From NCBI GenBank assembly GCA_029212965.1, contig JARGOV010000008.1, positions 17,951-81,950 on the forward strand: a stretch of 64,000 bases of DNA, given 5' to 3'. Below are positions 1 to 64,000 of this stretch, piece by piece. Under the pieces are notes generated by a model. That model saw only the letters and a list, made by a program, of their open reading frames with translations. It had not been told where the DNA came from and made no database searches. Positions within the stretch are counted from its first letter, which is position 1; every line of letters starts with the position of its first letter. The translations under genes and the position numbers were made by a program. The stretch is from Porticoccaceae bacterium (GTDB lineage Bacteria; Pseudomonadota; Gammaproteobacteria; Pseudomonadales; Porticoccaceae).

Positions 1-510
1 AAATAAAGGTTCCACGTGACAGTGATACTGCACCATGATACTCAAGCGTCCATAAGTTTTGTGGCCCTCTGGTGAGGCGAGTCGATCGACGACCTCCCTT
101 TGTAGCATAAAGTGCATATCCTGGATGCAGGGTTTATACGCGAGTAAATGAAAGAGAAGTGGCGTCGAAATGTTATAGGGTAAATTACCGATGACGCGTA
201 GCGACTGCGTTGGCTTTGCAAAGGCGCCAAAGTCAGCTTTTAGTGCGTCGATCAGGTGCAGCCTAAAATTTGGCATGTTAGTGTATCGCTGCTGTAGCTT
301 CTCAGCGAGGTCTCGGTCAATTTCTACCACGTCGAGCTGACAATCATTATTGACGAGGTGCTCGGTGAGCGCACCCAAGCCTGGACCAATTTCCACTAGA
401 TGTTCCCCGGTCTTTGGGCTCACTGCGCGAATAATTCGATTGATAATATTGTCGTCGACTAAAAAATTCTGGCCAAAACGCTTTTTAGCCTGATGGGTGT
501 TATCGCTCAT
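1..510 (-). CDS. rsmA: 16S rRNA dimethyladenosine transferase RsmA (KsgA), partial
   Basis: AdoMet-dependent enzyme that dimethylates two adjacent adenosines near the 3' end of 16S rRNA during 30S maturation. The ORF track omits it because it runs off the left edge without a stop; I translated it by hand. Seen: N-terminal [12 protein letters not shown], AdoMet-binding EIGPGLGAL near residue 40, the catalytic GNLPYNIST motif, and [16 protein letters not shown] at the cut end, all KsgA signatures. About 170 codons are present; the C-terminal third is missing. Three in-frame ATGs (510, 525, 540) could start it; 510 gives the usual N-terminus. It overlaps the pdxA stop, so it is the last visible gene of the lptD-surA-pdxA-rsmA operon. 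Confidence 0.95.
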
Positions 511-1522
511 GGTAGCGTTTGTCATTGTCTGGTTTGTCATTGTGAGCTTTGTGGCTATTGGCAAGCGCGGCTGCACAGTCGATGGCATAGGCGAGACTTC
601 CAGTACTGGCTTTGCCACTGCCGGCGAGTTCCAGTGCTGTGCCATGGTCGACCGAAGTGCGAATAAAGGGCAGCCCCAGGGTGATATTCACAGCTTTGCC
701 AAAACCTTGGTATTTCAGAACTGGCAGTCCTTGGTCATGGTACATGGCCAGTACGGCATCAGTATTATTCAGGTGTTTTGGCGTGAACAGGCTGTCTGCC
801 GGTAGTGGTCCAATTAAGTTATAACCTTCTGCATTGAGCTTCTTGAGCAAAGGCGTAATGATCTCGATTTCTTCCCTGCCCAGATGGCCATTTTCGCCTG
901 CGTGCGGGTTGAGGCCGCAAACCAGTATGCGAGGTTGTGCAATGGCAAATTTATTGATCAGCTCACTTTGTAAAATACGCAAACAAGTTTCAAGCAAGTC
1001 GCTAGTGATGGCTGCTGGCACATCTCTCAACGGCAGGTGAGTGGTGGCCAGCGCAACTCGTAAGCCTTCCGTTGCCAGCATCATTACTACCCGCTTGGTA
1101 TTACTGTGTTCGGCCAAATACTCGGTGTGGCCGCTGAATGGGATACCAGCATCGTTGATTACTGCTTTATTGATAGGGCCGGTGATGAGTGCGCTGTAGG
1201 TTTTATCCAAGCAGCCAGCTATAGCCTTGTCGAGAGATTGAATGGTAGCGGAGGCATTGTGCCTGTTGGCCTGCCCGGGCTGGGCGATAACAGCCAGGGG
1301 GCAGGGTTCGATGGCGAGTTCAGCTGGAGCCAACGGGCGAGGTGAACCCTCGATCGGGCGCAGCGATAGTTCTAGCCCTAGTTGTCGCGCACGATCTTGC
1401 AGCATCTGTGGGTCGGCGATGGCGACCAGTTCGTGGGGACAGCCCTCTTGAATTAGTTGAATTAGCAGGTCTGGGCCAATGCCAGCGGGCTCTCCTGGGG
1501 TAACGGCCAGGCGTAGCGTCAT
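500..1522 (-). CDS. pdxA: 4-hydroxythreonine-4-phosphate dehydrogenase PdxA
   Basis: NAD-dependent enzyme of the DXP-dependent pyridoxal 5'-phosphate pathway. It oxidises 4-phosphohydroxy-threonine to the precursor that PdxJ condenses. The 340-aa length fits the family. Seen: N-terminal [12 protein letters not shown], and three metal-binding histidine contexts ([33 protein letters not shown]). The start overlaps the surA stop by 4 bases (ATGA type) and the end overlaps rsmA, so translation is probably coupled. The C-terminus ends in a short charged tail ([13 protein letters not shown]) that looks dispensable. Confidence 0.97.
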
Positions 1523-2871
1523 AGTTTTATTTCAACGAAAGCCTCACTGCGAATCTCCTGCAGCCAAATGGGCAACTCCTCGGCGTACTTGCGTTGCCCC
1601 AAAGCATTTCTAGCCTGGTTGGTGATTAGCGTTTCGCTAAAGTCTTGGCTACGTCGTCCGGTAACCTGAATAATATGCCAGCCAAATTGGCTGAATACAG
1701 GTTCGCTCATTTCGTTGACTTCTAGGCCGGCAGCAGTACTTTCGAAGATAGGCACGAACTGGCCCGCTGTTGACCAACCAAGTTCGCCGCCCTTTAGCGC
1801 GGTGCCAGGGTCTTCAGAATATTCTCGGGCGATATCGCCAAACGTTTCACCGGCAACAATGCGTGCACGCAATTGACTAATTTTCGCCAGCGCATCCTCT
1901 TTAGTGAGAATTTCATTGGGCTTAACGAGGATGTGGCGGATCTTCGTTTGCTGTATCAGCTGTTCGCCGCCACCGCGTCGTTCGTAAAGTTTCAACAGAT
2001 GAATGCCAGCATCGCTTCGCAGGGGTGTCGAAACTTCACCGGGTTCAAGCTTGGCCAAAGCCTCACTGAACAGAGGGGGTAGCTGTATGGCTTTGCGCCA
2101 GCCTAAATCCCCACCTTTGAGGGCGTTAGGCCCTCGTGAATGAACAATTGCTACATTGCGAAAGTCACCGCTATCGATGGCTTGTTGGCGCAATTTGTCG
2201 GCCTGTTGAAGGGCAGTATCAAGCTCCGTAGGACTTGCAGATGCAGATAGGGCGAGTAGTAAATGCCCGACTTTGAGGTCGGGGGAGGTCATTAGTTGCC
2301 CCTCTTCGGAGTTGAGGAAGTTGTGGACTTCCTGATCGCTGATTTCAATGCGCCGCTTGACCATGCCCTGCTGTACACGGCCAATGAGCATATCCTGGCG
2401 AAATTGAGTGCGTAGCTGGGTCAAGCTCAGACCGTCGCTGTGGGCCATCGCAACAAATTCGTCAAAGCTCAAATTTTGTTGTTCAGCTGATCGCTGTAGG
2501 GCGTCATTGAGTTCTTCATCACTAATCTTGATCCCTGCCCGCTCTGCCATGGCAAGTTGAATACGGTCGAGTATTAGCTTATCGAGGACCTGGGAAACGA
2601 GAGCTTCTTTGGGGGGTGTTTGTTGGCGCTGCTGTTGTTGAGCTGCCTGGCGTTGTATTTGCTGATAATACTGATCAGTGTGGGCGATTAGCTCACTTTT
2701 CATGACTACGTCTTCGTTGACAATAGCGGCAATGCCATCGAGGGGTATCAACTCAGCCCAGCAAGTAGAGATGCCGCACAGGAGGCCCAGACCCAGTGCG
2801 CGCCAAGCCTTGGGTCGTGGTGGAAATTTGTGGGATACCTGGGGGCTTGCTTTATCTTGGTTCATAGCCAT
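1519..2871 (-). CDS. surA: Periplasmic peptidyl-prolyl isomerase and chaperone SurA
   Basis: Periplasmic chaperone that delivers outer-membrane beta-barrel proteins, including LptD, to the Bam machine. At 450 aa it has the SurA layout: a signal-like segment ([14 protein letters not shown]), an N-terminal chaperone domain starting [13 protein letters not shown], then two parvulin domains (VGHLLLAL near 200 and KIRHILVKP near 315) and a C-terminal helix. The N-terminal region has an unusual glutamine-rich run ([12 protein letters not shown]). It overlaps the lptD end by 20 bases, the conserved lptD-surA-pdxA-rsmA order. The ATG at 2871 or the second ATG six bases on could start it. Confidence 0.96.
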
Positions 2872-5470
2872 AAATGCCGTCGCTTAGAATGCTATCAAGG
2901 GTTCCACCGGTGCCGGCAAGGCCCTTTAATTGAATTTGGAAGAAAATACCGTCGTCGTATTCAAGGTCTTCTTCGGGGATGAGTAAATCGTCATCTCGAT
3001 CTAGCCAGTGGCGAGCGACTATCGCAGCACGCCAGCAGCAACTGTTGTATTCGATACCGGCAAAAACTTCGAGTTCCCTGCTGTTAGTTAAATCCTGGTT
3101 CCAGCGGCCGATCAGGCTCCAGCGGCGGCTAATTGGTAGGTAGGCCGATAAGTCTGCCTGCTCAATATCGGCGTCGAATTCCTGGCTGCCAATAATACGG
3201 GGGTCTTCTCGAGTGTAGCGATAGCTGGCATTAAACAGCGCCTTTTCCTCGCCGTGATAACGTAGACTGAAGCTGCCCTTGTTGACGAGTTCGCTGTCAT
3301 CGTTGTAGAGAATGTCGGATTGAAAGCGCCAGTGTTTGTTGAGCTGTGCGCCAAGTTCAGCAGCTAGGTCAGAATCGCTACGGCGTAGCTCTTTGTTGGC
3401 CTCGGAATAATTGAGAGCGACCTCTCTATCGTCCAGATAAAACACTTGTCCGATACTGGCGTGGAAGCGCTCTATGCCGCTATTGTTGTTGATCATGCGG
3501 GTGGTCAGAGCAATGGTGATCTGCTCAGCATCGCTGATACGGTCGCTGCCGGAAAAGCGCTCATCACGAAACAGCTGTTGGTAGCTAAAGGTAAGCTCGT
3601 CGGTATCAAAATCAGGGTTGTCACTCTGGTCTTCAGTTTTGGCATTGAGATAATAAAGGCGAGGCTCCAAGGTTTGAGTATGGTCGCCGAACAGGCTTGA
3701 GAGGCGTTCGAAGAAAAGACCTGTGTCGATAATGCCTACGGGCACTGTTGTTGAAGGGCCGTCATCACCACCCGGTGTTAGCGGGTCGTCTAGGTCATAG
3801 CTTAGATGTTTGAGTTTTAAGGTTGGGCGAAAGTAACCCCACAACCATTGTTTGTCGAGGGTGACTGAAAAATCAGAGCGCAGACGGTCGCCAGTGACCC
3901 GCGTGTTGTCATCGTGATCGAATACGGTGAACTGGTTTTTCAGGTTGAATAGAATGTCCTGCGCGCCCATTTTAATGCGGTACTCACCGTTGGCGTGGAC
4001 ACGGGGTAACTGTTGGTATTGTTCGTCAGTATTGTTGATCAAAGTTTGATATTCGGTGCCGCTAATGCCAAAACGCCAGTGCGCGGTACTGTAGTCGATA
4101 CCAGCAAACTGTTTGAGGTGGGTTTGGCTGCGGGCCTCGAGTGTGGCGTTGCCAATATCGCGGAAATATTCTTCGTCACTGACTTTAGTGTAATCGATGG
4201 TGCTACCCCAGCGTTCGCCAATGCCGCCACGATGACCGAGACTCGTAACCCAGCGATCTTCTCCCTGCAAAGGTTTCATTTGGGTGGTGGGGTCAATTTC
4301 AACATCGCCGCCGTCATCATCACTGAGCCATGCTCCACCGAGAGTCGTTTCTGTCAACCTCGAGAGGTGGCGCAGTTCCAGCTCCAGCATTTCGCCGCGC
4401 TCCTGTATATAGCGCGGAGTAATCGTGGCGTCGTAGTTCGGTGCCAGGTTGAGATAAATGGGCTGAGAGTAATCCAGGCCATTGTCATCGCTAAAGCTGA
4501 TTTCCGGGTAAAGTAGCCCGCTGGCACGACGGTCATCGACCGGATAGCGTATCCAGGGTAGATAAATGATGGGTACATCTTTTACTTTAATACGCACATG
4601 TTTGGCGGTGGCGATGCCTGTTTGCGGATCGATAGCAATGTTGCTGGAGGCCATTGTCCAGGTGTTATTGCCCGGTTCACAAGTGGTATAAGTGGCATTA
4701 TCAATATGAATCATGCCGTCTTTTTGACGCGCAATGGTTTCTGCTGTGCCACGTATGGCCGTTTCATGGAAAACCCAGGTAGCACCATCTACGGCGAGTT
4801 CGCCGGAGTCGAGATTAAAATGAGCTTCCTTTCCAAGCATTAACAAGCCTGGCTCGCGAAGCTGTACATTACCAGCGAGGGTGGCGGTGCGCGCATCTTG
4901 ATTGAGGGTGGCTGTATCGCTACGCACCTGGCGGTATCCCTGAGATATTTGCACGTCGCCCCTCATGGTGGCGACATTGTCTTTCGCTTCAGTACTGGTA
5001 GAGCTGGCGCGTAGAGGGGCGTCGTCAGGGTTCAGCTCAGCGTCTGGGTAGTCACGGGGTGGTTCAACATAGCGACCGCAGCAGTCATCAGTCAGCCTTT
5101 GTTTTTGTGCTTCGTTAAGTTCCTTCTCGTCGACCCAGTCCAGGTTGCGCGGCGTGTTAAGTACGGGTTCTTTAGTTGTTGTCGTTTTTGCCACGCTTGT
5201 ACGGCGTTTCAAGTGCCTGTGGAGCGGCTTAGGGTAGGCCGGGCCGGGTACACTGTATTCGGCGCACGACCAGTCGCCGGTGGGCGTTGTGTTACAGCGC
5301 CATTCACTGTGACTGCTATTCGCGGCGGGTTGGGAGTTGTTCGCGTTCTCTTGACCCAGCGCTGGGGTGGTGCCCAGTACTCCACAGCAAATGCCAAGTA
5401 AAGGCAGTGTCGTGATTCGAAAGGGTGAGGCATATCGATGGTAGAACCTGGCAAAAAAGGTCGATGGCAT
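2852..5470 (-). CDS. lptD: LPS-assembly outer-membrane protein LptD
   Basis: Beta-barrel that, with lipoprotein LptE, inserts lipopolysaccharide into the outer leaflet. At 872 aa it has a signal peptide (LPLLGICCGVLGTTPALGQ), an N-terminal LptA-like jellyroll (VATMRGDVQISQGYRQV onward) and a long C-terminal barrel with alternating aromatic strands. Cysteines near the N-terminus (WRC, WSC, DDCCGR) and the adjacent pair in EYNSCCWRA near the C-terminus match the disulfides needed for LptD maturation, though there are more N-terminal cysteines than in E. coli. It is the first gene of its operon, diverging from amgK over a gap of about 140 bases. LptE is encoded about 10 kb away. Confidence 0.96.
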   Translation of the reverse strand: MPSTFFARFYHRYASPFRITTLPLLGICCGVLGTTPALGQENANNSQPAANSSHSEWRCNTTPTGDWSCAEYSVPGPAYPKPLHRHLKRRTSVAKTTTTKEPVLNTPRNLDWVDEKELNEAQKQRLTDDCCGRYVEPPRDYPDAELNPDDAPLRASSTSTEAKDNVATMRGDVQISQGYRQVRSDTATLNQDARTATLAGNVQLREPGLLMLGKEAHFNLDSGELAVDGATWVFHETAIRGTAETIARQKDGMIHIDNATYTTCEPGNNTWTMASSNIAIDPQTGIATAKHVRIKVKDVPIIYLPWIRYPVDDRRASGLLYPEISFSDDNGLDYSQPIYLNLAPNYDATITPRYIQERGEMLELELRHLSRLTETTLGGAWLSDDDGGDVEIDPTTQMKPLQGEDRWVTSLGHRGGIGERWGSTIDYTKVSDEEYFRDIGNATLEARSQTHLKQFAGIDYSTAHWRFGISGTEYQTLINNTDEQYQQLPRVHANGEYRIKMGAQDILFNLKNQFTVFDHDDNTRVTGDRLRSDFSVTLDKQWLWGYFRPTLKLKHLSYDLDDPLTPGGDDGPSTTVPVGIIDTGLFFERLSSLFGDHTQTLEPRLYYLNAKTEDQSDNPDFDTDELTFSYQQLFRDERFSGSDRISDAEQITIALTTRMINNNSGIERFHASIGQVFYLDDREVALNYSEANKELRRSDSDLAAELGAQLNKHWRFQSDILYNDDSELVNKGSFSLRYHGEEKALFNASYRYTREDPRIIGSQEFDADIEQADLSAYLPISRRWSLIGRWNQDLTNSRELEVFAGIEYNSCCWRAAIVARHWLDRDDDLLIPEEDLEYDDGIFFQIQLKGLAGTGGTLDSILSDGIYGYEPR

Positions 5471-5612
5471 TCTTGTTATCCGGTTGCAGCCTCGAGGGCG
5501 TCAGTGCTTAAAACTGTAATCGGACATTTTACCTAAAGTAAGCGAGGGTGCGAGTACCGTAAGAGGCTTTAGGCTAAAATAAGTGCTTTCTTGCCCTTGG
5601 TTCTGGATTTTT

Positions 5613-7375
<1,763 letters not shown>

Positions 7376-7513
7376 AAGCTGCCAAATGGCTTATTTTCTA
7401 GGGCAGCAGAGAGTAAAACCTTCTCAGTCAAGTGACTTTCTCGCTACAATAGGGTGACCCGGCTTAGCTTCCGCTAGCCACTTTTTTATTCATGAATATT
7501 TTCTGAGGCCGCT

Positions 7514-8710
7514 ATGTTCTCAACGCTTAACGCACTTGCTCCTGACCCCATTCTTGGTTTGATTGCCCTGGCAAATAAAGACCCGAACCCTAATAAAGTT
7601 GATCTTGGCGTAGGCGTTTATAAGGACGAATCAGGTCTTACACCGATAATGTCGGCCGTTAAAACGGCCGAACTAAGCTGTATTGAAAAAGAGATAAGCA
7701 AGGCCTATATCGGCCCTGCCGGCCCGGAAGAATTTAATAGCGGTATCCGTGAGCTGATTTTCGGCGGGCAGCATTCGGCACTTGAGTCGGACCGCGTGCG
7801 CACGGTGCTTACTCCCGGAGGATGTGGTGCGCTGCGCGTCGGTGCCGAATTCCTCAAACGGTGTGCTGGTGACGCCACGATTTGGGTCAGTGATCCCACT
7901 TGGGCTAACCACTTGCCTCTGTTAGGTAACGCTGGTTTGAAACTCGCCGAGTACCCTTATTACGAGGCCGGAAGTGCAGACATTAAGTTCGATGAAATGA
8001 TGTCTGCTTTGGCCGATGTAGGTCGCGGTGATATTGTCTTGTTACACGGCTGTTGTCACAACCCGTGTGGTGCAGACCTCAGTGAAACACAGTGGCGAGA
8101 GCTGACATCATTGGCGGCAAAGAATGGTTTTTTACCTTTCATTGACTTGGCCTATCAGGGTTTTGGTCGCGGTCTCGATGAAGATGCTTACGGGGTTCGG
8201 TATATGGCCGAACACCTCCCAGAGTTGTTGGTAGCGAGTTCTTGCTCGAAAAACTTTGGCCTTTATCGCGAGCGTGTCGGTAGTCTGTCGGTTGTTGGTG
8301 AAAAGGCTGCTCAATCTGATGCCTTGTTGACCCATATTAATAATGTGGTGCGCGGTAATTATTCCATGCCACCCTCCCACGGGGGTGCTATCGTTGGTGA
8401 AATTTTGGCTGATCAAGCATTGCGCCAAAGTTGGGAGACGGAGCTGGCAGCCATGCGCGACCGCATTAATCGGTTGCGTGTATTGTTGGTTGATAAGCTC
8501 ACTGCTCAGGGTGCGACTAGGGACTTCTCCTTCATCGCTCAGCAGCGCGGTATGTTTTCATTCCTCGGTCTTAGTGTTGAACAGGTTGAGCAGTTGCGTG
8601 AACAGTTCAGTATTTATATGGTTGGCTCGAGTCGTATCAATATCGCGGGTATTAGTCAGGCGAATATCGATTATTTGGCTCACTCGGTGGCAGCGGTACT
8701 GGCAAGTTAA
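7514..8710 (+). CDS. Aspartate/aromatic amino acid aminotransferase (class I PLP)
   Basis: Cytoplasmic PLP enzyme moving amino groups between aspartate or aromatic amino acids and 2-oxoglutarate. At 398 aa it is full length: N-terminal KVDLGVGVYKDESG, LHGCCHNPCG near residue 178, and SSCSKNFGLYRERVG carrying the PLP lysine near 246. The sequence resembles the AspC/TyrB subgroup; substrate preference cannot be read from sequence, so no symbol is given. The ATG follows a weak GAGG-like site. It is a single-gene unit ending before a 400-base spacer and a shared terminator. Confidence 0.93.
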   Translation: MFSTLNALAPDPILGLIALANKDPNPNKVDLGVGVYKDESGLTPIMSAVKTAELSCIEKEISKAYIGPAGPEEFNSGIRELIFGGQHSALESDRVRTVLTPGGCGALRVGAEFLKRCAGDATIWVSDPTWANHLPLLGNAGLKLAEYPYYEAGSADIKFDEMMSALADVGRGDIVLLHGCCHNPCGADLSETQWRELTSLAAKNGFLPFIDLAYQGFGRGLDEDAYGVRYMAEHLPELLVASSCSKNFGLYRERVGSLSVVGEKAAQSDALLTHINNVVRGNYSMPPSHGGAIVGEILADQALRQSWETELAAMRDRINRLRVLLVDKLTAQGATRDFSFIAQQRGMFSFLGLSVEQVEQLREQFSIYMVGSSRINIAGISQANIDYLAHSVAAVLAS

Positions 8711-9054
8711 ATTTTTTGAAGCTTAAACGTTGTATTTCTAGAAAGGCTATTCGTTGACGGGGTTTGCGGCCCCTGTCTAATCCTTTAAATGAAAGGGTAG
8801 AGATATGGAAAGAATATGTCGCTATATAACAAGCCTGTGATTTAGGCCCTAATTTAAGCCGATTTCCATATATTGGTGTGCAAGACATAATATCAAGCGG
8901 AGTTTGTTTTGCAGATAGCTTGCGTCTGAAAGAGGTGTAACGGGGATTTCAAAAAAGAGAACTTACTTATCCACTGTGCGCTTTTGGAGTTTGCTCGTTA
9001 AAGAAATAGCCTTTTAGCTAATACCGGGGTAGGGCTGGGTTGTGTAAATGCTAA
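8711..9054. other. Spacer between aminotransferase and acyl-CoA ligase genes
   Basis: About 340 bases with no supportable gene. The 78-aa minus-strand ORF of the track overlaps the aminotransferase end, lacks a ribosome binding site and resembles nothing I know. A GGGG/CCCC hairpin near 8759-8776 lacks a U-run. The far end is closed by the terminator at 9055-9092. Confidence 0.6.
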
Positions 9055-9092
9055 CAGTATAAAAGCCTCGTAACTACGGGGCTTTTATACTG
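9055..9092. terminator. Bidirectional intrinsic terminator
   Basis: Strong hairpin with arms CAGTATAAAAGCC and GGCTTTTATACTG around a short loop, followed by TGTTTTG on the plus strand. It lies 18 bases past the acyl-CoA ligase stop, so it probably ends that minus-strand gene and also blocks readthrough from the aminotransferase side. Confidence 0.8.
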
Positions 9093-9109
9093 TTTTGTCT
9101 GCTAAAACT

Positions 9110-10648
9110 TTATTTGGCTGCGACGGTGATTCCGCCAAACATTTTCCGCAGTTCGGTTTTTAGTATCTTGCCGGCGCCAGACTTAGGAAGTTCATCGATG
9201 AAGTAAGCTGTTTTAGGTACTTTGAAGCGGGCAAGTCTTTCGTTACAGAAGCTGATCAGTTCGTCTTCTGTCATGCTCGCGCCTTCTTTCAAAACGATGC
9301 AGGCTGCGGGTACTTCCTGCCATTTCTCGTGAGGAATGCCAATCACTGCAACTTCTGCGACAGCTTCATGTAGGTAAATAGCTTGTTCGAGCTCGGCTGG
9401 GTAGACGTTCTCGCCGCCACTGATAATCATGTCTTTTTTGCGATCGACAACATAAAGGTAACCCTCGTCATCGAGATAACCTAGATCTCCACTGTGGTAC
9501 CAACCGCCAGATAGTGCTTCCGCTGTTGCTTCAGGTTTGTTCCAGTAGCCTTTGAGCATATTGGGGCCCCGGCAAACAATTTCTCCTACTTGTGTGGCGG
9601 GCATGTCATTGCCATTTTCGTCAATAATGCGAATGTCGACGTGGAAGGCTGGGTAGCCGACAGAGCCATTTTTGCGTTCACAATCCCACTTGTCGAGAAT
9701 GGCTACTAAAGGTGCCATTTCGGTCATGCCGAAACCTTCATAAATTGATAGGTCGCGGTCCTGGAAGAACTTGAGGATATTCAAAGGCGTTGGGGCAGCG
9801 CCTGTCATTAAGAATTCAACTGAGCTTAAGTCGTATTCCTTTTTACCTAGCTCCTCGACAATCATCTGCCACATAGAAGGCACACAGAAGAGGCTAGTGA
9901 GTTTTTCTTTTTCTGTTAATTCAAGGACTTGAACCGCATCGAATGCGGGCAGCGTTACTACGCAGCCACCCTGGTACAGGGTGGGCAACACAGTTACGCT
10001 AGTGCCACCAATATGGAACATAGGTGCTACACCAAGAGCAATGGTGTCAGCGTGAATAGGTAGTCGTTGAGTGGTATGGTGAACATTGGCCATGTGGTTA
10101 GCGTGGGTCAGCATCGCGCCTTTGGGGCGACCCGTAGTACCTGATGTGTACATTAGCAGAGCGACATCGTCGGCATCGACGCTGGCGTTGATTTCTTCGT
10201 CAGAAGCGGCGTCGAGAAAGGCTTCGTACTCGGCCTCATCGTCACAGCTAGTGCTGCGGCCACAATAGACAGTTTTGTTGAAGCGGACAACTTTTTCCAG
10301 GCCTTCAGCCAGGTGGGCAAACTCGTCGTGGTAGAAGAAGGTGCTAGAACCCGAGTCTTGAACAATATATTCAATTTCTGGCACGGTGAGACGGAAGTTG
10401 ATGGGCAGATAGATAGCGCCGAGCTTGGCAACGGCGAAAATCAGTTCCAGTTGTTCGTGTCCGTTTTGAAGTAGTGAGCAAACGCGGTCGCCGGGTCGTA
10501 CACCGCTGTCGCGTAATGCATTAGCTAATCGGTTGCAGCGGCGGTTGAGCTCTTTGTAGGTAAAACGCTTATGGCGGTCGACTAAAGCCAAACGTTGGCC
10601 CGAAATCATTTCACGCTTGGTGAGCCAATATCCCAAACCTTGATCCAT
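9110..10648 (-). CDS. Fatty acid/acyl-CoA ligase (AMP-binding, ANL superfamily)
   Basis: Adenylates a carboxylate and transfers it to CoA; the likely substrate is a medium or long fatty acid, but this is inferred from overall likeness only. At 512 aa it is complete: P-loop YTSGTTGRPKGAMLTH near residue 166, GFGMTEMAP near 305, YHSGDLGYLDDEG, the hinge DRKKDMIISGGENVYP, and the catalytic lysine in PKSGAGKILKTELR near 496. It is monocistronic. A 26-base TetR-type palindrome lies about 63 bases upstream of the start (10711-10736), pointing to ligand-controlled repression. No TetR regulator gene is in the window. Confidence 0.9.
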   Translation of the reverse strand: MDQGLGYWLTKREMISGQRLALVDRHKRFTYKELNRRCNRLANALRDSGVRPGDRVCSLLQNGHEQLELIFAVAKLGAIYLPINFRLTVPEIEYIVQDSGSSTFFYHDEFAHLAEGLEKVVRFNKTVYCGRSTSCDDEAEYEAFLDAASDEEINASVDADDVALLMYTSGTTGRPKGAMLTHANHMANVHHTTQRLPIHADTIALGVAPMFHIGGTSVTVLPTLYQGGCVVTLPAFDAVQVLELTEKEKLTSLFCVPSMWQMIVEELGKKEYDLSSVEFLMTGAAPTPLNILKFFQDRDLSIYEGFGMTEMAPLVAILDKWDCERKNGSVGYPAFHVDIRIIDENGNDMPATQVGEIVCRGPNMLKGYWNKPEATAEALSGGWYHSGDLGYLDDEGYLYVVDRKKDMIISGGENVYPAELEQAIYLHEAVAEVAVIGIPHEKWQEVPAACIVLKEGASMTEDELISFCNERLARFKVPKTAYFIDELPKSGAGKILKTELRKMFGGITVAAK

Positions 10649-10710
10649 AACAACCTCTCTATTTTTTAGTTTTAATGTAATGATTTAAATAAATTTGCGG
10701 GTGTATTGCT

Positions 10711-10736
10711 TTTAGATGACTGATCGGTCATCTAAA
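10711..10736. promoter_or_regulatory. Putative TetR-family operator upstream of the acyl-CoA ligase gene
   Basis: Perfect inverted repeat: arms TTTAGATGAC and GTCATCTAAA separated by TGATCG. The core resembles the GACCGATCGGTC-like half-sites common for TetR repressors of fatty-acid degradation genes. It lies in the divergent gap between the ligase (minus) and vanZ (plus), nearer the ligase start, where repressor binding would cover its promoter. Confidence 0.7.
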
Positions 10737-10891
10737 CGGCGGCAAAGGCTAACAAGAGTCCGCCTTTTTAGCAAGTTATGACAATGTCTTTACAGTTGTT
10801 GGCGAGCAAGCTTGGTCCAGCTCAGTCTATTCCTCATTTTGTTGGCCGTTGTATACTGTCTCTACACCCATCTTGAGGCAGAGAATAACAA

Positions 10892-11302
10892 GTGGAGCAC
10901 ATATTTGAAAAGCCGCTTTATAAAATAGCGCGCGTAGGATTGGTCGTGTTATTGATTTTAGTGGCCTGGGGTTGTTTGCAGGTCCCCGGGCTTGATGATA
11001 AACCGTGGTTTTGGGGTGCCGACAAAATCATTCATCTCAGCACTTATGCTCTACTTTATATCTGTGCCTGGCTGGCTTTCCCCGGTGCTCTGCTGAGCTG
11101 GAAGTTACACAGTAGCTTGCTCGTTTACGGTTTGTTGATTGAAACGCTGCAATCTTTCACCGCTTACCGCTCTGCCGAGCTGGGCGATATGCTGGCTAAC
11201 GCCACGGGTCTGGGGTTGGGTTGTTTATTACTCTCGCTATTGGCGGGCCGTCTGGGTTTTATTCATCAGTATCGTGCAGCTTATGCCAGGCAGATATCAT
11301 GA
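10892..11302 (+). CDS. VanZ-family membrane protein
   Basis: Small inner-membrane protein of 136 aa with about four hydrophobic segments (VGLVVLLILVAWGCLQV, ALLYICAWLAFPGALL, SLLVYGLLIETLQSF, ATGLGLGCLLLSLLAG). The DKIIHLSTYALLY and ETLQSFTAYRSAELGDMLANATG stretches are typical VanZ-like motifs. The family function is not established outside teicoplanin resistance. The start is GTG. The stop overlaps the next gene's ATG (ATGA), so the two are translationally coupled. Confidence 0.85.
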   Translation: MEHIFEKPLYKIARVGLVVLLILVAWGCLQVPGLDDKPWFWGADKIIHLSTYALLYICAWLAFPGALLSWKLHSSLLVYGLLIETLQSFTAYRSAELGDMLANATGLGLGCLLLSLLAGRLGFIHQYRAAYARQIS

Positions 11303-12057
11303 CTATCAATTGGGATTCAATCCATGCAGCTATTTGGCGCCCTGCTAACGGCCAGTTGCGAGCCGTAAAAAGACTCGATAGTGTCTGTTTCGATGATCTG
11401 CTCGGTATTGAACACCAATGTGCCGCCTTTAAAGACAATATTGAAAGCTTTTTACACGGCGAGTTGGCTAATAATATGCTCCTTTGGGGGAGTCGCGGCA
11501 CCGGTAAATCCTCCTTGATTAAAGCAGCCCTTAATTATTACGGTTGTGAAGGTTTAAGGGTGATTGAAATTGATAAAGATGACCTCGCTAACCTCTGTGA
11601 AGTGGTGGATGAACTTCATGGTTTGCCACAGCGTTTTATTATTTTTTGCGATGACCTGTCTTTTGATGAAGGCGAAACGTCCTATAAACATCTAAAAAGT
11701 GTGCTGGAGGGTTCGATTGAACTGCCCCCGGAAAACGTCTTGGTCTGTGCGACCTCCAATCGTCGCCATATTATTACGGAGCAAAAAAGCGATAATAGTG
11801 CGGTCGATTTGATCAATGGTGAACTGCATTACGGCGATACGGTGGAGGAGAAGTTGTCACTGGCCGATAGATTTGGTCTTTGGTTGTCGTTTTACCCTAA
11901 CAATACAGCGCAATACCTAGCTATTGTTGATCGTTTGTTTGCCGACTTTGGCGGTGACAGGAGCGCTCTACATCTTGCGGCCAAGCAGTTTGCCATGACT
12001 CGGGCTTCAAAAAGTGGCCGTACCGCCCGACAGTTTTATCTGCAGTGGCGGCAGTAG
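11299..12057 (+). CDS. DUF815-family AAA-type ATP-binding protein
   Basis: Predicted cytoplasmic ATPase of 252 aa. Walker A LLWGSRGTGKSSLIK near residue 62, Walker B-like FIIFCDDLSFDE near 118, and a sensor-like LVCATSNRRHI match the DUF815 family. Its cellular role is unknown. The ORF track begins at 11221 inside vanZ; the ATG at 11299 (MTINWDSIHAAIW) is the likely start because it overlaps the vanZ stop by 4 bases and matches the family N-terminus. The coupling to vanZ suggests a membrane link. Confidence 0.85.
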   Translation: MTINWDSIHAAIWRPANGQLRAVKRLDSVCFDDLLGIEHQCAAFKDNIESFLHGELANNMLLWGSRGTGKSSLIKAALNYYGCEGLRVIEIDKDDLANLCEVVDELHGLPQRFIIFCDDLSFDEGETSYKHLKSVLEGSIELPPENVLVCATSNRRHIITEQKSDNSAVDLINGELHYGDTVEEKLSLADRFGLWLSFYPNNTAQYLAIVDRLFADFGGDRSALHLAAKQFAMTRASKSGRTARQFYLQWRQ

Positions 12058-12103
12058 ATAGGTTAATGGCGGCTTTATTAATTGAGTCTAATAGAAGACT
12101 TAC

Positions 12104-13030
12104 TTAATAAATTCTCTTTTCGCCCTCGGGTCGTGTCTTAAAGCGCTTGTGCAGCCAAAAATAATCCTCTGGCTGTTGTTGAACACTTTGTTCTAGCCAA
12201 TCACTCCAACGCTGGGTGTCGGCCACATCATCGCCCGAGGGATAGTTCTCTAATACAGGGTCGATTTCAACGCGGTAGCGACCGTTATGTTCGCGAAAAG
12301 TGTTCATGGTGAGGACGTTGGCTCCCGCGGTTTTGGCGTATTGGGGGATTGCTGTAATCGTTGCCGCCTGAATGCCAAAAAAGGGAATAAAAATACTGCG
12401 TTTTTTACCGAAATCCTGGTCCGGAACAATTACCACCACCCCCTTATCTTTCAGTTGGCTCAGCATGTGGGTGATTTCTTTACGGTGAATAGTGGTAATG
12501 GGGTACTTGCGTGCTGCTCGCTGATAAAGCTGCGCTTCCAGTACGGGGTTGTCCATGCGTCGATAAACCACGTCGTAAGGCAATAGCTGGGACAGTCGGG
12601 CAAAGCCTAGAACAAAGCCATTGAAGTGCCCGGCGAGGATAATTAAAGGTTTGCCGGTGTTAATGGCCTTTGTTAAATGCTCTTCTCCGTGCAGTTCTCC
12701 GCGTTGTTTGATTGTCGTTGGTGAGCCCCATATTAAGTCCAATAAATCAAACAGCAACAAAAGGGTAGAGGCGAGGTTTTTTTCGGCCAGCTTAAGCTGT
12801 TGATGTGTGGGTAAGTTGGGGAAACACAGCTCAATATTGCGACAAATGGTTTTGGTACGTGATGAGCGAGTTTTGATCAGCAGACGTGCCAGCCCCCGAG
12901 ATAAACTGCGTTGCAGGGTTCCGGGTATTTTAGCCAGGAGCCATGAAAACCCGACAACGAGCCAGGAAAGCCAATAGCGCGGCGCGTAGTGTGAGTCATT
13001 TACTCGACTGCTGAGATTGCGCTTACCCAT
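12104..13030 (-). CDS. LpxL/HtrB-like lysophospholipid acyltransferase family protein
   Basis: Inner-membrane acyltransferase fold of 308 aa with an N-terminal hydrophobic anchor (YWLSWLVVGFSWLLA). Seen: NIELCFPNL near 65, LILAGHFNGFVLG near 132-144 and VVVIVPDQDFG near 198, in the order of lipid A late acyltransferases. Oddity: the family's catalytic H-x4-D/E reads H-FNGF-V here, so the acidic partner of His135 is valine. It may therefore be a divergent or altered enzyme. It is a lone gene with no other lipid A genes alongside. Confident on family, unsure of substrate or activity. Confidence 0.8.
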   Translation of the reverse strand: MGKRNLSSRVNDSHYAPRYWLSWLVVGFSWLLAKIPGTLQRSLSRGLARLLIKTRSSRTKTICRNIELCFPNLPTHQQLKLAEKNLASTLLLLFDLLDLIWGSPTTIKQRGELHGEEHLTKAINTGKPLIILAGHFNGFVLGFARLSQLLPYDVVYRRMDNPVLEAQLYQRAARKYPITTIHRKEITHMLSQLKDKGVVVIVPDQDFGKKRSIFIPFFGIQAATITAIPQYAKTAGANVLTMNTFREHNGRYRVEIDPVLENYPSGDDVADTQRWSDWLEQSVQQQPEDYFWLHKRFKTRPEGEKRIY

Positions 13031-13088
13031 AAAAACTCAGATCCTGTATTTTGTGTTGCCGATAATATAGAGAGGTTGGTGTGGGGTT

Positions 13089-14105
13089 TTAGTTATCGGC
13101 CAGCTTAACCAACATTTTGCCTAAATTGGCACCGCTGAAGAGCCCGAGAAAAGCCTCGGGTGCCTGCTCTATCCCTTCGAAGACGGTCTCCTGCCAAACA
13201 ATTTTTCCCTCACTGCGCCACTGGGCCATATCGTCCATAAAGGCCTGATGGTACTCGGCCATATAATCGAGTACCACAAAGCCCTTAACGGTGAGGCCGA
13301 GAGTAACGACTTTAAACATATTACTGATGCCATGGCGTTTTTCTGGTGCCTCGTTGTAATCTTCGATGGTACCGCAAAGGATAGCCCGACCATTCTTACG
13401 CATGTTTAATAGAGCTCCGTCGAGTTGTGATCCGCCGACATTGTCAAAAAACAGGTGGATCCCCTTGGGGCAGTGTTCGGTGAGTTTGCCGGCAAAATCG
13501 TCGGTCTTTTTGTAATTAAAAGCGGCATCGATTTTTGCTGTGTTTAACAGCCAGTCGACTTTTTCATCGGACCCGGCGCTACCAACGACCGTGCAACCCA
13601 GAGCTTTGGCAATTTGGCAAACCAGTGAACCCACTGCACCGCCCGCACCAGAGACATAAACGGTTTCACCCGCCTTCGCCTCACCGAGAACTTTGGTACC
13701 GACATAGGCGGTGATACCCGGCATGCCGAGAATGCCGATATAGTCTTGGGGCGCAGCATGTGATGTGTCGCGAATAGCCAGGCCCTTACCCTCAGAGATG
13801 AAGTGTTCACGCCAGCCATTCATACTCTCGACATGGGTGCCGACGGGCAGTTTAGGGTTTCTCGATTGCACGACGACGCCAATAGCGCCGCCTTCAAGCA
13901 CATGGTCGAGTTGAAAGGGTGGAATATAGCTTTTGACATCATTCATGCGCGGTCGCATATAGGGGTCGACCGACATCCACAAATTCTTAACTAACACCTG
14001 CCCCTCATTGAGCTCTTCATTGAGCTGACTTTCGACCAGTTGGAAACAGTCGCGATTGGGCTGTGGCGATGGGCGTTGGGCGAAATGGATTTCTCGGTTG
14101 ATCAT
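13089..14105 (-). CDS. Zinc-independent NADP-dependent MDR oxidoreductase (CurA/PTGR-like)
   Basis: Medium-chain reductase of the leukotriene B4 dehydrogenase/CurA group, which reduces activated double bonds with NADPH. At 338 aa it has SVDPYMRPRMND near residue 45, the Rossmann loop YVSGAGGAVGSLVCQIAK near 150 and FFDNVGGSQLDGALLNM near 223; zinc-ligand cysteines are absent. The ATG at 14105 is preceded by a GCGAGATCTTGCC stretch with a weak ribosome site. The physiological substrate is unknown. It is a single gene. Confidence 0.87.
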   Translation of the reverse strand: MINREIHFAQRPSPQPNRDCFQLVESQLNEELNEGQVLVKNLWMSVDPYMRPRMNDVKSYIPPFQLDHVLEGGAIGVVVQSRNPKLPVGTHVESMNGWREHFISEGKGLAIRDTSHAAPQDYIGILGMPGITAYVGTKVLGEAKAGETVYVSGAGGAVGSLVCQIAKALGCTVVGSAGSDEKVDWLLNTAKIDAAFNYKKTDDFAGKLTEHCPKGIHLFFDNVGGSQLDGALLNMRKNGRAILCGTIEDYNEAPEKRHGISNMFKVVTLGLTVKGFVVLDYMAEYHQAFMDDMAQWRSEGKIVWQETVFEGIEQAPEAFLGLFSGANLGKMLVKLADN

Positions 14106-14215
14106 GGCAAGATCTCGCTTTTATGAGTGATTGAGTATTAAGTGGGTGAGATTCATGGTGATTTCGATGCCAATTCGGGCTCTAGTGTTCATGGGTAGCG
14201 GGTTATAAATGGCGA

Positions 14216-15262
14216 CTACTCGCGTAGAGCCAGGCGCAGGTTACTGGGATGCACCGGGTTGGCACCGCTCATGCTTAATACCATGCTGGTGAGTTCGTCC
14301 CAGGGTGAGGCGTCGCGCATACCTTTGGCCGCGCGATCAACACCACCAGCCTGACGTAGCAGCATAGTGAGCTGGGCGGGCCGAGTGCGGCGCAGGGCTT
14401 TACGTACGAGGGGTTGGTGCTTGTCCCAGACTCGCAGTGAGCGCAACGCGCTGGCGATAGACTCGCCGTTGGCGGCCTGTTCACTGGCTTTAATGAGGGT
14501 GCGCAATTCACGGATGAGAGCCCAAAGAATGGTAAGGGGCTCTGCACCTTCGTCGCGCAGGCCGCGCAAGGTGCGTGTTGCGCCGACGCTGTCGCCATCG
14601 AGGATGCGGTCAATCATGGTGAAGACATTGAAGCGAGCGCTATCGGTAACCACTGATGACATTGTCTCGCTATCGATCTCGCCCTTTGGGGCGAGCAACT
14701 TCAGTTTCTCGATTTCCTGTATTGCAGCGAGCAGGTTGCCTTCGACACGCTCGGCCAGTACCTCTATGGCTTGATGGTTCGCGCTGATGCCTGCGTGTTT
14801 GAGGCGGTGTTGAATCCACTGGGGCATTTGTGCAACGTCAACGGGCCACACCTGTACGATGGCGCCGTGTTGATCGAGGGCTTTGAACCATTTGCTGTTT
14901 TGCGTGGATTTATCGATTTTGGGCAGGATGATCAGCAATAAATTGTCGGCGTTGATATTGGCGCAATAGTCCTGAAAAAATAATCCGCCTTCGCGGCCTG
15001 GTTTTCCGGAGGGAATGCGCAGTTCGAGTATTTTTTTATCGGCAAACAGAGACAGGCTATTGGCTTCGGTCAGTATCTGCTGCCAGTCGAAGCGGGCCTC
15101 AGCGTTAAACAATTCTCGTTCGGTAAAGCCGTTTTTGCGGGCCTGGCCGCGTATCGCGTCAGCCACCTCTTGAGCCAGCAGGGGCTCGTCCCCGGTGATG
15201 ACATAGATTGGCCCGAGCCCTTTTCTCAGATGCGTGGAGAGCTTGTCGGGGTGCAGGCGCAT
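14216..15262 (-). CDS. holA: DNA polymerase III delta subunit HolA
   Basis: Clamp-loader subunit that opens the beta sliding clamp. At 348 aa it starts MRLHPDKLSTHLRKGLGPIY and continues YVITGDEPLLAQEVADAIR, the family pattern; DSARFNVFTMIDRILDGD near 210 is also typical. It follows lptE by 6 bases, in the conserved leuS-lptE-holA operon, and is the last gene of that unit. Nothing unusual is seen. Confidence 0.94.
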   Translation of the reverse strand: MRLHPDKLSTHLRKGLGPIYVITGDEPLLAQEVADAIRGQARKNGFTERELFNAEARFDWQQILTEANSLSLFADKKILELRIPSGKPGREGGLFFQDYCANINADNLLLIILPKIDKSTQNSKWFKALDQHGAIVQVWPVDVAQMPQWIQHRLKHAGISANHQAIEVLAERVEGNLLAAIQEIEKLKLLAPKGEIDSETMSSVVTDSARFNVFTMIDRILDGDSVGATRTLRGLRDEGAEPLTILWALIRELRTLIKASEQAANGESIASALRSLRVWDKHQPLVRKALRRTRPAQLTMLLRQAGGVDRAAKGMRDASPWDELTSMVLSMSGANPVHPSNLRLALRE

Positions 15263-15268
15263 GACTAC

Positions 15269-15796
15269 TTAAGGGGCGCTTGTGGGAGCTATGTTGCCGG
15301 CTATTGGCCTTTTTACGTGTCGCAGGCGGTTAGCAATTTGACGGGCCAGGTCGTTGTACATTTCATTTTTCAGTAATCGGGCTTCGTCTTCTGTCGCCAG
15401 TACATTGTCCTCATTGTATTCATAGATGCGCTCGACAGAGGCGGTGCTACGTTCAATGGCAACGCTACCATCGGGCCGGGTGAGCAGATATTCGACTTGT
15501 TCTTCCAGTAAGCGCTCGGAAATACGGGCGCTGGCACTGACAGTTGCCGTGCGACGTTTTGAATTTTGCTCAATGATTTTGAGGCTGTATTCGGCTTTGC
15601 CAGCATTATCAACCAACTCGATACCACTGCCTCGCAAATAGCGTTCCAAGGTTTGCGTAAAACCACTGCCGGGTGCAGTGCTGTGGAGATGCAGGCGGTC
15701 AATGTTGGGTTCGCCCCCGGTACCGCGTAGTTGCCAGCCGCAGGCGGACACGGTTAGTAGAAGTGCGATGAGGCTCAGTCTTAATGGCTTGTTCAT
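15269..15796 (-). CDS. lptE: LPS-assembly lipoprotein LptE
   Basis: Outer-membrane lipoprotein that plugs the LptD barrel. At 175 aa it has a lipoprotein signal peptide (LRLSLIALLLTVSAC, lipobox VSAC) followed by GWQLRGTGG, the usual LptE start of the mature protein, and the domain with TVSASARISERLLEEQVEYLL. It lies between leuS (30-base gap) and holA (6-base gap), the conserved position. Confidence 0.94.
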   Translation of the reverse strand: MNKPLRLSLIALLLTVSACGWQLRGTGGEPNIDRLHLHSTAPGSGFTQTLERYLRGSGIELVDNAGKAEYSLKIIEQNSKRRTATVSASARISERLLEEQVEYLLTRPDGSVAIERSTASVERIYEYNEDNVLATEDEARLLKNEMYNDLARQIANRLRHVKRPIAGNIAPTSAP

Positions 15797-15826
15797 GAAG
15801 TCGAGTGATTCCGTGATTAATGTTAA

Positions 15827-18391
<2,565 letters not shown>

Positions 18392-18554
18392 TCAGAAAGG
18401 CAGCTGGCAACTGTCGTCGCCGACGTTTTCTTATGGCTTAATAGTGGTCGAAATCGGTCGAGCTGTAGCAGGTCTTGGGGCAGTGAGCCTTTATTGGTAT
18501 ATGAAAGCTACAACTTGAAAGTTTAAATGCGGCAAAAGCGTGGAAAGAAACACT

Positions 18555-19559
18555 ATGAAATTGACAAAAGTTATTGTGCTCAATCTGCTTTTAGCGCTGT
18601 TGTTAAGTGCCTGTAGTGAGAGCGAGCAAAGCGTTACACCAGGGCAAGTCGCTGCAGATTTTTGGCAGGCGATGGAGATGGGTGATCACGCTCGAGCCGA
18701 GCAATTAGCCGTACCCGGTAGTTTAGATGGCAGTACCATGGATTTCGAGGCCGAGAGTAATCGTATCGAGAGTATTGTTTTGGGCGAAGCTATGGCTTCG
18801 GCAGATATGGCTGCGGTACCGACCACCATAAAAGGTGTATTTAACAATAGGTCGGTGAAGTTTAGTTTCGATACGCGTCTTGTGCCAGTTGAGGGTGACT
18901 GGAAGGTTGATTTCAATACCACGAACACAGGCATGATGGGCGCAATGTTGAAGGAGGCAATGAATGCCTTTGGTGAAGTCATGGCGGAGGGTGTAGGGCA
19001 AGCCGTTACAGATATTAGTGTTGCTCTGTCGGATAGCGTTGAAGTATTGTCCGAGAGCCTGAGGCAGGGGTTCGAGCAAAGTGCCGCAGGCCTCTCTCAG
19101 GGGCTGGGCTCAGCATCCGATGCTATGCGCTCTCGTAATGAAAATACACCCCCTATCAGGCTTGTTGCTCGCGTCAGTGGCGAGCTTAATGGTATGCCAG
19201 TAGAGCTGGTTAGCTCTGAATGGAACAATACTCTGGCCATCTATCAGGGTGAAAGGTGGGATTCTAATCCGAGCCTTTTACTGTTTCTGTTTTTGCCTGA
19301 AGGTGAATTGCCGGTTGATCGAGTTATCACGGTGGCCAGCGACAATAAATCTCGCAGTTACCCTCATGTACATTATCGCTGGCGCGATGAGGCGGGTGAT
19401 ATTCAAACCACCGTGCTAACTGAGGGCTATAATTTACAATTACATTTTGACAAGGCAATTGACGGCCAGGTTGCGGGAAAACTTCGTTTTGATGTGCCGG
19501 GTGAAGATACTCGCTTACAGGGCGAATTTAGTCTTCGTGTTGATGAGGCGCGTCTTTGA
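18555..19559 (+). CDS. Putative lipoprotein of unknown function
   Basis: Not recognised as a known gene. The 334-aa product starts at the ATG at 18555 (MKLTKVIVLNLLLALLL), preferred over the track's GTG at 18540 because GGAAAG lies at ribosome-site distance upstream of the ATG. A lipobox LLSAC predicts lipidation. The segment TPGQVAADFWQAMEMGDHARAEQLA resembles the NTF2-like/DUF4878 start found in other lipoproteins. A middle stretch of alternating small and polar residues (VLSESLRQGFEQSAAGLSQG) looks helical. It stands alone between leuS and lnt. Confidence 0.7.
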   Translation: MKLTKVIVLNLLLALLLSACSESEQSVTPGQVAADFWQAMEMGDHARAEQLAVPGSLDGSTMDFEAESNRIESIVLGEAMASADMAAVPTTIKGVFNNRSVKFSFDTRLVPVEGDWKVDFNTTNTGMMGAMLKEAMNAFGEVMAEGVGQAVTDISVALSDSVEVLSESLRQGFEQSAAGLSQGLGSASDAMRSRNENTPPIRLVARVSGELNGMPVELVSSEWNNTLAIYQGERWDSNPSLLLFLFLPEGELPVDRVITVASDNKSRSYPHVHYRWRDEAGDIQTTVLTEGYNLQLHFDKAIDGQVAGKLRFDVPGEDTRLQGEFSLRVDEARL

Positions 19560-19587
19560 AAGGCGCCTCGCGGAAGCTGAAAGAGGC

Positions 19588-21078
19588 TTAACGAAAGCGC
19601 CGAAACATGCGCAGCACGATAAGAGTGGCAAAGCAGAGGCCAACAATAGGCAGGGAGCCGTATTGGCTGAAAGGGGTTGAACCCTGATAGGGGGCAATCT
19701 CCGATTTTAATAGGCCAGCTTTGAAGCGTGGCAAACGTTCGAGCACTTTGCCTCGAGGGCTGATGATGGCGGTAACTCCGTCGTTGGTGACGCGCAGTAG
19801 GGGCTTGGCGTTTTCCACTGCGCGCATACGGGCGATTTGCAAATGTTGGTGAGGGCCGATGGATTTACCGAACCAGGTGTCATTACTGACGGTGAGTAAT
19901 ATATTAGCATCTTGGGCATCCTTTGCGAGCACGTCGCCATATGCTATTTCATAGCATATGGCGGTAGCAATTTTCATGGTGCCGAGGTGGATGGGGGATT
20001 GCAGAGCCTCACCAGCACTGAAGGCCGACATCGGCAAATCAAAAAAATCAATGGTACCGCGCAGCCAGCGTTCCAACGGCACATATTCACCGAAGGGGAC
20101 TAGCCTGCGTTTCTGATAAAGGCCGTTTGCTCTGCCGAGGCCAAGCACTGAATTATAATAGTGATTAGCGTCACTATTAGTGGGAATGCCGACTAATAAT
20201 CCGACATGGTGGCGTTTTAATTCGGCATCAATGTCGTCGAGATAGCCGCTGATATTACTTTGCAGAGTGGGCAAAGCCGACTCCGGCCAGATAATCAAAT
20301 CCTGGTCGAGAAGCGATTCGTTGCTTTGTTTAAAGTTAACTAAAATTTGCTTTAATGCTTCGTCGTTCCACTTTTCCAGCAAAGGCAAGTTGGCTTGGAC
20401 CAACGCCACGTCTAGCCTTTTTCCCGAGGGAAAGGTCCAGAGTTTCATTTTCAGGTAGGCGCCACCGGCGCAGAGTAATATCAGGATTATCAGGCCGTTG
20501 CTAATCATGCTTTTGTGCTGTTTGCGCTCGCCGATAAGGCTTAGCAAGGTGCCGCTAAACGCAGCAATACCACTGATTGCCAGTGCGCCAAAAAGGGGTG
20601 CCCAGCCGACTAGCCATGTATCGAGAAAACCGTAACCGACATTGAGCCAGGGGAATCCGGTGAGAAACCATCCCCTAAACCATTCGCCAAGAACCCACAA
20701 TGCTGGAAAGGCGAGGAGAATGGCTGGTGGTGTCGCGTTGCGAAACAGACCAAAAAGAGAGAGGGGAAGTGCAAAAACGAAGGCCATTCCTAGGGCGAAA
20801 AGCCCCGTGAGCGCCCCGGCCAAGGCAATAGAGGCGTGGCCATAGTCGTGAATACTGACATACACCCAGCTGGCACCGACGCCGTAGAGGCCAAAACCGA
20901 AAACGAAGGAAAGTGCAAAAACGCCCCTGATACCTTGCCCGCGGCACAAAAAGCACAGAGAGCAGATGCTGAATACCGCTGTTGGCCACCACGAAAAAGG
21001 CGCTAGCGTCAACGGCAATAGCGCGCCACTGAGCAGTGCTAGCAAGAACGACGAAAAGCTGGATTTGTGTGTGGGCAT
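19588..21078 (-). CDS. lnt: Apolipoprotein N-acyltransferase Lnt
   Basis: Inner-membrane enzyme adding the third acyl chain to lipoproteins before Lol export. At 496 aa it has about seven N-terminal membrane segments and a C-terminal periplasmic nitrilase domain. The catalytic triad is visible: Glu in IWPESALP near 263, Lys in QKRRLVPFGEYVP, and Cys in ATAICYEIAYGD near 375. A perfect 12-base-arm inverted repeat lies in the DNA encoding the catalytic cysteine. It is followed by a final C-terminal membrane segment. It lies downstream of corC in the conserved order. Confidence 0.95.
   Translation of the reverse strand: MPTHKSSFSSFLLALLSGALLPLTLAPFSWWPTAVFSICSLCFLCRGQGIRGVFALSFVFGFGLYGVGASWVYVSIHDYGHASIALAGALTGLFALGMAFVFALPLSLFGLFRNATPPAILLAFPALWVLGEWFRGWFLTGFPWLNVGYGFLDTWLVGWAPLFGALAISGIAAFSGTLLSLIGERKQHKSMISNGLIILILLCAGGAYLKMKLWTFPSGKRLDVALVQANLPLLEKWNDEALKQILVNFKQSNESLLDQDLIIWPESALPTLQSNISGYLDDIDAELKRHHVGLLVGIPTNSDANHYYNSVLGLGRANGLYQKRRLVPFGEYVPLERWLRGTIDFFDLPMSAFSAGEALQSPIHLGTMKIATAICYEIAYGDVLAKDAQDANILLTVSNDTWFGKSIGPHQHLQIARMRAVENAKPLLRVTNDGVTAIISPRGKVLERLPRFKAGLLKSEIAPYQGSTPFSQYGSLPIVGLCFATLIVLRMFRRFR
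19935..19963. repeat. Inverted repeat inside lnt at the catalytic cysteine codon
   Basis: Arms CGCCATATGCTA and TAGCATATGGCG with a 5-base loop. It lies wholly within lnt and spans the ICYEIAYG codons. It could form a stable hairpin in lnt mRNA or be chance from codon choice. Confidence 0.75.
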
Positions 21079-21105
21079 GGTGGGATCGCTTACTTCTTGT
21101 GATTT

Positions 21106-21957
21106 TTATAATTCGCTAGCTTCAGCCTCACGGCATTTTAAGGCGAGTTGATGAATTTGTCGTTCATCACCGCTAATGACTGTAAAGATGTACTCGTCCA
21201 GGGTGACTTCCTCACCTACTTTTGGCAGGTGCCCGAAAGCCTGAGTGACTAGACCTCCAATGGTGTTAAATTCATCTTCATTAAAGCCACTATTGAAAAA
21301 CTCATTGAAGTCTTCAATAGTGGTGAGGGCGGGGAGACTGTGACTGCCGTCTTTCTGTCGTTGTATTGGGTTTTGTTCTTCGAGGTCGGTTTCGTCTTCG
21401 ATCTCGCCAACAATTTCTTCTAGAATATCTTCAATAGTCACTAGGCCGGCAACGCTGGCGTATTCATCCATAACAATGGCCATGTGATAACGTTGCTCGC
21501 GGAATTCTTTGAGCAATACATTCAGGCGCTTGCTTTCGGGGATGATGTTAGCTGGGCGGATGACGTCGGCAATTACAAATTCTTTTTTGTCTTCAAGTAG
21601 CAGTGGTAATAACTCTTTGGCGAGCAGTATGCCTTTTATGTCGTCGATAGAGTCGCCAATCACTGGGAAACGCGAATGCTTGGAGTCGGTAACTAAGGTC
21701 AGAATTTCTTCGATATCGGCAGACTCGGGGATTACCGTCATACGTGAGCGCGGGACCATGATTTCTCGCACCTGCTGATCGGCAACGCTCAGTGCGCCCT
21801 CCATGATTTCCAACGCCTCGTTGTCAATGACCTTGTCGTCATAGGCGCTGCGTAGAATTTCAGTAATATCGTCCCGGGTGGCCGGTGTCGATGAAAAAAT
21901 TCGGGCAAGTCGTCCTAACCAGGAGCGGCCTTGCCCGTTGGTACTGTCTTCGGTCAT
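21106..21957 (-). CDS. corC: CorC/HlyC-family CBS-domain protein
   Basis: Cytoplasmic protein of 283 aa with two CBS domains (VREIMVPRSRMTVIPESADIE near 70 and ADVIRPANIIPESKRLNVLL near 135) and a C-terminal CorC_HlyC domain (FNTIGGLVTQAFGHLPKVGEE near 235). The family is linked to magnesium/cobalt efflux or phosphate-linked metal homeostasis. It has no membrane DUF21 domain, typical of the lnt-linked CorC type. It overlaps ybeY by 4 bases and precedes lnt. Confidence 0.93.
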   Translation of the reverse strand: MTEDSTNGQGRSWLGRLARIFSSTPATRDDITEILRSAYDDKVIDNEALEIMEGALSVADQQVREIMVPRSRMTVIPESADIEEILTLVTDSKHSRFPVIGDSIDDIKGILLAKELLPLLLEDKKEFVIADVIRPANIIPESKRLNVLLKEFREQRYHMAIVMDEYASVAGLVTIEDILEEIVGEIEDETDLEEQNPIQRQKDGSHSLPALTTIEDFNEFFNSGFNEDEFNTIGGLVTQAFGHLPKVGEEVTLDEYIFTVISGDERQIHQLALKCREAEASEL

Positions 21958-22436
21958 GGCTGTAAAGTCTCTATCACGGGGGCTAAATAAGGGGGTGGGA
22001 AGTTGAGCTTGCCCAATATGGTGGTTTCGAGAGCTTCCATTACGTTGGCTTCGCTTTCTTCTATATGGTCGTAACCGAGTAAATGCAAGGTGCCATGTAT
22101 CAGCATATGGGCCCAGTGGGCCTCGAGTGTTTTGTGCTGCTCGTTAGCTTCTTGGCGAACGATAGTTGCGCAAATGACGATGTCGCCAAGTAGCGGAGAT
22201 TTGACAAAATCGGGGATGTCGGCCGGAAAAGAAAGGACATTAGTGGGACCTTTTTTACCTCTATAGTGTTGGTTTAACTCGGCGCTTTCAGCGGCACTGA
22301 CTATGCGCACGCTGATTTCGGCATCAGGTCGTTGTTCGCCCAGGGCTGCACATATCCAGTGGCGTATCGACGGAGGCTCGGGTGCCTCTTCACCGCTGGC
22401 ATTGTCGACGTCAATCGTGATGCTATAGTGCATCAC
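21954..22436 (-). CDS. ybeY: Endoribonuclease YbeY (rRNA maturation factor)
   Basis: Zinc-dependent RNase for 16S rRNA 3' maturation and 70S quality control. At 160 aa the active-site HMLIHGTLHLLGYDH (three histidines) near 112-126 is intact, and TNVLSFPAD near 75 is a family signature. It overlaps phoH and corC by 4 bases each, so phoH-ybeY-corC are translationally coupled. Confidence 0.96.
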   Translation of the reverse strand: MMHYSITIDVDNASGEEAPEPPSIRHWICAALGEQRPDAEISVRIVSAAESAELNQHYRGKKGPTNVLSFPADIPDFVKSPLLGDIVICATIVRQEANEQHKTLEAHWAHMLIHGTLHLLGYDHIEESEANVMEALETTILGKLNFPPPYLAPVIETLQP

Positions 22437-23434
22437 TCGTCGCCTGTTGTTTTTTCGAAATCGTCGTAGGCATCAACAATTTTTTGTACCAAAGGATGGC
22501 GCACAACATCTTTCGATTGAAAGTGAGTGAAGGTAATACCTTCAACGCCGTGAAGTACCTTACATGCGTGTACCAGGCCAGAGCGAGTGCCTCGGGGCAG
22601 GTCGATCTGTGTCGTGTCCCCAGTAATGACGGCCGTGGCGCCAAAGCCGATGCGGGTGAGAAACATTTTCATCTGTTCACGGGTGGTGTTTTGGCTCTCA
22701 TCGAGAATAATAAAAGCGCCGTTTAGGGTGCGCCCACGCATATAGGCCAGAGGCGCCACTTCAATAACATTTTTTTCAATGAGCTTATCAACTTTTTCAA
22801 CGCCGAACATTTCGTATAGGGCGTCGTACAAGGGGCGTAAGTAGGGGTCGACTTTTTGAGATAGATCACCCGGTAGAAAGCCGAGTTTTTCGCCCGCCTC
22901 AACCGCGGGTCTCACCAGTAGAATACGCTCGATATCATTGCGTAAATAGGCCTCTACCGCACAGGCGACGGCGAGATAGGTTTTGCCGGTACCTGCGGGG
23001 CCAACACCAAAATTAATGTCGTGGGTTTGTATGGCGCGCACATAGTTTTGCTGATTGAGTCCGCGGGGGATGATTTTGCCCTTTTTGGTCTGAATTTCGC
23101 TGAAATTTTTAATATTATTTGTAGCTCGACTCTCGGTACTTTCTTCCATTGTCGTTTCCAAATTCGATTGTTGCAGATAAAGATGGACCATTTGCGGTGT
23201 CAGGCTTTGTTGTTCGTGGGTTTCCGTGTACAGCACATGCAGCAAGTCGGCGGCTATGTGCGCTCGCTCAGGGTCGCCGTAAATGGCGAACACATTGCCC
23301 CGGTTGCGGATTTCGATAGCGAGGCGGCGCTCTATTTGATGCAGGTGTTCATCAAGTTGGCCGCAAAGGTTGGCCAGACGGCGATGATCGTTGGGTTCGA
23401 GAGTAATAGTGCTGGCGGCGGGTAGGGTATTCAA
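22433..23434 (-). CDS. ybeZ: PhoH-like ATPase YbeZ
   Basis: Cytoplasmic PhoH-family NTPase, a partner of YbeY in RNA metabolism. At 333 aa it has Walker A GPAGTGKTYLAVACA near 142 and Walker B FIILDESQNTT, then ITGDTTQIDLPRG. The only start that keeps the family N-terminus (LEPNDHRRLANLCGQLDEHL) is a TTG at 23434; an in-frame stop lies eight codons upstream, so no ATG is available. No clear ribosome site is seen, suggesting modest translation. First gene of phoH-ybeY-corC-lnt. Confidence 0.94.
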   Translation of the reverse strand: MNTLPAASTITLEPNDHRRLANLCGQLDEHLHQIERRLAIEIRNRGNVFAIYGDPERAHIAADLLHVLYTETHEQQSLTPQMVHLYLQQSNLETTMEESTESRATNNIKNFSEIQTKKGKIIPRGLNQQNYVRAIQTHDINFGVGPAGTGKTYLAVACAVEAYLRNDIERILLVRPAVEAGEKLGFLPGDLSQKVDPYLRPLYDALYEMFGVEKVDKLIEKNVIEVAPLAYMRGRTLNGAFIILDESQNTTREQMKMFLTRIGFGATAVITGDTTQIDLPRGTRSGLVHACKVLHGVEGITFTHFQSKDVVRHPLVQKIVDAYDDFEKTTGDE

Positions 23435-23604
23435 AGGCTGTGGTTGAACGCCTGTTCATTGGATTTGGGTTAAGCATAGCGATTTTATGACGAGATGAAA
23501 ACCGCCCGTCGGGAGACATGCAGAGATCGACAGTCTCGCCAGCGAAGGGAGTGGGGGTGCATTGTCCCTTTGCAGATTATCTAAATCGATCTGCGTGTCT
23601 CTCC

Positions 23605-24948
23605 TTAATCGTTCAGTGTGCCACGCAGGGAATTGGGCAGGGCTTCACAAATTTTGACGTCGACAAATTGACCGATCAACTGGTGATCGCTGCACGTAAA
23701 ATTGACGACGCGGTTATTCTCAGTGCGGCCTTGTAATTGGCCCGGATCTTTGCGCGAAATCCCCGAGACCAATACGCGTTGTGTGCTACCCACCATACGG
23801 CGACTGATCGCCATCGCCTGTTGAATAATGCGGTCTTGTAAAATTTTCAGGCGTTGCTTTTTCGTCTCTGCGCTGGTCGTGTCGACAAAGTCGGCGGCGG
23901 GTGTGCCAGGGCGGGCGCTATAGACGAAACTGAATGAATGGTCGAAACCAATGCTTTCGATCAACCTCATGGTGTCGGCAAAGTCTGCCTCGGTCTCGCC
24001 GGGAAAGCCAATAATAAAATCGGATGACAGGCTGATATCGGGGCGAATAGCGCGAAGTTTTCGGATGATCGATTTATATTCCAGCCATGTGTGGCCACGT
24101 TTCATGGCGCTGAGAATGCGGTCAGAACCGCTTTGCACTGGCAGATGAAGGTGGTTGACCAGCTCTGGCACCTCGGCATAGACGTCGATTAAGGATTGCG
24201 AAAACTCCATGGGGTGGGAGGTAGTAAAGCGAATGCGGTCAATGCCATCGATTTGTGCGACATAGGTGATCAGTTCGGGGAGATCACAGAGACTGTCGCG
24301 GCCAGGCATTTCCCCACGATAGGCGTTGACGTTCTGCCCGAGCAAGTTGACTTCACGCACGCCTTGGCTAGCGAGATGGGCAACTTCGGCGAGAATATCG
24401 GCGCAACCGCGACTGACCTCTTCACCACGGGTATAGGGCACCACGCAGAAGGTGCAATACTTTGAGCAGCCCTCCATGATGGACACATAGGCCGAGACGC
24501 CATCGGCTTCGGGCATGGGTAGTTCGTCGAACTTTTCAATTTCTGGAAAGCTGACATCAACCACCGCACTGTTGCCCGCCTGGCGCTGTTGCATCATTTC
24601 GGGCAAGCGATGCAATGTTTGGGGGCCAAATATCAGGTCAACGTGGGGGGCGCGACGGGCAATGGTCTCGCCTTCCTGGCTGGCCACACAGCCGCCAACG
24701 CCGATAATGAGCGCAGGGTTTTTGTCTTTCAGTTTTTTCCAGCGGCCCAGTTGGTGGAAAACTTTATCCTCGGCTTTTTCACGGATGGAGCAGGTGTTGA
24801 GTAGTAGTACGTCCGCCTCATTCGGGTCATCGGTTTTTACCATTTGATGACTATCACCGAGCAGGTCGCCCATGCGAGAGGAATCGTACTCATTCATTTG
24901 GCAGCCGTGAGTCACGATATGAAGTTTTTTGACCGGTGTTTGTGTCAT
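23605..24948 (-). CDS. miaB: tRNA-2-methylthio-N6-isopentenyladenosine synthase MiaB
   Basis: Radical-SAM methylthiotransferase modifying A37 of tRNAs reading U-starting codons. At 447 aa it has the N-terminal UPF0004 domain ([41 protein letters not shown]: three cluster cysteines), the radical-SAM CxxxCxxC in [19 protein letters not shown] near 155-170, and a C-terminal TRAM domain. A 170-base gap separates it from ybeZ; both run on the minus strand in the usual miaB-phoH order. Confidence 0.97.
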
Positions 24949-25091
24949 GTGGGCTCCGCCGTTGTTGGCAAGGGCGGCGATTATAGGACTTCTCCGCTGC
25001 TTAGCCTAGATGCTTGATTAGCGGTGACAAAGTGGGGGCAGGTAATGTGGTAGAATCCCGCGCCTTTTCCAGCCATAAGCAGTAAAATATT

Positions 25092-25427
25092 ATGCCCAGT
25101 GAGCCAATCTACAAAGTCATTTTTTTCAATCAGGGCCAAGTCTACGAACTCTATGTGCGTTCTGTTTACCAGAGTGAGCTGATGGGTTTTTTGGAAGTCG
25201 AAGAGTTTGTGTTTGACGAGCGCTCGAAGATGATCGTCGATCCAGGCGAAGAAAAGCTCAAAAATGAATTTGCCAGTGTCAAACGCAGTTATCTGCCTTT
25301 ACATTCGGTGGTGCGCATTGATGAAGTTGAAAAAGAAGGTGTTTGCAAGGTTACTGACGTTAAGGGTGGTAATGTGACGCCACTGCCCTTTCCATCCATG
25401 GTGCCAGGCTCTAAAAAAACAGATTAG
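25092..25427 (+). CDS. DUF1820 family protein
   Basis: Conserved 111-aa cytoplasmic protein with no known function. It starts MPSEPIYKVIFFNQGQVYELY and contains LMGFLEVEEFVFDE and KRSYLPLHSVVRIDEVEKEG, the DUF1820 pattern. It diverges from miaB, as in many gammaproteobacteria. The likely promoter lies in the 140-base gap (TAGAAT near 25051 could be a -10). The C-terminal tail is short and basic. Confidence 0.88.
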   Translation: MPSEPIYKVIFFNQGQVYELYVRSVYQSELMGFLEVEEFVFDERSKMIVDPGEEKLKNEFASVKRSYLPLHSVVRIDEVEKEGVCKVTDVKGGNVTPLPFPSMVPGSKKTD

Positions 25428-25441
25428 AAGGCGGTAGCCAG

Positions 25442-26584
25442 CTAGTCGTGACTCACCCATAGGCCTGATAAACCGAGTTGTGTTTGCAGTGCTAACGCCG
25501 CTTTTTCTGCACCCTCTCTTGAGCTATAGCCCACGGCTCTGATCCGGTGCAAGGTTTTGCCGTTGACCGTAATGGGCTGTATAGAAGGCGTGTCAGCTAG
25601 TTTTTGTACCCTTTCATAGATACTATTCGCGGTAATAGGATCGGAAAAGCTGGCGATATTAATGTTCCAGTTTTTTACTTTGGCGTTATCAGCCGCTTTG
25701 GTACTTATAGAGTCAGGGCTTTTCGATCCCCTCTGCTTTTCGCTCGGTGCCTTTTGTTTGGTGTCTTCAGTACTGCTCTTACTGTCAATAGATTGTGTTA
25801 AAAAAGATTTTTTTTCGTTTCGGCTTTGAGGCGTTTCCTGATGAAAGCCGTCCGCTTTGGCTTGGCTCGCTATACTTTCAAACTTGCCTTCTAGTGCTAC
25901 CAGGCGTGAATTCATTTGTTTAGTAGCTGTCGTGAGATTTTCTTTCAAGGTGCTGATTGTACTAGCCTGTTGGCCTTGGGCTTGCTTGAGATTGAGTAGT
26001 GCCTGTTCGGTTTTAACAGCCTTGTCATTGTTTTCCTGTGGCTCGGTGGGTGGAGACGGGATTTTAGGTGCTTCAAGCTGCTCAAGACGCAGATTTAATG
26101 TTTCGACTTGCTTGTGGGTTTGCCAAGCGTAATTGCCGCTAAACAATGCCAAGGTTAGGGTAATACTAGCAATTATCCAGGCTGCTATTGGTGCGGAGGC
26201 AGAGACCGGTGTCTGATATTTGGCTTCCGGCAGAGGAGGGAAGGTATTTTGGGCCTTACTAGCTGGTCCAGCAGACAAACCCTGAGCCCCATCAGCTTTG
26301 GCCGTCGTAGGCTTAGGCTTGGGAGTCGGGGGTATATTGTCTTTCTTATCCCTGGTTATTTCGTTGTGCGGTGGCACCACTTTAGAAGAATGCAGGTTCT
26401 GGATTTGGGCCAGGGAAGGGCTCAGGTTTCGGTTGACCTTGCTTGATTGCCTAGCAGCAGTTTGTTGGGGGTTTATGGACTTGTTCATAACGAATGTTTT
26501 AACAGTTTGGTCAGTGGGTATGGGTTCTTTGAATGCAGTAACTATGCCGGTGGAATGTTCTTCAATAAATGGACGTTTGTTCAC
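25442..26584 (-). CDS. SPOR-domain membrane protein
   Basis: Predicted bitopic inner-membrane protein of up to 380 aa: a long polar, proline-rich cytoplasmic part, one membrane segment (APIAAWIIASITLTLALFSG near 130-150), a coiled-coil-like stretch, a serine/lysine-rich linker and a C-terminal SPOR domain (WNINIASFSDPITANSIYERV onward). SPOR domains bind denuded septal glycan, so it may act near the divisome or pole. The track start is GTG at 26584; an ATG at 26488 (MNKSINPQQ) is an alternative, and neither has a clear ribosome site. It diverges from the diguanylate cyclase. Confidence 0.75.
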   Translation of the reverse strand: MNKRPFIEEHSTGIVTAFKEPIPTDQTVKTFVMNKSINPQQTAARQSSKVNRNLSPSLAQIQNLHSSKVVPPHNEITRDKKDNIPPTPKPKPTTAKADGAQGLSAGPASKAQNTFPPLPEAKYQTPVSASAPIAAWIIASITLTLALFSGNYAWQTHKQVETLNLRLEQLEAPKIPSPPTEPQENNDKAVKTEQALLNLKQAQGQQASTISTLKENLTTATKQMNSRLVALEGKFESIASQAKADGFHQETPQSRNEKKSFLTQSIDSKSSTEDTKQKAPSEKQRGSKSPDSISTKAADNAKVKNWNINIASFSDPITANSIYERVQKLADTPSIQPITVNGKTLHRIRAVGYSSREGAEKAALALQTQLGLSGLWVSHD

Positions 26585-26772
26585 GGAAATTTTGTTAAAC
26601 TTCGCGATTATTGGCTTTTATACCTAAATGCCGTCGTTTTTTTGACGTTTGCGTCATTGGGCCGGCACTCTGATTTGTAATTATTTATGAGCGGAACGCT
26701 TTTTTGCGCTGTGGGTGAGACGACGGTTACGACATACCCGCTTCCAAATAATCGAGGACGAAATGTAGAATA

Positions 26773-28320
26773 ATGCATAATAAAGAAGGGACTTCTGTTG
26801 CGAAAAACGGCAACGGCAAAACGGCATTGCTAGCCCGCCTAGCGGTTGAATTGACTCGACTTGCCCAGGGGCGAGACCCGAAACTAGATTACTTGCTTGA
26901 GCAATTAAGGCATTCTCTCCATGAAAGTGCTTCATCCTCAGACTTTAAAAACAGCGCTGCCCGGTTTTTAAAATATATTGTTTCTGGGCATGTTGAGTTT
27001 GCGAGTGGCTTTGAGCTGTCTATTCAAAAGACTGCCGTCGATTTATTCACGGCGATAGAAGCTTGCTTCCCCGGTGTGAAGCAGGTTTCAACATTAAAAG
27101 AAGAATTACTGTTGGCCTCTTCGTTGCAGGAAACTATCGAGCAGGTTGAAAAGGTCATCCCTGTGCTTCTTGATATCAGGGTGATTGCATCTGGGTCTAC
27201 TTCTGATGCAGAGACGGGGCTTTCCTCTGGCTTTGCTACATCAACTCAAGGTGAGTCTTCTTTGGCTCAGATACTGGATATTATCTCCCCAGCCCTGAGT
27301 CAGTTACTCGACCAGCTCAATTTATTAGAGCCTGATGATGACCGAGTTAATAGTGTTAGGAATGACCTTGTTCGTATCGCCAGTATGGATGAGCTGGAGA
27401 CAGTGCTTGGTGAAGCATTGGGTTTGGTCGTTGATGTGACGCGACAGATTGACCAGGAAAGGGAATACACAGAACAGTTTCTGACACAGCTGAGGTTACA
27501 CCTCAAAAGCCTCGAAGAGGGTATAGGTGAGTCCATTGATTTTGAGGCTTCGCTGCAAAATGTCAATAAAATCCAGACCGAGGTGGGCAGCGAGGTAGAG
27601 GGTATTGAGTCAGCTGTTAATGAAAATGTTGATCTTGATTTACTCAAGCAAATTGTGCGTACTCGAGTCGAGCGCTTATCCACTAAGGTGGCGGATTACG
27701 TTGCGAGCGAAAAACAACAGCTGGAGGCGGCGAAGGATAAAATTGGAGAGCTAACCCTCCAAACACAGGCCATGAATAACGAAGTGGAAAGCCTGCGTCA
27801 CCAGCTTATCGAGAAGCAGCAAGTACTGGCGATGGATACGCTCACCGGCGTGGCTAATCGCGGTGGTTTTGATAGACGTATCGAGGAAGAACTAGCTCGC
27901 AGCCAGCGTATCGGTTTTCCGTTATCGCTACTGCTGATTGATGTTGATAAGTTCAAGTTTGTCAATGATACCTTTGGACATAAAGCCGGTGACAAAGTGC
28001 TTCAAACTGTCGCCAAGCTGATGTCCGCCAGGTTGCGTGAAACGGATTTTATTGCCCGCTATGGGGGTGATGAGTTTGTGATTTTATTGCCTGGTACATC
28101 TGCTGACGATAGCCAAGCGGTGGCTCAGGGCTTTTGTGATGCGGTGAAGCGCTGTGGTTTTCACAGCCAGGGACAGTCAGTGGATGTCTCCCTTTCTATT
28201 GGCATTGCCCAGATGCAGGAGGGGGATACCAGTGAAGCCTTATTCGAAAGGGCTGATGCAGCTATGTATAAGGTCAAAGATAAGGGGCGAGATGGCTATG
28301 CTATCGCTTCGCCAGCGTAG
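26773..28320 (+). CDS. Diguanylate cyclase (GGDEF)
   Basis: Makes c-di-GMP from two GTP. At 515 aa it has a long N-terminal, largely helical region of unknown fold (residues about 1-320), a coiled coil (VADYVASEKQQLEAAKDKIG to VESLRHQLIEKQQ) and a C-terminal GGDEF domain from MDTLTGVANRGGFDR. The active site RYGGDEF is near 430 and a canonical inhibitory RxxD (RETD) lies five residues before it, so product inhibition is expected. No membrane segment is seen. It is next to flgZ (convergent), so its product could feed the flagellar brake. Confidence 0.92.
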   Translation: MHNKEGTSVAKNGNGKTALLARLAVELTRLAQGRDPKLDYLLEQLRHSLHESASSSDFKNSAARFLKYIVSGHVEFASGFELSIQKTAVDLFTAIEACFPGVKQVSTLKEELLLASSLQETIEQVEKVIPVLLDIRVIASGSTSDAETGLSSGFATSTQGESSLAQILDIISPALSQLLDQLNLLEPDDDRVNSVRNDLVRIASMDELETVLGEALGLVVDVTRQIDQEREYTEQFLTQLRLHLKSLEEGIGESIDFEASLQNVNKIQTEVGSEVEGIESAVNENVDLDLLKQIVRTRVERLSTKVADYVASEKQQLEAAKDKIGELTLQTQAMNNEVESLRHQLIEKQQVLAMDTLTGVANRGGFDRRIEEELARSQRIGFPLSLLLIDVDKFKFVNDTFGHKAGDKVLQTVAKLMSARLRETDFIARYGGDEFVILLPGTSADDSQAVAQGFCDAVKRCGFHSQGQSVDVSLSIGIAQMQEGDTSEALFERADAAMYKVKDKGRDGYAIASPA

Positions 28321-28384
28321 CTATAGTCTCCATTGAGCCTCAATTAATTTAAATATCCTTGCAGCAAATTATTGCGGGCATGGA

Positions 28385-29128
28385 TTAGCGGCGTCTCGCG
28401 TTGAGTCTCTCGACGGCTGCCGCGTAGCGTTGAATTTCCTGTGTTGTCTTTAAATCGACATTGGTAAAACGACAGCCGAGCCGCCTTCGCGAGCTCTGCT
28501 TGTTTTCAAACTCTCGTTTTACCTCAGCTTCGACAATGATTAGTTTATTGCGAAGTGTTTTAAAAATACACTGCGTAATCTTGTCCCCAGCGCCGAGAGG
28601 GCAATCGGCGGGGACTGTCAATAATGCACCACTAGTCGATATATCGCTAATTTGGGCGTTGATTACTTGGTTGTCACTGAGGATGAGGTGAACCTCAGGT
28701 GAGGACATCATGCTTACGGGAGTGCGATAGTTGGCACGGCGCTGATGCTGGTAAATAATATCAGGCAGGCTTGAGCGATAGCGAATCAAGCCGGCGCTTT
28801 GTTGTTGACCAATAATATTTGCCATAAACTCGATATTAATGCCGTTTAGCCAGCCGCTAGCGCGATAGTTTTTATGTTCAAGTAATGCTGTGTGACCTTC
28901 ACTAGCGGCGAGTTCATCCAGTTCAAGCCAGTTATTTGTGGTATCAGTTGCCAGAATAATACTCACAAAGTTGCCATCAATACCCTCAATTGACAGGCTT
29001 AGTTGACAGCGCTTTTCTTGTAGGGCTTTGAGAATTATAAGTTTGTGGGTTTTTAATTTGATGCCGTTATCATGTTCTATGGGGCTGGCGTTGTTGGTCT
29101 TCTCTGAGGCAGTTTCTTCTCTTTGCAT
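28385..29128 (-). CDS. flgZ: Flagellar brake PilZ protein FlgZ (YcgR-like)
   Basis: c-di-GMP receptor that slows the flagellar motor. At 247 aa it has an N-terminal PilZN/YcgR-like domain (to about 120) and a C-terminal PilZ domain with the c-di-GMP signature RRANYR (RxxxR) near 128 and DISTSGALL (D/NxSxxG) near 160, both intact. It is downstream of flgM-flgN on the same strand, the position of flgZ in pseudomonads. A 106-base gap separates it from flgN. Product is very likely active in ligand binding. Confidence 0.88.
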   Translation of the reverse strand: MQREETASEKTNNASPIEHDNGIKLKTHKLIILKALQEKRCQLSLSIEGIDGNFVSIILATDTTNNWLELDELAASEGHTALLEHKNYRASGWLNGINIEFMANIIGQQQSAGLIRYRSSLPDIIYQHQRRANYRTPVSMMSSPEVHLILSDNQVINAQISDISTSGALLTVPADCPLGAGDKITQCIFKTLRNKLIIVEAEVKREFENKQSSRRRLGCRFTNVDLKTTQEIQRYAAAVERLNARRR

Positions 29129-29234
29129 GGTTTCGTGTGGGCAGAGTGACGATGTGCCTATTCTAGTGTGTTATTTGCAGCTCTGCAGTCTGTATTAAAC
29201 TCAGGTGATGGCAGGTTGTGTTCTGGGCTTAGTT

Positions 29235-29699
29235 TTAGGCTTTACCCAAGGGGGCCGATTGGGGTCGCAGCGCGGTTGTGCCTTTTGCGCTATAGGTTTG
29301 CTCGGTTTCTATACTGCCGTGACGTAAGACCTGAAGCGCTTGGTCGGTTACCAGCTGGTTTTTCCTGATCATGGTGCCAGCTAGCAGGTTGTTTTCCTTA
29401 CAGCGCCGGTTAACATCGCAAAGAGCCTGCCAAGTGTCATTGAGTTGCTGTTGTGGATGAGCCGCGAGTAGAGCTTCCATGCCTGCCAGGCCTGGTGCGA
29501 ATCCGAGCTTCACAAGGGCATTGTCGCGCAGGCTGTCCATCTCTTGCAGGGCTTTAGCGATACCCAGCTTTTTTTCAATAATAGTTTCTAGGGTGGAAAT
29601 ATTCTCTCGAGACAGCGCAGCCCTTTCCTCGTCTAGCACGTTGAGTAGTTCGAAGCTGAGGGTTTTGGCTTGGTCGAGCAGAGCAATAATGTTTTTCAA
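29235..29699 (-). CDS. flgN: Flagellar export chaperone FlgN
   Basis: Chaperone for hook-associated proteins FlgK and FlgL, delivering them to the export gate. At 154 aa it is mostly helical (LLDQAKTLSFELLNVLDEER, TLETIIEKKLGIAKAL), with RKNQLVTDQALQVLRHG near 115, typical of FlgN. It follows flgM by 61 bases and shares its sigma28 promoter. Confidence 0.88.
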   Translation of the reverse strand: MKNIIALLDQAKTLSFELLNVLDEERAALSRENISTLETIIEKKLGIAKALQEMDSLRDNALVKLGFAPGLAGMEALLAAHPQQQLNDTWQALCDVNRRCKENNLLAGTMIRKNQLVTDQALQVLRHGSIETEQTYSAKGTTALRPQSAPLGKA

Positions 29700-29760
29700 G
29701 GGACTGTACCAGTTTGATAAAGCGAGTCAGGCAGGTTTTGTGTCCAAAATTAATCTTGAT

Positions 29761-30069
29761 CTAGATTAGGTCTTGTTCAAAATTGATTAATTTCTCTGCA
29801 ATGCGATCAGTGTTGATTGTGTAGGAGCCGTCATTGAGTGCTCGCTTAATGCTCTCTACCTTTTCTGCATCAAAGCTTGGTATTTCTGTGAGAGTTTTTT
29901 CGATTTGCTGTAGTTTGAGAGCCGAGTCGGTAACGGTAACGGAGCTCGATTCTTCTGTATTTTGTGTTGATTTGGCTTTGTCGGGGGTGACATTGTGCGC
30001 AGCATCAGCTTTTTTCTCAGTACTGGTACTGAGGCCTGCGTTGCTGTTGGCTGGTTGTCTAATTTCCAT
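29761..30069 (-). CDS. flgM: Anti-sigma28 factor FlgM
   Basis: Holds FliA inactive until the hook is complete and FlgM is secreted. The 102-aa protein starts at the ATG at 30069 (MEIRQPANSNAGLS); the track's longer ORF begins upstream in the leader. An unstructured polar N-terminus precedes the FliA-binding C-terminal half (LKLQQIEKTLTEIPSFDAEKV, VESIKRALNDGSYTIN, IAEKLINFEQDLI). A GGAAGG ribosome site and an exact sigma28 promoter lie upstream (30117-30143), so FliA activates its own inhibitor. Confidence 0.92.
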   Translation of the reverse strand: MEIRQPANSNAGLSTSTEKKADAAHNVTPDKAKSTQNTEESSSVTVTDSALKLQQIEKTLTEIPSFDAEKVESIKRALNDGSYTINTDRIAEKLINFEQDLI

Positions 30070-30116
30070 AGTGCTATTCCTTCCCGTTTTGTCGTGTCGT
30101 AACACTGACAATTAGC

Positions 30117-30143
30117 TTATCGGCATGTTTATGAAAAACTTTA
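30117..30143 (-). promoter_or_regulatory. Sigma28 (FliA) promoter of flgM-flgN-flgZ
   Basis: On the minus strand TAAA-N15-GCCGATAA, an exact match to the gammaproteobacterial FliA consensus with exact spacing. The predicted transcript starts about 40 bases before the flgM ATG. It lies in the flgA-flgM gap, so flgMNZ can be expressed independently of flgA. Confidence 0.92.
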
Positions 30144-30181
30144 GTGGTTACTGACAAAATAAAATTTGTTGACAGCTTTCA

Positions 30182-30964
30182 TCAGTCAGCGTGAACTGCG
30201 CCGGAGCCGAGGATAGTGCCCTCGACTATTTTACTGGATGACAGGTTTTTCACTCGAATTTTTTCTCCGATTGCTCCGCCACTTAACGCAATGCCTGTGA
30301 CACTGACCTGTAGGCCACGGCCGCCGGCTTGCAGGTCAACCTGCTGACCTTTGCTGATGATATGAGGCTCGGCCAATATCGTATTACTGAGCAGGGCATT
30401 ACGAGCCAAATTTCTTTTCAATACTTTACCTATAGCGTCTTCGGGGCTGCTCAAATAGGCACGGTTTAATGAGCTGGAATCCCTCGTTTCCAGAGACACA
30501 TCCTCTGCGGAGATAATATGTCCACGTCTCAATGGGGCGTTAGTCGCCAACACCTGGCTGAAAGAGGTGACTTTGGCTGGCACGTAAAGCGTCCAAGGGC
30601 GGGGGGTCTGGCAGCGCACACCAATCGTTGTCTTGCCTATAATGTTGGCACCCGGGGGTAAAAAAGCGTCGAGAGAATTGTCACAGGCGGGTAGCGTTAA
30701 GCGAGTGTCGATACTGCCAATACTTACCGTCGCCGCAGGTTGCTCCTGGACCTCACTATGATTTGACAAGAAAGTGCGAGCTGTTGCTTTGATATTGTCA
30801 ATGGGCTCGAATTGCCCTTTTTCTGCAAAGGCAGGTGATACGCCGTTTAGTAAAGCGCTCAGCAAGGCGAGAGTTGCGGCAAGTATTGCTAGCGATGAAC
30901 CTGCTCTGGAGCGGTGAGACCTGATAGGCAGAGTAGTCAATTTTTTGGCGGCTTTTGCTCTCAT
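30182..30964 (-). CDS. flgA: Flagellar P-ring assembly chaperone FlgA
   Basis: Periplasmic chaperone for FlgI polymerisation into the P ring. The track's 286-aa ORF starts at a GTG (31042), but a sigma54-type promoter lies inside that extension (30997-31012), so I choose the ATG at 30964 (MRAKAAKKLTTLP), giving 260 aa. Seen: a basic stretch then a hydrophobic signal segment (LAILAATLALLSALLNGVSPAFA), and the C-terminal SAF-like domain with APLRRGHIISAEDVSLETRD and VQLQAGGRGLQVSV-like residues (VDLQAGGRGLQVSVTGIALS). It is transcribed divergently from flgB. Confidence 0.92.
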   Translation of the reverse strand: MRAKAAKKLTTLPIRSHRSRAGSSLAILAATLALLSALLNGVSPAFAEKGQFEPIDNIKATARTFLSNHSEVQEQPAATVSIGSIDTRLTLPACDNSLDAFLPPGANIIGKTTIGVRCQTPRPWTLYVPAKVTSFSQVLATNAPLRRGHIISAEDVSLETRDSSSLNRAYLSSPEDAIGKVLKRNLARNALLSNTILAEPHIISKGQQVDLQAGGRGLQVSVTGIALSGGAIGEKIRVKNLSSSKIVEGTILGSGAVHAD

Positions 30965-30996
30965 AGTCGTTCTATTTGAAGGATTATTAATAACTA

Positions 30997-31012
30997 AGCA
31001 ATATTTGGGCCT
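30997..31012 (-). promoter_or_regulatory. Putative sigma54 (RpoN) promoter of flgA
   Basis: Minus-strand AGGCCCAAATATTGCT: the invariant GG and GC are separated by 10 bases as needed, with the TTGC element complete. It lies 33 bases before the ATG at 30964 and inside the longer ORF, which rules for the shorter start. Confidence 0.75.
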
Positions 31013-31081
31013 TTTCGATTTTTCCAATTTATTCGTTGTCACCAGTTGAGCATTTTGAACCTGACGCTTGGGTTGCCGTTG

Positions 31082-31101
31082 AGCGGCAGCCCATTGCCGC
31101 T
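31082..31101. promoter_or_regulatory. Inverted repeat midway between flgA and flgB sigma54 promoters
   Basis: Arms AGCGGCA and TGCCGCT with spacer GCCCAT; a further TTGCCG half-site lies 9 bases to the left. The centre is about 100 bases upstream of both predicted transcript starts, a typical enhancer distance for FleQ or FleR. The link to a given activator is inference. Confidence 0.55.
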
Positions 31102-31161
31102 AAATGGTGTGGATATAGCTGTGATTTATATAAATAATTGAAAAATATAGATAAATTGTTT

Positions 31162-31177
31162 TGGCATAGGGGTTGCT
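31162..31177 (+). promoter_or_regulatory. Sigma54 (RpoN) promoter of the flgB operon
   Basis: TGGCATAGGGGTTGCT matches TGGCAC-N5-TTGCW with exact GG-N10-GC spacing. The predicted start is near 31188, about 35 bases before the flgB ATG at 31223. Confidence 0.88.
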
Positions 31178-31222
31178 ATGTCTATGGCATAGCAGTTTTA
31201 GATCATGAATAGGAAAAAGACT

Positions 31223-31606
31223 ATGTCCGCTCAATCGGGTTCCATTCTTGGTAAGCACGCACAGGCCCTGTACTTTCATGCTCAAAGGGCCGAGTTGCTG
31301 GCGGCTAATATTGCCAATGCTGAGACTCCTGGCTACAGGGCGCGGGATGTTGACTTTCGTTCTGCGCTTCGCACCGCAAGCGCAGAACGCTTAGTGCAGA
31401 GCCACGATCAACATATGTCATCCGATAGCCGTTTTAACACCAGTGAGTACTATCGTGAGCCGGCTCAGGCGTCGATTAACATCAATACAGTTGATATGGC
31501 AAAAGAGCAGACAGCTTATGCTGAAAACGCTGTGCGCTACCAAGTTAATCTGCGGTTTCTCGATGGCAAGATTAAAGGCCTGATGCTGGCCCTGAGAGGA
31601 GATTAA
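31223..31606 (+). CDS. flgB: Flagellar proximal rod protein FlgB
   Basis: Axial proximal-rod subunit exported by the flagellar type III system. 127 aa from the ATG at 31223 (MSAQSGSILGKHAQAL), favoured by AGGAAAAAG at ribosome-site distance; the track uses an upstream ATG at 31205. Seen: ELLAANIANAETPGYRARDVDF near 25-45, the N-terminal rod/hook motif, and the C-terminal EQTAYAENAVRYQVNLRFLDG. First gene of flgBCDEFGHIJKL, 4 bases before flgC. Confidence 0.95.
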   Translation: MSAQSGSILGKHAQALYFHAQRAELLAANIANAETPGYRARDVDFRSALRTASAERLVQSHDQHMSSDSRFNTSEYYREPAQASININTVDMAKEQTAYAENAVRYQVNLRFLDGKIKGLMLALRGD

Positions 31607-31610
31607 AAGG

Positions 31611-32024
31611 ATGAGTTTAGAAGGTGTTATGCGCGTTTCAGGTTCAGCGCTAGCAGCACATACCACGTGGCTTGATACCGTCGCTAGTAACTTGGCGAAC
31701 TCAGAGGTGGTGAGTGGCAGTGCTGGTGATGTGTATCGCTCGCGACAGCCCGTCTTTGCCACCGTGGCAAAACCCTTCGCAGATCCTAGGGGTGCTGTCG
31801 GTGTCGCTGTTAAGAGTGTGGTTGAAACCGGGCCGCCGGGCAGGAAAGAGTACGCGCCAAATCATACTCTGGCTGACAGCGATGGCTATATTTACCACAG
31901 TAACGTCAATACCGTAGAGGAAATGGCGAACATGATTGCCGCATCGCGAGCCTATCAAAACAGCGTTGAAGCTATGAATACCGCAAAGCAGTTATTGGTA
32001 CAGACCTTGAGTCTGGGTCGTTAA
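31611..32024 (+). CDS. flgC: Flagellar proximal rod protein FlgC
   Basis: Proximal-rod subunit of 137 aa. It starts MSLEGVMRVSGSALAAHTTWLDTVASNLANSE and ends with NTVEEMANMIAASRAYQNSVEAMNTAKQLLVQTLSLG, the conserved rod-protein termini that pair as coiled helices. A SD-like AAAAGG precedes the ATG. Lies between flgB and flgD with close spacing. Confidence 0.96.
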   Translation: MSLEGVMRVSGSALAAHTTWLDTVASNLANSEVVSGSAGDVYRSRQPVFATVAKPFADPRGAVGVAVKSVVETGPPGRKEYAPNHTLADSDGYIYHSNVNTVEEMANMIAASRAYQNSVEAMNTAKQLLVQTLSLGR

Positions 32025-32035
32025 GGGGACGAGAG

Positions 32036-32707
32036 ATGGCAACGGATATAGCGAATATTTTGGGAGTTGAGCAAAGCGGCGGGCTGGGTTCTGTCCCAAA
32101 AAAGAAAGAAGAGTTGGGGCAGGAGGAGTTTATGCGTCTTCTGGTGGCGCAGTTGAATAATCAGGACCCTACCAAACCAATGGATAATGCTGAGTTTTTG
32201 ACGCAAATTGCTCAATTTAGCACGGTAGATGGTATTCAGGGTATGGAAACCTCTTTGTCTGACTTGGGGGCGTCAATGATGTCGACGCGCGCTATTCAGG
32301 CCTCCTCTTTGGTGGGTCGTGATGTGATTAGTGCATCTAACCAGGCTGCCTATGTGCCAGGGAATGAAATTTCAGGCGTGGTGGCTATGCCGGTCAGTGC
32401 ATCGGCTGTTCAGATACAAGTGTCGGATAGTCGTGGACAACTGGTTAAGGTCCTTGATATAGGCAGTGTCGGTGCGGGTATTCACAAATTTGCGTGGGAC
32501 GGTTTGCTCGATGATGGGTCCTCCATCCCTCAGGGCAGCTACCAAGTGACGGCCAGCGGCTTGATCGACGGGTCGGCAGAGGCTTTGCCCGCCTTTGCCT
32601 CAGCACGCGTCGCTAGTGTGTCGATTGGTGCCGCTGGAGCAGAAATTAGTTTAAATCTGGATGGCGGAGATTCGGTGTCCTACGCCGATGTCCTCCAGTA
32701 CTTATAA
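32036..32707 (+). CDS. flgD: Flagellar hook-capping (scaffold) protein FlgD
   Basis: Temporary cap for hook polymerisation, later replaced by FlgK. At 223 aa it has the N-terminal signature LGQEEFMRLLVAQLNNQDPTKPMDNAEFLTQ (near 28-60), and C-terminal FlgD Tudor/Ig-like domains (VKVLDIGSVGAGIHKFAWDG, IPQGSYQVTASG). The GGGGACGAGAG before the ATG is a good ribosome site. Confidence 0.96.
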   Translation: MATDIANILGVEQSGGLGSVPKKKEELGQEEFMRLLVAQLNNQDPTKPMDNAEFLTQIAQFSTVDGIQGMETSLSDLGASMMSTRAIQASSLVGRDVISASNQAAYVPGNEISGVVAMPVSASAVQIQVSDSRGQLVKVLDIGSVGAGIHKFAWDGLLDDGSSIPQGSYQVTASGLIDGSAEALPAFASARVASVSIGAAGAEISLNLDGGDSVSYADVLQYL

Positions 32708-32725
32708 CAGCAAGGGGAATTAACC

Positions 32726-34003
32726 ATGGGTTTTGAAACGGCAGTATCAGGTATTCGAGCGGCGTCTTCGCAGCTTGGCATCATTGGCAATAACATTGCC
32801 AACAGCTCCACTTCGGGGTTTAAGCAATCACGGGGGGAGTTTGCCGATGTTTTTGCTTCAAGCGCATTGGGTGTGTCCTCCAATTCCGTTGGTCGCGGTG
32901 TCGAGTTAGCCTCGGTTTCCCAACAGTTTACCCAGGGCAATATCAGCTTTACTGATAACTCTCTCGATCTGGCCATTAGCGGCACTGGCTTTTTTATGCT
33001 CGATGACGGCGGTACTACCCGTTTTACCCGGTCGGGTGCTTTTGCTGTCGACTCTGAGGGTTTTGTTACTAATAACGAAGGTCTGCGTCTACAGGCGTTT
33101 ACGGCCGATACCCAAGGGCAAATTACAGGCTTAGTCGATGATGTGCAGTTGACGACTTCGCAAATTGAACCGATTCCCACTGCCGAGGTGAATATCACTG
33201 CGAATCTCGACTCCCGAGAGGAAGTGCCCCTGTTGGCTTTTAGTGCTCCCTTCGATGCTTTTGCCTCCCCGCCGACGGCTCCTAGCTCCGATATGTTTAA
33301 CGGCTCTACTTCTTTAACCATTTACGACAGCCTCGGTAATCCCCACGACTTGACCACTTATTTTGTCAAAACAACGACCCCTAATGAATGGGAAGCTCAT
33401 GTCACCGTTGATGGCGTGACCCCTGGTGGTGTCGCGGCACCACAGACCTTGACTTTTGATGGCACGGGGCAGTTTCCTGCAGCATCTCTACCAGTAGAAG
33501 TCACGGTGGCCAACTGGGACCCGGTCGATGCTAGTGGTAATCCAACGGGTGCTCTTACCCCCCAGTCTTTTGCCGTTGATCTTTCAACTACCACTCAGTT
33601 TGGTAGCGACTTCGGTGTCAGTTTTATTTCACAAAATGGTTTTTCTTCGGGCCAGTTGCGCGGGGTTGAGATCTCCGATTCTGGAGTGATTTTTGCCCGT
33701 TACACGAATGGTCAGTCTTTTGCTTTGGGGCAGGTAGCGTTGGCCAACTTTGCTAACCAGCAGGGTCTGCAGCCTCTGGGCGGCACAGCCTGGGCAGAGA
33801 CATTTGCCTCCGGTGTGGCCACGGTAAGTGCGCCGGGCACAGCAGGCCAGGGTTTGATTCAGTCTGGTGCCCTGGAGGACTCTAATGTCGATATCACTCA
33901 ACAGTTGGTGAATATGATTACCGCTCAGCGCAACTTCCAGGCTAATGCCCAGATGATTCAGACCGAAGATACCGTCACTCAAACCGTGATCAACCTACGT
34001 TAA
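32726..34003 (+). CDS. flgE: Flagellar hook protein FlgE
   Basis: Hook monomer, 425 aa. N-terminus MGFETAVSGIRAASSQLGIIGNNIANSSTSGFK and C-terminus LEDSNVDITQQLVNMITAQRNFQANAQMIQTEDTVTQTVINLR match FlgE; the middle domain contains SLTIYDSLGNPHDLTTYFVK (hook domain). Length is in the usual range. GGGGAA precedes the ATG. The long antisense ORF (32680-33321) is a shadow. Confidence 0.96.
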   Translation: MGFETAVSGIRAASSQLGIIGNNIANSSTSGFKQSRGEFADVFASSALGVSSNSVGRGVELASVSQQFTQGNISFTDNSLDLAISGTGFFMLDDGGTTRFTRSGAFAVDSEGFVTNNEGLRLQAFTADTQGQITGLVDDVQLTTSQIEPIPTAEVNITANLDSREEVPLLAFSAPFDAFASPPTAPSSDMFNGSTSLTIYDSLGNPHDLTTYFVKTTTPNEWEAHVTVDGVTPGGVAAPQTLTFDGTGQFPAASLPVEVTVANWDPVDASGNPTGALTPQSFAVDLSTTTQFGSDFGVSFISQNGFSSGQLRGVEISDSGVIFARYTNGQSFALGQVALANFANQQGLQPLGGTAWAETFASGVATVSAPGTAGQGLIQSGALEDSNVDITQQLVNMITAQRNFQANAQMIQTEDTVTQTVINLR

Positions 34004-34024
34004 GTGCTGAAAGGCTAAATAATT

Positions 34025-34759
34025 ATGGGCAATTATCTCTACACATCGATGGTTAGCGCCAGCCAAATTATGCGTGGCATGGCTGATGTTACTCACAATC
34101 TGGCCAATGCCAGTACTACGGGTTTTCGTGCCGATTTGTCGATGTTTAAGTCGTTGGCAGTGCCTGGCGCGGTTAACGGCGGTGATCTGCCACTGTTTGA
34201 ACGCACGGGTGTCGATACGAGTTTTGGTGCTCTGCAAAACACCGGGGTCGATCTCGATGTCGCTGTGAGTGGCGAGGGCTGGATAGCCGTAGTGGCGGAG
34301 GGCGGTGAAGCCTATACCCGCCGCGGTGACCTGCGCCTTGATGCTCTTGGTCAGCTCACTAATGGCGCGGGTCAGGCAATTGTGGGCGATGGTGGGCCGC
34401 TAGCGATTCCTCCCCATGCGAAGATGGAGATTGCCGCCGATGGCACTATCTCCATTCAGCCTCTCGGGCAGGGCCCCGATACCGTTGCCGTGGTGGGGCG
34501 CATCAAACTGGTTAGCCTCGATGCTGAGAATCTATATAAGAGTCAGGATGGCCTGCTGCGTCTCAAAGAGGGGGCTACTGCTCAAGAAGATGCCAATGTT
34601 TCATTGATCTCGGGTGCCCTGGAGGCCAGCAACGTCAACACCATTTCTACCATGGTGAAGATGATAGAACTACAGAGAAGCTATGAAACTCAGATCAAAA
34701 TGATGAAAACCGCCGCCGATAATGATCGTGCTTCGGCGGCATTAATGAAAATGAATTGA
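34025..34759 (+). CDS. flgF: Flagellar proximal rod protein FlgF
   Basis: Proximal-rod subunit, 244 aa, starting MGNYLYTSMVSASQIMRGMADVTHNLANASTTGF and ending in LISGALEASNVNTISTMVKMIELQRSYETQIKMM. The rod-protein motif VAVSGEGWIAVVAEGGEAYTRRGDLRLDA lies near 79-108. Follows flgE by 21 bases. Confidence 0.95.
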   Translation: MGNYLYTSMVSASQIMRGMADVTHNLANASTTGFRADLSMFKSLAVPGAVNGGDLPLFERTGVDTSFGALQNTGVDLDVAVSGEGWIAVVAEGGEAYTRRGDLRLDALGQLTNGAGQAIVGDGGPLAIPPHAKMEIAADGTISIQPLGQGPDTVAVVGRIKLVSLDAENLYKSQDGLLRLKEGATAQEDANVSLISGALEASNVNTISTMVKMIELQRSYETQIKMMKTAADNDRASAALMKMN

Positions 34760-34810
34760 TGATTCACCAGACGATTGACGATTCAATGAATACGCCATTG
34801 GGGAAATAGA

Positions 34811-35596
34811 ATGCAAGAATCACTGTGGATAGCAAAGACCGGGTTAGACGCACAGCAAACCCGTATGGCGACTATTTCAAATAATCTCGCCAATGTCAGT
34901 ACGGCAGGTTATAAGCGGGGCCGAGCAGTTTTTGAAGACCTGCTTTATCAAAATTTACGGCAGGTCGGGGCTCAGTCATCGCAAGACACTGAACTGCCCT
35001 CGGGTTTAATGCAGGGCACGGGCGTGCGGGTGGTCGCTACCGAAAAACTGTTTACACAGGGTAATTTAGAGACCACCGAAAACCCCCTTGATGTGGCGAT
35101 TGATGGCAAGGGGTTTATACAGATCCTGCTGCCAGACGGGACTATCTCTTATACCCGTGATGGTTCATTTGCACTGGATTCGGACGGACAACTGGTCAGC
35201 TCTAATGGTTATCCGGTCGAGCCATCAATCACGGTCCCTCAGGATGCCCAATCAGTCTCCATTGGTTCCGACGGTATCGTCTCTGTATTGGCCCAGGGCG
35301 ATACGACGCCCTCTCAGGTTGGCACTTTGCAGCTGGCCGATTTTGTCAACCCGGCCGGCCTGCAGGCCATCGGCAAGAACCTTTTTCTGGAGTCTGGCTC
35401 TAGCGGTAATCCGCAAACCGGCAATCCTGGACTCAATGGCTTGGGTTCTATTATGCAAGGTTATATCGAGAGCTCGAATGTCAATGTGGTAGAGGAGCTC
35501 GTGTCGATGATTGAAACCCAGCGTGCCTACGAGATGAACTCCAAAGCGATTTCTACCACTGACCAAATGCTGCAATACATCAGTAACAACCTCTAA
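34811..35596 (+). CDS. flgG: Flagellar distal rod protein FlgG
   Basis: Distal-rod subunit, 261 aa, the usual length. It starts [39 protein letters not shown]; the FlgG-type [24 protein letters not shown] lies near 94, and [41 protein letters not shown] ends it. A weak GGGGAAATAG ribosome site precedes it. The preceding 51 bases hold nothing else. Confidence 0.97.
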
Positions 35597-35622
35597 CGCT
35601 GATTAAAGCGGGGCGGATTTGA

Positions 35623-36303
35623 ATGATGAAAACATTATTGCTAAAGCACCGAAAGCCTCTTTGTGTGCTAGCTATCGTAATTGGGCTTAACGCTTGTACG
35701 GTAATGCCGCAACAGAGCGAGCCGGGCTACGAGAGTGTTGCGCCCATAGCCATGGTGCCCCCAGTGCAGAATACCGGCAGTCTCTACCAGGCTGGGTATG
35801 ACATGGTTTTATTCGAAGACCAGCGCGCGAGTCGAGTGGGGGACATTATTCAGGTTTTACTGGTTGAGCAAACTGATGCCGCGAAAACCAGTAAAACGGA
35901 AATCGACAAAGACAGTAAAACCTCAATGGCGGCCCCGACTTTGTTTGGTGAGGTACTTGATGATCTCGGTCTTGGCATCGATTCAAGTTCTGAGTTTGAA
36001 GGTGAGGGCAAAAGTAATCAGAGCAACCACCTCAGCGGTAGTATTGCGGTTACTGTTGCGCAGGTGTTGCCCAATAGTAACCTGGTGGTGCAGGGCGAAA
36101 AGTGGATACAAATCAATCAGGGCGGTGAGTTTATTCGCATCAAAGGTATTGTTCGACCCTCAGACGTCAGCTCAAACAACACCGTGCTGTCCACTCATGT
36201 CGCCAATGCAAAGATTTCTTACGGGGGTAAAGGTGCTCTCAGTGAGTCGAATGTCACTGGCTGGATGGTGCGTTTCTTTATGAGCCCACTTTGGCCCTTT
36301 TAA
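35623..36303 (+). CDS. flgH: Flagellar L-ring protein FlgH
   Basis: Outer-membrane lipoprotein forming the L ring. 226 aa with signal peptide and lipobox GLNAC at residue 25. SLYQAGYDMVLFEDQRASRVGDIIQVLL near 50-80 and IKGIVRPSDVSSNNTVLSTHVANAKISYGGKGAL near the end are FlgH signatures. MMKT start with two adjacent ATGs. Confidence 0.96.
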   Translation: MMKTLLLKHRKPLCVLAIVIGLNACTVMPQQSEPGYESVAPIAMVPPVQNTGSLYQAGYDMVLFEDQRASRVGDIIQVLLVEQTDAAKTSKTEIDKDSKTSMAAPTLFGEVLDDLGLGIDSSSEFEGEGKSNQSNHLSGSIAVTVAQVLPNSNLVVQGEKWIQINQGGEFIRIKGIVRPSDVSSNNTVLSTHVANAKISYGGKGALSESNVTGWMVRFFMSPLWPF

Positions 36304-36361
36304 GCGATACCTCTTTTGAACGACACCTTTTGATAGTCGCCGTGGTAAGCAGGAGAAAATA

Positions 36362-37510
36362 ATGGTTATGTTGCAGCGATTCGAATGTATGCCAAGTATT
36401 AAGCGGTTGGGTACAACTTGCTTTATGGCTGTGCTCTTGCTCTGTATGGCGCTGCCCGTTGCTGCAGACCGTATCAAAGATATTACTTCCATTGCCGGTG
36501 TGCGCTCTAACCATCTGGTGGGGTATGGGTTGGTCATTGGTCTCGATGGTAGCGGTGATTCGACCAACTCAGCACCTTTTACCGTGCAGAGCTTAAAAAG
36601 CATGCTGTCCAAATTTGGTGTTGTTGTGCCGCCAGGTGTTAACCCTTCACTGAAAAATGTTGCGGCTGTGATGATACATGCTGAGTTGCCCCCCTTTGCC
36701 AAGCCGGGTCAGACTATTGACATCACCGTGTCCTCCATTGCCAATGCCAAAAGTCTGCGTGGTGGCAGTTTATTGATGGCGCCCTTGAAAGGTGCCGATG
36801 GTCAAACTTACGCCATTGCGCAGGGTAATATGGTCGTTGGAGGCCTTGGTGCTGAAGGTGGTGATGGCACCAGTGTTACCGTCAATATACCCAGTGTTGG
36901 GCGTATTCCCAATGGCGCAACCGTTGAGCGAGAGGTGCCGACTCCTTTTTCCCAGGGTGGACCGATTGTGCTTAATTTAAATACCCCCGACTTCACCACG
37001 GCGATGCGTGTCGCTGAGAAAATTAATGCCGTTGTTGGCGCTGGCAGTGCGTTGCCGGTCGATAGTTCATCTGTTCAAGTACAGGCGCCAGTGAATCAGG
37101 GTCAAAAAGTTGCTTTCCTTGCCATGCTACAGAGCATTGAGGTTGAACCAGGCGAGGGCGCTGCGCGGGTCATCGTCAACGCTCGCACTGGCACCATTGT
37201 TATTGGTAGTCATGTGCGAGTAACCCCCGTTGCAGTGGCCCACGGCAGTCTTACCGTTTCGGTGTCAGAATCCTTCGATGTTAGCCAACCAGAAGCTTTT
37301 GCCCGCCGTGGCGATACGGTGGTAACGCCGAATTCCGGAGTGGCTATCACTCAGGAGAATAACCCTATGTTTGTGCTTAGCTCGGGTGTTTCGTTACAAG
37401 ATCTGGTTAGAGCCGTCAATAACGTTGGCGCAGCTCCCGGTGACATGGTGTCGATTCTTGAAGCGCTCAAACAAGCAGGTGCCCTGCGCGCCGACTTGAT
37501 CGTGATCTAG
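36362..37510 (+). CDS. flgI: Flagellar P-ring protein FlgI
   Basis: Periplasmic P-ring subunit folded with FlgA's help. 382 aa with a signal peptide ([14 protein letters not shown], likely cut before DRIKDI near residue 36). Seen: [38 protein letters not shown]-type [20 protein letters not shown], and the C-terminal [24 protein letters not shown] precedes the ATG; a later ATG (MPSIKRL) is an alternative start. Confidence 0.96.
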
Positions 37511-37519
37511 GGGCAAGTC

Positions 37520-38506
37520 ATGGCCATGCAATCACTAACTAATTCACCCGTTGCCGCTCAGCAGGTTTATCACAGCTTTCAGGGCTTTGAGCAAATGCGT
37601 GCCCAGGCCCGCAGTGGTGATAGCGAAGCTCTGTCAGGTGCTGCTAAACAGTTTGAATCGGTCTTTGTACAGATGATGCTTAAGGCCATGCGTGACACTG
37701 TACCTGAAGGAGGACTGTTTGACAGCGAGACCTCTGACTTTTACGAGGGCATGTTCGACCAGCAAATATCCCTCAATATCGCCAACGGCAAAGGCATTGG
37801 CCTCGCTCATGTCATTGAGCGTCAAATGAGTGGAATGCAAAGGGGTGTGCCGGCGGACCATGCTACGGAACGTTCTCCCTTTGTTGCCCTGTCCTCGGCT
37901 AATCGTCCCCTCGCTATCGAGCCACATCACATAAATTCACAGCTGCTCAATCCTGCAAATGAAAAACCAGTTAGCTCGTTGGGGGCTGAAGACTGGGCGC
38001 CTGTGAGCCCCGAAGCCTTTGCCGATGAGCTACGCCCTTACGCCCAGCGTGCCGCAAAAAAACTTGGTGTGAGTGAAAACTTGCTCATCGCCCAAGCGGC
38101 TCTGGAAACCGGTTGGGGGCAGAAAGTAATGCCGCGCAATGAAGGGGGGAGTAGTTTCAATCTTTTTGGTATCAAAGTGAATGCGAACTGGGAGGGAGAT
38201 AAAGCCAGTACCGCAACCCTCGAATATCGCGATGGCATAGCACAACGTGAGCGAGCTGATTTTCGTGCTTACGCCTCGCTACAGCAGTCTTTTGATGATT
38301 ATGTCAGTTTTATCAGTGAACAGCCTCGTTACAGCGAGGCCTTGAACGCGAGTGATGACAAAGGTTATGTCGAGGCTCTTCAACACAGTGGTTATGCCAC
38401 GGACCCTGCTTATGCGGAAAAAATTCTCGCGGTGAAGCAGCGGCTCGATCGCAATGAAACCAATATATTGGCGAAGGGTTTAACAAACCACGGAGACAGG
38501 AGTTAA
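37520..38506 (+). CDS. flgJ: Rod cap and peptidoglycan hydrolase FlgJ
   Basis: Dual-domain protein, 328 aa. The N-terminal rod-cap domain (to about 110) has LSGAAKQFESVFVQMMLKAMRDT and SDFYEGMFDQQISLNIANGKGIGL; the C-terminal glucosaminidase domain (about 165-320) has LIAQAALETGWGQKVMP, FNLFGIKV and YVSFISEQPRYSEAL. So this is the two-domain form common in beta- and gammaproteobacteria, which drills the wall for the rod. Close to flgI (9 bases) and flgK (3 bases). Confidence 0.96.
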   Translation: MAMQSLTNSPVAAQQVYHSFQGFEQMRAQARSGDSEALSGAAKQFESVFVQMMLKAMRDTVPEGGLFDSETSDFYEGMFDQQISLNIANGKGIGLAHVIERQMSGMQRGVPADHATERSPFVALSSANRPLAIEPHHINSQLLNPANEKPVSSLGAEDWAPVSPEAFADELRPYAQRAAKKLGVSENLLIAQAALETGWGQKVMPRNEGGSSFNLFGIKVNANWEGDKASTATLEYRDGIAQRERADFRAYASLQQSFDDYVSFISEQPRYSEALNASDDKGYVEALQHSGYATDPAYAEKILAVKQRLDRNETNILAKGLTNHGDRS

Positions 38507-38509
38507 GCC

Positions 38510-40441
38510 ATGGCCGACTTATTAGGTATCGCATCATCGGGTTTAGAGGCCATTCAACAGGCCCTGAGAACCACTGGGCACAATATTGCGAATGTGAATA
38601 CCGAAGGCTATAGCCGCCAGGTCACCGATTTCGCGACGTTGCCCTCCCAGCGGGCCGGGGACTTCTTTTCTGGCAGTGGTGTTGAAATTGGTGCAGTGCG
38701 TCGCGCCTATGACAGTTTTGTTGTCGACGAACTGCGTACTCGGGGCAGTAAACTTGGCATGGCAAGTACGTTTGAATCATTGGCCTCGGGGCTTGATAGT
38801 TTGGTGGGTGACAGTAATAACGGCCTTGCCTCAGCCCTCGAAGGTTTCTTTAACTCAGTGCAGGATGTTGCCAATGACCCGAGCAGTATATCCGCACGAC
38901 AAGTTTTGTTATCGGATGCGAAGATTCTTACCGATCGCTTTACCCAACTCAATGAAAGCATGCAAGGCTTTGAGCGTGATGCAAACAACCGAATTAGTTC
39001 GTCGGTGAGTGAAATTAACGACCTGACAACTAATATTGCCGACCTTAATGCTGATATTGTTTTTGCTTTAAGTACTGGTGGCGAGCCCAACGATTTACTC
39101 GATCAGCGCGATGCCCTACTGATGCAGTTGTCTAGTAAGGTCGGCATTATCAGCATCGAGCAGAACGACGGTGCGGTCAATGTGTTTGTCGGTAAAGGGC
39201 AGCCGTTGGTGGTAGGTGGTAAAGCGCAGCAACTACAGGTTGTCGGCAACCCTGTCTATCCTAACCGTCTTGAAATCGGCGTTTTGCAACCGGGCGGGTT
39301 TCAGCAAATCATTTCGCCGCAAATTAGCGGTGGCGAATTACAGGGAGTGCTCGATTTCCGATCACGAGTCTTCGATCCAGCTGTATCTGAATTGGGCCGT
39401 GTCGCTGTCGCTATGACAGATCTTTTCAATACTCAGCATCACCTGGGTATGGATTTAAACGGCCAGCTTGGTGGTGACTTTTTTAGCACCCTTTCGCCAG
39501 CTGTTATCGCCTCGGCTGGCAATAGCACGACAGTACCAGCGGCGACCGCCAGCCTGACTATCGACAATACCTCCGATCTTGAAGCCACTGATTATCTGTT
39601 GGTGTACGACGGTACCGAGTGGGGGCTAACGCGAACTTCTGACGGCGCCTTCTTCAGTGATGCTGCGGGCAACTTTGCCCTCGATGGTCTGACGGTGAGC
39701 GTTGGCGGTACACCGGCAGCGGGAGATAGTTTTTTATTGCGCCCAGTGCACGGTGCTGCCGGGCAATTTGGCCTCCAGCTGTCGGCGCCTGAACAGTTTG
39801 CTGCTGCTGCTCCGGTGGTTTCTTCTCAGGCTTTAAGTAATAGTGGTTCGGCTTCCATGAGCGCACTTAGCCTCAGCTCAACCGGGGGACTGCCTTTGGC
39901 TGGGGATATAACACTTAGCTTCAACCCGGATGCGCTGGGTGCAGGTGTGCCGGGATTTGATGTGGTAGGTGGGCCGGGTGGCACCCTTGCTTTTGACCCG
40001 GCTACCGAAAGCGGTGGTAAAACCTTTACCTTTGCTGGTTCCGGCGGTTTGAGCTTTACACTTAGTGGTATTCCCAATAATGGCGATGCTTTTACCCTGT
40101 CGGCTAGCTCAGGGGCGCCTGGCGACAACCGCAATGCTTTGTTGTTGGGGGCGATGCAAAGTCAGCGACTAGTCGAAGGCAGTACGATAACTTTCGGTGA
40201 GGCCTACAGTGGCATGGTTGGTGGTGTCGGTGTTGTTACACGCCAGGCCCAGGCCAACTTGCAGGCCGAAGACAGTTTAATGAATAACGCCGTTACCGCC
40301 CGTGACCGGGTGTCGGGTGTTAACCTCGAGGAGGAAGCGGCGGAGCTGGTGCGACTGCAACAAGCCTATCAAGCCGCAGCTCAGCTAGTGGCCATTGCCG
40401 ATACGCTATTTCAAACCCTTATTGGGGCTACGCGGCGTTAA
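38510..40441 (+). CDS. flgK: Flagellar hook-filament junction protein FlgK (HAP1)
   Basis: Hook-associated protein between hook and filament, 643 aa. N-terminus MADLLGIASSGLEAIQQALRTTGHNIANVNTEGYSRQ and C-terminus RDRVSGVNLEEEAAELVRLQQAYQAAAQLVAIADTLFQTLIG match FlgK. The middle (about 320-560) is variable, with TSDGAFFSDAAGNFALDGLTV and repeated small-residue strands, as in long gammaproteobacterial FlgKs. FlgN is its predicted chaperone. Confidence 0.96.
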   Translation: MADLLGIASSGLEAIQQALRTTGHNIANVNTEGYSRQVTDFATLPSQRAGDFFSGSGVEIGAVRRAYDSFVVDELRTRGSKLGMASTFESLASGLDSLVGDSNNGLASALEGFFNSVQDVANDPSSISARQVLLSDAKILTDRFTQLNESMQGFERDANNRISSSVSEINDLTTNIADLNADIVFALSTGGEPNDLLDQRDALLMQLSSKVGIISIEQNDGAVNVFVGKGQPLVVGGKAQQLQVVGNPVYPNRLEIGVLQPGGFQQIISPQISGGELQGVLDFRSRVFDPAVSELGRVAVAMTDLFNTQHHLGMDLNGQLGGDFFSTLSPAVIASAGNSTTVPAATASLTIDNTSDLEATDYLLVYDGTEWGLTRTSDGAFFSDAAGNFALDGLTVSVGGTPAAGDSFLLRPVHGAAGQFGLQLSAPEQFAAAAPVVSSQALSNSGSASMSALSLSSTGGLPLAGDITLSFNPDALGAGVPGFDVVGGPGGTLAFDPATESGGKTFTFAGSGGLSFTLSGIPNNGDAFTLSASSGAPGDNRNALLLGAMQSQRLVEGSTITFGEAYSGMVGGVGVVTRQAQANLQAEDSLMNNAVTARDRVSGVNLEEEAAELVRLQQAYQAAAQLVAIADTLFQTLIGATRR

Positions 40442-40471
40442 GCCCCCAAGTGAGCGCGGTGTGAGTAAGCT

Positions 40472-41674
40472 ATGACAATTTCAACGATGCAAATTTTCCG
40501 TCAGGGTGTTAACGCTATTCTCAGTCAGCAGGAAGGGCTGTTGCGTACTCAGGCTGAAATCGCCAGCGGCAAGCGTATACAAACTCCCTCCGATGACCCC
40601 TCGGGGGCGGTAAAAGTTCTCGACATTGAAGAGAAAATTGCCACCGCCGAGCAGCACCTGCGCAACGCCCTGGTTGGCCGCACTGAACTATCACTCGAAG
40701 AAAATGCGATGATCGGAGCGCAAAATGTCCTGCAACGGATACGTGAGTTAATGATTCAGGCCAATAATGACACCCAGTCGGAAAGCAGCCGCCAAAGTAT
40801 TGCCATCGAGGTGCGCACTCAGCGTGATGAGCTGCTTGCTCTAGCCAATACGCGCAATGCCAGTGGTGATTATCTTTTTGCTGGCTTTCAAACTGATATC
40901 CGGCCTTTTAGCATGAGCGGTGGTAACGTGGTGTATAACGGTGACCAGGGCCAGCGGCGCATTCAAGTGGGCTCCTCGTCACAAGTACCTATCAACGATT
41001 CCGGGGTTGATGTTTTTCAGTTAATTAAAAACGGCAATGGCACGTTAAGTGTGGACAATGCCAGCTCTAACACTGGCACAGGAATAGTCCAATCACTGAG
41101 CCAAAACGGCAGTTTGGTGAGTGATACCTACTCCCTCAATTTCATTCAGCTCACCCCTACTGACCCCATCACCTATGAAGTGCGCGACTCGTCCGCTGCG
41201 CTGGTGACCTCTGGTAACTATGTCAGCGGTGAGTCCATTAGCTTTAATGGAGCTGTTACTGTGCTTGACGGCACACCTGCCAATGGTGACAGCTTCACGG
41301 TTGGCCCCGCAGTGAATCAGGATGTATTTACTACCCTCAATAAAATTCTTGCCGCTTTAGAAGCGCCTTCCACGGAGCCTGCCGATACGGCCCGTTTTCA
41401 TAACGACATGGGCGAAGGGTTGAATGATATTGACCAGGCGCTGGATAATTTTTTACGCATTCGCGCCAACATTGGCTCGCGTTTGAATAACCTCGATACC
41501 CAGGCCGAGGTTAATGAAGACTTTTTGCTGCGTATGAAAGATGCCGTTTCACAAGTGCAGGACCTCGACTTGGCTGAAGCGATTAGTCGTCTCAGCGCTC
41601 AGTCGACGTCGTTGGAGGCCGCGCAAAAAGTGTTTATCGAAGTACAGGGACTTTCGTTGTTTGACTTCCTGTGA
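40472..41674 (+). CDS. flgL: Flagellar hook-filament junction protein FlgL (HAP3)
   Basis: Second junction protein, 400 aa. MTISTMQIFRQGVNAILSQQEGLLRTQAEIASGKRIQTPSDDP is the N-terminal flagellin-like helix, and the C-terminus SRLSAQSTSLEAAQKVFIEVQGLSLFDFL is typical of FlgL. It has an insertion domain (about 170-290) that makes it longer than E. coli FlgL (317). Last gene of the flgB operon; no clear terminator follows. Confidence 0.95.
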   Translation: MTISTMQIFRQGVNAILSQQEGLLRTQAEIASGKRIQTPSDDPSGAVKVLDIEEKIATAEQHLRNALVGRTELSLEENAMIGAQNVLQRIRELMIQANNDTQSESSRQSIAIEVRTQRDELLALANTRNASGDYLFAGFQTDIRPFSMSGGNVVYNGDQGQRRIQVGSSSQVPINDSGVDVFQLIKNGNGTLSVDNASSNTGTGIVQSLSQNGSLVSDTYSLNFIQLTPTDPITYEVRDSSAALVTSGNYVSGESISFNGAVTVLDGTPANGDSFTVGPAVNQDVFTTLNKILAALEAPSTEPADTARFHNDMGEGLNDIDQALDNFLRIRANIGSRLNNLDTQAEVNEDFLLRMKDAVSQVQDLDLAEAISRLSAQSTSLEAAQKVFIEVQGLSLFDFL

Positions 41675-41835
41675 TTTTATACTCCTTGGCGCCTGCTAGC
41701 TGAGGTGCTAAAACGTTAGTTTCCTGTATTTGTTAGAGTTCAGAAGTTGTTGCCGATTTTTCTAGGTTTTAACGCGCCTTAAACCTGAACTACGTCACAA
41801 AACCCCTCGTCTTGCGATATTTCTCCAAAAAGTCC

Positions 41836-41862
41836 TAAAGATTCTCCCGCCGCTGTCGATAA
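41836..41862 (+). promoter_or_regulatory. Sigma28 (FliA) promoter of fliC
   Basis: TAAA-N15-GTCGATAA, one mismatch from the FliA consensus with exact spacing. Predicted start near 41869. Confidence 0.9.
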
Positions 41863-41982
41863 CTATTGCGGAGGCAGCATTTACTCAGGTTTTGGCAACA
41901 AGCCATTCACACAAAGTGAGAGTAAGTGTTAAACCGGGAAGGTGCTGCCGTATTTGGCAAAATACATAAGTCAACAAGACAA

Positions 41983-41998
41983 GCAAGCATAAGCTTGC
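41983..41998 (+). promoter_or_regulatory. Hairpin in the fliC leader next to the ribosome site
   Basis: GCAAGC-ATAA-GCTTGC stem-loop ending two bases before AGGAGTT (42001). It could shape access to the ribosome site; a CsrA/RsmA role is only a possibility because CAGGAG carries a GGA core. Confidence 0.45.
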
Positions 41999-42012
41999 GC
42001 AGGAGTTAAAAA

Positions 42013-43836
42013 ATGCCTCAGTTTATTAATAGTAATATTCCATCGCTCACCGCTCAGCGAAATCTCAATACATCACAGAATGACTTGAGCATATCCCTGC
42101 AACGTTTGTCTTCAGGCTTGCGTATTAACAGTGCGAAAGATGATGCGGCTGGTTTGGCGATTTCCGAGCGCTTTACTACTCAAATTCGTGGTCTCAATCA
42201 GGCTGCTCGAAACGCCAACGATGCTATCTCTTTGGCGCAAACCGCAGAGGGTGACCTTTCTGCTATTACTAATAACCTGCAACGTATTCGCGAATTGTCG
42301 GTACAGTCGGCCAACGCCACTAACTCAGCGTCTGACCGGGTAGCACTGCAGGCCGAAGTTTCAGAATTGATTTCTGAAATTGACCGCGTTTCATCAACCA
42401 GTGCTTTTAACGGCGTTAAGTTACTCGATGGCTCTTTCTCGGCTCAGCAGTTTCAGGTGGGAGCCAACGCAGGTGAAACGGTGACCATCTCTTCCATTGC
42501 CAATGCGCGTACCACAGCATTGGGCCAGGCCCTTACGGTGACGCAAACAGGTGGTACTTTGACGGGGGCTTTAACTGCAGGCGACCTTACCATCAATGGC
42601 ACTGATGTTGGTGCCGTAGCACAAGATGCCGCAGCTATCGCAACAGCTATTGGTGCTACAAGCTCCAGTGTTTCTGCTACCGCTACCAATGAGCAAACTG
42701 CTATTACGTTTGCTAATGTGGTGGGTACGGCGAGTGCGCCTGCAGTGACATCATCGGTTGCTTTAGGTGCTTTCACCGTTGGTGTGGATGACGATGCCAC
42801 GAATACCTTTAGTATTACCTTTGACAATAGTGGGGATGGCGGCTCGGATTCACTGGCTATAACGTCTACACCTGATGATGCAAATGACGGTAGTGATTCC
42901 GCCGCTAATCTGGCGGCGGGTTTTGTGGCAGCAGGTTTTGCTGCTGACGGCACGGGTACAGTGAGTGGGTATAGCCTTGATTTAGGTGCGTCAGGGACAA
43001 TTACTGCTGCAATTACTGCAGGCAACTTAACCGTGCAGCGCGTCGATGGTATCGAATTCAGTACCACTGAGGCAGCAGTCGGGTACGCGACTACTGATCC
43101 AGGTTTTGCTAACACAGTAACGACAACCAACGGTACACAAGCGGTAACCGCTGTGGCACCAACATATACTTTGTCCATAGATGGTACAGCTTTAGATTTC
43201 ACTACTGATGGTGCAGATGGCACCATTACGGCAGCCGAGGTTGGTGCGCTGATCAATGCCCTTGACGGTTACACAGCTTCGGGAACAGGTACTACTTTGT
43301 CCATCACTAAAGCGGATGGTAGTAATATTGCGCTACTTGAAGGGGGGGCTGATTCTGACGCTACCGAAGGTCTAGTGGTTGATGGAAGCGCTACTGCAGC
43401 TACCGAAACCTACCGTGGAACCGTTGCGATAACCTCTGCTGGAGCTGATTTAGTAATTGCCGGTAATGCGCCTGGCAATGCGGGATTGTCAGCAGGTACG
43501 TTTGCCGCAGCATTAGCAGGTACCACCATTGCGGCAACCGATATTTCTACTGTAGCCGGCGCCAACGCAGCCCTTGCCTCGGTGGATGCTGCGCTGACCT
43601 CGGTTAACGGCAGCCGCGCTCAACTGGGTGCGATTCAAAACCGCTTTGACTCGGTGGTATCAAGTATTCAAACTGCCAGTGAAAACCTGACTGCGTCGCG
43701 CAGCCGGATTCGCGACGCTGACTTTGCCGCTGAAACTGCTCAGCTCACGCGAGCGCAAATTTTGCAACAGGCCGGTGTGTCGATATTGGCCCAGGCCAAT
43801 TCTTTGCCACAAAACGCACTCGCCTTACTGCAATAA
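42013..43836 (+). CDS. fliC: Flagellin FliC
   Basis: Filament monomer, 607 aa. Conserved N-terminal D0/D1 ([59 protein letters not shown]) and C-terminal D1/D0 ([21 protein letters not shown] to [18 protein letters not shown]) flank a long variable centre (about 165-510) rich in Thr, Ala, Gly and Asp, including a hook-IN-like strand ([15 protein letters not shown] near 377). No cysteine is seen. It has a strong AGGAG ribosome site and a sigma28 promoter. Only one flagellin gene is in the window. Confidence 0.96.
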
Positions 43837-43885
43837 GAAAAAGAGAGTGATATGAGCTTCAAGGCTTATCGCCATTAGGCAAGTA

Positions 43886-43917
43886 ACCGACACTGTTTTT
43901 GGCAGTGTCGGTTTTTG
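43886..43917 (+). terminator. Intrinsic terminator after fliC
   Basis: Arms ACCGACACTG and CAGTGTCGGT with a 7-base loop, followed by TTTT. It lies 50 bases past the fliC stop and would partly insulate flaG. Confidence 0.88.
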
Positions 43918-43952
43918 TGGTGGCGTGTTCTGTTTTGAACAAGGTGAATATT

Positions 43953-44399
43953 ATGGATACAAGTAACCTAACATCAGCAGCTTCGTCGGGTCATAAACCC
44001 CGACAGGGTTCAAATGTTGCCGTAGTGGCTGAAAGTGCCAGCCAAGGTCCAAAGTCTGCAGCCGCTAATCTACTTGCAAAGGCTGAGCAAGAGACCTCTG
44101 TTGAAGCAGATATGCTATCGCCAGGGCAAACTGCCGTTCCAGCTGACGACACTGGGAACAACCAAAGTCGGATTGAGGATACCCTGCGCAAGTTGAATGG
44201 TTTATCTCAAACCTCGATTGCGTTTTCCTTACATGAGGAAACCGGCCGTACCGTGATTACAGTCAGTAACAAGGAATCAGGAGAGAAAATACGAGCTATT
44301 CCCAGTGAGGATTTTTTGGCTATAGCAGCACGTCTGGAAGAAACTCTGAGCAGTGCAGAGGGTTTGCAGCCTGGTCTACTGGTAAGTAGTAAAGCTTAG
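43953..44399 (+). CDS. flaG: Flagellar protein FlaG
   Basis: FlaG-family protein affecting filament length; 148 aa from the ATG at 43953 (MDTSNLTSAASS), preceded by AAGGTG. The track's 43899 start is rejected since it falls inside the fliC terminator. A polar N-terminal half precedes the conserved FlaG domain: RKLNGLSQTSIAFSLHEETGRTVITVSNKESGEKIRAIPSEDFL-like region near 87-130. Lies between fliC and fliD, the classic position. Confidence 0.88.
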   Translation: MDTSNLTSAASSGHKPRQGSNVAVVAESASQGPKSAAANLLAKAEQETSVEADMLSPGQTAVPADDTGNNQSRIEDTLRKLNGLSQTSIAFSLHEETGRTVITVSNKESGEKIRAIPSEDFLAIAARLEETLSSAEGLQPGLLVSSKA

Positions 44400-44880
44400 C
44401 CTAACAGTAGCGTGCCGCGGTTTATAATCTTGTTTTTACGCAGTTTCGCTGTTGTTCCTCTTGCTGCAATTTTACTATTCTTGGCAGGCTTTTGCCGCAT
44501 TATGGCGCTTCTTTGCCACTTGACTACCGTGCAGGCACGTGTTTTCTCATTTCATTCCAATAGCGGTTCACAGAGAACCAGCCCCAATAGCTGGTTTGTA
44601 CTATTTATTTCAGGTGTATTTGTTTCTTTTTGATTTGGTATGTTTTGTGCAGAGCTTGGTATGTTTACTGCGCTATGTTTACTGCAAAGAGGGGAACATT
44701 AGGCTAAAGTTTTCTTCGATTGGGTCGACATAGGAGTACGAGCTGGTTTTTATGTTTCAACCAGTGCTGTATGTGAAGCACTTAAATAACGTAACTGGGT
44801 GACGTGTATAGCCAGCAGATAAGCTCGCAAGTGTGGACTAAGTGAGATAGCTCAGCTAATTAAATTAATAGGCGAATAAA
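44400..44880. other. flaG-fliD intergenic region
   Basis: 481 bases without a convincing gene. A 73-aa ORF (44412-44633, GTG start, hydrophobic) and a 64-aa ORF lack ribosome sites and known likeness. It contains two copies of ATGTTTACTGC (44661-44671 and 44675-44685), a small GGTTC/GAACC hairpin near 44564, and a sigma28-type promoter at 44705-44731. Confidence 0.6.
44705..44731 (+). promoter_or_regulatory. Putative sigma28 promoter of fliD-fliS-fliT
   Basis: TAAA-N15-GTCGACAT: exact -35 and spacing, with five of eight bases of the GCCGATAA -10. The predicted leader is about 145 bases, similar to that of fliC. Confidence 0.65.
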
Positions 44881-46911
44881 ATGGCAATTACATCGAGCGG
44901 CATTGGTTCGGGACTCGATATCGAGGGTCTGGTAACCCAGTTGGTTGCCGCCGAACGTTCGCCGACCGAAAATCGCCTGGTTGCAAAAGCTGCAGAGTAT
45001 CAGGGCCAAATATCTGCTTTTGGTGCTTTGAAAGGTGCTTTGTCAGGCTTTCAGTCTTCTTTGAGTTCATTGCAAAGTTTGTCGACCTATAACGGGCGTA
45101 ATGCCTCCGTAAGCGACAGTGATGTGTTGGCGGTGAGTGCCGGTAGCGCTGCAGCTGCAGGTTCCTATTCCGTAGAAGTTAACAGTCTGGCCAAAGCCCA
45201 CTCACTCGCTTCTGGCAGCTACTCAACGACTACCGATTTAGTGGGTGAAGGTACTCTGAGCTTTCGTTTTGGCACCACAGACTATACCGGCCCAGATCCC
45301 GGGCCCGAGTCGTACAATAACTTCACTTTGAACGCGGATAAGGCTGCGAGCACCATAACGATAGACAGCACCAATAACACTTTGGCAGGAATACGTGATG
45401 CCGTAAACGATGCCGACATTGGCGTTAATGCGTCTATTATTAATGATGGGAGTGGCTTCCGACTATTATTTGCCTCCGAGGACACCGGTGCCAATAATAG
45501 TCTTGAAATTTTCGTGACGGAATCAGGTTTGGCAGGTTTGTCTGCTTTAGCTTTCAATGCCTCTACGACGAGTTTGAGCCAAACAGTGGCGGCACAGGAT
45601 GCTAATCTGACCGTTAATGGTTTGCCTGTGACAAGTGCTTCAAACACGGTTAGCAGTGTCATTAATGGTTTAGACTTAACATTGAAAGCAGAAACCTTTG
45701 GTGTGCCGGTGGAGGTCAGTGTTTCCAGAAATTCGGCTTCGATTAAAGGCGCGCTAAACAGTTTTATTTCCGCCTATAACGGCTTAATTGAGACCACTAA
45801 TGCGCTTTCTAGCTACGACCCAGCGACTAAAGAAGCCGGCTTGTTGCTAGGTGACGCGACGTTACGTGGTATTAGTGGTCGCTTGCGTAGCGAGTTAAAT
45901 ACTGCCATCAGCGGCGTGGGTCCTTATAACACTCTGGCTAGTATTGGTATTACTACGGATGGCGATGGCAAGTTGGTATTGAATCAGGCCAATCTTGATA
46001 AAGTGATGGCGGAAGATTTTGATGCTTTGTCGGCATTGTTTGCAGCTCAAGGGGTGCCTAGTGCCAGTGGCGTGAACTATGTCTCTTCGAGTAGCAACAC
46101 TGCGATTGGCAATTATGCTCTTGAAATATCCCAGCTGGCGACCCAGGGTGTCAATACGGCGACGGCCTCGTCGGGTTTTCTCGCCTCTATGGATATTACC
46201 AGTCTGAATGACAACTTTACGCTGAAAGTAAATGGTGTCCAAAGCAGTGAAATCACACTCAGCCAGGCAACTTATGCCAATGGCGAAGCTCTGGCTGAGG
46301 AGCTGCAAACCAAGATTAACGGTGATGACACTTTTAAAGCTGGCGGAATTACCGTTATTGTGAGTTTTGACAGTGGTACCGGTACCTTCTCCATCACCTC
46401 CGAGCGTTATGGTTCTGATTCGCAAGTGGAAATTACAGCAGTTGATACGGATACGGCCTCGACCCTGGGTTTTAGTCTTTCAACGGGCATCGATGGGGTT
46501 GATGTTGAAGGAACGATTGGCGGCGTGAGTGCCACGGGGGTGGGCCAGCGTTTGACGGGCGCTGCAGGTTCCGATGCCGAGGGGCTGGCTTTGTTGATAA
46601 CCGCCGCCGGCACGGGGGCGTTAGGTTCAGTTAATTTTACTCGGGGGCTGGCTGATGGGCTTGATAGTTTGCTCGATAATTTTCTCGGTGTTGATAATAT
46701 TCTCGAAGTGCGTCTCGACGGTTTGCAAGACAGAATTGATAAGCTTGATGAAGACGGCGTGGCACTGGATAGGCGCATTGAGGCGCTGGAGGCGCGTTAT
46801 CGGTTACAGTTTGGTAACCTCGATGCATTACTGTCGAGTTTGAATAATACCAGCAACTTTTTGACGACACAGTTGGCCAACTTGCCAACATTTTTTGGTA
46901 ATGATAAGTGA
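44881..46911 (+). CDS. fliD: Flagellar filament cap protein FliD (HAP2)
   Basis: Filament cap and flagellin chaperone at the tip, 676 aa, longer than E. coli FliD (468). N-terminus MAITSSGIGSGLDIEGLVTQLVAAERSP and C-terminal RLDGLQDRIDKLDEDGVALDRRIEALEARYRLQFGNLDALLSSLNNTSNFL match FliD_N and FliD_C. The middle contains hook-IN type strands (NYALEISQLATQG, TFSITSERYGSDSQVEI). Its chaperone FliT is two genes downstream. Confidence 0.96.
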   Translation: MAITSSGIGSGLDIEGLVTQLVAAERSPTENRLVAKAAEYQGQISAFGALKGALSGFQSSLSSLQSLSTYNGRNASVSDSDVLAVSAGSAAAAGSYSVEVNSLAKAHSLASGSYSTTTDLVGEGTLSFRFGTTDYTGPDPGPESYNNFTLNADKAASTITIDSTNNTLAGIRDAVNDADIGVNASIINDGSGFRLLFASEDTGANNSLEIFVTESGLAGLSALAFNASTTSLSQTVAAQDANLTVNGLPVTSASNTVSSVINGLDLTLKAETFGVPVEVSVSRNSASIKGALNSFISAYNGLIETTNALSSYDPATKEAGLLLGDATLRGISGRLRSELNTAISGVGPYNTLASIGITTDGDGKLVLNQANLDKVMAEDFDALSALFAAQGVPSASGVNYVSSSSNTAIGNYALEISQLATQGVNTATASSGFLASMDITSLNDNFTLKVNGVQSSEITLSQATYANGEALAEELQTKINGDDTFKAGGITVIVSFDSGTGTFSITSERYGSDSQVEITAVDTDTASTLGFSLSTGIDGVDVEGTIGGVSATGVGQRLTGAAGSDAEGLALLITAAGTGALGSVNFTRGLADGLDSLLDNFLGVDNILEVRLDGLQDRIDKLDEDGVALDRRIEALEARYRLQFGNLDALLSSLNNTSNFLTTQLANLPTFFGNDK

Positions 46912-46960
46912 TGAGTTTAAATAGCTGTCGTGTAAAGCATACGATGTTGAGGGCAAAGAA

Positions 46961-47368
46961 ATGAGTATAAACCAGTACCGAAAAGTGCAATCCCACAGTG
47001 CTGTCAATGAGGCCAGTCCCCATATGCTGATTTCGATGCTGTTCCGGGGTGCGCTCGATAATATTGCCGTGGCTCGTGGTGCTCTCGAGCGCGGGGAAAC
47101 GGCCTTGAAAGGAGAGAAGATTGGCCGTGCAATCGATATTATCGACAATCTACGTTCTTCTCTGGATATGAGTGTCGGCGGTGAAGTTGCGCAAAACTTG
47201 AAAGACCTTTATGACTATATGGAAAGCCGTCTCTTGAGTGCCAATGTGGAGAACAGTATCGGAGCGTTGGAGGAAGTCGCTAGTTTATTAGGCGAGATTG
47301 GCCAGGGCTGGAATGCTATGCCAGATGAATATAAAAAAGCGCCATCAAGACACAGTGAGGCGGGCTGA
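46961..47368 (+). CDS. fliS: Flagellin export chaperone FliS
   Basis: Binds the C-terminal flagellin helix to prevent early polymerisation. At 135 aa, NQYRKVQSHSAVNEASPHMLISMLFRGALDNIAVARGAL at the start and LYDYMESRLLSANVENSIGALEEVASLLGEIGQGW match FliS. Its stop overlaps the fliT ATG by one base (TGATG). Confidence 0.95.
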   Translation: MSINQYRKVQSHSAVNEASPHMLISMLFRGALDNIAVARGALERGETALKGEKIGRAIDIIDNLRSSLDMSVGGEVAQNLKDLYDYMESRLLSANVENSIGALEEVASLLGEIGQGWNAMPDEYKKAPSRHSEAG

Positions 47369-47709
47369 TGAATGATTTGCCAGTAGTTGGTGCCCAGCGT
47401 CAGCAACAGTTGCAGGATGCCATTGCTCTGTCGAAAAATATGCTTGAAACAGCTGAGCGTGGTGATTGGGAAGGAATTGTCGAACTTGAAAAGCAGCGCC
47501 GTGAGGGCATGATGGCAGGTCTCAAAGAGCCGGTTGCGGCAGACGAAGCCGAAGGCGTCAATGATTCCTTGCAAACTTTGATGCAGCTCAATGACCAGTT
47601 AACCGGTATGGTACAAAGGGCTCGTAGCGAAAGTGCTCAACAGTTTGCCGCCTTGAAAAGTGGGCGCAGCGCTGCGAGTGCTTATCAAAGTGTTAGTAAA
47701 CAAGACTAA
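47368..47709 (+). CDS. fliT: FliT-like flagellar chaperone
   Basis: Short helical protein of 113 aa: LQDAIALSKNMLETAERGDWEGIVELEKQRREGM, then VNDSLQTLMQLNDQLTGMVQRARSESAQQF. This is the FliT pattern (FliD chaperone). Coupled to fliS by a one-base overlap. Confidence 0.85.
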   Translation: MNDLPVVGAQRQQQLQDAIALSKNMLETAERGDWEGIVELEKQRREGMMAGLKEPVAADEAEGVNDSLQTLMQLNDQLTGMVQRARSESAQQFAALKSGRSAASAYQSVSKQD

Positions 47710-47723
47710 TTATTAGTCTTGTT
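47699..47723 (+). terminator. Weak intrinsic terminator at the fliT end
   Basis: Near-perfect palindrome with arms AACAAGACTAAT and ATTAGTCTTGTT that overlaps the fliT stop. There is no strong U-run after it, so termination is uncertain. Confidence 0.45.
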
Positions 47724-48073
47724 GTCCTCTATTCTTTCCGGTATCTAAAGCCCTGATACCGTGGTTCTTTTGTTCTTACGGACATGGCTTGTGTCTGGCC
47801 TTTTAAGGTTTGACCCAGTGTTCATGCCAAACTGCAGTGCAAAGCACAGACACTTACTTTAAATGTTGGTGTTTTAGTGTAATAAGTTAATCTTTTTCCT
47901 ATTGCAAAAAAAACATATCCGGCCCATTCTTAGGGCTGAGTGCTGGTTTTTTGACGCTGGACTTGATCTGGCGTAAAAATAGCCTTTCAAGTTTTAATCG
48001 ATAAAAGACTAATAAGATAACTCGCCTTAACTCATGCACTTTACTGTCTGCGGGAAGGGAGCTTAATAGCGAT
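47710..48073. other. fliT-pilZ intergenic region
   Basis: 364 bases with no gene. Minus-strand reading frames of 18-26 codons lack ribosome sites. It holds the likely sigma70 promoter for the pilZ-fleQ unit (47951-47979). Confidence 0.6.
47951..47979 (+). promoter_or_regulatory. Putative sigma70 promoter for pilZ-fleQ
   Basis: TTGACG-N17-TAAAAA, five of six bases at -35 and four of six at -10. Location fits a master-regulator unit that must not need RpoN. Confidence 0.4.
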
Positions 48074-48646
48074 ATGGAGAATAGAGATTCTTTCTTTCAG
48101 GGCTTGTATTACGAGAGCAATATTTCTCTTGTTTGGCAGGTTGTGGATGGCTTGCCCTCTGATAATGAGTTAGTGACGATCAACGAAGGTAATAGCCGCT
48201 TTCTTAAAGCTTTGGCAGCTTTGAGCGAGGCTGCCCCTGAGGTCGGAGAGGAGCTTCCCCAAACTACCGCAGAGTTGCAGCGTCTCGATCTTAAGCTAAA
48301 CCTCTTGCTTGAAATAGCTGGTGAGTTGTTGGCAAACCAGCGCACCTTGCCTGCGCCGACGAAAGTCAGGCTTGGGCATACGGGTATCGAGTGGTTTGCA
48401 GACGACCCCCCGCCTTCTGGAGCCCATGTTTGTATTGATGTTTACCTACGCGGTGACCTGCCATCGCCGTTAAAGTTTCATGGTTTGGCGGTGGTTTTTG
48501 ATTCACACAAGGGGTCGAGCAATGAGCGTCAGTGGGTGCAGGTAAGTTTTGCAGGGTTAAATTCGGCTCTGCAGGATGATCTAGAGAAATTTATATTTAG
48601 ACGGCATCGCCGTAGCATTGCCCAGCGTCAAACTGGAGCCGCCTAA
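48074..48646 (+). CDS. Atypical PilZ-domain protein (tPilZ-like)
   Basis: 190-aa protein with the look of the atypical PilZ group: an N-terminal beta region (LYYESNISLVWQVVDGL), a long helix pair (AELQRLDLKLNLLLEIAGELLANQ near 76-98) and a second beta region (TKVRLGHTGIEWFADDPP, HVCIDVYLRGDLPSPLKFHG). The canonical RxxxR is absent and D/NxSxxG is replaced by RLGHTG, so c-di-GMP binding cannot be assumed. It sits 39 bases before fleQ, on the same strand, so they are probably co-transcribed. Family assignment is from pattern, not a search. Confidence 0.75.
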   Translation: MENRDSFFQGLYYESNISLVWQVVDGLPSDNELVTINEGNSRFLKALAALSEAAPEVGEELPQTTAELQRLDLKLNLLLEIAGELLANQRTLPAPTKVRLGHTGIEWFADDPPPSGAHVCIDVYLRGDLPSPLKFHGLAVVFDSHKGSSNERQWVQVSFAGLNSALQDDLEKFIFRRHRRSIAQRQTGAA

Positions 48647-48685
48647 TAGAAGTGGTGACCGTGACTAAGAATTTAAGGAATAATT

Positions 48686-49804
48686 GTGTCGTTTGATCAA
48701 AATAATAAGCGCGAAACCCCCTCCTGCGCCAGAGCTGAAGGTCCACTCAGCCATCACCGTTTGGTAGGCGATAACCGAGATATGCAGCAGGTCAGACGTT
48801 TGATAGAACAAGTTGCTCATAGTGATGCCTCTGTATTGATTCTCGGAGAATCGGGCACGGGTAAGGAGGTTGTCGCCCAAACCTTGCATCGCCAATCCCT
48901 GCGGGCCAAACGCCCTTTTGTGCCGGTCAATTGTGGTGCTATACCGCCGGACTTATTGGAGTCGGAATTATTCGGCCATGAAAAGGGCGCCTTTACCGGG
49001 GCTATTACCGCTCGGCAGGGGCGTTTTGAACTGGCTGAGGGCGGCACGCTTTTTCTCGATGAAATTGGTGATATGTCGCTGGAAATGCAGGTAAAACTGC
49101 TACGCGTTTTGCAGGAGAAGTCCTTTGAACGTGTGGGTGGGAACAAGACTTTCCACTCTGATGTTCGGGTCGTTGCTGCGACTCATCACAATCTTGAGCA
49201 TCGCGTTGCTGAAGGATTCTTTCGCCTTGACCTATTTTACCGTCTCAATGTTTTCCCCATAGAAGTCCCCCCTTTACGTGAGCGTAGCGACGATATCCCG
49301 TTGCTAGTTAAATACACTACTGAGCGTCTGCACCAGGGCGGGCAGCGCGTTGCTCAATTGAGTGATTGTGCTCTGGCAGCATTGGCCACTTACGCTTGGC
49401 CAGGTAATGTACGTGAGCTTGCCAACTTAGTGGAGCGTTTAAATATTCTCTATCCGGGTCAACAAGTGCGCGCCAAAGATTTGCCCGATAAATATCGCAG
49501 TAATGTCGATTGGGTAGCCGAAGTGATAGATAACGAGGCAGCAGAGGAAGCCATGTTGGCTAATCTTGGCGTCGAGGAGAGAAGTCTTCCGCTGGCGTCT
49601 CCCAGTGTGCTATTGGGTGGGGAGGGACTCGACCTAAAAGACTATTTACGCCAGGTCGAGGAAGATTTGATTCGACAGGCTCTCGATGATAGTGACTGGG
49701 TGGTGGCGCGGGCAGCAAAACTTCTCAAATTACAGCGCACAACACTGGTGGAGAAGATCCGTAAGTTTGACATCTCTCGTGCTGACACTGTGTCGGGATT
49801 TTGA
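48686..49804 (+). CDS. fleQ: FleQ/FlrA-like sigma54-dependent flagellar master regulator, lacking receiver domain
   Basis: Bacterial enhancer-binding protein, 372 aa versus about 490 in P. aeruginosa FleQ. It contains only the AAA+ domain and Fis-type HTH. Walker A GESGTGKE near 54, GAFTGA loop near 97, Walker [12 protein letters not shown], arginine-finger [19 protein letters not shown] and C-terminal [20 protein letters not shown] are intact. An in-frame stop lies 12 bases before the GTG start, which has an AAGGAA ribosome site, so the short N-terminus is real. LFRS reads HHR, KExxxRN reads KEVVAQT, and ExxxR reads YTTER. Assigned to FleQ by synteny with fleSR and by C-terminal likeness. 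Confidence 0.88.
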
Positions 49805-49856
49805 CGCTATAGGTCAGTATTAATGTAACCTATTGAAAATTCTATTTTTTTATTCT

Positions 49857-49872
49857 AGGCATAGTTGTTGCT
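49857..49872 (+). promoter_or_regulatory. Putative sigma54 (RpoN) promoter of fleS-fleR
   Basis: AGGCATAGTTGTTGCT: GG and GC with exact 10-base spacing and a full TTGC element. It shares GGCATAG and GTTGCT with the flgB promoter. It lies 55 bases before fleS, consistent with FleQ/RpoN control of the two-component pair. Confidence 0.82.
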
Positions 49873-49926
49873 TAATGTCTTTACGGTATCTTAATTTGCA
49901 CCGTAAATCAGCAGGGCAGGACAGCG

Positions 49927-51300
49927 ATGACACAGGTAGCACAAACCACAGAACAACTGGAAAAGGTGTTCGAAACCTTTAATCGGGTTTCTGAAGAGCT
50001 CGATACCAGCTATCGTGTGCTGCAGGTGAGAGTGAGCACCTTGACTCAGGAATTGGCTGAAGCGCGCTCTCAGCGTTTACAGGAGTTGGCAGAGAAAGAG
50101 CGCCTGGCGAATCGCCTCGCTCTGCTAATGCGCGAGTTGCCCGGTGGTGTTGTCGTTGTCGACGGTAGTGGCGTTATTAGCCAGGCCAATGCGGCCGCTG
50201 AAACATTTTTTCAGCAGGTTGAGGGTGGTGAAATTCGCGCCGTCCGTGCTCTCGATACAACACAATCTCTGTTGGGTAAGGCCTGGCCTCTACTCATTGC
50301 ACAGGCTAGCCGTGATGCTAGCACTGGTGAGAATGGTACCGAGCTCCTGCTTAACAATGGTCGCCGCCTCTCAGTCAGTCGCCAACCCTTGAGTGATGCC
50401 AATGAAGAACTAATTCTGCTCACCGATACGACGCGCTTACACGACCTGCAGGAAACCCTTAGTCGTGATAAACGATTATCTGCCTTGGGTGAAATGGCGG
50501 CTCGTTTAGCCCACCAAATCCGTACTCCTTTGAGCGCCGCACTGCTTTATGTTTCCCATCTCGCTCGGCCCTTGTCAAGTGATAGTGAACGTGAGCGAGT
50601 GTCTGCCAAAGTGGTCGATAGTCTGCGTCACATGGAAGGGCTAGTAAACAGCATGCTCACCTTTGTGCGCGGTGGGCCAGTGGTTTTTGAAACCATCGAA
50701 CTGCGAGCTTTCGTTGCAGAGTTGTTAGCGTTGACTGAGCCGCTGGTTAATAAGGCGGGAGGGGTACTGCGAACTGATGTGGTTGCGCCCGCTAGTGACC
50801 AAATTATGCTTGAGGGGGACCGCGATGAGTTGCTAGGTGCGGTGCTTAACGTGGTCAATAACGCGATTGATGTTTCCGATAAAAGCCTTCGCCTCGATAT
50901 TAAAATACGCACGGTGGCGCAGGTGCTGGAGATAGAAATTGCTGATAACGGTCCAGGTGTAGACATTGATATTCGAGAGCGTATTTTTGATCCCTTTTTT
51001 ACGACGCGGGTAAAAGGTACGGGCTTGGGTTTGGCTGTGGTGGCGATGACCGTACGTAGTCACGGTGGCAAAATTAGACTCGATACCCGAGTCGATGGAG
51101 CTACTGTATTTTGTTTGCAATTACCGCTGTTAAGCGCCAGCAATGAGCAAGTTGTGACTGAATTGACGGGTCAAGAAAGTACGCAAATACCTCTTTTCGA
51201 TGGCCCAGCTGCTCTAGATTCAGTGGAGAAAGGGTTGGGCTGTGAGGGAAAGACCTTAGAGCGGTCTATGGAGCATGTCGTGGAGGTTTGTAATGAGTGA
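49927..51300 (+). CDS. fleS: Flagellar sensor histidine kinase FleS (FlrB)
   Basis: Cytoplasmic kinase that phosphorylates FleR to drive class III genes. At 457 aa: an N-terminal coiled coil (LDTSYRVLQVRVSTLTQELAEA), a PAS-like domain (LPGGVVVVDGSGVISQANAAAE near 72), the H-box LAHQIRTPLSAALLY with His near 196, and the ATPase N/G boxes (NVVNNAIDVSD, ADNGPGVDIDIRERIFDPFF, GTGLGLAVVAMTV). No membrane segments, as in FleS. It overlaps fleR by 8 bases. Confidence 0.94.
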   Translation: MTQVAQTTEQLEKVFETFNRVSEELDTSYRVLQVRVSTLTQELAEARSQRLQELAEKERLANRLALLMRELPGGVVVVDGSGVISQANAAAETFFQQVEGGEIRAVRALDTTQSLLGKAWPLLIAQASRDASTGENGTELLLNNGRRLSVSRQPLSDANEELILLTDTTRLHDLQETLSRDKRLSALGEMAARLAHQIRTPLSAALLYVSHLARPLSSDSERERVSAKVVDSLRHMEGLVNSMLTFVRGGPVVFETIELRAFVAELLALTEPLVNKAGGVLRTDVVAPASDQIMLEGDRDELLGAVLNVVNNAIDVSDKSLRLDIKIRTVAQVLEIEIADNGPGVDIDIRERIFDPFFTTRVKGTGLGLAVVAMTVRSHGGKIRLDTRVDGATVFCLQLPLLSASNEQVVTELTGQESTQIPLFDGPAALDSVEKGLGCEGKTLERSMEHVVEVCNE

Positions 51301-52678
51301 ATTGGGTTTAACCATTTTGGTTGTCGAAGATGATGACCTACTGCGCGAAGCACTCTGTGACACTCTTAAATTTGCTGGTTACAACGTGGTCTTTGCCAGC
51401 GATGGCATCGAGGCTTTGGCCCTGTTGCACCGCCAATTGGTCGACCTGGTGGTTAGTGATGTGCAGATGGCGGCAATGGATGGACACACCTTGCTACAGA
51501 ATATTAAAGCTATCTGGCCGAGCTTGCCGGTGGTGCTAATGACGGCATTTGGTTGTGTTGAAAAAGCTGTAGAGGCAATGCGCGATGGTGCCGCTGACTA
51601 TTTAACCAAGCCTTTTGAAGCTGAAGTATTAATTGAAATGGTTAGTCGCTTTGCAGTGGTTAAAAAGACTACCGGTTCAAATGAAATGATTGCTGAGGAC
51701 CCTCGGGCACAGCAGGTTGTTGATTTGGCACGGCGGGTTGCCGCATCTGATGCCACCGTCATGTTGAGTGGTGAGTCGGGCACGGGTAAGGAGGTGTTGG
51801 CACGTTTTATTCATGATAACTCTGCTCGTAGTGATGCCCCTTTTGTGGCGATTAACTGTGCAGCGCTGCCTGAAACCATGCTTGAATCCATTCTTTTTGG
51901 CTATGAAAAGGGGGCTTTTACCGGTGCTCATCAGGCGCGTGCCGGTAAATTTGAGCAAGCTCAGGGCGGCACACTGTTACTCGATGAAATTTCAGAAATG
52001 GATATTGCCCTGCAAGCCAAATTACTTCGCGTCCTGCAAGAGAAAGAAGTTGAGCGTCTTGGTGGCAAGAGCACCATAGACCTTGATGTGCGTGTGCTGG
52101 CAACCACCAACCGTGATTTACGCAATGAGGTGAGTGCCGGACGATTTCGTGAAGATCTTTTCTATCGCTTGAATGTTTTTCCTATTGCCCTCGCGCCTCT
52201 GCGTGAACGGCGCGGCGATATCCTACCGCTAGTGCGCCGCTTTGTGGATGAACAGAATGGCGAAGGGCAAGTAGTGAATCTCTCTCCAGAGGCCGAACAA
52301 ATTCTGCACGATTATGCCTGGCCGGGCAATATTCGCGAATTACATAACGTTGTCCAGCGCGCAATGATACTGCTCACTGGCGCTACGCTGACGGAGGCAG
52401 ATATCCACCTTGAAGATCCGGCTTGCAATTTGGCGACACTTCCTCTTGGTACACCCACTTCAACATCTGAGATGAAAAGCGAACCCGTTGATGGCTCGGC
52501 ATTGGAAAACGATCTGCGTAACCATGAGCAGCAAATTATTGTCGATGCCTTAAAAGCCGAGCACGGACGCCGCAAAGAAACGGCCGAGCGACTGGGTATT
52601 AGCCCGCGTACTTTACGCTATAAGCTGGCTAAGTTGCGCGATGAAGGTATTGCCCTGCCAGGGATGTACGGCACGTAA
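51293..52678 (+). CDS. fleR: Sigma54-dependent flagellar response regulator FleR (FlrC)
   Basis: Activator of hook-basal body genes with RpoN. 461 aa from the ATG at 51293 ([15 protein letters not shown]); the track's 51275 start is rejected since it precedes the family N-terminus. Seen: receiver with Asp56 in VVSDVQM and Lys in LTKPF, AAA+ with [19 protein letters not shown] and [12 protein letters not shown], and Fis [23 protein letters not shown]. Unlike the local FleQ, all three domains are intact. Confidence 0.95.
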
Positions 52679-52744
52679 GAACATGAGTAATAGCTCGTTT
52701 TTGTACTAGACACCGTTAAACAAGCACAAATTGAGGAGTGAACA

Positions 52745-53071
52745 ATGAGCCAGGTGGCGATCAATCAGGTGTTATCCCAGATGCGCGCGCTCGAAGCGGC
52801 CGCAAAGTCGGTCGAAGAGTCCAGTATTGGAAATGTGGGCGGTGGTGGTAGTGAATTTGGCAAATTGCTTGCCGAGTCGATTAATAAAGCCAGCGACGCG
52901 CACCACCTGGCTGGTGATTTAAAAGAGGCTTTTACCCGCGGCGATGAAGGTGTGGAGCTACCTCAGGTTATGGTTGCTTTGCAGGAGGCGAGCATTTCCT
53001 TTCAGGCGATGACTCAGGTACGGAATAAACTGTTGTCCGCTTATCAAGACATTATGAATATGCCAGTGTGA
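52745..53071 (+). CDS. fliE: Flagellar hook-basal body junction protein FliE
   Basis: Links MS ring and proximal rod; 108 aa. SEFGKLLAESINKASDAHHLAGDL near 38 and the C-terminal VELPQVMVALQEASISFQAMTQVRNKLLSAYQDIMNMPV are FliE signatures. A GAGGAG ribosome site precedes the ATG. No RpoN promoter is evident in the 66-base gap after fleR, so readthrough from fleSR or an internal promoter is likely. Confidence 0.95.
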   Translation: MSQVAINQVLSQMRALEAAAKSVEESSIGNVGGGGSEFGKLLAESINKASDAHHLAGDLKEAFTRGDEGVELPQVMVALQEASISFQAMTQVRNKLLSAYQDIMNMPV

Positions 53072-53172
53072 CACACTCAATAGGCAGCGTTGGGCTGGTG
53101 GACAAAATCGTAAAAAAAGCACTGGTGTGGTTATCGTTAATATAGCGGATGGGTGTGAGGGAGTAGGCTGAG

Positions 53173-54786
53173 ATGGCTTTGTTAAATCCAGACAACATGG
53201 TAGGTCAATTTGTTGGCATGAGTAATTTGCCAATTATTCGACAGGTAGGTTTGTTGGTTGGCCTGGCGGCGAGTATCGCTCTGGGTGTGGGTATTTATTC
53301 CTGGGCCAAAGAACCCAATTATGTGCCGCTTTTTGACGGTATGAGTGGTGCAGATGCCGCCCAGGTGGTGACGATTCTCGAGCAGGGTAATACGCCCTAT
53401 CGCATGCAGGGCTCAATGGTTGCCGTACCGGCGGGCGAAGTACATAACCTGCGCATTCAACTGGCCAGTCAGGGCTTGCCTAAAAGTAGTAGTCCTGGAT
53501 ATGAATTGCTCGACGAGGAGCAGAGTTTTGGCACCAGTAACTTTGTTGAAAAAGCGCGTTTTAATCGCGCTCTGGAGGGCGAATTATCCCGCTCAATTGC
53601 CACCCTCAACAGTGTGAAGGGTGCCCGAGTGCATTTGGCTATCCCCAAAAAATCGGCCTTTTTACGTAATCAGCAGGGGGCCAGTGCTTCTGTATTAGTG
53701 AGTCTTTTCCCGGGTCGTAAATTGAACCCGTCTCAGGTTGCCGGAGTCATTCATTTAGTGGCTTCCAGCGTGCCAGGTATGGATTCTGAGATGGTCACTG
53801 TTGTCGATCAACAGGGTAATTTGCTGACGGGTAGTGGCGGCTCATCGGCCATGGCGATGGGCTCTGAGCAGTTCTCTTTCGCCAGTAGTATTGAGGAAAA
53901 TTACTCCCAACGTATTGTTGATTTACTGGTGCCTATTATGGGTGCTGGCAAAGTGCGTGCCCAAGTGACTGCCGATGTCGACTTTACGGCTATCGAGCGC
54001 ACCAGTGAGACTTTCGGCCCTAATAATCAGCTGCTGCGCAGCGAGCAAACTTCAGAAGAGCGCAGTAGTGATAATAGCAAGGCTTTCGGAGGCGTGCCGG
54101 GCGCCCAGGCAAACCAACCTGCCGCTGCTCTCGCTACACCGGGTGCTGATGAGGCGGCTTCGAGCAATACTAGTGCAGCAACGCAAACTTCAAGAAATGC
54201 GACGCGCAATTATGAGTTAGACAAGGTTATTAGTCACATTAAGGAAGCTCCGGGCAGCATTAAGAAACTCTCGATAGCTGTCTTACTCGATCATCGCCAG
54301 CAAACAAATGAAGCGGGTGAAACCGAACGCCTCCCCCTGCCCGATGAAGAAATTGAACGTTTAACCCAGTTGGTGAAAGAGGCCGTTGGTTTTAATGAAG
54401 AGAGAGGAGACAGTGTTAATTTAATGAATGCCTCGTTTCTCGAACCCGAGTTGATGGAACCACTGGCTGAGATACCCGTTTGGCAGGAGCCTTGGGTACT
54501 TGATATCGCCAAGCAAGTTGCTGGTGGTATCGGTATTTTAGTGCTTATTTTTGGCATTTTGCGACCAGTAATGAAAAGTCTTGCTGGGTTTGGGACATCG
54601 GCGGGACGCTCCGTCAATGGTGAATTACAACTGAGCGGCGATCAGGCCTCACTCGGTGGCGCGGCACAGTTGCCGGCAGGTGTGAATAGCTACGATCAAC
54701 AAGTACAACTGGCTCAAAATATTGCCGGGCAAAGTCCGAAGCGAGCCGCCAGTGTGATGAGTGATTGGGTGCAGGATGGCGGATAA
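53173..54786 (+). CDS. fliF: Flagellar MS-ring protein FliF
   Basis: Inner-membrane ring, 537 aa. Two membrane segments (VGLLVGLAASIALGVGIYSWA near 27-47 and IAKQVAGGIGILVLIFGILRPVMKSLAG near 450-475), the YscJ-like domain (VPLFDGMSGADAAQVVTILEQGNTPYRM, SSPGYELLDEEQSFGTSNFVEKARFNRALEGEL) and the C-terminal FliG-binding tail (RAASVMSDWVQDGG) are present. Its stop overlaps fliG by 11 bases. Confidence 0.96.
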   Translation: MALLNPDNMVGQFVGMSNLPIIRQVGLLVGLAASIALGVGIYSWAKEPNYVPLFDGMSGADAAQVVTILEQGNTPYRMQGSMVAVPAGEVHNLRIQLASQGLPKSSSPGYELLDEEQSFGTSNFVEKARFNRALEGELSRSIATLNSVKGARVHLAIPKKSAFLRNQQGASASVLVSLFPGRKLNPSQVAGVIHLVASSVPGMDSEMVTVVDQQGNLLTGSGGSSAMAMGSEQFSFASSIEENYSQRIVDLLVPIMGAGKVRAQVTADVDFTAIERTSETFGPNNQLLRSEQTSEERSSDNSKAFGGVPGAQANQPAAALATPGADEAASSNTSAATQTSRNATRNYELDKVISHIKEAPGSIKKLSIAVLLDHRQQTNEAGETERLPLPDEEIERLTQLVKEAVGFNEERGDSVNLMNASFLEPELMEPLAEIPVWQEPWVLDIAKQVAGGIGILVLIFGILRPVMKSLAGFGTSAGRSVNGELQLSGDQASLGGAAQLPAGVNSYDQQVQLAQNIAGQSPKRAASVMSDWVQDGG

Positions 54787-55786
54787 AGCAGAAGCCCTGA
54801 AAGGGGTGGAAAAGGCGGCTGTCTTCCTGCTGGGTGTTGGCGAACAGTCAGCGGCGCAAATACTTCAGCATATGGCGCCCAAAGAAGTACATAAAATCGG
54901 TGCGGCGATGGCGACCCTGCGCCCGGTGTCTCGCCTACAGGCTGAAGAGGTGATTAGTCAATTTACCGAATCCCTTGGCGAGACAACCTCTTTTAGTGGT
55001 GATAACGAAGAATTTGTGCGCACTGTACTGCGCGAAGCTCTTGGTGAGGAAAAGGCTGAAGGCGTCATCAATACCGTGATTATGGGGCGTGATTCCAAAG
55101 GCGTAGAATCGCTAAAATGGATGGAATCCCGCGCTGTTGCGGCAATGATTCGGGGTGAGCATCCACAAATTATAGCTATTGTGCTGGCCTACCTCGATAG
55201 TGAACAATCGGCCGAGGTGATCAAACACTTGCCCCAGGAAATTCGCAAGGAAGCGGTGATTAGAATTTCCCAGCTGGATGCGATTCATCCGTCAGCTCTT
55301 GCTGAACTTGATGAAATCCTCGAAACACAGTTTCGTGATGGCAGTCTAGCTCAGGCGTCGGCGGTGGGAGGGCCTCAATCGACGGCCGATATCCTCAGTT
55401 ATACCGATGCAGAGCTAGAAGGTGAGCTTATAGAGGCGATTGCCGGTGTCGATCAGGAAATGAGCGATAAAGTGCGGGATTTAATGTTCGTCTTTGACAA
55501 TTTACTCGATGTAGAAGATAGAGGCATTCAGCGTTTATTGCGTGAGGTGTCCTCCGATGTGCTGGTTATTGCATTAAAAGGTGCCGATACCCCGGTACGC
55601 AAAAAGATTTTTGGCAATATGTCCAAGCGTGCCGCTGAGATGATGGAGGAGGACCTCGAAACTCGTGGTCCGGTGCGCCTCAGTGAAGTTGAAGACTCTC
55701 AGAAAGAAATTCTAGCGGTCGCTCAGCGTCTCGCTGAAGAAGGTGAAATTACGCTGGGCGGTACCGGGGGTGATGAATTTGTCTAA
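54776..55786 (+). CDS. fliG: Flagellar motor switch protein FliG
   Basis: Rotor switch subunit that contacts the stators, 336 aa from ATG 54776 (MADKAEALKGVEKAAVFLL). The EHPQ motif (MIRGEHPQIIAIVLAYL) near 125 and the C-terminal charged torque helix (RKKIFGNMSKRAAEMMEEDLETRGPVRLSEVE) are intact. The track's start at 54761 is a GTG upstream. It overlaps fliH by 14 bases. Confidence 0.96.
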   Translation: MADKAEALKGVEKAAVFLLGVGEQSAAQILQHMAPKEVHKIGAAMATLRPVSRLQAEEVISQFTESLGETTSFSGDNEEFVRTVLREALGEEKAEGVINTVIMGRDSKGVESLKWMESRAVAAMIRGEHPQIIAIVLAYLDSEQSAEVIKHLPQEIRKEAVIRISQLDAIHPSALAELDEILETQFRDGSLAQASAVGGPQSTADILSYTDAELEGELIEAIAGVDQEMSDKVRDLMFVFDNLLDVEDRGIQRLLREVSSDVLVIALKGADTPVRKKIFGNMSKRAAEMMEEDLETRGPVRLSEVEDSQKEILAVAQRLAEEGEITLGGTGGDEFV

Positions 55787-56387
55787 GGTGGTGCGAGCAA
55801 GTGACCAGCCTCATCTCGCCCGTTGGCAGGCTCCTGATGTGGGACACGTTGAGCGTGAAGTCCACAGCAACGAAGAGCTTGAAGGCATTGAAAAGCAAGC
55901 CCGCGCCAAAGGTTACGAGGTGGGTCGTTGGGAAGGGCTTGAAGCAGGGCATCAAGCAGTTCAGGAACAGGCACAGCGTCTTGCTCAGCTCTATGATGAA
56001 GCCGCTCACCCCTTTCGTCAGATTACTGAAAGCGTTGAAAGTGAATTGGCAAAGCTGGCTGGAGGCATTGCCAAAGAAATTGTTCGCCAGGAATTAATAA
56101 CTCAGCCAGAGTTGATCCTTGAAGCTGTGAATCAAGCCTGCTCGGTATTGTCCGCAGCATCGAGAGATGTTGACATACATCTTCACCCTGACGATGTCGT
56201 CATCGTTAAAGACGGCTTGAAAAAAGACCCACCGGCTCAACATTGGCGCATTCTTGAAGATCGTAGCCTGACCCGTGGCGACTGCCAGATTAATAGTAGC
56301 GCTGAGTTTATTGACGCCACCGTGCAAACTCGCATTGACGCCATTGTCGTGGGCTTGTTGTCTGCCGAACTGGGGGCTGAAGAGTGA
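55773..56387 (+). CDS. fliH: Flagellar assembly protein FliH
   Basis: Negative regulator and stator of the FliI ATPase, 204 aa from the ATG at 55773 (MNLSKVVRASDQPHLARW). Seen: N-terminal tryptophan-containing QPHLARWQAPDVG, a coiled coil with AKGYEVGRWEGLEAGHQAVQEQ (G-x3-G repeats) and the C-terminal FliH/HrpE-like region (AGGIAKEIVRQELITQPELILEAV). It overlaps fliI by 4 bases. Confidence 0.93.
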   Translation: MNLSKVVRASDQPHLARWQAPDVGHVEREVHSNEELEGIEKQARAKGYEVGRWEGLEAGHQAVQEQAQRLAQLYDEAAHPFRQITESVESELAKLAGGIAKEIVRQELITQPELILEAVNQACSVLSAASRDVDIHLHPDDVVIVKDGLKKDPPAQHWRILEDRSLTRGDCQINSSAEFIDATVQTRIDAIVVGLLSAELGAEE

Positions 56388-57760
56388 GCCAGCCACATGG
56401 CAGTGAAGTCATTGGTGCTGAATTGATTAGTCGTCGTCTGGCTGCGCGCAGCGATCTTCTACCACGTGTGGTTGATCCCATGGCTATGGTTAGGGGAAAA
56501 CTGGTGAGAATGGTCGGCCTTACACTGGAGGCGGCGGGCTGTCAGGCGGCCATTGGCAGTCGTTGTCATATCACTGCTGCAAGCGGGGCCTCGGTTGAGG
56601 CAGAGGTGGTAGGTTTTGGTGATGAACGTTTGTTTCTTATGCCTATTGGATCGGTGCATGGATTAATGCCCAATGCCCTAGTAGCCCCAGTGCCTGGTGA
56701 TACTGAGGTCGAAGTGGGCGAGGCCCTGATTGGTCGGGTGATTGATGGCGCTGGCAGGCCCCTTGATAGTGGAGATACACCGGTGCTGGAGGGTCATACC
56801 ACCTTGCAGGGCCAGGCCGTGAATCCTTTACAGCGGGCACTGATTAACGAACCTTTGGATGTTGGTATACGCGCTATAAATGCTTTACTAACGGTGGGCC
56901 GGGGGCAGCGTCTTGGCCTGTTTGCCGGTAGTGGTGTGGGTAAAAGTACCCTGCTCGGCTTGATGACCCAGTATACCGATGCGGATGTTGTGGTGGTGGG
57001 TTTGATCGGTGAGCGGGGCAGAGAAGTGCAGGAGTTTATTGAGGAAACTCTTGGGCCAGCCGGTTTGGCGCGGGCCGTGGTGGTAGCCTCACCAGCTGAT
57101 GATTCGCCTTTAATGCGTTTGCATGGTGCCTGGCGCGCCACGGCTATTGCTGAATATTTTCGCGATCAAGGCCTCAACGTATTATTGTTGATGGACTCGC
57201 TGACCCGCTTTGCTCAGGCGCAGCGTGAAATCGCTCTAGCTATTGGCGAGCCGCCGGTGACCCGGGGCTATCCACCCTCGGTTTTTTCACGTTTACCACA
57301 GTTAGTTGAGCGAGCCGGAAAGATTGCGAACAAAGGGTCGATTACGGCTATTTATACAGTGTTGATGGAAGGCGATGACGAGAACGACCCAGTGGTCGAT
57401 TCGGCACGGGCAATACTCGATGGGCATATTATTTTGTCGCGACGCATTGCTGATTCTGGACGCTACCCAGCGATTGATATTGAATCGTCGGTTAGCCGTG
57501 TAATGAAAAGGTTGGTTGGCCCGGATCGTTTTCAACGAGTACAGAGTTTTAAACAGCTGTATAGCCTGTATGAGCAGAACAGGGATTTAATCAGTGTTGG
57601 TGCTTATGTGCCCGGTAGCGATAGCCGCATTGACCAGGCGATAGAGGCTTATCCACGGTTACAGGGCTTTTTACGACAGGAGGCTGGCCAAAGTGTGACT
57701 TTAGACCAGAGTTTTGTGGCGCTTGATGGCTTACTAACAAATCTACAAGTGCCAGCGTAA
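56384..57760 (+). CDS. fliI: Flagellum-specific ATPase FliI
   Basis: Export ATPase, 458 aa. Walker A GLFAGSGVGKSTLLG near 180, QRLGLFAG upstream, and the F1-like DSLTRFAQAQREIALAIGEPPVTRGYPPSVFS signature are present. It starts at GTG 56384, overlapping fliH. Rotary-ATPase hexamer feeding FlhA/FlhB; those gate genes are not in the window. Confidence 0.97.
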   Translation: MSQPHGSEVIGAELISRRLAARSDLLPRVVDPMAMVRGKLVRMVGLTLEAAGCQAAIGSRCHITAASGASVEAEVVGFGDERLFLMPIGSVHGLMPNALVAPVPGDTEVEVGEALIGRVIDGAGRPLDSGDTPVLEGHTTLQGQAVNPLQRALINEPLDVGIRAINALLTVGRGQRLGLFAGSGVGKSTLLGLMTQYTDADVVVVGLIGERGREVQEFIEETLGPAGLARAVVVASPADDSPLMRLHGAWRATAIAEYFRDQGLNVLLLMDSLTRFAQAQREIALAIGEPPVTRGYPPSVFSRLPQLVERAGKIANKGSITAIYTVLMEGDDENDPVVDSARAILDGHIILSRRIADSGRYPAIDIESSVSRVMKRLVGPDRFQRVQSFKQLYSLYEQNRDLISVGAYVPGSDSRIDQAIEAYPRLQGFLRQEAGQSVTLDQSFVALDGLLTNLQVPA

Positions 57761-57803
57761 TGGTGTTGTCACTCGATTTTAGAAGGCATGAGCAGGTTGT
57801 TTA

Positions 57804-58247
57804 ATGACTAAAATAAAACGCTTTCAGCAGTTGGAAAAAATAGCCGAAAACGCCCGTGACAAGGCCGGACGGGAGCTGGGTGAAGCACAGGATAACCACA
57901 ACAAAGAGCAAGCTCAGCTCGAGCAATTAACGGGGTTTTTTGACGAGTATCGAGAGCGCTTTAATAGTGCAGGTGCGACCGGCATGAATGCCCGGCAACT
58001 GGGTGATTTCCGTGCTTTTTTTCGTCAGCTCGATAGTGCTATCGAGGCCCAACGTCAAACCCTCGTTGACCTGGGTGTGCAAGTCACAGAACGCCAGACC
58101 CAGTGGATCGAAAAGCATCAACGTAATCAAAGTTTGTCCCAAGCCGTGGTGCAAGTGCAAAAAGAGGAATTGTTACAACGCAATAAGCGTGAACAAAAAG
58201 AACAGGATGAACGCTCTGGCTTTACAGGAAAAAGTGGCTGGGGCTAA
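57804..58247 (+). CDS. fliJ: Flagellar export protein FliJ
   Basis: Central stalk of the export ATPase, 147 aa and almost wholly coiled coil (FQQLEKIAENARDKAGRELGEAQDNHNKEQAQLEQL and QTQWIEKHQRNQSLSQAVVQVQKEELLQRNKREQKEQDE). Position after fliI and length fit FliJ. Last gene of fliEFGHIJ; a terminator follows. Confidence 0.9.
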   Translation: MTKIKRFQQLEKIAENARDKAGRELGEAQDNHNKEQAQLEQLTGFFDEYRERFNSAGATGMNARQLGDFRAFFRQLDSAIEAQRQTLVDLGVQVTERQTQWIEKHQRNQSLSQAVVQVQKEELLQRNKREQKEQDERSGFTGKSGWG

Positions 58248-58271
58248 AAACCCGCACGGCCGCGACCACTC

Positions 58272-58298
58272 AATGATGGATTCCCATCATTCATTTTT
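58272..58298 (+). terminator. Intrinsic terminator after fliJ
   Basis: Arms AATGATGG and CCATCATT with a 4-base loop, then CATTTTTTA. It lies 25 bases after the fliJ stop and separates fliK from the fliE operon. Confidence 0.85.
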
Positions 58299-58334
58299 TA
58301 TCCCCCACGTCTATTAAACGCAACGAAAAAAAAT

Positions 58335-58350
58335 TGGCCCGTGTTTTGCT
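58335..58350 (+). promoter_or_regulatory. Sigma54 (RpoN) promoter of fliK
   Basis: TGGCCCGTGTTTTGCT matches TGGC-N7-TTGCT with exact GG-N10-GC spacing. It lies between the fliJ terminator and fliK, 137 bases before the ATG, so fliK has its own RpoN-dependent transcript. Confidence 0.82.
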
Positions 58351-58486
58351 GTTATTTAATCAGAAGAGAACTGTAAAAATCACTGAATAGGTATAGGCCT
58401 TCGCTTCTAGCCGTTTATTAGTAGTTAGCATTTAGGCAAGTGATCTCTAGGTCTGTCATAAACGAAAGATAACATGAGGGATTTCA

Positions 58487-59884
58487 ATGCCATTATCCGT
58501 TCAGGTGGCTGTCTTAGCTAATCAGAGTCCACAAAAAAATACGGATCGGTCCTCATCGAGTGCTACAGCCTCTGTAGAGGGGAGCAGGGAGTCAGCTTTT
58601 TCAAACCACTTTGAGGCTGAGAGACATGTTAATTCAGGCAGCGTTGGTGGGGTCCAGGAAAAAGCAGCCGATAAGCCGAATGAAGTTGTTGACGCAGAAG
58701 TTGATGGCGATGCCAAAGAGACTCCCATCGACCTTCAGGAAGTTGTTATGGGTGGCAATGAATTGCCGCCAGCAGGCGCTATTTTTCCGGTTGGCCTAGA
58801 GAGTGTCGAGGCAGAACTGTTACATACTCAAAGTGAAACTCCGTCATCGTTAGCCCAGCAAATGGCCGTAGAGGTTGATACGGCCTCTGTTACTGCTGCA
58901 TTGCATCAGTGGGGCTTGTCTAATGGCGTTGAGCAAGGGGGTTTAAATTCAGCTTTACATGCTTCAAAGAAAACGGCGTATACACTTGCCATGCATGGCC
59001 CTACTACTGACATTAAGGCTGAATTGGCGCGTGTTTTGTCGGGCAAGGAGGCTCCTATTTCAGGTGAATTTGTCGATACAGCAGTGGACGTTGAGATAGA
59101 TGATAGTCTTAACATAGAATTCCTGGCAGGAAAAATCACCCGACCATTATTAGAGGGTGTGGTGTCTAACACGACAATCAAAATACCAACGGCGCAAGCG
59201 ATCGTTGAAGCATTATCGAATGGCTCAGGGCCTAAAGAAAATTTTGAACACGTGCGACAAAATATTCTGGCCGCCATGGTTGGAAAGTCGGAGTTGGGTA
59301 GCTCGGCCGTAGCACTCACTTCTGGGGCTGACGGAGGAGACTCTGCGCCACAAAGCTTGAATTTTTCAAATGTGAGTTCGACATTGTCCGTGCCAAGTGC
59401 AGAATCAGCTAAATACAGCGCCACTACTGAGACACCCCCGCCCCGTTTTTTTACCCTCCAAACCCCGGTAGGTCAGACGGGCTGGGATGCTGAAATCGGC
59501 AATCGCATTCGTTGGATGGTAGGGCAAAATAATTCAGGACTGGAATTGCGCCTCAACCCGGCTGAACTGGGTAGTGTTGACGTTAGGCTTAACACTGAGG
59601 GGGAGCGTACAAGTGTAACCTTTTTTGCAGCTAATCCGGCTGCTCGAGAAGCTCTGGAGGCGGCTCTTCCACGATTGCGCGAAATGTTTGCCGATAGCGG
59701 TATGCAACTCGCCAATGCCGATGTTTCCGATCAAAGCCTACAGCAGGAGCGAGAGCAACTAGCGGATTCTGACGCGAGGTCACCTGACGGCAAGATCGGT
59801 AAATCAATGAATTTAGACATTGAGTTAGAGCTGATACCGGGCAGGTCGGCAGAGAATAAAAACGTTATTGATTACTATATTTAG
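58487..59884 (+). CDS. fliK: Flagellar hook-length control protein FliK
   Basis: Secreted molecular ruler that switches export from hook to filament subunits, 465 aa. A low-complexity N-terminal two-thirds (Ser, Ala, Glu-rich, poorly conserved) precedes the conserved Flg_hook domain: GNRIRWMVGQNNSGLELRLNPAELGSVDVRLNTEGERTSVTFF-type region near 340-385 and ALPRLREMFADSGMQLANADV near 395. In most relatives fliK begins the fliKLMNOPQR operon; here minus-strand genes follow it. Confidence 0.92.
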   Translation: MPLSVQVAVLANQSPQKNTDRSSSSATASVEGSRESAFSNHFEAERHVNSGSVGGVQEKAADKPNEVVDAEVDGDAKETPIDLQEVVMGGNELPPAGAIFPVGLESVEAELLHTQSETPSSLAQQMAVEVDTASVTAALHQWGLSNGVEQGGLNSALHASKKTAYTLAMHGPTTDIKAELARVLSGKEAPISGEFVDTAVDVEIDDSLNIEFLAGKITRPLLEGVVSNTTIKIPTAQAIVEALSNGSGPKENFEHVRQNILAAMVGKSELGSSAVALTSGADGGDSAPQSLNFSNVSSTLSVPSAESAKYSATTETPPPRFFTLQTPVGQTGWDAEIGNRIRWMVGQNNSGLELRLNPAELGSVDVRLNTEGERTSVTFFAANPAAREALEAALPRLREMFADSGMQLANADVSDQSLQQEREQLADSDARSPDGKIGKSMNLDIELELIPGRSAENKNVIDYYI

Positions 59885-59919
59885 CGCTTGCTGAGTGCCG
59901 TCGAAATAAATCGCCAAGT

Positions 59920-60090
59920 TTAAATGTACTCATCAATATGTACTGGGGCGTCATCATCAGGTTTTTTTTTCTTATCAGGTTTAGGTTTTTTTACGGGAAT
60001 GGGGATGTTTTTTTGTTTATCGCTAACAGACTTGCTCGCAGGTATACGCAGAGTTCGTGTGGTGCCAGGGGACGTTATTTCGTTAGCCAT
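59920..60090 (-). CDS. Small basic protein of unknown function downstream of motD
   Basis: 56-aa ORF below the ORF-track cutoff, found by hand. Support: a perfect AGGAGG at 5 bases before the ATG, 44 bases after motD on the same strand, and a natural stop before fliK. Starts MANEITSPGTTRTLRIPASK, then a lysine/proline-rich middle (PVKKPKPDKKKKPDDDAP) and ends HIDEYI. It is not membrane-like and is predicted disordered and basic with an acidic tail. The middle encodes a run of nine A, so an indel should be ruled out. I do not recognise a family. Likely the last gene of flhF-flhG-fliA-motC-motD. Confidence 0.72.
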   Translation of the reverse strand: MANEITSPGTTRTLRIPASKSVSDKQKNIPIPVKKPKPDKKKKPDDDAPVHIDEYI

Positions 60091-60134
60091 GAAGGCCTCC
60101 TGCCAGTGATTCAGCGTTACAAATAATTGGCGCG

Positions 60135-60941
60135 TTAACGATTTCTTAAGCGTGGGTCAAAGCCAACGGCGATGATAACAATAACAACCCTGCGGTTAGT
60201 AGCCCTCCCTGCGGGCGTGTCGTTGGGGACCTTGGGCTGGAATTCGCCGTAGCCAATCGATGCTAGGTTTTTTGGTGTCACACCATAGCTAGAAAAAAGC
60301 CTCACGACAGTGGCAGCGCGTGCCGCTGAGAGCTCCCAATTGGAAGGGTAAATACTATTTTTAATGGGCAAGTTGTCCGTGAAACCCTCGACGTGAATTT
60401 TATTATTACGGTTTTTTAGGACGTTACTCAACCCGCGTAATAAGGGTCTGGCGCTGGGCGATAAGTTACTACTGCCGCTGGGAAATAAAACCTTGCTGCT
60501 GATTTCGATTTCTAGCCAATTGTCTGATTTGCGTACTGAAACAAGTTCAGTTTCAAGAAGAGCTTTTAGTGCATTATTGATTTTTTGCCCAAGTTCATCC
60601 ATTTCTGGTGAGTTTTTCTTTTGCTGGGAGGGCTCAACTTTAATAGCATCTTTGCTCATGTTCTGAGGTAGGTCGAGTTTGATTGGTGTGCGCGATAAAG
60701 GTGTTGGCGCAATCGGGAAAGAGGTACTTGCCGTGCCAAATTGCACTGGGTCCATTGATCGGCTTTGGCTGGTAAATGAGGCAACAAGTGAGTGCGAGAG
60801 GACACGAAATTTGCCTTCATTAACGGAAGAAATGGAATACATGACGACAAAAAAAGCGAATAAAAGAGTGATAAAGTCAGCGTAGGAAACTAGCCATCGC
60901 TCGTGGTTTTCATGTTCTTCAGATACGCGCTTTCTAGCCAT
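60135..60941 (-). CDS. motD: Flagellar stator protein MotD (MotB-like)
   Basis: Proton-driven stator subunit anchored to peptidoglycan. 268 aa from the ATG at 60941 (MARKRVSEEHENHERW); the track's longer start is within motC. One membrane helix VSYADFITLLFAFFVVMYS carries the proton-binding Asp22; the C-terminal OmpA-like domain has SNWELSAARAATVVRLF and GYGEFQPKVPNDTPAGRATNRRVVIVI. Follows motC by 10 bases. Confidence 0.94.
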   Translation of the reverse strand: MARKRVSEEHENHERWLVSYADFITLLFAFFVVMYSISSVNEGKFRVLSHSLVASFTSQSRSMDPVQFGTASTSFPIAPTPLSRTPIKLDLPQNMSKDAIKVEPSQQKKNSPEMDELGQKINNALKALLETELVSVRKSDNWLEIEISSKVLFPSGSSNLSPSARPLLRGLSNVLKNRNNKIHVEGFTDNLPIKNSIYPSNWELSAARAATVVRLFSSYGVTPKNLASIGYGEFQPKVPNDTPAGRATNRRVVIVIIAVGFDPRLRNR

Positions 60942-60951
60942 AACTAATGAG

Positions 60952-61689
60952 TTAAAAATAGCCGCGTAATTTTGCTTCGATATTGCGGTGATTTTCGCCT
61001 TCTGCAATAGCAACAACACCTTCCACAATCATTTCCTGGATATGGCAGCGGTCGCTGATTAGAGTTTTTAATTTATTAGCCGCGGGTAGTAAAAAAAGAT
61101 TGGCCATACCAACACCGTAAATGGTGGCGACAAAGGCGACGGCGATACCGGGACCTAGGGTGGAGGGATCAGCCAGATTGTTCATCACATGAATAAGGCC
61201 CAGTACCGCGCCGATAATACCGATAGTGGGGCTGTACCCGCCCATGCCTTCGTACACTTTCGCTCCTTTAATGTCGAAAGCTTCTTTGGTTGTAATTTCT
61301 ACTTCCATCGTACTACGGATGGATTCAGGTTCGTTGCCATCAATGAGTAATTGCAGACACTTTTGGGTAAAGGGTTCGTTTTCTTCTTCAGAAATATTTT
61401 CCAGGCCTAGGAGGCCTTCCTTGCGTGCAATCTGACTCCATTCCACAATTTTTTGTAACGCTGTAGCTGGGTCAAGTTGGGGGGGGATAAAAATCCAGCG
61501 CAGTAATTTAATACTGTGAATAAATACTTTAATAGGAGTCTGTACCATGATCGCACCGAGGGTGCCGCCAAAAACAATTAAAAAGGCGGTGAACTGTAGT
61601 AACGAGTCCAAATGCCCGCCTTCCAGGGCATTACCGCCAATGATGGCAGCAAAAGCAAAAATGACGCCGAGCAGAGTGAGAATATCCAT
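60952..61689 (-). CDS. motC: Flagellar stator protein MotC (MotA-like)
   Basis: Partner of MotD, 245 aa. Four membrane segments (LLGVIFAFAAIIGGNALEGG, LLQFTAFLIVFGGTLGAIMV, GGYSPTIGIIGAVLGLIHVM, GIAVAFVATIYGVGMANLFLLP) and a cytoplasmic loop for FliG contact are visible. The MotA-type proline in YSPTIGIIG is present. Lies between fliA and motD, without the cheYZAB genes seen there in pseudomonads. Confidence 0.94.
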   Translation of the reverse strand: MDILTLLGVIFAFAAIIGGNALEGGHLDSLLQFTAFLIVFGGTLGAIMVQTPIKVFIHSIKLLRWIFIPPQLDPATALQKIVEWSQIARKEGLLGLENISEEENEPFTQKCLQLLIDGNEPESIRSTMEVEITTKEAFDIKGAKVYEGMGGYSPTIGIIGAVLGLIHVMNNLADPSTLGPGIAVAFVATIYGVGMANLFLLPAANKLKTLISDRCHIQEMIVEGVVAIAEGENHRNIEAKLRGYF

Positions 61690-61705
61690 TTAAATCGTGT
61701 CCGGC

Positions 61706-62428
61706 TTAGCGGCTGGTGTTGCTGGTGTCAGATGTCCAGGACAGCAGGCTAGAGCGCAGCTTGTTAAGTATCTGACTGTGGATTTGGCTGACCCTCGACT
61801 CGCTAATTTCAAGCACGCTACCAATTTCTTTAAGGTTTAATTCATCGTCGTAATAGAGTGACATTAACATTTTTTCACGCTCCGGCAATTCTGCTATATG
61901 TGCACTTAAAGCCGTACGAAAAGCGGAATCGTGGAGATTGTCATGAGGCGTGTTGGTGTCGGGCAGATCGACTTCGTTAACATCGACAAAAGTGGCTTTG
62001 CAGGTGGCGGTGTCGCGCAATAGCTGGTGATATTCGTCCATATCGACACCCAGTTGGGCAGCAATTTCACTATCCTTAGGGCTGCGCTGAAGTTCGACTT
62101 CAACCGCCCGGGTTGCCTGAGCTAGCCAGCGCGCTTTTTGTTGAATACTGCGCGGTGACCAGTCAAAGCGACGTACCTCGTCGAGAATGGCACCGCGAAT
62201 ACGGATGCCCGCAAAGGTTTCAAATGTCGCGCCTTGGCCGCTGCGGTAGCTTTTTGCTGCTTCAAGTAGACCAATTAAACCAACCTGGGTTAGGTCGTCA
62301 ATATCGATGGTAGCAGGTAGCCTGGATGCGATATGAAAGGTGATTTTCTTGACTAAGTGAAGGTAATCGGTGACCAGTTGCTCACTGTTTCCGAACTCTT
62401 CATCAGCGTAGAAAACCGCTTTTGTCAT
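61706..62428 (-). CDS. fliA: Flagellar sigma factor FliA (sigma28)
   Basis: RNA polymerase sigma factor for late flagellar genes, 240 aa. Region 2: LVKKITFHIASRLPATIDIDDLTQVGLIGLLEAAKSY; region 3: EVELQRSPKDSEIAAQLGVDMDEYHQLL; region 4: LPEREKMLMSLYYDDELNLKEIGSVLEISESRVSQIHSQ. Overlaps flhG by 4 bases. Predicted targets in the window are fliC, fliD and flgMNZ. Confidence 0.97.
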   Translation of the reverse strand: MTKAVFYADEEFGNSEQLVTDYLHLVKKITFHIASRLPATIDIDDLTQVGLIGLLEAAKSYRSGQGATFETFAGIRIRGAILDEVRRFDWSPRSIQQKARWLAQATRAVEVELQRSPKDSEIAAQLGVDMDEYHQLLRDTATCKATFVDVNEVDLPDTNTPHDNLHDSAFRTALSAHIAELPEREKMLMSLYYDDELNLKEIGSVLEISESRVSQIHSQILNKLRSSLLSWTSDTSNTSR

Positions 62429-63285
62429 GCAGCGTATTCCTCGTTCGGATAACCGACAACGCGCTCGATAAAGAATTCCATATTGCCGCTTGCGAGCTCA
62501 GGTACGGGCCATTTGTCGATGGCTTTGGTGAGCCGAGTGATGGCCTGTGCTGAGGGACTACGCGGGAAGGCTTCAACGACAGGCATTTGATGACGTACCG
62601 CTTTACGCAGGTAGTCATCCATGGGAATGGAGCCAATATGCACGGCAACGATATCTAGAAAATGATCGGTGACGCGGGATATTTTGCGGAACAGCTCTTC
62701 GCCATGAGCATTACTATTGACCATATTAGCGAGGATGTGGAAACGTTTTACCCCGTGATCGCGGCTCATCACTTTAATGAGGGCGTAGGCATCAGTAATT
62801 GAGGTCGGCTCATCACAAACCACGACCACAACCTCCTGACTCGCTTTGCAGAAGGTAATCACGCTATCGGAAATACCGGCAGCAGTGTCGACAATCATTG
62901 TGTCGACAGGAAATGCTAGCTCACTGAAGGCGCGTACCAAGCCGGCATTTTCAGCCGGTGAGAGGTCGGCCATACTCGATACACCTGAGGAAGCGGGGAT
63001 CACTTTTAACCCCATAGGCGCGTCAACGATAACTTCATCCAAGGTGCGCTCACCGGCAATTACGTGTCGCAGGTCGTATTTTGGGTGGAGGTCGAAGAGA
63101 ATGTCGACATTGGCAAGCCCGAGGTCAGCATCCATTAATAATACATTATCACCTTGTTTCGCAAAGGAGGCGGCAAGGTTCACTGAAATATTGGTTTTAC
63201 CGACACCACCTTTACCGCTGGTGATGGCAATGACGCGAACTGGCTTTTGTTGTGGCGCTCTCGCGACTGATGAATTATTAGCCAT
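62425..63285 (-). CDS. flhG: Flagellar number regulator FlhG (FleN), ParA/MinD-like ATPase
   Basis: Limits polar flagellar number and antagonises FleQ in relatives. 286 aa from the ATG at 63285 (MANNSSVARAPQQKPVRVIAITSGKGG); the track's longer start is within flhF. The deviant Walker A GKGGVGKTN near 27, LLMDADLGLANVD and VIVVDTAAGIS-type MIVDTAAGISDSV are intact. It overlaps flhF by 8 bases and fliA by 4. The N-terminus lacks the DQAxxLR helix of some FlhGs, as in pseudomonad FleN. Confidence 0.95.
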   Translation of the reverse strand: MANNSSVARAPQQKPVRVIAITSGKGGVGKTNISVNLAASFAKQGDNVLLMDADLGLANVDILFDLHPKYDLRHVIAGERTLDEVIVDAPMGLKVIPASSGVSSMADLSPAENAGLVRAFSELAFPVDTMIVDTAAGISDSVITFCKASQEVVVVVCDEPTSITDAYALIKVMSRDHGVKRFHILANMVNSNAHGEELFRKISRVTDHFLDIVAVHIGSIPMDDYLRKAVRHQMPVVEAFPRSPSAQAITRLTKAIDKWPVPELASGNMEFFIERVVGYPNEEYAA

Positions 63286-64000
63286 GGAGTCGTTTCTCCT
63301 CATGAGTACGGGTTGAATGCTTACTAGGGCTTGTGGTCTCAGGGTCTATTATAGGCTGGTGAGAGCCAGTACGTTGTAATAAGTCGCGGGCGATTTTGAC
63401 CAGTTCAATTGCCGAACCTAGGTGGAGGTCCTCGGGCACTTTTTGACCGTTGCTGATAAAAAAGGTGGGCAACTGATAAGTTATTAAGGCGTTGAGCACG
63501 CCGCCGAGACTTGCGGCCTCGTCGACTTTAGTGATTACGGTGCCCGCAAGAGTGATATCACTAAAGACGCGCATAATTTCACTGGTGATTGCTTGCTGTG
63601 CGGTGGCAGACAACGTCAGGTAGAACTGAATATCGTGTCCGGCTCCCGTTAAGGTAGCTAGTTGTTTGGAGAGTTCCATGTCGCGTTGACTCATGCCAGC
63701 GGTATCAATCAAAATGAGATCTTTATCGCTGAGCTGGTCTAGTATATCCGACAGTTCAAGCCGGTCAGTGGCTAGAAAAACGGGGATGTCGAACAGTTTT
63801 CCGAAGGTGCTGAGCTGGTCGACGCCGCCGATGCGAAAACAGTCTGTGGTAATCAGGCCTATTTTATCGGTGCCGTGGCGCAGAGCGTATTGTGCAGCTA
63901 GTTTGGCGACAGTTGTGGTTTTACCAACACCCGTTGAGCCAATAATTGCATAGGTGCCGCCAGTTTCGAGAAGCTGATGGTCGCCCTCGACGAGCATGGC
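63278..64000 (-). CDS. flhF: Flagellar SRP-like GTPase FlhF, 5' partial
   Basis: Places the flagellum at the cell pole. Only the C-terminal GTPase part (about 241 codons) is in the window; the N-terminal B domain lies past the right edge, so the track's ATG at 63997 is internal. G1 IIGSTGVGKTTTVAKLAAQYA, TTDCFRIGGVDQL, DTAGMSQRDMEL and GTVITKVDEAASLGGVLN are seen. First gene in the visible flhF-flhG-fliA-motC-motD unit. Confidence 0.95.
   Translation of the reverse strand, partial: AMLVEGDHQLLETGGTYAIIGSTGVGKTTTVAKLAAQYALRHGTDKIGLITTDCFRIGGVDQLSTFGKLFDIPVFLATDRLELSDILDQLSDKDLILIDTAGMSQRDMELSKQLATLTGAGHDIQFYLTLSATAQQAITSEIMRVFSDITLAGTVITKVDEAASLGGVLNALITYQLPTFFISNGQKVPEDLHLGSAIELVKIARDLLQRTGSHQPIIDPETTSPSKHSTRTHEEKRLHG

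Follow-up and report, generated by a model that had tools for sequence, protein, structure and literature searches.

The stretch of DNA analysed here (the window) comprises 64,000 nucleotides of a contig from a Porticoccaceae bacterium and contains, at 59920..60090 on the minus strand, a 56-aa open reading frame (ORF), MANEITSPGTTRTLRIPASKSVSDKQKNIPIPVKKPKPDKKKKPDDDAPVHIDEYI, whose coordinates include the stop codon. A sequence-only reading had pointed to this frame as an overlooked gene with an ideal ribosome-binding site at correct spacing, and the site is indeed present as a Shine-Dalgarno AGGAGG at 60096..60101 on the same strand, with the 5-nt spacer CCTTC between it and the ATG. The encoded protein comprises a conserved N-terminal segment (residues 1–27; 60010..60090), a variable linker rich in Lys, Pro and Asp that changes in length in frame across species (59941..60009), and a C-terminal HIDEYI of FliK type that does not vary within the genus (59923..59940), all on the minus strand; translation agrees with the basic middle and HIDEYI tail originally described. 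The gene motD (MotB_plug + OmpA) lies 44 nt upstream at 60135..60941, and its location on the same, minus strand had been correctly noted. Farther upstream on this strand, within 60952..64000, are motC, assigned to the MotA family by Pfam, and fliA, fleN/flhG and a partial flhF, which are named from sequence only. On the other side lies fliK (Flg_hook; 58487..59884, plus strand), the product of which ends in VIDYYI, encoded at 59864..59881 on the plus strand. The 35-nt distance between the fliK stop codon and the ORF had been given accurately, but it had gone unstated that the two genes occupy opposite strands and converge. A terminator scan found no intrinsic terminator in this convergent gap.

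With the 56 residues alone as query, a direct sequence search of 58 relatives gave full-length matches in all seven genomes of the window's genus and only weak, partial matches elsewhere. In each of these seven genomes, the ORF is intact between motD and the convergent fliK. The genus ORFs range from 55 to 61 aa at 55–70% identity, with length differences that are multiples of 3; HIDEYI ends all seven, and AGGAGG stands at the right distance from the start in six. In a genus codon alignment with mostly saturated synonymous sites, for which pN/pS is given rather than a precise dN/dS, the ratio is 0.26 for the whole ORF; it is 0.17 over residues 1–27, rises to 0.45 in the linker and falls to 0.04 across the last eight columns. 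The ORF is, with near certainty, a real gene under purifying selection, and both outcomes named beforehand as fatal to that claim, no conserved ORF in close relatives and a dN/dS near 1, are contradicted by its retention in 7/7 genomes and by the pN/pS of 0.26. A chance ORF in the low-complexity motD-fliK spacer, a notion encouraged by its short length, its low complexity and the lack of a Pfam or NCBIfam match, has negligible probability against the conservation of start, stop, slot and tail, the Shine-Dalgarno sequence in six of seven species, the pN/pS value, the in-frame indels and the class-wide homologues, and is excluded for practical purposes.

Two artefactual origins were also considered. 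Read-through from motD or a split gene was ruled out because the distance from motD to the ATG in the seven genus genomes (44, 68, 55, 55, 49, 69 and 51 nt) keeps no common frame, which marks the ORF as an independent gene. An assembly frameshift at the A9 run, which the sequence-only reading had flagged for checking, was ruled out because the frame after the run closes with the invariant HIDEYI and a stop codon. The AF2 model of the protein, computed with the genus alignment, has a mean pLDDT of 67 and a pTM of 0.15 and contains no helix or strand element. These values are consistent with disorder, and the product is probably a disordered peptide or adaptor, as had been suggested.

Finding homologues beyond the genus took the tail pattern together with the slot. 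The DNA pattern H[IV]DEY[AVIT]-stop, run over 392 genomes of the order, gave six matches, one of which reads TGG instead of a stop codon. The five true matches are the window's ORF and four similar small charged proteins, two from the same taxonomic family (G026 and G016) and two from another (G037 and G106). In G026, the small gene is followed by a 168-aa ORF with only a sub-threshold DUF6173 match (L092:2206-2712, reverse complement). The regions downstream of motD were inspected in 20 genomes; related or similar-looking ORFs were found after parA in G063 and between cheW and a DUF2802 gene in G040 and G042, with a more divergent one, ending NVDERC, in G029. Since the ORFs of G040 and G042 stand beside a DUF2802 gene, the slot upstream of DUF2802 was surveyed. 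The gene next to this slot, identified by its Pfam domain, encodes FipA (DUF2802, PF10975), an interaction partner that binds FlhF (PMC11620751).

DUF2802 turned up in 122 of the 274 genomes searched across the class, and 110 of the fipA loci across Gammaproteobacteria were inspected. A strict tail regular expression identified 46 ORFs on the coding strand of these loci and none on the reverse strand; a profile built from 45 of them (one odd sequence was dropped, and none came from the window's genus) added 22 ORFs, all on the coding strand and again none on the reverse. A small ORF of 51–80 aa, rich in Lys, Arg, Glu and Pro, occupies the slot upstream of fipA in 67/110 loci. Typical members read like MADIPDITPTKPLWPTRPDERG...DGHIDEYV, with an N-terminus that is short and conserved, a linker that varies and the C-terminus H[IV]D[ED][YF][AV]; their usual place is immediately before fipA, where an flhF-flhG-fliA-(che)-motCD-parA-parP-cheW region ends. 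The tail frequencies among the 67 members (H at −6 in 46, I or V at −5 in 60, D at −4 in 66, E or D at −3 in 64, Y or F at −2 in 64, and A or V at −1 in 65) are biased upward because the 45 seeds were picked on the tail; the slot and the N-terminus common to the family are independent of that choice. A Shine-Dalgarno sequence precedes 27/67 family ORFs versus a background of 11%, a signal that is weak across the wider family because start codons are uncertain. Neither the window ORF nor any of four typical members has a match at E<=1 in Pfam or NCBIfam. The literature searched, which misses most subscription journals, yielded one paper studying DUF2802/FipA and none that names or describes the small gene. 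The slot ORFs form a widespread family, apparently undescribed so far, whose members are small, disordered flagellar proteins.

Judged by profile, slot and tail, the window ORF is very probably a divergent member of this family. The 45-seed profile scores the seven genus members at 18.2–33.4 bits, and full shuffles reach at most 13.8 bits. Shuffles that keep the tail reach the real score in 0% of cases for five genus members, in 2% for one and in 8% for the window's sequence, which on its own scores 18.2 bits. Because 8% of tail-kept shuffles attain this value, the membership of the window ORF draws partly on its sister species and on the slot; the genus as a whole is well supported, the window's sequence taken singly somewhat less so. 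The HIDEYI of the seven genomes agrees with the family tail H[IV]D[ED][YF][AVI], and the protein has the size and composition of the family (50–80 aa, rich in Lys/Arg, Asp/Glu and Pro, with few hydrophobics): its 56 residues include 21% KR, 14% DE, 14% P and 21% hydrophobics, versus family means of 20, 21, 14 and 17%. The likeness to the ORFs of the cheW-fipA slot extends over size, composition, N-terminal segment, tail and location at the end of the region. The genus differs from them in having no P.WP.RP core in the N-terminus, in ending with I rather than A or V, and in placing the ORF directly after motD because cheW and fipA are absent there, the cheW-fipA slot being typical of the family without defining it. 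Intermediate positions occur after parA in G063, after motD in G026 and after fliA in G016.

The small family and FliK share one pattern in their last five residues. Across the 2.76 Mb genome that holds the window, fliK and the 56-aa ORF are the only genes to end in I-D-x-Y-[AIVTM]-stop, a third match reading TGG instead of a stop codon. Every readable FliK tail in this survey, from E. coli to distant Gammaproteobacteria, fits [ILV]D.[YF][AVI]-COOH, with VIDYYI in the genus, LVDYYA and VVDFFV in addition, ILDEYA in G478 and GVDIFA in E. coli. Open frames of >=150 aa number 944 over all loci examined, some of them repeats from overlapping loci, and this pattern ends 42, comprising 41 FliK sequences and one small-family member lying in a longer frame. 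In both proteins the motif occurs strictly at the C-terminus, and nothing else in them is similar; the likeness was noticed after the fact and covers five residues only. At position −3 the small family has an acidic residue (E/D), where FliK mostly has an aromatic or aliphatic one or Thr, and comparison of the last residue by eye reveals no clear co-variation (in G016, FliK ends LVDTYI and the small protein HIDEYA). FliK also carries the FliK-type tail in G056, G522, G504 and E. coli, where the small gene was not found. The stretch that precedes the FliK motif is disordered and varies while the motif is kept (loci L207-L236, and L206 from E. coli). Origin of the two like tails as an inverted repeat is not favoured, because the tail codons vary synonymously with the residues fixed and because the tail is also present where fliK is not adjacent (G026, G016 and G037).

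The last five residues of FliK have been proposed to engage the C-terminal domain of FlhB (FlhB-CCD) and thereby to flip export specificity from hook to filament, a 2026 model assigning the export switch to these residues (PMC13344023). The C-terminal tail of FliK is disordered and influences switching (PMC6972891). In many Gammaproteobacteria, a second FliK-like gene (Flg_hook) stands beside a short FlhB C-domain-like gene (L095:5057-6450 in G029; L237-L256), and its product ends in a distinct set of tails, VVDERA, LVDETA, LIDEQA and CVDEQI. In G029 and G066, the small ORF of the locus has a tail (NVDERC and NIDEQC, respectively) similar to that of this second FliK-like protein.

Comparison of gene content narrows the set of potential partners. 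FipA/DUF2802 was not detected in any of 16 genomes of the window's family (G000-G006, G013, G016, G026, G029, G030, G033, G036, G063 and G066), all seven genus genomes included; a control set was likewise without FipA, though 122 other genomes gave a match in that search. The window and G016, at least, carry flhF and fleN without FipA and are possible FipA-free FlhF systems. G000 and G016 contain only three CheW domains each, which lie with a ~2000-aa protein in one cluster (G000:C6:78369-89678; G016:C10:24452-34854), apparently that of the pilus Pil-Chp system. Flagellar chemotaxis seems to have been lost in these two genomes, and the flagellar genes remain. No close MotCD homologue was found in G016, where the small gene lies directly after fliA. 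Because the gene persists in genomes without them, FipA, flagellar CheW and MotCD are not required, and G016 together with the genus genomes rejects the stator, chemotaxis or FipA as an obligate partner. FlhB, FliK, FlhF and FlhG stay candidate partners, with FlhB and FliK always present to act on (G000 has one of each).

The reading favoured here is that of a cytosolic, disordered small protein whose C-terminal pentapeptide would dock on the site used by the FliK tail and whose conserved N-terminus would bind a second partner. The first choice of function is that of a competitor or placeholder that would delay a premature export switch, a role comparable to that of Fluke (Flk). That it tunes the export switch through the docking site of FliK is a tentative proposal, judged to fall somewhat short of an even chance. 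The FliK tail may be an FlhB-type docking peptide that the small protein uses in the cytosol to influence the switch, and FlhB-type recognition fits because the second FliK-like proteins paired with an FlhB C-domain-like protein end VVDERA, LIDEQA and CVDEQI. A possible, though doubtful, extension is that the family as a whole carries the FliK switch peptide, competes with or replaces the FliK tail at FlhB, and would serve polar flagellates of the FlhF/FlhG type as a dedicated switch regulator that couples filament export to the flhF-flhG operon. A likeness five residues long may have arisen by convergence, with no partner in common, and the operon position equally suggests FlhF/FlhG as the partner.

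The main rival, itself rather unlikely, builds on that position. It holds that the protein is a polar-placement adaptor that connects FlhF or FlhG, together with FipA in genomes that have it, with one another or with the basal body and helps to set flagellum position or number, the likeness to the FliK tail being convergent. The gene closes the flhF-flhG-fliA region and usually has as its neighbour fipA, the product of which binds FlhF (PMC11620751); it directly follows flhF-fleN-fliA in G016, and loci read far enough also contain FlhF/FlhG genes. Retention of the gene in 7/7 genus genomes without detectable FipA speaks against such an adaptor, as does the fact that no FlhF/FlhG-binding motif was recognised, and the match of the tail to FliK alone among about 900 C-termini would be left unaccounted for. 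It is improbable that the shared C-terminus instead governs stability or proteolysis, or docks on another component of the export apparatus (FlhA, FliJ) rather than on FlhB-CCD. Such a function would suit a motif that is strictly C-terminal in two otherwise dissimilar proteins, but the published model puts the terminal residues of FliK on FlhB-CCD (PMC13344023), and the tails found beside the FlhB C-domain-like protein (VVDERA, LIDEQA and CVDEQI) fit FlhB-type recognition. Of the earlier suggestion of a role with stators or pole proteins, the pole-protein part (FlhF/FlhG) survives in the polar-placement rival and the stator part is not supported, relatives carrying the gene between cheW and fipA or after parA. 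An adaptor of stators or chemotaxis acting with MotC/MotD, ParP or CheW is very unlikely, for although motD adjoins the gene here and cheW adjoins it in other families, G016 keeps it after fliA with no close MotCD homologue, and in G016 and G000 alike the only three CheW domains are apparently those of Pil-Chp.

Debate over how FliK throws the export switch goes back decades, and the flagellar operon in question is heavily studied. A separate small protein that bears the terminal peptide of FliK and is missing from Pfam and NCBIfam would offer a natural handle on the switch step, for it can be removed, or expressed, by itself. It could also account for the way in which polar flagellates, without Flk, hold switching in check. 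Should the FlhB idea prove wrong, there is still a conserved, uncharacterised gene beside that of the FlhF recruiter in about 60% of sampled fipA loci. The family adds to the flagellar accessory proteins one that bears a known terminal motif and is itself apparently undescribed.

Among known systems, FliK (Flg_hook, PF02120), which controls hook length, resembles the small protein in its tail, [ILV]D.[YF][AVI]-COOH after a disordered stretch, and in its flagellar locus. The 56-aa ORF differs from FliK in having neither the Flg_hook core (no Pfam match) nor a ruler domain, in its length of 56 aa versus about 350–600, in the acidic residue at −3 and in being a distinct gene, here on the opposite strand. 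FipA (DUF2802, PF10975) is encoded by the neighbouring gene in most carriers of the small gene, whereas the 56-aa ORF has no DUF2802 match, and neither the window's genome nor its genus gave a FipA hit. Fluke (Flk) inhibits premature export switching in Salmonella and is reported to act through FlhA (PMC13344023); its likeness to the small protein lies in the proposed role, not in sequence.
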